DNA from: a virus
IMG/VR virus record: IMGVR_UViG_3300037137_001352
Coordinates: 1-24,139 of that record
Length of the DNA stretch: 24,139 nt
Direction: 5' to 3' (one strand)
Below the pieces are notes generated by a model. The model saw only the letters and a program-made list of their open reading frames with translations. It searched no databases and was not told where the DNA came from. Below, in pieces: positions 1-24,139 of the stretch (its first letter is position 1; the number at the start of each line of letters is the position of its first letter). Position numbers and translations under genes: made by a program.

Positions 1-36
1 TTTTTGTCGGGTATTGGTTCGACGGAGAAACGGGGC

Positions 37-65
37 TTGACAAAAAATTGTATTGTTTGTATAGT
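37..65 (+). promoter_or_regulatory. Sigma70-type promoter (TTGACA-N17-TATAGT)
   Basis: A perfect -35 box TTGACA (37-42) is followed after exactly 17 bases by TATAGT (60-65), one base from the -10 consensus. Transcription would start near 72 and run into the hairpin region and the 57-residue gene at 249. The same bases can instead be read as part of a tmRNA-like element (see findings), in which case the promoter match would be coincidental. Confidence 0.6.
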
Positions 66-132
66 AATGGCAAGTAATACGGGAGACAATTTTCTATGGT
101 ATGCGTAATGAGTAATAAACCAATTTTGTCGA

Positions 133-162
133 AGCGCGGGAATTGTCCTGCGCTATTTTTTT
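133..162 (+). terminator. Rho-independent terminator-like hairpin
   Basis: AGCGCGGGA (133-141) pairs with TCCTGCGCT (146-154) as a 9-bp stem with one G-U wobble and a 4-base loop. It is followed directly by ATTTTTTT (155-162). Transcripts from the upstream promoter would be about 90 nt long if they end here. Confidence 0.65.
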
Positions 163-230
163 GCCCCGCCATGCTTATTACGCAAATAGTCTCCCGATTA
201 TTTACTAATAGTTGGCGGGGCTTATTTTTT
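163..230 (+). terminator. Second terminator-like helix with long loop
   Basis: GCCCCGCC (163-170) is perfectly complementary to GGCGGGGC (214-221), followed by TTATTTTTT (222-230). The 43-base loop contains the 3' arms of two helices that pair with upstream sequence. This helix and the upstream fold therefore interlock, which is unusual for a plain terminator. It ends 19 bases before the next start codon. Confidence 0.5.
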
Positions 231-248
231 AAATAGGAAAGAGGATTT

Positions 249-422
249 ATGAAAGTGTATTTAATTGTTGCGGTTGAAAAAAACGAAGAATATTTTATAT
301 CAAACACGCCTCTTGCAGTATTTGTTGATAAAGAACGAGCAGCGGATATGCAAGATAAATTAATGTCATCTATCGCAAATGTTACAATATTTAGTGTTCT
401 TGAGTATTTTGTATTATTATAA
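249..422 (+). CDS. Small hypothetical protein (57 aa)
   Basis: The ATG at 249 is preceded by GGAAAGAGG at a good distance, and the frame runs 57 codons to TAA. The product starts MKVYLIVAVEKNEEYF and has alternating hydrophobic stretches suggesting a small alpha/beta fold, with no cysteines and no membrane segment. I do not recognise the family. It is the only gene with a good ribosome site in the first 900 bases and lies downstream of the promoter and the hairpin region. Its expression may depend on reading through the hairpins at 133-230. Confidence 0.7.
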   Translation: MKVYLIVAVEKNEEYFISNTPLAVFVDKERAADMQDKLMSSIANVTIFSVLEYFVLL

Positions 423-424
423 GG

Positions 425-444
425 CGTTTTTAAAACGGTTTTTT
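425..444 (+). terminator. Weak terminator-like hairpin
   Basis: CGTTT (425-429) pairs with AAACG (433-437) around a 3-base loop, followed by GTTTTTT (438-444). It lies right after the stop codon of the 57-residue gene. The stem is only 5 bp, so termination would be inefficient. Confidence 0.35.
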
Positions 445-464
445 AAATGTGGTTTTTGCAATAT

Positions 465-748
465 GTAAGTTATGTGTTTATAATCAATGCGAAAAATCAT
501 AGTAAAACGATATTTTGGCAAGACAGAAAAAACAAATGTTTACAGATTTTGTCGGGATTCAAAAACTAATGCCGATAAAAACTGTCGGGATTTAATTAAT
601 TGGATTAATTAGTAAGTTATTAACGTAACATAATAAACGTTATCGGAGGTTGTGTAACACGACGAATCATATCTACAATACAATACGTTTTTAGTGGTAA
701 GTTATGCACAAGTTATTAACAGGTGATTTGCCTGTGGATAACTTTGTT
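465..748. other. Origin-like cluster of DnaA boxes and repeats
   Basis: This stretch appears mostly non-coding. TGTGGATAA (733-741) is a perfect DnaA box on the reverse strand. TTATGCACA (702-710) matches the box at 8 of 9 bases and TTATTAACA (713-721) at 7 of 9, spaced one helical turn apart. GTAAGTTAT occurs at 465-473, 612-620 and 697-705. The longer AAGTTATTAAC occurs at 614-624 and 710-720. An AT-rich tract (590-624) could be an unwinding element. ACAGG (719-723) and CCTGT (731-735) form a hairpin between two boxes. A replication origin or a host-DnaA-responsive control region is inferred; no initiator gene is seen next to it. Confidence 0.45.
487..612 (+). CDS. Doubtful small ORF (41 aa)
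   Basis: An ATG at 487 opens a 41-codon frame ending TAG at 612, with a basic product beginning MRKIIVKRYFGKTEK. No ribosome site precedes it. Its 3' part coincides with an AT-rich tract (590-612) next to origin-like repeats, and two copies of TGTCGGGATT (550-559 and 583-592) lie inside it. It may be chance reading through a non-coding control region. I cannot assign a function. Confidence 0.2.
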   Translation: MRKIIVKRYFGKTEKTNVYRFCRDSKTNADKNCRDLINWIN

Positions 749-782
749 ACATTGAAAGTAGACTGTCGAGTTTGAAAAAGCA

Positions 783-801
783 GGGGGGGGGTAGGGGAGG
801 G
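783..801 (+). other. G-quadruplex motif
   Basis: Nine Gs (783-791), TA, four Gs (794-797), A and three Gs (799-801) give four G-tracts with loops of 1-2 bases, standing out sharply in an AT-rich genome. It lies about 40 bases downstream of the perfect DnaA box and about 100 bases upstream of the first gene of the small-gene cluster. A long G-run can also be a polymerase slippage site, so its exact length may vary between genomes. Confidence 0.6.
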
Positions 802-867
802 ACATCCAACATTTATAGTTATAGTTTACTCACAAAGAATTTCCCATAAATCCACATTCAAAACGCA

Positions 868-879
868 TTGATTTATCAA
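868..879. promoter_or_regulatory. Palindromic operator-like site
   Basis: TTGAT (868-872) and ATCAA (875-879) form a 12-base palindrome with a 2-base centre, located 22 bases before the first start codon of the small-gene cluster. The position suits a repressor site for that cluster. No repressor gene is visible in the window, and short palindromes are expected by chance in AT-rich DNA. The rest of 802-867 shows nothing I can interpret. Confidence 0.25.
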
Positions 880-900
880 TCAGATTGGTGGTGATAAAAT

Positions 901-1104
901 TTGGATTACATGATAACGAGTTACAAGAATCCCAGGCACATTGTAAAGACGCAGGGTGGTGAGTTGTGTTGGTTGTGTTGGTGTAAGTCGGAATGTATAA
1001 GGTTAAGGCATGAAGGGGCGACAGTTGGTATCGAGTGGGACAAGAACTTCAAGAACTGTGGTATAATGGACTACAATTTTGACGTGAGTTTAGTATCAAA
1101 ATGA
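901..1104 (+). CDS. Cys-rich hypothetical protein (67 aa)
   Basis: The frame can start at TTG 901, which has GGTGGTG about 7 bases upstream, or at ATG 910, which is too far from that site. TTG is therefore preferred. The 67-residue product has four cysteines packed into ten residues (C23, C26, C28, C32) plus C53, with tryptophans between them, suggesting metal binding. Its stop overlaps the next start as ATGA (1101-1104), so translation is probably coupled. The DNA here is richer in G and T than the later structural genes. The family is not recognised. Confidence 0.55.
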   Translation: MDYMITSYKNPRHIVKTQGGELCWLCWCKSECIRLRHEGATVGIEWDKNFKNCGIMDYNFDVSLVSK

Positions 1105-1334
1105 AAAAAGAGCGACTGATATTAGCGGAGACATGTCAATGGTGTAAAGGCAGGGTTGGGTGTAAGCACAAGATTTGGGTATGTTGCAAAGGTGCTTCGT
1201 TATACTGCCGTAGTTTTGCACTAAGTGAACGTTTTATGGCAAAAGAGGCAAGATTATCAAAGTTAGGTACTTTGTATGGTTTGATAAAAAACAGTGGCTT
1301 AGAATTGAAGGTGAAAAGCAATGGGAAGCAATGA
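1101..1334 (+). CDS. Cys-rich basic small protein (77 aa)
   Basis: It starts at ATG 1101, overlapping the preceding stop. The 77-residue product has six cysteines near the N-terminus (C12, C15, C21, C28, C29, C36) with H23 among them, a pattern compatible with a zinc finger or knuckle. The second half is basic and probably helical. It overlaps the next gene by 14 bases. Small zinc-binding phage proteins often bind nucleic acid or host factors, but nothing here identifies a partner. The function is unknown. Confidence 0.6.
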   Translation: MKKERLILAETCQWCKGRVGCKHKIWVCCKGASLYCRSFALSERFMAKEARLSKLGTLYGLIKNSGLELKVKSNGKQ

Positions 1335-1491
1335 TTTAAGTTGTTTTATAGAGTGGAATGAGGTGAATGACAGTAAAAAGGAAATGATTGAATTATTGAA
1401 GGATTCGGTATTTGAGATTAAAGGGAACGACAAATCGTATCTTGTTATATGTGGGTTTCGTAAACTTTTGATTGTGAGGTATAGTGGATAA
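1321..1491 (+). CDS. Small hypothetical protein (56 aa)
   Basis: The ATG at 1321 follows GAAGGTGA at a suitable spacing and opens a 56-codon frame ending in TAA, whose last base begins the next gene (TAATG). The product has an acidic, probably helical first half, then beta-like strands (YLVICGFRKLLIVRY) near the C-terminus. It overlaps its upstream neighbour by 14 bases and belongs to the same tightly coupled small-gene cluster. I do not recognise the family. Confidence 0.65.
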   Translation: MGSNDLSCFIEWNEVNDSKKEMIELLKDSVFEIKGNDKSYLVICGFRKLLIVRYSG

Positions 1492-1844
1492 TGAAAAGTG
1501 TTGAGATTATCGTTACTGCTACGCCGAGCCTGAACGAGTTAAACGGCAAGTGGAATAAGTTGAATTGGAAGAAAAAATATCTCAAAGAAATTTACGGTTA
1601 CTGTTATACGATTGGTGTTTCGCCTGGTGATAAACGGAAAGTAACCATTACGCGACATGGCAGTAGAATACTGGACGAGGATAATTTTATTGGGGGTACA
1701 AAAGCCCTGACGGATGCTTTAAAGGAATCGAAGTTGATTTTTGATGATAGTGCGAAGTATTGCGAATTGATATTTATGCCGCAACAAAAGGTTGAGCGCG
1801 GGAAAGAATATACGCGGGTTTTAATTGAACGGCAGGGGAGGTAA
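1491..1844 (+). CDS. RusA-like Holliday junction endonuclease
   Basis: The product has 117 residues, close to the ~120 of RusA-family resolvases, which cut four-way DNA junctions during recombination and help clear branched DNA before packaging. The signature region has D62-E-D64-N65, then D75 in KALTDALKES, then the pair D85-D86 (KLIFDDSAKY). This matches the family layout of DxDN, a downstream DAL helix and a DD pair that together bind catalytic metal. The N-terminus (VEIIVTATPSLNELNGKW) fits the family's first strand and substrate-binding stretch. It starts at ATG 1491, overlapping the previous stop. The assignment rests on motif layout, not on overall similarity. It is the only enzyme recognised in the 901-2449 cluster. 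Confidence 0.7.
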   Translation: MKSVEIIVTATPSLNELNGKWNKLNWKKKYLKEIYGYCYTIGVSPGDKRKVTITRHGSRILDEDNFIGGTKALTDALKESKLIFDDSAKYCELIFMPQQKVERGKEYTRVLIERQGR

Positions 1845-1845
1845 C

Positions 1846-2016
1846 ATGTCAACGGTAACAATAAATCCCATAATAGAGGAATTTATAGAACTTATTTTTA
1901 AAAGATATATTTGGTGGACAGAACACTCATCGGATATACGGGAAAAATTACAAAGGCAGGAAGAATTAATTTATTGTTTAAGATTATTTTTCAAATTTTA
2001 TTACGAAAAAGATTAG
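1846..2016 (+). CDS. Small hypothetical protein (56 aa)
   Basis: The start at ATG 1846 is chosen over an upstream in-frame ATG at 1825 because AGGGGAGGT sits immediately before it at the right spacing. The 56-residue product is rich in aromatic and long aliphatic residues (FIELIFKRYIWW near residue 13, LFFKFYY near the end) with charged residues between. This looks like amphipathic helices, with no clear membrane span. It follows the RusA-like gene by one base. The function is unknown. Confidence 0.6.
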   Translation: MSTVTINPIIEEFIELIFKRYIWWTEHSSDIREKLQRQEELIYCLRLFFKFYYEKD

Positions 2017-2051
2017 AGAGTAAAGAATATGAAAAAGAAAGGAGAAATTAA

Positions 2052-2273
2052 ATGAGTGATTTTGAGAGAAGATTAGAACAAGTAGAACGTTGTATAATAA
2101 AATTAGATTTAGATTTATTGAAATTAAAATCGTTTTTAGGATTTATACATGAAGAAAAAGCGGTTTTTCTACCCGAACATGGAGTTGTTTCCATGAGAGA
2201 TAAAGAAAGATTAGAAGTTATTGAAGAAATAAAATATCGGTTGGACATTTTGGAGAAAGGAAAATCGAAATGA
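2052..2273 (+). CDS. Coiled-coil small protein (73 aa)
   Basis: AAAGGAG lies upstream of ATG 2052. The 73-residue product has two heptad-like helical stretches, residues 4-30 (LEQVERCIIKLDLDLLKLK) and 50-70 (ERLEVIEEIKYRLDILEK), separated by a short loop. It probably forms a helical hairpin or dimer. It overlaps the next gene as ATGA. It is not recognised as a named family. Confidence 0.6.
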   Translation: MSDFERRLEQVERCIIKLDLDLLKLKSFLGFIHEEKAVFLPEHGVVSMRDKERLEVIEEIKYRLDILEKGKSK

Positions 2274-2449
2274 AAAAGAAAGAAACAATTATTGTTGATC
2301 ATACTAAAACTCTTAAAAACCCAGAGGGAACATATATCGATATAGAAAATGTTTACCCCGAAGGTTGGATTCGTGTTGATTTAGGTTATAAAAAGGGATT
2401 CGTAGTTGAATGGAAAAACGGGAAAGCTCAACTACGTTCTGTCGACTGA
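2270..2449 (+). CDS. Small hypothetical protein (59 aa)
   Basis: The ATG at 2270 overlaps the preceding stop, with GGAGAAAGGA upstream as ribosome site. The 59-residue product has a basic N-terminus (MKKKETIIVDHTK) and beta-like strands including GWIRVDLGYKKGFVVEWKNG, suggesting a small beta-barrel. It is the last gene of the small-gene cluster, and a promoter begins 14 bases after its stop. The function is unknown. Confidence 0.6.
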   Translation: MKKKETIIVDHTKTLKNPEGTYIDIENVYPEGWIRVDLGYKKGFVVEWKNGKAQLRSVD

Positions 2450-2462
2450 ATCGTATTTACTC

Positions 2463-2490
2463 TTTACAAAACAAGGACGTGATATATAAT
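2463..2490 (+). promoter_or_regulatory. Sigma70-type promoter for packaging/structural genes
   Basis: TTTACA (2463-2468) is separated by 16 bases from a perfect TATAAT (2485-2490). It sits in the 48-base gap before the terminase genes, the natural place for the structural operon promoter. The predicted transcription start is around 2496-2498, at or next to the first ATG of the small terminase. Confidence 0.55.
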
Positions 2491-2497
2491 GTAATTG

Positions 2498-3121
2498 ATG
2501 CAAAATGAACTTGATAAAAATGTTGTTGACCACCGCGATCCGCCAGGAACAATGGCGGAACTTTTTATCAAAGAAGAAATACAGCCGTTACCGCCAGACC
2601 ATGACCCCAATCTACCTCCTCCTAAACCGAATCAATACGGACTTATAACATATAAATTCCAAAGGCAAACTCGTAAAAAATTAAGAGAAGAAGCGAATCG
2701 GAAACCGGATATTTATTCCGAAGATAAATCTTTCGTTGATCTTGACGCATGGCAGAAAAGTTATATTATCATGCACGCTGATTTTGAAGATAAATCAACA
2801 GAGATACAGCGAGCTTCTAAACTCGGTGTTTCCACTACAACTCTTTGGTCGTTTCGCAACAACTTTCCCCGATTCGATGAATATATAAAATTCTTTCAGA
2901 ATAAATTTATTGATAAAGTCGGTAATCGCGCAATGAAAATATTATGGGAAAAAATGAATAAATCACCAAAAGTTCTTGAGATCGCGCTTGCTATATCTCA
3001 ACGATATGATAACAAACAAACCATTGTTAATAAGTTCAGTTCGGAAGATGAAGCGCGAAGTTATATTAAATCGAAGTTGAATAGCATTTTAAATAAAGAA
3101 CCAAAAAAAGATTCAACATGA
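2498..3121 (+). CDS. terS: Terminase small subunit (putative)
   Basis: The product of about 207 residues lies directly upstream of the large terminase, the usual place for the DNA-recognition subunit of the packaging motor. A helix-turn-helix is visible at about 98-121 (IQRASKLGVSTTTLWSFRNN). It is followed by helices (130-175) suited to ring oligomerisation and a C-terminal tail rich in Lys. The N-terminal 45 residues are Pro- and Asp-rich and probably disordered. The start is uncertain. ATG 2498 lacks a close ribosome site and lies at the predicted transcription start, while ATG 2552 (residue 19) has AGGA just upstream. The role is inferred from the HTH, size and position. Confidence 0.7.
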   Translation: MQNELDKNVVDHRDPPGTMAELFIKEEIQPLPPDHDPNLPPPKPNQYGLITYKFQRQTRKKLREEANRKPDIYSEDKSFVDLDAWQKSYIIMHADFEDKSTEIQRASKLGVSTTTLWSFRNNFPRFDEYIKFFQNKFIDKVGNRAMKILWEKMNKSPKVLEIALAISQRYDNKQTIVNKFSSEDEARSYIKSKLNSILNKEPKKDST

Positions 3122-3122
3122 A

Positions 3123-3416
3123 ATGATTAATTCAGGCATATTCCTTGCCTGCGATAAATGTGATTGGACGACAGACAGCCTATACCTTATTGGACAAAAA
3201 TTAATTTGTACTCATTGTGATGACAGAAAAAGAAAATTTGAAGGATATTTTGGGCGGGTTGGACTTAAATTCAATTACCAGCCTGAAAGAGTTAGAAAAT
3301 ATCGCTTCGGCAATAGAACGAATCGAAAGAAGAACATTTTTAGATTATACTCCGCACGAAAAACAACGGTTGTTTCACTTATCGGACAAAAAGATACGAT
3401 TGTTTCTTGCGGGTAA
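3123..3416 (+). CDS. Zinc-ribbon ORF overlapping the large terminase
   Basis: The ATG is one base after the small terminase stop. The first 32 residues hold a zinc-ribbon pattern, C10-x2-C13 and C29-x2-C32, ending exactly where the large terminase frame begins. The remaining 65 residues are very basic and are read out of frame over the first ~200 bases of the terminase gene. Possibilities are a real overlapping gene, a zinc-ribbon protein with a non-selected tail, or a zinc module joined to the terminase by a frameshift. A similar zinc-ribbon protein follows the terminase at 4678, which supports the ribbon part being real. Ribosome site is weak. Confidence 0.5.
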   Translation: MINSGIFLACDKCDWTTDSLYLIGQKLICTHCDDRKRKFEGYFGRVGLKFNYQPERVRKYRFGNRTNRKKNIFRLYSARKTTVVSLIGQKDTIVSCG

Positions 3417-4662
3417 TCGGGCAGGAAAAAGTACCGCTGGGATTGAAGAAGATTTATTTCATGCCACGGGGCAATACCCCGACTGGTATCCCGAAACAGG
3501 GAAAATGACGCCGCCGACCAGAGGACGTATTATCTGCACCGATTTTGCTAATGGCATGGGTAGTGTTATTATGCCGAAGATTGCGGAATTATTGCCTTCT
3601 GATAGAATCAAGCGGGTTAATAAAAGTCCGCAGGGAATCATCGTAAAATATATTCTTAATAACGGTTCGATTATTGATATTCTTACGCATGAACAGGATA
3701 CGGCATTATTTGAAGGTTGGTCAGGAAATTTTTGTCATTTCGATGAGCCACCGCCCCGCGATAAATATATCGCCTGCCAACGCGGGCTTGTTGATTTTAA
3801 TGGCAGATGTTGGTTTACTTTAACACCACTTTCCGAAGCATGGATTTATGATGAGTTATATGAAAGCAAAGAAGATGAAATATTTGTGGTTGAAGCAAGT
3901 ATTTATGATAATCCTTATCTTTCTAAAAGTTCTATCGAATCATTTGAACGGTCTTTGACTCCAGATGAAAAGGAGGCAAGAATAAAAGGAAAATTTATGC
4001 ACCTTACGGGGTTGGTGTATAAACAATTCAATCCCGATATTCATATTATCAATGATTTTGAAATCCCGCAAGATTGGCGTATTGGTAATGTCATTGACCC
4101 CCATGATAGAAAACCTCATGCGATTATATGGTTCGCCGTTGATCCGTTTGATACGGTTTATTTTTGCGATGAACTTGAAATTAACGGAACGATAAAAGAA
4201 ACATCGGATAAGATAAAAATTAAAGAAGGTAAAAAACCGGCAACATTACGGATTATTGACCCGAATAAAGGTAAATCACCCGCAAAGGTTGGTTCTCAAG
4301 TATTAATTGTCGATGAATTCGCGCATGAAGGATTATATTACAATCCTTATATCAGCGACAATATTGTTGAAGGACATCTGAATGTCCAAAAATATTTGAT
4401 GTATGATAAAACAAAACCGATTGATTCATTTAATCATCCGAAAATGTATGTGTTTCGCAGTTGCAGAAAAATTATTCATAGTCTGACGCATTATATCTGG
4501 GATGACAGTGTAAAAGACGGTTCGCGGGATGTTCGTGAAAAGCCAAAAGATTTGAATAAAGATTTTTCAGATTGTGTGAGATACGCATTAATTGTTAAAC
4601 CGAGATACCAAAAAGATGATTATTTTGTTCGTAGCAGGCAAAATAGTTTGACGGGTTATTAG
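3220..4662 (+). CDS. terL: Terminase large subunit
   Basis: This is the ATP-driven packaging motor and DNA-cutting nuclease of the phage head, about 480 residues. From ATG 3220, Walker A is GNRAGKST (65-72), Walker B with catalytic Glu is FCHFDE (171-176), and the coupling motif is TLTP (200-203). The C-terminal RNase H-like nuclease shows D293 (NVIDPH), D347 (RIIDPN) and D451 (FSDCVRYAL), the expected metal-binding acidic set. The length is normal for the family. The start is uncertain: GTG 3217 or ATG 3220 both lack a clear ribosome site, so translation is probably coupled to the overlapping ORF. The protein would dock on the portal encoded at 6622. Confidence 0.95.
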   Translation: MTEKENLKDILGGLDLNSITSLKELENIASAIERIERRTFLDYTPHEKQRLFHLSDKKIRLFLAGNRAGKSTAGIEEDLFHATGQYPDWYPETGKMTPPTRGRIICTDFANGMGSVIMPKIAELLPSDRIKRVNKSPQGIIVKYILNNGSIIDILTHEQDTALFEGWSGNFCHFDEPPPRDKYIACQRGLVDFNGRCWFTLTPLSEAWIYDELYESKEDEIFVVEASIYDNPYLSKSSIESFERSLTPDEKEARIKGKFMHLTGLVYKQFNPDIHIINDFEIPQDWRIGNVIDPHDRKPHAIIWFAVDPFDTVYFCDELEINGTIKETSDKIKIKEGKKPATLRIIDPNKGKSPAKVGSQVLIVDEFAHEGLYYNPYISDNIVEGHLNVQKYLMYDKTKPIDSFNHPKMYVFRSCRKIIHSLTHYIWDDSVKDGSRDVREKPKDLNKDFSDCVRYALIVKPRYQKDDYFVRSRQNSLTGY

Positions 4663-4677
4663 GGAAAGGAGAATAGT

Positions 4678-4890
4678 ATGAATTATCGTTGTTCTAATTG
4701 CGAAGGTAACGCCGAAACTTTTTATAAAGGATCGACATTATGTCTAACTTGTTTGAGAACATTAAAAATAATTCCTACTGAAACGGAAAAAACATCTTTG
4801 ACTATACCGCAAACGTCAGTTTATAAACCGCAATTTCAGCAGGATAACAAGAGATATACAAAAGAATATATTAAGGAGATCAAAAAATAA
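4678..4890 (+). CDS. Zinc-ribbon protein (70 aa)
   Basis: GGAAAGGAG precedes ATG 4678 at good spacing. The 70-residue product has C5-x2-C8 and C22-x2-C25, a compact zinc ribbon, followed by a polar, Lys- and Thr-rich tail. The layout resembles the first 32 residues of the ORF at 3123, so the large terminase is flanked by two zinc-ribbon modules. They may be paralogs, but this rests on spacing and a few shared residues. Binding of nucleic acid or of the terminase is an inference only. Confidence 0.65.
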   Translation: MNYRCSNCEGNAETFYKGSTLCLTCLRTLKIIPTETEKTSLTIPQTSVYKPQFQQDNKRYTKEYIKEIKK

Positions 4891-4900
4891 TGGAGGGATT

Positions 4901-5371
4901 ATGTTAAGAAAAGTTTTCTTGTCTTTAATTTTATTTATCGGAATAAGTGGTATTAGCAAAGTATTCGCGGCATCTCCGCAAGCCAGTAATTGGAGTGTTA
5001 TTTATTCCAGTATTAATTGTCAGGGAGTAGTGGTGTTGAGCACCGGAACGGTTGTAAATATTTCTAATGCGAAATATTTTAGTTATTTTGTTTATGTTCA
5101 TTCCGGTTCAAATGTTAATTTTACTATTTCTTATGAAGTGTTACCCGACAATACGGGTGATGTTTCGCAATTAGGGGATAACGCTAATACGGGGGTAGTT
5201 TGGACTGCCCCAACGACAGGAAGTTCAGTGGTTACAATAACAGCAACCGGCGCAAAAACGGATTATTTTTCTCCCGAAGCTACAAAATGGATTAGATTTA
5301 AAATGACGGGTGGGGCGAGTTCAAATAGTGCCAGAGTTAGTTTATTTTTATGCACTTATAACGAGAAATAG
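4901..5371 (+). CDS. Exported beta-rich protein with signal peptide
   Basis: GGAGGG precedes ATG 4901. The 156-residue product begins with a textbook signal peptide: Lys/Arg at 3-4, a hydrophobic core (VFLSLILFIGISGI) and a likely signal peptidase I site after VFA near residue 23. The mature part is rich in Ser, Thr, Val and Tyr with alternating beta strands, like small phage fibre or decoration domains. It lies between terminase and portal, where cytoplasmic assembly proteins are normal, so Sec export is unexpected. It might decorate the host surface, block superinfection, or be a fibre-like protein whose hydrophobic start has another role. The family is not recognised. Confidence 0.65.
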   Translation: MLRKVFLSLILFIGISGISKVFAASPQASNWSVIYSSINCQGVVVLSTGTVVNISNAKYFSYFVYVHSGSNVNFTISYEVLPDNTGDVSQLGDNANTGVVWTAPTTGSSVVTITATGAKTDYFSPEATKWIRFKMTGGASSNSARVSLFLCTYNEK

Positions 5372-5383
5372 GAGGAATATGCA

Positions 5384-6205
5384 ATGAGTAGAATAGGGAA
5401 AATAGTAATATTGTTATGGTTGACTTGTGTGTTTCTTGCGGGAACATATTTAACGTGGTCATACGAAGGCGGTTATCAACCTATTGTAAGTTTAGTGGGA
5501 AGTAATACCTTTTCGGGGATACAAACTATACTTAATAAAATAGTTTTAGATGCGGTTGGTGGAAATAGTTATATCATAGGTAGAACTAATGATATGATCC
5601 AATTTTTTACTAATGGAACGAAAACTTTTGAAATAGGTACAAGTTCAATTACGGCGTCGCAATCTATTTATTCACAGAATACAAATTACTTTGGTACTCG
5701 TACTGACTTTAAAGGAGATACCTATACATACGGGATGAATATACAATTAGATTCTGCCTCAGATATTTATACGTTAAAACCTGATGCTATTGATTCGAAA
5801 AATATTCTTGAACTTTCAGACACAAGTACATTATATCAATACAATATTGCCGCTAAAGCAGACCCAACCTTTTTGTTTCGTTCAGGTAATTGTTTATCTA
5901 CCCAAACAGGAAGGTACGGAATGTTGTTTGGCAGTACCAATAGATTTTGTATTGATACGGGTTCACAAACCGCCAGTATTGATTTACGAATAAACGGGGT
6001 GAAGGGATTTCAGGTAACCGCGAGTACAATATCCTATACTACTCGTTTTGTAATTAAATCTTTAACTTCGGGGGGATTGTTAGCAACTACTCCCGTTGTT
6101 GTAGGGGAATTGTATTATAATTCAACTACTAAAAAACTTTGTGTGTCTACGGGTACATCGGCGGGTCAATTTGGGTCGATGGCAATTGGAACATATAGTC
6201 AATAA
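5384..6205 (+). CDS. Membrane-anchored or exported fibre-like protein
   Basis: AGGAGG lies 8 bases before ATG 5384. The 273-residue product starts with a positively charged end and one hydrophobic segment (about residues 5-25, KIVILLWLTCVFLAGTYLTW), acting as a signal anchor or signal peptide. The rest is Ser/Thr/Gly/Tyr-rich beta structure of tail-fibre type. The C-terminal 35 residues (GELYYNSTTKKLCVSTGT) form a module that recurs in a small tail protein at 22191. With its neighbour at 4901 it forms a pair of apparently exported proteins inside the head operon. An adhesin or fibre role is inferred from composition only. Confidence 0.6.
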   Translation: MSRIGKIVILLWLTCVFLAGTYLTWSYEGGYQPIVSLVGSNTFSGIQTILNKIVLDAVGGNSYIIGRTNDMIQFFTNGTKTFEIGTSSITASQSIYSQNTNYFGTRTDFKGDTYTYGMNIQLDSASDIYTLKPDAIDSKNILELSDTSTLYQYNIAAKADPTFLFRSGNCLSTQTGRYGMLFGSTNRFCIDTGSQTASIDLRINGVKGFQVTASTISYTTRFVIKSLTSGGLLATTPVVVGELYYNSTTKKLCVSTGTSAGQFGSMAIGTYSQ

Positions 6206-6207
6206 TT

Positions 6208-6456
6208 ATGGTAAAAATATTAAAAAGTTTAATGAAAAGCATGGGAATGATGAGTTTAAAAGATATGGAGGGCGAAATGGTAAATAAGTGGATTGGTAAA
6301 ATAAAAATGAAGAAAGGTGCATTACATAAGATGTTAGGTGTTTCTCAAGGTAAAACTATACCGAAAGCAAAACTAATGAAAGCCGCCACGAAAGGTGGAC
6401 TTTTGGGCAAGAGAGCACGGTTGGCTATGACTTTAGGCAAAATGAATAAGGGATAA
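6208..6456 (+). CDS. Conserved small basic phage protein (82 aa)
   Basis: The ATG is two bases after the preceding stop, without its own ribosome site, so translation is probably coupled. The 82-residue product is rich in Lys and Met. Its second half (KKGALHKMLGVSQGKTIP, then KLMKAATKGGLLGKRARLA) resembles a short motif I recognise from small proteins encoded beside portal genes in many tailed phages, sometimes as part of larger structural proteins. The function is unknown. The strong positive charge would allow DNA binding within the head, but this is speculative. Confidence 0.65.
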   Translation: MVKILKSLMKSMGMMSLKDMEGEMVNKWIGKIKMKKGALHKMLGVSQGKTIPKAKLMKAATKGGLLGKRARLAMTLGKMNKG

Positions 6457-6460
6457 ATTT

Positions 6461-6622
6461 GTGCCATATAAAAGCAAGAAACAAATGCGTAAATTTTTTT
6501 TGTTAGAAAAACAGGGGAAATTACCGAAAGGTACGGCAGAAGAGTGGGCAAGAGAAACGCCGAATATAAAATCATTACCTATACGAGTTAAAAGAAAAAA
6601 TAAACGAAGGATTATACCATAA
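6461..6622 (+). CDS. Conserved small phage protein, PYKSKKQ family (53 aa)
   Basis: It starts at GTG 6461, four bases after the preceding stop, with AAGGGAT upstream. The 53-residue product begins PYKSKKQMRKFF and continues KLPKGTAEEWARETPNIKSLP. This matches a short conserved phage protein type, typically of the form P-[FY]-KSK-x-Q-x-R with a later WA-x-ETP motif, often found near portal and terminase genes. The C-terminus is very basic. Its last base is the first base of the portal start codon. The function of the family is not known to me. Confidence 0.7.
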   Translation: MPYKSKKQMRKFFLLEKQGKLPKGTAEEWARETPNIKSLPIRVKRKNKRRIIP

Positions 6623-8712
6623 TGGCTCGAAATAAACGTAATAAACGAACAAATATCGATAAAACATTTTCTAATCAAGAATATATTAAACCAGAGATGT
6701 ATTCTGCCGATGGTATACGGTTTAATTATCAAAAAATGATTACGAAAATTCTTGAGGATATGTCAGATTCGTGTTCAAACCGAAGTGATCTTGAAGATAA
6801 ATGGGAATCTGACCGTAAACAACGGTTTGGTATATTAGACACTAAAATAGAACCGTGGAAAAACTGTTCAAATATGCACGTTCCGTTGACAGAAGTGCAT
6901 TTCGATACTTACCATGCCAATATTTATACTTCTTTCTTTTCCAATTATGATATTGCCGATATAAGACCTGTATCGGCTGATGATATTATGACTGCCGACA
7001 AAAGAAAACAGTTTATTAATTGGGGATTGAATAATGAAGTCGTTATACAGGGGTCTGCCGATAAAATAGTAGATATATCTTTAACCTACGGTACTGTTGT
7101 CGTAAGAACCGACTATGTTAAAGATACTATTAAACAAAAAATAAAACAAGTTACTGAAACACTGGATGAATCGGGGAATATTATTCAAAATGAAACAATG
7201 GTTGAAAAAGAAACCGTGCTTTATGATGCGCCGAGAGTCGGGGTACCGAATATTGACGATATTTTTGTTTCATCTTCCGCCACGGGGTTACAAAGAAAAG
7301 AAAATGAATTTATTATTGAACGGATGAGGATAACGAAATCGGAATATTATGATTTGGTTAAAAATTCCGGTTATGAAAAGATTGATTTTAAAAAATATCA
7401 ATCTGATGATAAATATACGGCGCAGACACGAAGAACAATCGATATTCAATATGATGAAATGCAGGGATTAAATAGATGGACAGCCGATGATAAAAATAAC
7501 GTAACTTTACTCGGTTGGTATGGAACATTTTATAATGAGGATAAGGAAAGTTATGATGAAATGGTTGTTATAGTTCACCCTTCTTCCCGTTCTATTTGTA
7601 AGGCATTTATTAATGATACGGGGCGCAGACCGTTTGTGAAATTTACTCCATTCCCTATCCCTAATAGATTTTACGGCAGGAGTTTACCCGAAAAGATACG
7701 ATTTATTCAAAAACAACTTAATACGGTTTATAATCAACGTAATGATTCAGCGACAAAACGTATTATGCAACCAGGGTTTTATCGATCAGGTTCGTCGTTT
7801 AATCCGCAGAAATATACTCTCGAACCGAACGGGATGTATCCGGTTGACAATATAAATGATGTTTATTTCCCGAATTTTCAGGATTCACCGATGTCTTCAT
7901 ACCGTGAAGAAGAAATGTTGTGGAGATATGCCGAACAGGTAACGGGGGCAAGTGAAAGTATACAAGGAATTCTTGCTAAAAGCGATAAAACAGCTACCGA
8001 AATAGCACAAGTTTCCGAAAAGGGTTCAATTCGATTTGATTTGATTTATTCGCGGTATATGTTTTCTTTTATCGAACTTATCGAACAGATAATTCAATTA
8101 TATCAAGAGAATATGCCGGAAGAAAAAGAATATAGGGTTGTTGGGTCTGACGGCAGGTTTAAATGGATACCCATAACAAAACAAGAAATGAGTGGAAAAC
8201 TCGATCTTGTTTTAAGTTGTTCGTCTGTTCTTAATGATCGGGCGAAAATGACGAAAGCATCGATGATTTACGATAAAGCAATAACGAATCCGTTAATTGC
8301 CAGCGATCCTGCCGCATTGTATGAGAATACGAAATATTATTTTACAACCGTTGGCGGGCGTGATATTAATCTTAATAGGCAGTTGCCGAAACCTCCGCAA
8401 GCATCAGTGAGAACGCCAGAAGAAGAACATGAATTGATGTATCAAGGGAAACCAGTCGAACCTGATATACGGGAAGATGCACAAAAACATCTTATAACCC
8501 ATGATGCAGAACGCAATCAACCGGAATTTAAACAACAAATTTTACCTATAATTCAAGCATTGTTTGATACTCATATTGAAAGAACAAAACAATTAGTAGC
8601 GGCACAGAATGTTATGAAACAACAAGGACAATTTGGGAATATAGGGGCATCTCCCATTCAAGCTGGCAAGAATATGCCCGCACCGGCTATCGGGCAAGGA
8701 GGTATAAAATAA
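6622..8712 (+). CDS. Portal protein
   Basis: The 696-residue product has the size of podovirus portals, which form the dodecameric ring at one head vertex through which DNA enters and leaves. The N-terminal region (residues 30-130) has the usual pattern of a charged helix, W-x-N-x-x-x-x-P-like segment (PWKNCSNMHVPLTE) and an alpha/beta clip region. The helical section TEIAQVSEKGSIRFDLI at about residue 458 is the portal stem/wing motif seen in many portals. The C-terminus is Gln-, Pro- and Gly-rich and probably flexible. Position after terminase and before scaffold and capsid supports the call. No protease or head-injection domain is fused to it. Confidence 0.88.
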   Translation: MARNKRNKRTNIDKTFSNQEYIKPEMYSADGIRFNYQKMITKILEDMSDSCSNRSDLEDKWESDRKQRFGILDTKIEPWKNCSNMHVPLTEVHFDTYHANIYTSFFSNYDIADIRPVSADDIMTADKRKQFINWGLNNEVVIQGSADKIVDISLTYGTVVVRTDYVKDTIKQKIKQVTETLDESGNIIQNETMVEKETVLYDAPRVGVPNIDDIFVSSSATGLQRKENEFIIERMRITKSEYYDLVKNSGYEKIDFKKYQSDDKYTAQTRRTIDIQYDEMQGLNRWTADDKNNVTLLGWYGTFYNEDKESYDEMVVIVHPSSRSICKAFINDTGRRPFVKFTPFPIPNRFYGRSLPEKIRFIQKQLNTVYNQRNDSATKRIMQPGFYRSGSSFNPQKYTLEPNGMYPVDNINDVYFPNFQDSPMSSYREEEMLWRYAEQVTGASESIQGILAKSDKTATEIAQVSEKGSIRFDLIYSRYMFSFIELIEQIIQLYQENMPEEKEYRVVGSDGRFKWIPITKQEMSGKLDLVLSCSSVLNDRAKMTKASMIYDKAITNPLIASDPAALYENTKYYFTTVGGRDINLNRQLPKPPQASVRTPEEEHELMYQGKPVEPDIREDAQKHLITHDAERNQPEFKQQILPIIQALFDTHIERTKQLVAAQNVMKQQGQFGNIGASPIQAGKNMPAPAIGQGGIK

Positions 8713-8963
8713 TGAAACAATGGTTAATAACATTGCTTCTTAAATATATTTGGGGATATATACCAAAGGAGGTAAAAGACATGATTGGTAAAATAATTTT
8801 ATGGTTGCAAGGTAAAAAGGTGTATCTTGCGGCACTTGCATGGGCAATACAAGGTATTATTGTATATCTTGGCGATAATGATTTGCAGAAATTGATTAAA
8901 ACACTTATTGAAGCATGGGCAATCGCCGCTGGTCGTGCGGCTATAAGTAAGGTTGGGAGTTAA
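8712..8963 (+). CDS. Small holin-like membrane protein, possible dual start
   Basis: The frame starts at ATG 8712, overlapping the portal stop by one base, giving 83 residues. A second in-frame ATG at 8781 (residue 24) is preceded by the strong ribosome site AAAGGAGGT and would give 60 residues. The short form has a hydrophobic segment at about 37-52 (LAALAWAIQGIIVYLG) and a C-terminal amphipathic helix ending GRAAISKVGS. Small membrane proteins of this type occur in many phages near structural genes and are often annotated as holin-like. A lytic role is unproven, and no endolysin lies beside it. Confidence 0.6.
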   Translation: MKQWLITLLLKYIWGYIPKEVKDMIGKIILWLQGKKVYLAALAWAIQGIIVYLGDNDLQKLIKTLIEAWAIAAGRAAISKVGS

Positions 8964-9085
8964 TGGGGAAAAAACCCATTGAATTTAAAATACCAATAAT
9001 TAAGATACATTTTTGGGGTTATGGTATATCAAATTTAACAAAACGTATAACCAAATGGATAAAACGCATCATGGGAAAAAAGTAG
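8963..9085 (+). CDS. Tiny basic protein (40 aa)
   Basis: The start overlaps the preceding stop as TAATG, and the frame runs 40 codons to TAG 9085. The product is basic and aliphatic (MGKKPIEFKIPIIKIHFWGY, then a helix ending IKRIMGKK), suggesting a small membrane-associated or DNA-associated peptide. The start codon lies inside a potential hairpin, AATGGG (8962-8967) with CCCATT (8975-8980), so translation probably depends on ribosomes arriving from upstream. The function is unknown. Confidence 0.45.
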   Translation: MGKKPIEFKIPIIKIHFWGYGISNLTKRITKWIKRIMGKK

Positions 9086-9333
9086 AAGAAGGAAGAAAAT
9101 TTGATTATACTTCCCATACGGAAGGATGGGTTGACGTGTTTATTCCCCGTTTGAAACGTATGTTGGAAGATGAGGATAAGAAATGCCATGATGTTTTAGC
9201 ACGAAAAGACCTCGGAAACTATCATATAGGAAAATATGAGGCATTGCGGGAAATAATTAATTTACAAGAAATAATTAAGCGGGATATGGAAGTAGGCGTT
9301 GCCTACTTTGATAAAAATAAAGAGGACATATAA
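9055..9333 (+). CDS. Conserved hypothetical phage protein (92 aa)
   Basis: The frame is open from TTG 9013, but the most reasonable start is ATG 9055 (MDKTHHGKKVEEG), overlapping the tiny upstream gene by 31 bases. No good ribosome site is visible, so the start is uncertain. The product is mostly helical and charged, with TEGWVDVFIPRLKRMLED followed by a helix containing KYEALREIINLQEII. Short proteins with a W-x-x-(V/I)-(F/L)-x-P segment and a later ALRE-like helix are common between portal and scaffold in related phages. No function is known to me. Confidence 0.6.
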   Translation: MDKTHHGKKVEEGRKFDYTSHTEGWVDVFIPRLKRMLEDEDKKCHDVLARKDLGNYHIGKYEALREIINLQEIIKRDMEVGVAYFDKNKEDI

Positions 9334-9393
9334 TAGCGTCCTTAAAATCACGTTCTCGGTTATCGTTAAACCGCAGTAAACAAGGAGATTGCT

Positions 9394-10086
9394 ATGGTAG
9401 AAGAAAATGACGTAAAAGACACACAGGATAATCAGGAAAATCCTCCCGAAGAAACAACGGAAACGGGTGCAGAAACAGAAAACGAAACTGATGACGGGCA
9501 AACAGAAGTTGATGAAAAAGGTGTACCATATAAAAATCGGTACATGGAATCACAACGAAAATTGTCTGCGGTTGAAGAACGGTTAGCGAGTATTGAACAG
9601 AATATTCGCACCACTCGGCAACCCGATAATACGGTGCAAACTCCCGAAACGAGACAAAACCTTAATGAACAAAGGGTTAGGGAATTTGCGTCTGATCCTG
9701 ACGGATTCATTGATCGGAAAGTGGCAGAACGTGAACGGCAGAGAAGGTTACAGGAAGCGTTTGCGTATGTCAACAATAATAAGTTATCTGTACCTGAAAT
9801 TGATAAAGTTATTGTTGATTATTCAATATCAACGGTTGATCCGCTTCTTGCCGCGCAGTCAGCGCATCGTATTATGCAGTCAAATTCAAAAAAACGTGTA
9901 TCGGAAACAGTAGAAAAGCAAAGAACTGAAAATATAAAGGGAAAACAAGTTCCTTCTGGAACAAAACCGATTACATCACGGCAAAAAAACGCTGATGTTG
10001 ATGAGGTTATGGGACGTATAAAAGAACGCGGTGATCCGCGTGATGTAACAGAATATTTCAGAAAGACACTAACTCCCGAAAAATAA
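9394..10086 (+). CDS. Scaffolding protein
   Basis: AAGGAG lies before ATG 9394. The 230-residue product lies directly upstream of the capsid gene, as scaffolds do. It has an extremely acidic, Glu/Thr/Asn-rich N-terminus (residues 1-43), then VPYKNRYMESQRKLS leading into a coiled-coil helix (about 48-75), a Gln/Arg-rich middle and a basic C-terminal half suited to binding the capsid interior. This disordered, coiled-coil composition is typical of internal scaffolds that shape the procapsid and leave before packaging is complete. No protease motif is seen. The call rests on composition and position. Confidence 0.8.
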   Translation: MVEENDVKDTQDNQENPPEETTETGAETENETDDGQTEVDEKGVPYKNRYMESQRKLSAVEERLASIEQNIRTTRQPDNTVQTPETRQNLNEQRVREFASDPDGFIDRKVAERERQRRLQEAFAYVNNNKLSVPEIDKVIVDYSISTVDPLLAAQSAHRIMQSNSKKRVSETVEKQRTENIKGKQVPSGTKPITSRQKNADVDEVMGRIKERGDPRDVTEYFRKTLTPEK

Positions 10087-10103
10087 AAAGGAGAACAAAA
10101 ACA

Positions 10104-11009
10104 ATGTCAAATGAGTATGGGAATATAACGTATGCAGATACCAGTAGACGTGAAGATTTAACGGATTTAATAGCAAATATTACTCCCGTTGATACCCCGT
10201 TTACATCTGGGATGCCCTCAAAAAAGGCTACTGGAACATACCACGAATGGCAACAAGATACACTTGCCGCACGCGCATCAAACGCGCAGATTGAAGGTTT
10301 GGGGCCGACATATCAGTTAATTACCAATCCGTCAAGAGTTGGTAATGCTACACAGATTATTAAGAAAGACGGATATGTGTCGGAAACGAACCGTGCAGTC
10401 GATCATGCGGGATTCACCGATAAACTTGCCTATGAAATGACCAAAAAATCGAAAGAATGGAAGAATGATCTTGAATATTCGGCAATTCTTTCAACTATTG
10501 GTACGGGTGCATCAGGTACGGCAAGAACAATGAAAGGTGCGTTATCTTTCATTACATCAGTTTCAACGGCACTCCAATCTGCGTCATTATCCGAAACGAT
10601 TTATAATGACCTATTGCAGATTTCATGGGGATATGGCGGTGGGATTGATGAAGTCTATGTAGGTGGTTGGTTAAAACGTAAAATCAGCAATTTTACGGCT
10701 GGTTCGACAAAAAACATCGAATCAAAAGACAGGCGTCTTGTCAATGCGGTTGATGTCTATGAATCAGATTACGGTATTCAAAAGATATTTTTGAGCCGTG
10801 AGTTGAATTCAACGGGCGCATCAACAGCAAAGATATTGATGGTTGACAGTAAATATTGGGCTTTGGCATATTTGCGTAATCCGAAACAGTCGATTGTACC
10901 TTATAATGGCGGTGATTATACTGCATTTACCATTATTGGTGAAGTAACAATCGAATGTCAGGCACAAGACGCTAACGCACAGGCAACAGGATTGCATAAC
11001 TCGGCGTAG
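10104..11009 (+). CDS. Major capsid protein, SU10-like (DUF5309 type)
   Basis: The 301-residue product follows the scaffold after AAGGAG and 11 bases. Its N-terminus shows the SU10/DUF5309 pattern: REDLTDLIANITPVDTPFTS (residues 16-35), then the strand containing TYHEWQQDTL. The middle includes a long spine helix region (KLAYEMTKKSKEWKNDLEYS) expected for the HK97 fold. It forms the icosahedral shell. The length is normal for the family. Directly after the stop is a perfect 13-bp hairpin that may stabilise its mRNA or moderate downstream transcription. Confidence 0.9.
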   Translation: MSNEYGNITYADTSRREDLTDLIANITPVDTPFTSGMPSKKATGTYHEWQQDTLAARASNAQIEGLGPTYQLITNPSRVGNATQIIKKDGYVSETNRAVDHAGFTDKLAYEMTKKSKEWKNDLEYSAILSTIGTGASGTARTMKGALSFITSVSTALQSASLSETIYNDLLQISWGYGGGIDEVYVGGWLKRKISNFTAGSTKNIESKDRRLVNAVDVYESDYGIQKIFLSRELNSTGASTAKILMVDSKYWALAYLRNPKQSIVPYNGGDYTAFTIIGEVTIECQAQDANAQATGLHNSA

Positions 11010-11027
11010 TATTTCATTGGCTCGAAC

Positions 11028-11066
11028 CTGCGTGGAGAAGACTTTTCCTTTCCCTTCTCCACGCAG
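11028..11066 (+). terminator. Strong hairpin after capsid gene
   Basis: CTGCGTGGAGAAG (11028-11040) and CTTCTCCACGCAG (11054-11066) form a perfect 13-bp stem with a pyrimidine-rich 13-base loop. It starts 18 bases after the capsid stop codon. It lacks a following T-run, so it is not a classical rho-independent terminator. A partial terminator, an RNase processing site or a 3' stabiliser for the abundant capsid message are the likely roles. Confidence 0.6.
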
Positions 11067-11083
11067 TAAGGGCAAAAGAATAT

Positions 11084-11365
11084 ATGCACCTTAAACGTGA
11101 TTTTGTTAATGACATAGAAGTTGTAAGTAAGTTCTTCCCAGAAGATTTTAAATCTGCGAAAGACGAAGCATTACGCAATAAAAGTAATGCAAAAAACGAT
11201 TTTTGTTCATTAGAATCAAATTCGGGAAGATTATTGGGTACATTGCCGATGAGTGTTTATAATTTCTTACTTAGAAAATACGGGAAAGAACGTATGCGAG
11301 ATAAGAAATTTATGCGTGAAGTATTTGACACACTTTCAGTTTTTAAGTCTTGTGAACGCATTTAG
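11084..11365 (+). CDS. Small head-associated hypothetical protein (93 aa)
   Basis: The ATG at 11084 follows TAAGGGC and lies 17 bases after the capsid-gene hairpin. The 93-residue product is charged and helical, with a segment RLLGTLPMSVYNFLLRKYGK (residues 49-68) followed by KKFMREVFDTLSVFKSC. Similar short proteins with a G-x-(L/V)-P-x-x-V core sit just after the capsid gene in other short-tailed phages. No function is established to my knowledge. A role in head completion is only suggested by position. Confidence 0.55.
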   Translation: MHLKRDFVNDIEVVSKFFPEDFKSAKDEALRNKSNAKNDFCSLESNSGRLLGTLPMSVYNFLLRKYGKERMRDKKFMREVFDTLSVFKSCERI

Positions 11366-11378
11366 ATAGGAATAAGAT

Positions 11379-14348
11379 ATGGTTCAACACCATATAGAGA
11401 TAAGTTTGTGCATGATTGTTAAAGATGAAACTGATTCATTGATGAAATGTCTTGATTCTATCAAACATTATGTTGATGAGATTAATCTTGTATTGACCGA
11501 TAAAACCGCATTAAAAACAAGGGAAATTGCACAACAATATACCAATAAAATATACGATTTTGAATGGAATGATAGTTTTGCTGATGCGCGTAATTACAGT
11601 TTTGAAAAATCGACAAAAGATATTATTTTATGGCTCGATGCCGATGATATTGTTCTAAACGGAGATAAACTCCATTATATTGTCGATACCGCATTTAGTA
11701 ATAAGGATATTGGCGTTATTTTCCTTCCCTATAATTATGAATACGACGATAATGGATTAGTTGTAACAAAACATGATCGTGAACGGATTGTTAGAAAAGG
11801 TGTATTTAAATGGGTTGGCGGGGTACACGAAACATTTATTCCCTTGAAACCATTTGCAATATTAAAAAATAAAGATATTATTGTAAAACATAATGGGAAA
11901 CGCCAATTTTCAAAAGAAAAACATGAAAGGAATCTGCGGATACTTGAAAAAGAGATTAAGTTATCGAACGAACCTCTCGATCCGCGTCTTATTTATCATT
12001 ATGCAACGACTTTAAAAGGATTAAGCAGAGATGAGGAAGCATTGGAATGGTTTGAACGATATGTCAAAGTTTCTGGGTGGGATGAAGAAATTTATATCGC
12101 ATATCATCGGATTTGTCAGATATATCAAGGAAGAAAGGATTACGATAAGGCAATTTCTACTTCCTTGACAGCACTTACCATTAAACCGACTTATAAAGAA
12201 GCATATTTTGATTTAGCAAAATCGTATTATTGGATTGGTAATCTTGATAAATGTATTCATTGGATAGAACAGGGATTAAGATTACCGTTGCCCGATACGG
12301 TTATAATCATTAATCCGCGAGAATATGATTATAACCCGCTTTTAATGTTATCCGATTGTTTATTCCGTAAAGGAAGGGCAAAAGAAGCATTAGCGTGTTA
12401 TAAAAAAATCAAACAGTTTAACCAAAATGATGAAAATGTTGATTATTCGATGAATTTGGTTCAACAATTTATACGGACAGAGGAAGCGGGAAAATCTCTT
12501 GTTGATGCGGTTGAATTCTGTTTACAGAATGAAGAAATCGGAAAAGCTGAAAAGATAATAAATAACGCACCGATTGAATTGCGGGATTTACCGTTAGTTC
12601 AGAAACAACGTATGCGGATACGATTTATAATGGATAGGATTCGCGGATATGATAACGGAGAACGAAATTTATCTATATCAATGAACGCAAATACTGTCCC
12701 TGAACTTGATAAAGAACAAAAATATCAAATGTTATTGGCGGGATTAAAAGCGAGAAAAGAAATTAAGAATATTCTTGATGTTGGTTGTTTTAACGGTTGG
12801 ATGGCAAATGCTCTTGCGAAAGAAGGATACTCTGTTACGGGAACAGATATAGGGAAAGAAGCATTAGAAATAGCAAAAAAGAATTCGGAAGGATTAACAA
12901 ATCCGTCAAAATTTGAATTTTGCAATTACCGTAATGTTGGTGCTGATTATTATAAGAAATTCGATGCCATAACGTGTTTTGATGTCATGGAACATGTTTT
13001 AAACCCTGTTGAACTCATAAGAAATCTCGAATTGGCGTGTAAGGATAATGGGTGGATATTTATTCATGTTCCTAACGGTGCATGGCATAAAGGGAATATG
13101 GATACCGACATAGAGGATTTATGGGAACATTATCAGAGTTTTGAATATCGTGATTTGGTTAATTTGTTTATAGGTAGACGAAATCTACATATTTATAAAT
13201 TGAACCATGATTGTGTTGAAAGTCCTGGGCAAAGTTCATTATTTGTTGTTTATCAAAATGCATTTAATTCTGGAAGAAAAATAGAATTTGTTTGTTTTAA
13301 TACGCCTGAACCGTTTTATCCTGATAAAATAAAAGAAGGTATCGGGGGATCGGAAGAAGCAATAATTAATATTACCAAAGAATTCGATAAAATGGGGTAT
13401 CGGGTAATAGTTTATAATAATTGCGAGGGTAATATCGGTATTCATGAAAATGTGGCGTATGTACCCGAAAATGAATTTGATATATTCGGTGAACATGATA
13501 TTGTAATCGCATGGAGAAATCCGTTTGTTTTTAAACTGCCAATAAACGCTAATTTAAAAATATTATGGTTACACGATGTGCCAGATGAGAAACATTATGA
13601 TGAAGAATTGCTTGATAATATAGATAAAATATTTGTTCTCTCAAAATGGCACAGGGAATGTATGCCGAATATCCCTGATGAAAAGTTCTATGTAACTCGT
13701 AATGGTGTGGACATAAACCTTTTTGAGAGATATACAAATATCGAAAGGAATCCATATAAAGTTGTCTATGGTTCTTCACCCGATAGGGGATTGGATAAAT
13801 TGCTTGAAATATGGGGTGATGTGAAAAAAGAAGTACCGCAAGCAGAACTTCACGTTTATTATGGGTGGGTAGTATATGATGCTTTGCGAACAGAACCCCA
13901 CCAGATTGCATGGAAGAAAAAAGTAATGGATATGATGAAACAGAACGGAGTTATAGATCATGGACGTATTGGGCATGAAGAATTAGCCAAAGAATATTCA
14001 TCTGCGGGAATTTGGTCATATTTTACATACTTTTATGAAATATCCTGCATTACCGCTATTAAAACTCAACTTGCCGGTTGTATCCCTGTATGTACGGATT
14101 TAGGGGCATTACCAGAAACCGTTAAAAATGGGGTAATTATTTCTGCCGATGTAAATACTTCCGAAGGATTAAATAAATGTAAAGAAATATTGATAGATAC
14201 GTTAAAGAATCAAGCAAAATGGAATAGGGAACTTATTAAACAAGCGGTAAAAACATATTATAAATGGTCGGTTATCGCGCAGGAATGGCAGAAAGATATA
14301 TTCAATGGAACAAAACGAACCAATAAAACCTTCAAAAATTATAATTAA
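11379..14348 (+). CDS. Fused glycosyltransferase-TPR-methyltransferase-glycosyltransferase
   Basis: This 989-residue protein has four recognisable parts. Residues 5-175 are a GT2 glycosyltransferase: start ISLCMIVKDE, metal-binding DADD at 87-90, and the WVGGVHE motif at 145-151 common in GT2-TPR proteins. Residues 200-410 contain TPR-like helical pairs (for example 215-230, 249-266, 274-300, 333-345). Residues 460-625 are a class I SAM methyltransferase, with ILDVGCFNGW at 465-474, acidic D490 and ITCFDVMEHV at 531-540. Residues 635-970 are a GT-B/GT4 transferase with GIGGSEEA (654-661), NGVD (775-778) and EISCITAIKTQLAGCIPV (887-904). It probably builds and methylates a short glycan on a virion or host surface molecule; the acceptor is unknown. 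It overlaps the next gene by 44 bases. Confidence 0.88.
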   Translation: MVQHHIEISLCMIVKDETDSLMKCLDSIKHYVDEINLVLTDKTALKTREIAQQYTNKIYDFEWNDSFADARNYSFEKSTKDIILWLDADDIVLNGDKLHYIVDTAFSNKDIGVIFLPYNYEYDDNGLVVTKHDRERIVRKGVFKWVGGVHETFIPLKPFAILKNKDIIVKHNGKRQFSKEKHERNLRILEKEIKLSNEPLDPRLIYHYATTLKGLSRDEEALEWFERYVKVSGWDEEIYIAYHRICQIYQGRKDYDKAISTSLTALTIKPTYKEAYFDLAKSYYWIGNLDKCIHWIEQGLRLPLPDTVIIINPREYDYNPLLMLSDCLFRKGRAKEALACYKKIKQFNQNDENVDYSMNLVQQFIRTEEAGKSLVDAVEFCLQNEEIGKAEKIINNAPIELRDLPLVQKQRMRIRFIMDRIRGYDNGERNLSISMNANTVPELDKEQKYQMLLAGLKARKEIKNILDVGCFNGWMANALAKEGYSVTGTDIGKEALEIAKKNSEGLTNPSKFEFCNYRNVGADYYKKFDAITCFDVMEHVLNPVELIRNLELACKDNGWIFIHVPNGAWHKGNMDTDIEDLWEHYQSFEYRDLVNLFIGRRNLHIYKLNHDCVESPGQSSLFVVYQNAFNSGRKIEFVCFNTPEPFYPDKIKEGIGGSEEAIINITKEFDKMGYRVIVYNNCEGNIGIHENVAYVPENEFDIFGEHDIVIAWRNPFVFKLPINANLKILWLHDVPDEKHYDEELLDNIDKIFVLSKWHRECMPNIPDEKFYVTRNGVDINLFERYTNIERNPYKVVYGSSPDRGLDKLLEIWGDVKKEVPQAELHVYYGWVVYDALRTEPHQIAWKKKVMDMMKQNGVIDHGRIGHEELAKEYSSAGIWSYFTYFYEISCITAIKTQLAGCIPVCTDLGALPETVKNGVIISADVNTSEGLNKCKEILIDTLKNQAKWNRELIKQAVKTYYKWSVIAQEWQKDIFNGTKRTNKTFKNYN

Positions 14349-14721
14349 ACCTGAACAATTATCAGATTCTGCCGATGGAAGGGTAGGTTATGATCCGCGA
14401 ATTATTGCACCTTCTGATTTACCTGATAATCTCGGTTATTTTAAATTGCTTGATTATTTTCGGTTTAATTATGACGATAGGAATGATACTGAAAAAAGTA
14501 ATAAATTAAGAAAAATATACGAATGGGCTACAAGAAAAAGTGATACAACCGAATATGCGGATTTAGTACATACATTAAGAAGTCTTGAAACGCGATTAGG
14601 ATATCCGAGATATGGAACGACATTTGAACAGGTTTATAATTATGCGAACCTTGATTTACAGATTGAATCTTTGTTGAAGGAAAGAGAAACAATGTATGAT
14701 GCGACTCTGCGTAGTATATGA
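14305..14721 (+). CDS. Hypothetical structural-region protein (138 aa)
   Basis: The ATG at 14305 lies within the end of the glycosyltransferase gene (44-base overlap in another frame), with a weak AGAAAGA site upstream. The 138-residue product has a polar N-terminal 35 residues, then a mainly helical body with FKLLDYFRFNYDDRN and YADLVHTLRSLETRLGYPR (residues 84-102). It could be a small head-tail junction or neck protein given its place between head and fibre genes, but no family is recognised. No cysteines and no membrane segment are present. Confidence 0.65.
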   Translation: MEQNEPIKPSKIIIKPEQLSDSADGRVGYDPRIIAPSDLPDNLGYFKLLDYFRFNYDDRNDTEKSNKLRKIYEWATRKSDTTEYADLVHTLRSLETRLGYPRYGTTFEQVYNYANLDLQIESLLKERETMYDATLRSI

Positions 14722-14860
14722 GGATAACAAGGTTTGGATAGAATATAAACCGGAAGATTTTAAAAAACTTCTCATTGAAGAATTTGAGAAAACGAAGGAG
14801 GTGTCACGGGCGTTTGACCATGTGTGTTTGAGATTAAAGCAGGATATATTAAAAACTTAA
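14699..14860 (+). CDS. Small hypothetical protein (53 aa)
   Basis: Two adjacent ATGs (14696 and 14699) open this frame inside the end of the preceding gene, with AAGGAAAG about 12 bases upstream. The 53-residue product begins MRLCVVYEDNKVWIEYKP and continues as a charged helix to the TAA at 14860. The next ribosome site, AAGGAG, begins directly after its stop. Good codon texture and tight packing suggest a real gene. The function is unknown. Confidence 0.55.
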   Translation: MRLCVVYEDNKVWIEYKPEDFKKLLIEEFEKTKEVSRAFDHVCLRLKQDILKT

Positions 14861-14874
14861 AAGGAGAAAAACAG

Positions 14875-15264
14875 ATGAAGAAAATGTTTTTGGCGTTAAT
14901 GTTTATTGTTGGATTAAGTTCGTTTGTAATGGCAGGGAATGGAGATCAACCGACACAGGGATATTATTTGGACGGTTTAACTTCTGTCGCGAGTTCCGGC
15001 CCAACTATCAGTTCTGCGTGTACGGGCGGTGGTTATTTAAACTATTGTATTATAGAAACAACGGGAACTATTGCTAATCGGACAATAACGATTAGAGATG
15101 CCTTAACGACACTATTCACCTATACGATTCCCAAAGGAACAACTGCACTAACTCAAGTAATGGACTTTTCAAGAGCACCGATTAGATTTAGTACGAGTTT
15201 ACAGTACTACATTAATTTAGGAGATAACGGAGTAGCGATATTTTTTGGTTATCAAAGATTCTAA
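14875..15264 (+). CDS. Exported small beta-rich protein with signal peptide
   Basis: The start is placed at ATG 14875 because AAGGAG lies just upstream; the frame is open further upstream but without a site. The 129-residue product starts with a signal peptide (MKKMFLALMFIVGLSSFVMA) and a likely cleavage after Ala20. The mature part is Thr/Ser-rich beta structure with two cysteines about 11 residues apart that could form a disulfide after export. Like the protein at 4901, it is predicted to leave the cytoplasm although it lies among tail genes. A surface-exclusion, envelope or fibre role is possible. The family is not recognised. Confidence 0.65.
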   Translation: MKKMFLALMFIVGLSSFVMAGNGDQPTQGYYLDGLTSVASSGPTISSACTGGGYLNYCIIETTGTIANRTITIRDALTTLFTYTIPKGTTALTQVMDFSRAPIRFSTSLQYYINLGDNGVAIFFGYQRF

Positions 15265-15265
15265 T

Positions 15266-15406
15266 ATGGATTCCGGCGATATAAAGGCAAAAGAACATAA
15301 TTCCGCCGATATTCATGCTAAGAAAATAATAATTTACGCTTGGGATGGCACTAATTATCGGCGGATTGTGTGCGATATTGATGGTATATTACAGGTAACT
15401 ACATAA
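15266..15406 (+). CDS. Small paralog of the following fibre protein's N-terminus (46 aa)
   Basis: The ATG at 15266 opens a 46-codon frame whose stop overlaps the next start as TAATG. The product (SGDIKAKEHNSADIHAKK, then YAWDGTNYRRIVCD and G-x-LQV) aligns along its whole length with the first 48 residues of the next protein (SGDIEGLEHSSIDIDAKR, YGWDSVNLAYTRISCD, GKLKI). It appears to be a stand-alone copy of that virion-attachment-like module, arising by tandem duplication. Its role is unknown, but it could compete for or occupy the same docking site. Confidence 0.6.
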   Translation: MDSGDIKAKEHNSADIHAKKIIIYAWDGTNYRRIVCDIDGILQVTT

Positions 15407-17019
15407 TGCAATCAGGCGATATTGAAGGTTTAGAACATAGTTCTATTGATATTGACGCAAAACGTACTGTTCTGTATGGTTGGGATAGTGTTAATCTTGC
15501 ATATACAAGAATATCATGCGATACTAATGGAAAATTAAAGATAGATACTTCCGCCAGTGATCTTCGTTATTTAAAACTCGATCAATCGGTCACTCAACAA
15601 ACTGTTGCCGGCGGTATGCCTTCTTTTACCAGTGGAATTTATCTTGCCGCAGGTGCTCATAAATCACTTTTAATATCGCAGGAATTATGGTTATCAGGTC
15701 AAGACGACGGATATGATTTTGATACTGATTTAAACTGTAATGGACAAACACCCTTTACTGATTTTTTCTTTTTTCTTCATAAGATTTCAACTGATACATA
15801 CCCGTTTTCAATAGACTATTTAGGAAATGTAACAGGATTATCATTTACTATTGGTGCAAATAAATTAACTACTTCTGAATTTGCTTATCTTGACGGACAA
15901 AATCAGGCAGTAAAAACCACTTCAAATCCAACTTTTGCAAGTGTAACTATACCAACTATTTATCCCACGGCAGGAATATTAACAATCATGGGAAATTTGG
16001 TTGTTGACAATGGTTCTCCTTCGGACAATAATAGCACGCTTACTTTGACAGGTGGAGTAGGATTAACTTCAACAATTCTTGCTATTTCTTCTGCAACAAC
16101 CGACAAGACTATAACTTTTCCCAATCTCACTGGTGTTCCCTTATTAACAACATCGGGTACTCCGACAGTTTATATGCCTCTTTGCGGTGCGACAGCAAAT
16201 CCTGGTGTCATTCAATCAGTTGCCACAGGACAACCGGCTTATCCCCTTTGTTATAATTCCAGTAGTTCATTACCGTCATTCCAAATATGCGGTGTTCCTG
16301 GCGGCGGAACAGGTACGATTTCTTTTACCGCTTATATGCCTATATGTGGTGGGACAACAACTACGAATCCTTTTCAATCCGTTGCTACGGGTACGATATA
16401 TTATCCTCTTTGTTATAACACCAGTAGTACAAAACCAACATTCCAATTATTAGACTTAAGGGGTGGTGGCACTGGCAGAGCAAGTGATACTGCTTATGCT
16501 TTGATTTCTGGTGGAACGACTACGACAGCGGCACAGGTAAGTATAGCCAATAGTGCGACAGTAGGGGCTATTTTCAGAGGTGCAGGAACGTCTGCGTATG
16601 CTGGTTGGTCATTGGCGACTATTACCGAAAGTGGTAATGACGTTACTCTTACCGCCGCAGGTGCAGGAACTATTACTCTTGCCCCAGGTACTGCTTCCAG
16701 TGATCCTTACTGGTTATCTCCATCAGGAAAGATAGGTTTGGGTGGTACAGCGATTACCAATAATGAAAGTCTATTATTTGACTTTGAAACGACAGCGAAT
16801 ATAGTAGGTGTGTCCTCGGCTACTGGCGTAACCGAAATAATTTTTACAGGAATTACTTTAACAGCACCGTATTTTGAAATTAGTACAGCACCGACAGCGA
16901 ATTCATCAGGAACGGTTGCAATAGTGGCAAAAGACGCAAATCTTTTAACGGCGAATAGTGGTTGGCTACCACTTAAGACAAATGCAGGAACAGTAGTCTA
17001 TATTCCTTATTGGGCATGA
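15406..17019 (+). CDS. Tail fibre-like protein with internal repeats
   Basis: The 537-residue product is Thr/Ser/Gly-rich beta structure typical of receptor-binding fibres. Residues 1-48 form a module also encoded separately just upstream. The middle (256-403) contains two 54-residue repeats and a partial third, each opening with Y-(M/A)-(P/L) and (C/S)GG/A and carrying GGGTG and SFTA/SDTA near the end. This is a fibre shaft repeat pattern common in metagenomic phages. The C-terminal part (about 405-537) is another beta-rich region and may contact the receptor. No enzymatic motif is seen. It lies in a run of fibre-type genes with no own ribosome site at its start, implying coupling. Confidence 0.72.
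   Translation: MQSGDIEGLEHSSIDIDAKRTVLYGWDSVNLAYTRISCDTNGKLKIDTSASDLRYLKLDQSVTQQTVAGGMPSFTSGIYLAAGAHKSLLISQELWLSGQDDGYDFDTDLNCNGQTPFTDFFFFLHKISTDTYPFSIDYLGNVTGLSFTIGANKLTTSEFAYLDGQNQAVKTTSNPTFASVTIPTIYPTAGILTIMGNLVVDNGSPSDNNSTLTLTGGVGLTSTILAISSATTDKTITFPNLTGVPLLTTSGTPTVYMPLCGATANPGVIQSVATGQPAYPLCYNSSSSLPSFQICGVPGGGTGTISFTAYMPICGGTTTTNPFQSVATGTIYYPLCYNTSSTKPTFQLLDLRGGGTGRASDTAYALISGGTTTTAAQVSIANSATVGAIFRGAGTSAYAGWSLATITESGNDVTLTAAGAGTITLAPGTASSDPYWLSPSGKIGLGGTAITNNESLLFDFETTANIVGVSSATGVTEIIFTGITLTAPYFEISTAPTANSSGTVAIVAKDANLLTANSGWLPLKTNAGTVVYIPYWA
16171..16614 (+). repeat. Coding tandem repeats in the fibre gene
   Basis: Two full units of 162 bases (16171-16332 and 16333-16494) and a partial third (16495-16614) encode repeats of 54 residues. 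Matching landmarks are YMPLCG / YMPICG / YALISG, SVATGQPAYPLCYN / SVATGTIYYPLCYN, and GGGTG in the first two units. The units have diverged at many positions. Confidence 0.7.
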
Positions 17020-17023
17020 TATT

Positions 17024-18007
17024 ATGGATACAGGATACTTAAGTTCAGGTGGGCAAGGTGTAATGGCATACGGGGGATCATCGTATACTTGGAGTAATCC
17101 TACCTATGTTCAATATGATGACGGTGTTCGTGCGACACTTCTTATCGTTGCGGCAGGATATAGTAATTATGTCACAGTAAGTAATTTTGCATTTTCTATA
17201 CCTGCGGGGGCAATAATAAGAGGTATACAGGTTGGAATAGTTCAGGAGGCATTGCCTGTAGCCCACGTTACCGCCAAAGATAAGGCGGTGCAACTTATTA
17301 AGGCTGACGCAACTCTTGGTAGTGAAAATAAAGCGACTGCAACAGAATATAATCCGATAGATACTTACCAATATTATGGAGGTGCGGCAGATTTATGGAG
17401 TGAAGTCTTGACTGTTGCTGATGTCAATAATGCTAACTTTGGAGTTGCTTATTCGGCGCAAGGACAATATTGTTTTCCCGCAGGAACATTAATAAAAACC
17501 GAAGGGGACGCAATACCTATTGAATTAATAAAATACGGTGATGAAGTTCTTGCTTTTGACGATAATCGTCAGATAATTAATGTTAAAGTAAAATCGAATC
17601 TTCAAGCGGAATCACCTAAAATCGTGCGTATTAAAGCTGGTGATAACGAAATAGTCGCATCAACTCAACACCCATTTTATAACGGCAAGGAATTTGTAAC
17701 GATTGATAGTTTAATGGTCGGCGATACGGTATATATTCTCAAGAATGGGATTCTCATTCCGCAGATTGTTTCTTATACGGAAATTATTGAACAGGAAACG
17801 ATTGTCTATGCTCTTTCAGTTGATTATCCGAACACCTATTTCGCTAACGGATTTGCGGTTCATAATAAACAACAACTTACTATTTACTGCAATTATATTT
17901 CAATGAAAGTTTATTATACGTTACAAGGCATGAAATTAATGGGTGGGTCTATAAAATTAATAGGCGGAAGGATACTATTAACAAATAACCCGATAATAGA
18001 AACATAA
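17024..18007 (+). CDS. Virion-type beta-sandwich protein interrupted by a Hint (intein-like) domain
   Basis: The 327-residue product has an N-terminal 149 residues of a beta-sandwich pattern seen in phage tail/fibre proteins: TWSNPTYVQYDDGVRA, SIPAGAIIRGIQV, then YYGGAADLWS and NNANFGVAYSAQ. A Hint domain follows (150-281), then QQLTIYCNYISMKVYYT, which reads as the missing last strands of the same sandwich. The Hint domain has C150 in CFPAGTLI, T214-x-H216 in STQHPFYN, and ends FAVHN with H280-N281. The next residue is K282, not the Cys/Ser/Thr of standard inteins. Self-cleavage or unusual splicing would therefore process this virion protein. There is no ribosome site before ATG 17024, five bases after the preceding stop. 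Confidence 0.8.
   Translation: MDTGYLSSGGQGVMAYGGSSYTWSNPTYVQYDDGVRATLLIVAAGYSNYVTVSNFAFSIPAGAIIRGIQVGIVQEALPVAHVTAKDKAVQLIKADATLGSENKATATEYNPIDTYQYYGGAADLWSEVLTVADVNNANFGVAYSAQGQYCFPAGTLIKTEGDAIPIELIKYGDEVLAFDDNRQIINVKVKSNLQAESPKIVRIKAGDNEIVASTQHPFYNGKEFVTIDSLMVGDTVYILKNGILIPQIVSYTEIIEQETIVYALSVDYPNTYFANGFAVHNKQQLTIYCNYISMKVYYTLQGMKLMGGSIKLIGGRILLTNNPIIET
17471..17866 (+). other. Hint/intein-like domain coding segment (132 codons)
   Basis: This is the part of the preceding gene encoding residues 150-281. It holds the N-terminal block (C150, CFPAGTLIKT), the TxH block (STQH), the block VYALSVDYPNTYFAN and the terminal HN. At 132 residues it is a minimal domain with no homing endonuclease. 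Lys at +1 places it nearer to bacterial intein-like (BIL) domains than to standard inteins. Confidence 0.8.
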
Positions 18008-18016
18008 GGAGATAAT

Positions 18017-18217
18017 ATGGCGCAGATAATTTTTAGCATTGATGATGCGAAGGTTCCAAAAGTCATAGACGCGATGCTTTGGACTTCACCGAAACTTGAA
18101 GGGTTTACTAACGCGCAATGGGTGAAAGAAGTCATCAGACGTTGGGTTATAGATCAAGTGGCTATTTATCAAAAAGAAACAACGGTTATTGTTAAAGATG
18201 ATACGTTAATAACATAA
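18017..18217 (+). CDS. Conserved small phage tail-region protein (66 aa)
   Basis: TAAGGAG precedes ATG 18017. The 66-residue product begins MAQIIFSIDDAKVPKVIDAM and continues with NAQWVKEVIRRWVIDQV (residues 32-48). I recognise this as a small conserved phage protein type with an N-terminal strand, a (D/E)-x-x-V-x-x-V-x-D-A helix and a W-x-K-E-x-(I/V)-R-R-W helix, resembling a ribbon-helix-helix arrangement. The family usually sits beside tail or lysis genes. Its function is not established to my knowledge. Confidence 0.65.
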   Translation: MAQIIFSIDDAKVPKVIDAMLWTSPKLEGFTNAQWVKEVIRRWVIDQVAIYQKETTVIVKDDTLIT

Positions 18218-18228
18218 AGGGGGAAAGG

Positions 18229-18564
18229 ATGAAAACATTAGAATTGGTTATTAGTTTGGAAGGGTTGAATTTGAATGAAGTAGATAGTAAAAAGACTTCA
18301 CAGGAATTGGTTATGGCAGTTATTAAAAATCTTATGCTTGGTTGGGGAAGTCAGCAACAAAAAGGATTTAACGAAGAAGAACGCAGGAAGTTTTACAAGA
18401 TTTCAGATGCGTTTGAAAAGGCAATCAAAGACAAGGCAGAGACTATTGAACTTGAAGATGATTGGTTTGGATTTATCCGTAAATGTAAACGAGAAGTGGG
18501 AATTTTGCCAAATGATTTAATTCGGAGAATTGAAGACCTTATTGACGGGGTAAAGGATAGATAA
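18229..18564 (+). CDS. Conserved hypothetical phage protein (111 aa)
   Basis: GGGGGAAAGG lies immediately before ATG 18229. The 111-residue product starts with a beta strand (LELVISLEGL) and continues as charged helices: an FNEEERRKFYKISDAFEKAI helix (45-64) and a C-terminal LPNDLIRRIEDLIDGVK helix. Small helical proteins with an ERR-x-(F/Y)-(Y/R)-x-(I/L) segment recur next to the gene type at 18017 in phages. Tail assembly chaperone or regulatory roles are possible. No motif decides. Confidence 0.6.
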   Translation: MKTLELVISLEGLNLNEVDSKKTSQELVMAVIKNLMLGWGSQQQKGFNEEERRKFYKISDAFEKAIKDKAETIELEDDWFGFIRKCKREVGILPNDLIRRIEDLIDGVKDR

Positions 18565-18566
18565 TT

Positions 18567-18824
18567 ATGGAACATGAACGGCGTACGAAAAGTATAAAAC
18601 AATGGGTTATTGAAAATACGGGCGCGGCAGTAATATTAATTGTTTTTATTTTTTCATGGATTGTTTGGATAAGTAAAATACCTGCTATGTCTGAACAATT
18701 AAATAAGGATATTGGTCCGCGTGTCGTTAATCTTGAAAAAACAAACGCAGTCTTTATTGAGAAACTTGACAATATAGATAAGACTTTAACGCGGATTGAA
18801 CGGATAATGGATAAAAATAGATAA
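18567..18824 (+). CDS. Membrane-anchored coiled-coil protein, spanin- or hemolysin-like
   Basis: The ATG lies two bases after the preceding stop, with AAAGGAT upstream. The 85-residue product has a charged N-terminus, a single transmembrane helix (residues 19-36, GAAVILIVFIFSWIVWIS) and a C-terminal coiled coil (50-82, VVNLEKTNAVFIEKLDNIDK). This layout of inner-membrane anchor plus periplasmic coiled coil resembles small phage lysis accessory proteins such as inner spanins. The coiled coil with membrane helix also recalls XhlA-type proteins, although XhlA has the opposite order. No partner outer spanin or endolysin is seen nearby, so the lysis role is tentative. Confidence 0.6.
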   Translation: MEHERRTKSIKQWVIENTGAAVILIVFIFSWIVWISKIPAMSEQLNKDIGPRVVNLEKTNAVFIEKLDNIDKTLTRIERIMDKNR

Positions 18825-18834
18825 GGAATAAATT

Positions 18835-19896
18835 ATGAATGTTGCCGATATTAAAACACAATTACAGAATTTAACGGGTAGTTTAGCAAGTGATACAAGG
18901 GTTGCGGCTCGTATGCTTACTAACATAAATAATGCAAGACGTGAACTTTCACGCAGGGATTGGCAATTTTTGCAGAAAGTATATCATTTAAGATTAAAAA
19001 AAGATTATATTACAGGCACAGTTTCGGTCAACAATGAATCGAATACCGTTACGGGAACTAATACGGTATGGGATTCTACCATGATCGGTTCTTATATAAC
19101 AATAAATGGTGCGGAATATTATCGAATAATAACTGTAACCAGTGCGACTATATTGATAATAGATCAAGCATATATCGGAACGAATGTAACAAATGGTTCT
19201 TATATTATCAGAAAAATTTATTATCGTGTACCTGGTGATGTAAGAAAAATAGAATCGATGATGAATTTTATTATACCGTCAAAATTACAATATACTGAAA
19301 ATAATGTTTTTAATGCGTTTAACCCTGATTACAGTATAACGGGAGATCAAACGGAAGTTACCGAATGGGGTAGATATAATATAGAAACCACTTATGGGAC
19401 TGGAACAGTAGCATCGGGTACGGTAAACGGAAATATTATAAATGGCAGTGGGACAACGTGGTTATCAACTGTTATTCCTGGCGATAAAGTTATTTTAAAT
19501 GGTACTACTGTTTACAATGTCGATAGGGTGAATTCTAATACTCAAATAGTTTTATGTCAAAAAATGTTATTAGCGAATATTAGTAATGATATTACAATAT
19601 ATCCTAATCCCGACTCTATTATGGTGCGTTTCAATTCTAACGCAAATGCCGACAGGATTATACCGATTAATTATTATCATCGTGCGTATGATTTTGTCAA
19701 TATTTATGATGAAGATGAATTTACGCGATTATATCCCGAACTTGTCATTGAAGGTGCTTTAATCTGGGAAAAGCGGTGTGCGGAAGATGCTTCGTGGGTA
19801 ACGGATTATAACGGTTGGAAAAATAGTTCTATCCCAGAATCTATGGCAGGAAATAAACGGGAAGGTGTTTGGAAACCTAATATTTCAAGATATTAA
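18835..19896 (+). CDS. Head-tail adaptor / stopper-like protein with twin SH3-like modules
   Basis: AAGGAAT precedes ATG 18835. The 353-residue product starts with a helical region (MNVADIKTQLQNLTG to LSRRDWQFLQ, residues 1-50) typical of short-tailed phage adaptors that bind below the portal. Two related beta modules follow, at about 61-112 and 195-246, each with GTV...(G/S)GT-x-W and an NG-T/A-x-x-Y core. They are separated by and followed by helical and strand regions (KIYYRVPGDVRKIESM, and YPELVIEGALIWEKRCAED). This plan fits a tail tube/adaptor protein linking portal to nozzle. Position before the nozzle-like gene supports it. Confidence 0.68.
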   Translation: MNVADIKTQLQNLTGSLASDTRVAARMLTNINNARRELSRRDWQFLQKVYHLRLKKDYITGTVSVNNESNTVTGTNTVWDSTMIGSYITINGAEYYRIITVTSATILIIDQAYIGTNVTNGSYIIRKIYYRVPGDVRKIESMMNFIIPSKLQYTENNVFNAFNPDYSITGDQTEVTEWGRYNIETTYGTGTVASGTVNGNIINGSGTTWLSTVIPGDKVILNGTTVYNVDRVNSNTQIVLCQKMLLANISNDITIYPNPDSIMVRFNSNANADRIIPINYYHRAYDFVNIYDEDEFTRLYPELVIEGALIWEKRCAEDASWVTDYNGWKNSSIPESMAGNKREGVWKPNISRY

Positions 19897-19897
19897 T

Positions 19898-21433
19898 ATG
19901 AAACCAACAGATTATCAACCAATAGATTTTTTAAGGAATAATAAGGGATTAAATACCCGCGATACGAGAGCAGGTATGGATTTAAGTTATGCAAGCGATT
20001 TATTGAATGTTGATTTAGATGTAACTGGTGCATTTAAAAAAAGAAACGGTTATGTGGTATTAGGCGGGGATAGTGGTAGTAATGTTGTTGGTTTAGTAAA
20101 TTTTCAAAAAGGGGTAGGAACATTATTCGCGTTAAAAGTTACCGATGCTGTTATAGAGAAAATGGACGGATTTGATGGAACATGGGATACAATAACGGGT
20201 GCGGTAACATTAACCGCAGGACAGAATAATTTTATTTCATGGACAATTGGGGTGGATACCATTATAGGAACAAACGGGATTAATCCGCCGTTTAAATATA
20301 CAGGGACAGGAAATGCCGCCGCATTATCAATAACTCAATTTACTTTAGCGCGATATGTCAATTATTATAAAAATAGGGCAATATTTTTAGGCACAACTGA
20401 AACGAATCTTTATCCTAACCGTGTCAGGTGGGCGAATGTTGGAACGATTGAAACATATACCGCAAATGATTATACAGATGAATGTGATACGGCTGATGGC
20501 TCACAGATTGTCGGTTCGGTATTATTCCTTGATGATTTATATATTTTTAAGAATTCAAGAAGTAATGGAATTAGGAAATTACAATATACGGGCAGTACGG
20601 CAATCGGACAGGCATTTGGAGTTATCAATATAGGTGAAGTGGGCGCAATAAGTGGTTTTTCGATAGTTCCCGTTGATATAAATGGATTGGGTAGCGGAAT
20701 CGTTTATTGGGGTGTTGATAATAAAATACGATTTTTTAATGGTACAGAATCAATTTCACTTTCAGATCATATACAACCGACATTAAACGCATTGAATATC
20801 GGAAGAAATAAATATATACAGGGTAAAAAATACAGTAAAAAAAATCAGATTTGGTTTACCGTTTCCGATGGTACATCGTCAACGAATAATACTATAATTA
20901 TATATGACTATTACAACAATGCGTTTTTGAAACATGATGATATTACCGCAAATGTTTTGGCAATTTTAACTGATGGGAATGATATTGAATATATGTGTTC
21001 GGGCGGTTATACGGGATATACTTTTCGTCATGATTCTGGGTATAACGATAACACATCGGCTTATAATTCATATTTTTGGTCGGCATGGATACCCTTCGGC
21101 AGTATATCGTTGGCAAAACGACCCCGCTGGATTGATTTAATTATTGCGGAAACAGGAAGTTATAATCTGCAAGTGGGATATAATTATGATTTTAATGATG
21201 GAGAATATAACCATGAATCCATTAGTCTTGATATGGGATCGGCGAAATTCGGAACAGCGATATTCGGTGTTGACCAGTTTCCATTAGGAACAATATTAAA
21301 AACGAAATTACCGATATATTCTTCTGGTGAAGAAAAATTTATGCGATTAAAATTTTACAACAATAATACAGATGAACCATTTACTGTTTATGGTTATTCT
21401 CTGTTATACAAAACACTTGGATTGAGAGGTTAA
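19898..21433 (+). CDS. Tail nozzle / stabilisation protein, beta-propeller type
   Basis: The start is placed at ATG 19898, one base after the preceding stop; the frame is open slightly upstream. The 511-residue product begins FLRNNKGLNTRDTRAGMDLS and has repeated beta blades with motifs such as NGINPPFKYTG, NRVRWANVG, DDLYIFKN, GIVYWGVDNKIRFFNG and NTIIIYDYYN. This is the pattern of the tail-hub/nozzle proteins of short-tailed phages (P22 gp10 or T7 gp12-like in role). These close the tail after packaging and carry fibres. A C-terminal region of beta strands (from ~400) may dock fibres. The call rests on blade pattern and position after the adaptor. Confidence 0.75.
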   Translation: MKPTDYQPIDFLRNNKGLNTRDTRAGMDLSYASDLLNVDLDVTGAFKKRNGYVVLGGDSGSNVVGLVNFQKGVGTLFALKVTDAVIEKMDGFDGTWDTITGAVTLTAGQNNFISWTIGVDTIIGTNGINPPFKYTGTGNAAALSITQFTLARYVNYYKNRAIFLGTTETNLYPNRVRWANVGTIETYTANDYTDECDTADGSQIVGSVLFLDDLYIFKNSRSNGIRKLQYTGSTAIGQAFGVINIGEVGAISGFSIVPVDINGLGSGIVYWGVDNKIRFFNGTESISLSDHIQPTLNALNIGRNKYIQGKKYSKKNQIWFTVSDGTSSTNNTIIIYDYYNNAFLKHDDITANVLAILTDGNDIEYMCSGGYTGYTFRHDSGYNDNTSAYNSYFWSAWIPFGSISLAKRPRWIDLIIAETGSYNLQVGYNYDFNDGEYNHESISLDMGSAKFGTAIFGVDQFPLGTILKTKLPIYSSGEEKFMRLKFYNNNTDEPFTVYGYSLLYKTLGLRG

Positions 21434-21435
21434 TA

Positions 21436-22191
21436 ATGGCTATTATCGTTAAACCGAATACTTTTACAAATGGGGAGACTCTTGATGCCGCAAAATTTAA
21501 TGAAGATTTTGATACTTTATATAATGAAATAAATGGCGGACTTGATTCTACCAATATTGACACGAACGGTGTGGCAACAACGAACATTGCCGACAATGCC
21601 GTAACGCCAGCAAAAGTAGACGATTCTACAACTGATATATATACGATTAAAAATTTAACCGTAACAGTAGATGCAGTATTACCTGCAACATGGAAAAGAA
21701 TAGCCATCGCATCACCGTCAGGTGTGGATACTTATACATTTTCGGGATTATTAGGTGATACTGATATTGAATATAAGATTTTTCTCCACGGTATTCGTTC
21801 TGGTACGGGTAATTTTGCTCACAAAATGCAATTCAACGGTGATACAGCAAATAATTATAGATTTGGATATATCACTGTTAATTCTGCTGGAGATGTTAGC
21901 GGTTATTCGTCTGCTGGGGCAGATGATAATATGGCGTTTTCTTCAACTCAAGCAGGAATAGAATATGTGTCAGCGGAAATTACAGTATTTGCTCTCACAG
22001 GCATGGATAAACGAATATTATTCGCAAGTGGTTGCGGGGATAAAGACGGAACAGCATTAGGGTCTTATTTAACAGGTCATGGAAAATGGAATAGTACCGC
22101 ACAAATAACATCTATAACTATTTTCGGCGCACCTGCGACAGGTAATGTTTTCGTTGCTGGTTCGTCAATCGAACTTTGGGCAAGACGATAA
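21436..22191 (+). CDS. Tail fibre or tail-attached beta-rich protein
   Basis: The ATG lies two bases after the nozzle stop. The 251-residue product starts with a short helix (GETLDAAKFNEDFDTLYNEI) typical of trimeric fibre attachment regions. It continues with NIADNAVTPAKVDDST (residues 50-65), a motif repeated in many phage fibres. The C-terminal 180 residues form a jelly-roll-like beta domain (WKRIAIASPSG, TYTFSGLLGDTDIEYKIFL, ending SSIELWARR). This resembles domains at the tips of phage fibres. It probably attaches to the nozzle and contacts host glycans. It overlaps the next start by one base. Confidence 0.68.
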   Translation: MAIIVKPNTFTNGETLDAAKFNEDFDTLYNEINGGLDSTNIDTNGVATTNIADNAVTPAKVDDSTTDIYTIKNLTVTVDAVLPATWKRIAIASPSGVDTYTFSGLLGDTDIEYKIFLHGIRSGTGNFAHKMQFNGDTANNYRFGYITVNSAGDVSGYSSAGADDNMAFSSTQAGIEYVSAEITVFALTGMDKRILFASGCGDKDGTALGSYLTGHGKWNSTAQITSITIFGAPATGNVFVAGSSIELWARR

Positions 22192-22439
22192 TGCAATTTA
22201 ATATTCCACGGAATATAAGAAAATTTGACGATAAAAATGTTGTTATATTACAACAGATTTTTGATTATATTCAGACACGATTACAGAATTTTCCGCAATA
22301 TGTTACTTATACGACAAACATGAATACGGACATAGCGGGAAGTCAACGAGATATAGTATATTGCACGAATGACAATAAATTGTATGTATGCACGACTGGT
22401 GGAACTGTCGGTTCTACTGTTTGGTCTGCATTGAATTGA
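22191..22439 (+). CDS. Small tail-associated protein (82 aa)
   Basis: It starts at ATG 22191, overlapping the preceding TAA as TAATG. The 82-residue product has an N-terminal helix (KNVVILQQIFDYIQTRL) and a C-terminal module DIVYCTNDNKLYVCTTGGTV. That module matches the pattern at the C-terminus of the fibre-like protein at 5384. This helix plus small beta-tip architecture suits a short fibre or cap. The function is inferred only from neighbours and composition. Confidence 0.6.
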   Translation: MQFNIPRNIRKFDDKNVVILQQIFDYIQTRLQNFPQYVTYTTNMNTDIAGSQRDIVYCTNDNKLYVCTTGGTVGSTVWSALN

Positions 22440-22448
22440 TGAAAGTGA

Positions 22449-22865
22449 ATGAGATTTGTCAAAATATCGGAACTCTTGCAGTTTATTAGGGATAATGATT
22501 GCTATAACTATTATAGTGTATTTGGGAATAGTTATATACGGAATTATCTCTGGCAATGTGTTCATAAAAAAAACTTTTGGTATTCATTCAATAACGGGCA
22601 AGAATTAAACGGATTTATTGAATGGTACAGATTACCCGATTATAAATATTTTTCAGAAGTGTTTATTAAACAGAAAAACCCGATGGGAGTAAATAACGGA
22701 AGATTATTGTGGGTACAGAATATTGTTTTTAAAAAAGGGAAATTTAGTTTGCCGATATTTAGGAAGTTTCTTAATTTTTTTGATGGTATAAGTCATGTTT
22801 ACGGTTGGAAATATAAAAACAAGAAGTTTTTTGTGTATGAATTAAGGAGGATTGATAATGGCTGA
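22449..22865 (+). CDS. Hypothetical protein, possibly GNAT-like (138 aa)
   Basis: The ATG at 22449 has only a weak upstream site. The 138-residue product is rich in aromatic and basic residues, with strands and helices in the order VKISELLQFIRDN, ELNGFIEWYRLPDY, GRLLWVQNIVFKKG and LPIFRKFLNFFDGISHVYGW. The sequence of a self-description strand (GFIEWYR), then a core strand (LLWVQNIVF), then a helix recalls acetyltransferase-like proteins encoded near ejection proteins of short-tailed phages. No acetyl-CoA loop is clear, so this is a weak guess. It overlaps the next gene by eight bases. Confidence 0.5.
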   Translation: MRFVKISELLQFIRDNDCYNYYSVFGNSYIRNYLWQCVHKKNFWYSFNNGQELNGFIEWYRLPDYKYFSEVFIKQKNPMGVNNGRLLWVQNIVFKKGKFSLPIFRKFLNFFDGISHVYGWKYKNKKFFVYELRRIDNG

Positions 22866-24139
22866 TTTTTCTAAAAAACAAAAGTTTTACGATACATTAA
22901 GTCCGACAGTAAGACAATCTTTTGAGGATATGTTACATTCGGCATATTCTACATATTCATCTGCTGATATGACCGAAGGCGATCATTTTGCTCTTATAGG
23001 TTATTTATATGATTGGGCAAAGGGAGTAACAGGTCTTGATCCTGATTCTGCCCGTACAGGGGATTATGGTAAACGACAAATAGCGGCAGAAATGGCTGGG
23101 AAAATAGATGATAAATTATTTACTCAATATGTAACTAAATTTCAACAGTCTGATACTTATAAATCCTTGACATCTGATTATAATAAATTTACAAGTGCAT
23201 GGAAAACGTATGCCCCCACAAAAGATCAATACGATACGATAAAATGGAATGATGCGGCATTACAAAAACTTTATTCAGAAATACATAAATCACAACCAGA
23301 ATTGAATGGTACTGATATAGCGCAACAGGTGGCTAATCGTGTACTAAAAGATGCAAGTGAAACAAATTATCAACCCAGCGGAACTACCCCCACTACCACT
23401 CCAACTGCCGAAGAAACAATGGCAAAAACACGGGATATTCAATCTCAATTAAAGGGTGAACTTGAAACTGCCCTAAATAAATATTCGGCGACTATCCCGC
23501 AAGATGTTGCTCAATATAAAGCATTATTACAATCACAATTTGAACAAGGGGCTAAGACCTTACCACGAACAATGGGTGAAGAATTTACCGCTGGTGTAGG
23601 ACTTCGGAGTGGTGCTTTTCAGCAATCTATGGCAGAAGAATTGGCTAATAGACAGGCAGAATTGGCTAATTCTTTAGGTCAATATCAATTACAACGTAAT
23701 CAAGAAGTTAATCAAACAAGATTGCAAAATGAATCAAATATCGCTAATACAACAGCAAGTACAACTGAAAATCTTGGTATACAGGATTATTTAGATCGTC
23801 TTGGTTTTTCACAGCAAATGCAAGCATTAAGTCAACAAAATACCTATAATCAGCAAAGTTTGGCTTCACAACAGATGTTTACTGGACAACAAAACGCTCA
23901 AAATAGACAATTACAACGCGATCTATATAATCAGCAGTTACAAACCATACAGGATCAACAAAATCAGGCTAAAAAGAACGCCAGTATGACTGCACTCACT
24001 AACTTAGGATTAACGGGTGTAGGGGCAGGATTGGGGGCATTGTTTGCCCTTCCGGGAATGAGTGTGGGAGCAGGTGCATTACTCGGTGGTGGTATAGCCA
24101 GTGGAAATCAAGGTATGACAAATGCTGGTTTATTCGCCG
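22858..24139 (+). CDS. Ejection/internal virion-like protein, incomplete at 3' end
   Basis: AAGGAGG (22844-22850) precedes ATG 22858 at ideal spacing. The frame stays open for 427 codons to the window edge, so the C-terminus is missing. The first ~150 residues are helical and charged (KQKFYDTLSPTVRQSFEDML). A Pro/Thr linker follows near 175-185 (SGTTPTTTPTAEE), then a long Gln/Asn-rich helical stretch (190-380) predicted to be coiled. It ends with a Gly/Ala-rich hydrophobic segment (LGLTGVGAGLGALFALPG, about 385-402). A Gln-rich helix plus a membrane-inserting Gly/Ala segment is typical of podovirus ejection proteins that form a channel across the host envelope. Position after the tail genes agrees. 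Confidence 0.65.
   Translation, partial: MADFSKKQKFYDTLSPTVRQSFEDMLHSAYSTYSSADMTEGDHFALIGYLYDWAKGVTGLDPDSARTGDYGKRQIAAEMAGKIDDKLFTQYVTKFQQSDTYKSLTSDYNKFTSAWKTYAPTKDQYDTIKWNDAALQKLYSEIHKSQPELNGTDIAQQVANRVLKDASETNYQPSGTTPTTTPTAEETMAKTRDIQSQLKGELETALNKYSATIPQDVAQYKALLQSQFEQGAKTLPRTMGEEFTAGVGLRSGAFQQSMAEELANRQAELANSLGQYQLQRNQEVNQTRLQNESNIANTTASTTENLGIQDYLDRLGFSQQMQALSQQNTYNQQSLASQQMFTGQQNAQNRQLQRDLYNQQLQTIQDQQNQAKKNASMTALTNLGLTGVGAGLGALFALPGMSVGAGALLGGGIASGNQGMTNAGLFA

Follow-up and report, generated by a model that had tools for sequence, protein, structure and literature searches.

Textbook protein splicing requires a nucleophile at the position that follows the intein (+1). A-type bacterial intein-like domains (BILs) without a +1 nucleophile can splice through a free amino group, and those that have been studied yield mostly cleavage products (PMC4031507, PMC7664689 for cleavage; PMC4031507 for splicing); reviews place BILs in hypervariable bacterial proteins (PMC7765530). 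The closest described relatives of the domain considered here are ctBIL4 of Clostridium thermocellum (2LWY) and BIL2 of the BUBL locus of Tetrahymena thermophila (6Y75, 6TMM). BIL2 has been reported to form an isopeptide bond that joins its N-flank to a Lys side chain (PMC8616854), and in the construct that was solved (N143A) a Met follows the last Hint residue. Hint domains are also found in canonical phage inteins, many of which carry an endonuclease and interrupt nucleic-acid enzymes (terminase, helicase, polymerase), and as PT-HINT in Rhs/polymorphic-toxin type proteins, where they precede a C-terminal effector.

The window analysed here is a 24,139-base virus record that carries terminase, portal and major head protein genes. 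Within it, a Hint domain interrupts a beta-sandwich protein encoded between a fibre-like gene and a putative tail gene. The features are as follows, where L122 denotes the contig IMGVR_UViG_3300046484_000042.

17024..18007, + strand: gene of the Hint-interrupted beta-sandwich protein (ORF translation, 327 aa plus stop)
17024..17470, + strand: N-terminal flank, aa 1-149, the beta-sandwich minus its last strand (tblastn, model)
17471..17866, + strand: Hint domain, aa 150-281, A-type BIL-like, 132 aa, endonuclease-free (Pfam, model, VIA)
17471..17473, + strand: Cys150, the Hint Cys1, invariant in the 48-row alignment A6; putatively thioester-forming, as in its family
17660..17671, + strand: block B, Ser213-Thr-Gln-His216 (SxxH; alignment A6, translation)
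17861..17866, + strand: block G, His280-Asn281, invariant in A6; by family, the probable site of Asn cyclisation
17867..17869, + strand: Lys282, the +1 residue, a class feature of compact phage Hints (29/64 viral Hints; also L122)
17876..17920, + strand: last strand of the sandwich, aa 285-299, LTIYCNYISMKVYYT, completing the domain after the insert (strand in the model, pLDDT up to 96; alignment A3)
15406..17019, + strand: upstream fibre-like protein, syntenic with L122 493-2448 (39% identity)
18835..19896, + strand: downstream protein, apparently tail-tubular-A-like from its position and sequence start (weak phrog tail matches)

A sequence-only reading of this DNA had placed the gene between fibre and adaptor genes. 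The fibre-like neighbour stands, with no family match found for the protein at 15406-17019, whilst the downstream 'adaptor' is only roughly borne out, by weak phrog 'tail' matches to the gene at 18835. From the position of its gene and from relatives fused to tail proteins, we infer that the Hint-interrupted protein is a virion component. The virion gene cluster also encodes a 989-aa protein (window 11379-14348), which combines a glycosyltransferase part (phrog_13126) and a methyltransferase part (phrog_22502) with another region at the C-terminus.

Residues 150-281 are confirmed as a complete Hint domain. The translation contains the motifs first read from the sequence, namely C150 in CFPAGTLI, STQH at 213-216 and a VHN that ends at N281 and is followed by K282. 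Profile searches, which the same reading had proposed, matched Pfam PT-HINT (E 7.4e-10 for the domain alone), Hint_2 (3.6e-7) and Intein_splicing (3e-6), with Hint also matched more weakly than PT-HINT, and NCBIfam intein_Cterm at 19.5 bits (cut-off 15.6). The best solved relative by sequence is 2LWY (E 1.1e-8). A model of the domain built on A6 has a pLDDT of 94.9 and a pTM of 0.89, and its nearest solved folds by VIA are BIL2 (6Y75, Z 21.9) and ctBIL4 (2LWY, Z 21.8), with mini-inteins and Hedgehog trailing by 1-2 Z units (Foldseek/VIA); the Foldseek and VIA matches to inteins, BILs and Hedgehog place the fold in the Hint (Hedgehog/intein) superfamily. Cys1 (C150), the block B His (H216) and the terminal His-Asn (H280-N281) are invariant across A6. 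Two positions depart from the usual pattern: the first residue of block B is Ser, where Thr is usual and Ser occurs in 5/64 viral Hints (among the matches listed), and the domain has NTY where many phage Hints read HTY, so that Asn replaces the block F His.

In sequence terms the domain has the features of an A-type BIL, with Cys1, the block B His, a C-terminal His-Asn and a +1 residue (K282) other than Cys, Ser or Thr. It resembles ctBIL4 most closely, with an rmsd of 1.2 A over 132 residues and a shared Cys1, His-Asn end and lack of Cys/Ser/Thr at +1; it differs from ctBIL4 in that it occupies one loop of a tail-type phage sandwich known uninterrupted elsewhere, and in that its +1 Lys recurs in phage relatives. 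BIL2 superposes at 1.5 A over 138 residues and likewise has no +1 nucleophile, but its Lys is in the downstream ubiquitin-like domain, whereas the Lys in the window immediately follows the Hint, at +1, with a phage sandwich as host; the Lys is compatible with a predicted BIL2-like isopeptide formation, and compatible only. With canonical phage inteins the domain shares the Hint fold, the VHN end and an in-frame position within a domain for which empty, uninterrupted relatives are known. Unlike them it has 132 aa, lies in a structural protein and lacks the Cys that they nearly always have at +1 (54/69 larger or unresolved Hints, among the matches listed); nor is K282 the Cys, Ser or Thr expected there of class 1 inteins. 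PT-HINT is the top Pfam family and toxin Hints are of similar compact size; however, no effector follows here, the 46-aa C-flank consisting of the last beta-strand of the sandwich followed by a short tail. In the few toxin-like Hints of the collection (L004, L005, L006) the +1 residue is Ala, Ser or Leu. A homing element is ruled out because the 132-aa domain leaves no space for an endonuclease, and toxin delivery is ruled out because nothing effector-like follows the Hint. The domain is best described as a variant of A-type BIL-like domains, and its interest lies mainly in the phage-wide occurrence of HN-K and in the clean test case that it offers for splicing without the usual nucleophile.

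The proposal that the flanks form a single interrupted domain holds in both sequence and structure. The N part matches a tail tubular protein of MW202473 (tblastn E 8e-11), and the joined flanks (aa 1-149 plus 282-327) align with the start of that protein (UOF77207.1) at 34% identity and 90.1 bits, compared with 80.9 bits for the N part alone; the alignment is gapless at the junction, with loops of equal length. Homologous phage proteins without the insert were indeed found: the empty sandwich is present at dozens of viral loci, and the joined flanks match 32 viral empty domains with E values of 4e-12 to 2e-36. The insertion point is a variable loop that precedes the last strand (consensus YVDxIxITVYYT). 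Empty homologs whose flanks fail to join would have spoken against a single domain; in those examined (MW202473, the 32 empty domains and alignment A3) the flanks join. The predicted structure of the full protein has a pLDDT of 78.8 and places the sandwich strands with high confidence on either side of the Hint (140-149 before it and 285-299 after it), with the N flank mostly at 83-97 and one block at 75. CBM4-2, CBM15, MAM and similar domains align by VIA to model residues 1-300, spanning the Hint, at Z 8-10; these middling scores support a CBM-like jelly roll for the model and say nothing on function. The empty phage protein A0A6J5M8F0 (200 aa) aligned to the model over 320 columns (TMt 0.67). 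Taken together, Pfam, the fold model and the flank alignments agree on a Hint domain within one beta-sandwich of a virion-type protein.

A second Hint at the same site was found in L122, which has the same sandwich, a Hint in the same loop and a Lys after the Asn. Identity between the two proteins is 35% for the N part, 44% for the Hint and 45% for the C part. The Hint has therefore diverged about as far as its host protein, which fits long vertical retention with the catalytic residues kept, Cys1, the block B His and His-Asn being intact in both copies. A pattern of HN plus the last sandwich strand, with +1 free and exact spacing, returned the L122 contig and no third same-site Hint in the viral collection, and 15 chance matches, none with a Hint, in bacterial and archaeal genomes; no other loci combining a Hint with the sandwich were found. 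Judged by this pattern, insertions at the same site with exactly that spacing are rare. A scan for nearby relatives with the window protein alone gave no matches, and using the upstream gene to look for syntenic relatives turned up no closer phage, either Hint-bearing or Hint-free.

The Lys at +1 had been taken for a departure from the standard intein pattern, but it is not an exceptional loss of the nucleophile: Lys is the commonest +1 residue of compact phage Hints, is common to L122 and is kept at protein ends. When viral contigs were scanned with the pattern TYxAxGxxVHN, leaving +1 unconstrained, Lys was found at +1 in 18/41 Hints of <210 aa and Cys in 54/69 larger or unresolved Hints (among the matches listed). 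Pooling of loci, application of a domain HMM and removal of sequences >60% identical left 64 compact HN-ending viral Hints, in which +1 is Lys in 29 (45%), Cys in 10, Gly in 7, Ala in 6 and Arg in 4 (among the matches listed); Ile and Val also occur at +1 in relatives. Over positions +2 to +10 of the same 64 Hints the Lys frequency averages ~6%, giving a binomial probability of ~1.5e-18 for the enrichment, a figure that ignores relatedness. On the Hint tree, which is weakly resolved (5/61 branches starred), the Lys+1 state requires 15 changes. Proteins that end just past the Hint keep the Lys (HN-K-stop in L023 and L281, HN-KIA-stop in L201, HN-KAGD-stop in L034), and Lys is at the aligned junction column in 0/19 empty sandwiches (alignment A3). 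Because it is enriched, kept at protein ends and absent from those empty sandwiches, Lys+1 seems to be part of the Hint cassette and not of the host protein. As a cellular control, the VHN pattern was run on 398 genomes of one phylum and was unmatched. Most matches of HN-K Hints among cultured phages were to inteins of helicases or terminases, and a search of open-access papers for Lys+1 splicing and virion Hints found nothing on phage HN-K.

The strong preference for Lys at +1, even as the final residue, argues for some chemical role, whilst a side-chain nucleophile is probably no strict requirement, given that relatives have Arg, Gly and Ala in this position. Lys and Arg together could also reflect an influence of charge on the cyclisation of Asn, or could serve as an N-terminal signal for degradation of a released C-fragment.

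The Hint can probably cut itself out, and we predict, with slightly better than even confidence, that this is a phage tail-type sandwich in which an A-type BIL-like Hint removes itself and ligates the sandwich back together onto Lys282. Cys150 would accept the acyl group of Gln-Tyr149 as a thioester, assisted by the block B His216; cyclisation of Asn281 would free Lys282; and attack of the Lys282 amine on the thioester would restore a 195-aa sandwich (20.9 kDa) with the scar GQY-K-QQL, releasing the 14.7-kDa Hint on ligation. The attacking amine would be the alpha-amine, as in A-type BILs, or more speculatively the epsilon-amine, giving an isopeptide as reported for BIL2. With the two ends kept together by a single folded sandwich, ligation would be expected to compete with hydrolysis better than in most BILs. 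If it splices, the domain would count as a mini-intein that works without the textbook nucleophile, in a structural protein of the tail for which empty relatives are known. Points against splicing are the predominance of cleavage products in the A-type BILs studied, the block B Ser for Thr, the block F NTY for HTY and the number of same-site examples, which is two (among the matches listed). The two possible bonds would differ on digestion: an ordinary Tyr149-Lys282 peptide bond would leave Lys282 cleavable by trypsin, yielding QQLTIYCNYISMK, whereas an isopeptide would block trypsin there and leave the alpha-amine free, with the same mass as the peptide join. A broader and distinctly doubtful proposal is that HN-K compact phage Hints form a separate splicing class, in which the +1 Lys side chain replaces the thiol or hydroxyl and takes the N-flank acyl group as a stable isopeptide; a Lys side chain would then join the mature virion protein, and branched or lysine-capped virion proteins would arise from terminal or tandem Hints. 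Were the conserved Lys the nucleophile, phages would have an ATP-free route to isopeptide-joined virion proteins.

Cleavage without ligation, in which the Hint would cut one or both ends of the 35.6-kDa precursor and leave the 149-aa and 46-aa parts, of 15.7 and 5.2 kDa, either paired non-covalently as a nicked sandwich or released, is the rival that carries most weight, and it appears somewhat unlikely. It is what tested A-type BILs predominantly do (PMC4031507, PMC7664689), it would accommodate the Gly, Ala, Arg, Ile and Val at +1 in relatives, and several phage Hints lie at the extreme C-terminus, HN being followed by just 1-7 residues, where rejoining would be of little apparent use. However, it leaves the conserved Lys unexplained, above all where Lys is the sole remaining residue (L023, L281). 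In every other relative found, moreover, the domain is uninterrupted, and here the insert lies ahead of its final strand, a site suited to restoration. Even if cleavage is all that occurs, the strong preference for Lys+1 in phage BIL-type domains demands an explanation, and none was found in the open-access literature.

A further rival is that the Tyr149 thioester is captured by some other amine, provided by a small molecule or by a Lys in a different virion protein, so that the N part becomes cross-linked, much as in BIL2 ubiquitin-like transfer or in Hedgehog. Since the N part lacks its own last strand, its release or transfer is disfavoured here, as the product would be an incomplete sandwich; nor is any acceptor known. 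One of the two nearest folds does provide a precedent, in that Tetrahymena BIL2 moves a ubiquitin-like domain onto lysines (PMC8616854), and many phage Hints are in tandem or follow Gly-rich linkers at protein ends, but for this protein transfer is considered very unlikely. Equally improbable is that the insert is inert, a degenerate Hint retained as an extra surface domain of the virion protein: the block B Ser and the absence of the block F His from its usual place would suit such decay, yet the catalytic residues are intact in both same-site copies despite 44% identity between the Hints. Excision with religation onto Lys282 is the reading that we prefer.

Compact Hints were found in several other arrangements in virus proteins. 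Tandem compact Hints 1-17 residues apart, mostly with HN-K or HN-R ends, are present in single proteins of L008, L023, L187, L224 and L231, with a lone Arg between two Hints in L231 and L187. Tail proteins that carry a Hint followed by Lys at their very N-terminus occur in L031 (3935-6871), L057 (1144-4086), L184, L202, L211, L229, L266, L269, L273 and L275; in these N-terminal Hints ~22-27 residues, often GG-rich at the end, lie ahead of the Cys, and the L031 protein outside its Hint matches phrog_31 'central tail fiber J'. Two adjacent proteins of one virus contig (L065:1391-2370 and L065:3416-4537) each have a compact Hint near the C-terminus, with Lys at +1 in one and Thr in the other, and L065:3416-4537 matches phrog_38766 'virion structural protein'. 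In the cultured Achromobacter phage 2-1 (OQ974181.1), a tail-module protein (L305:2083-3525) has near its C-terminus a Hint-like domain without the His-Asn end, preceded by the Cys/Asn-rich linker NCNCDCNCS.
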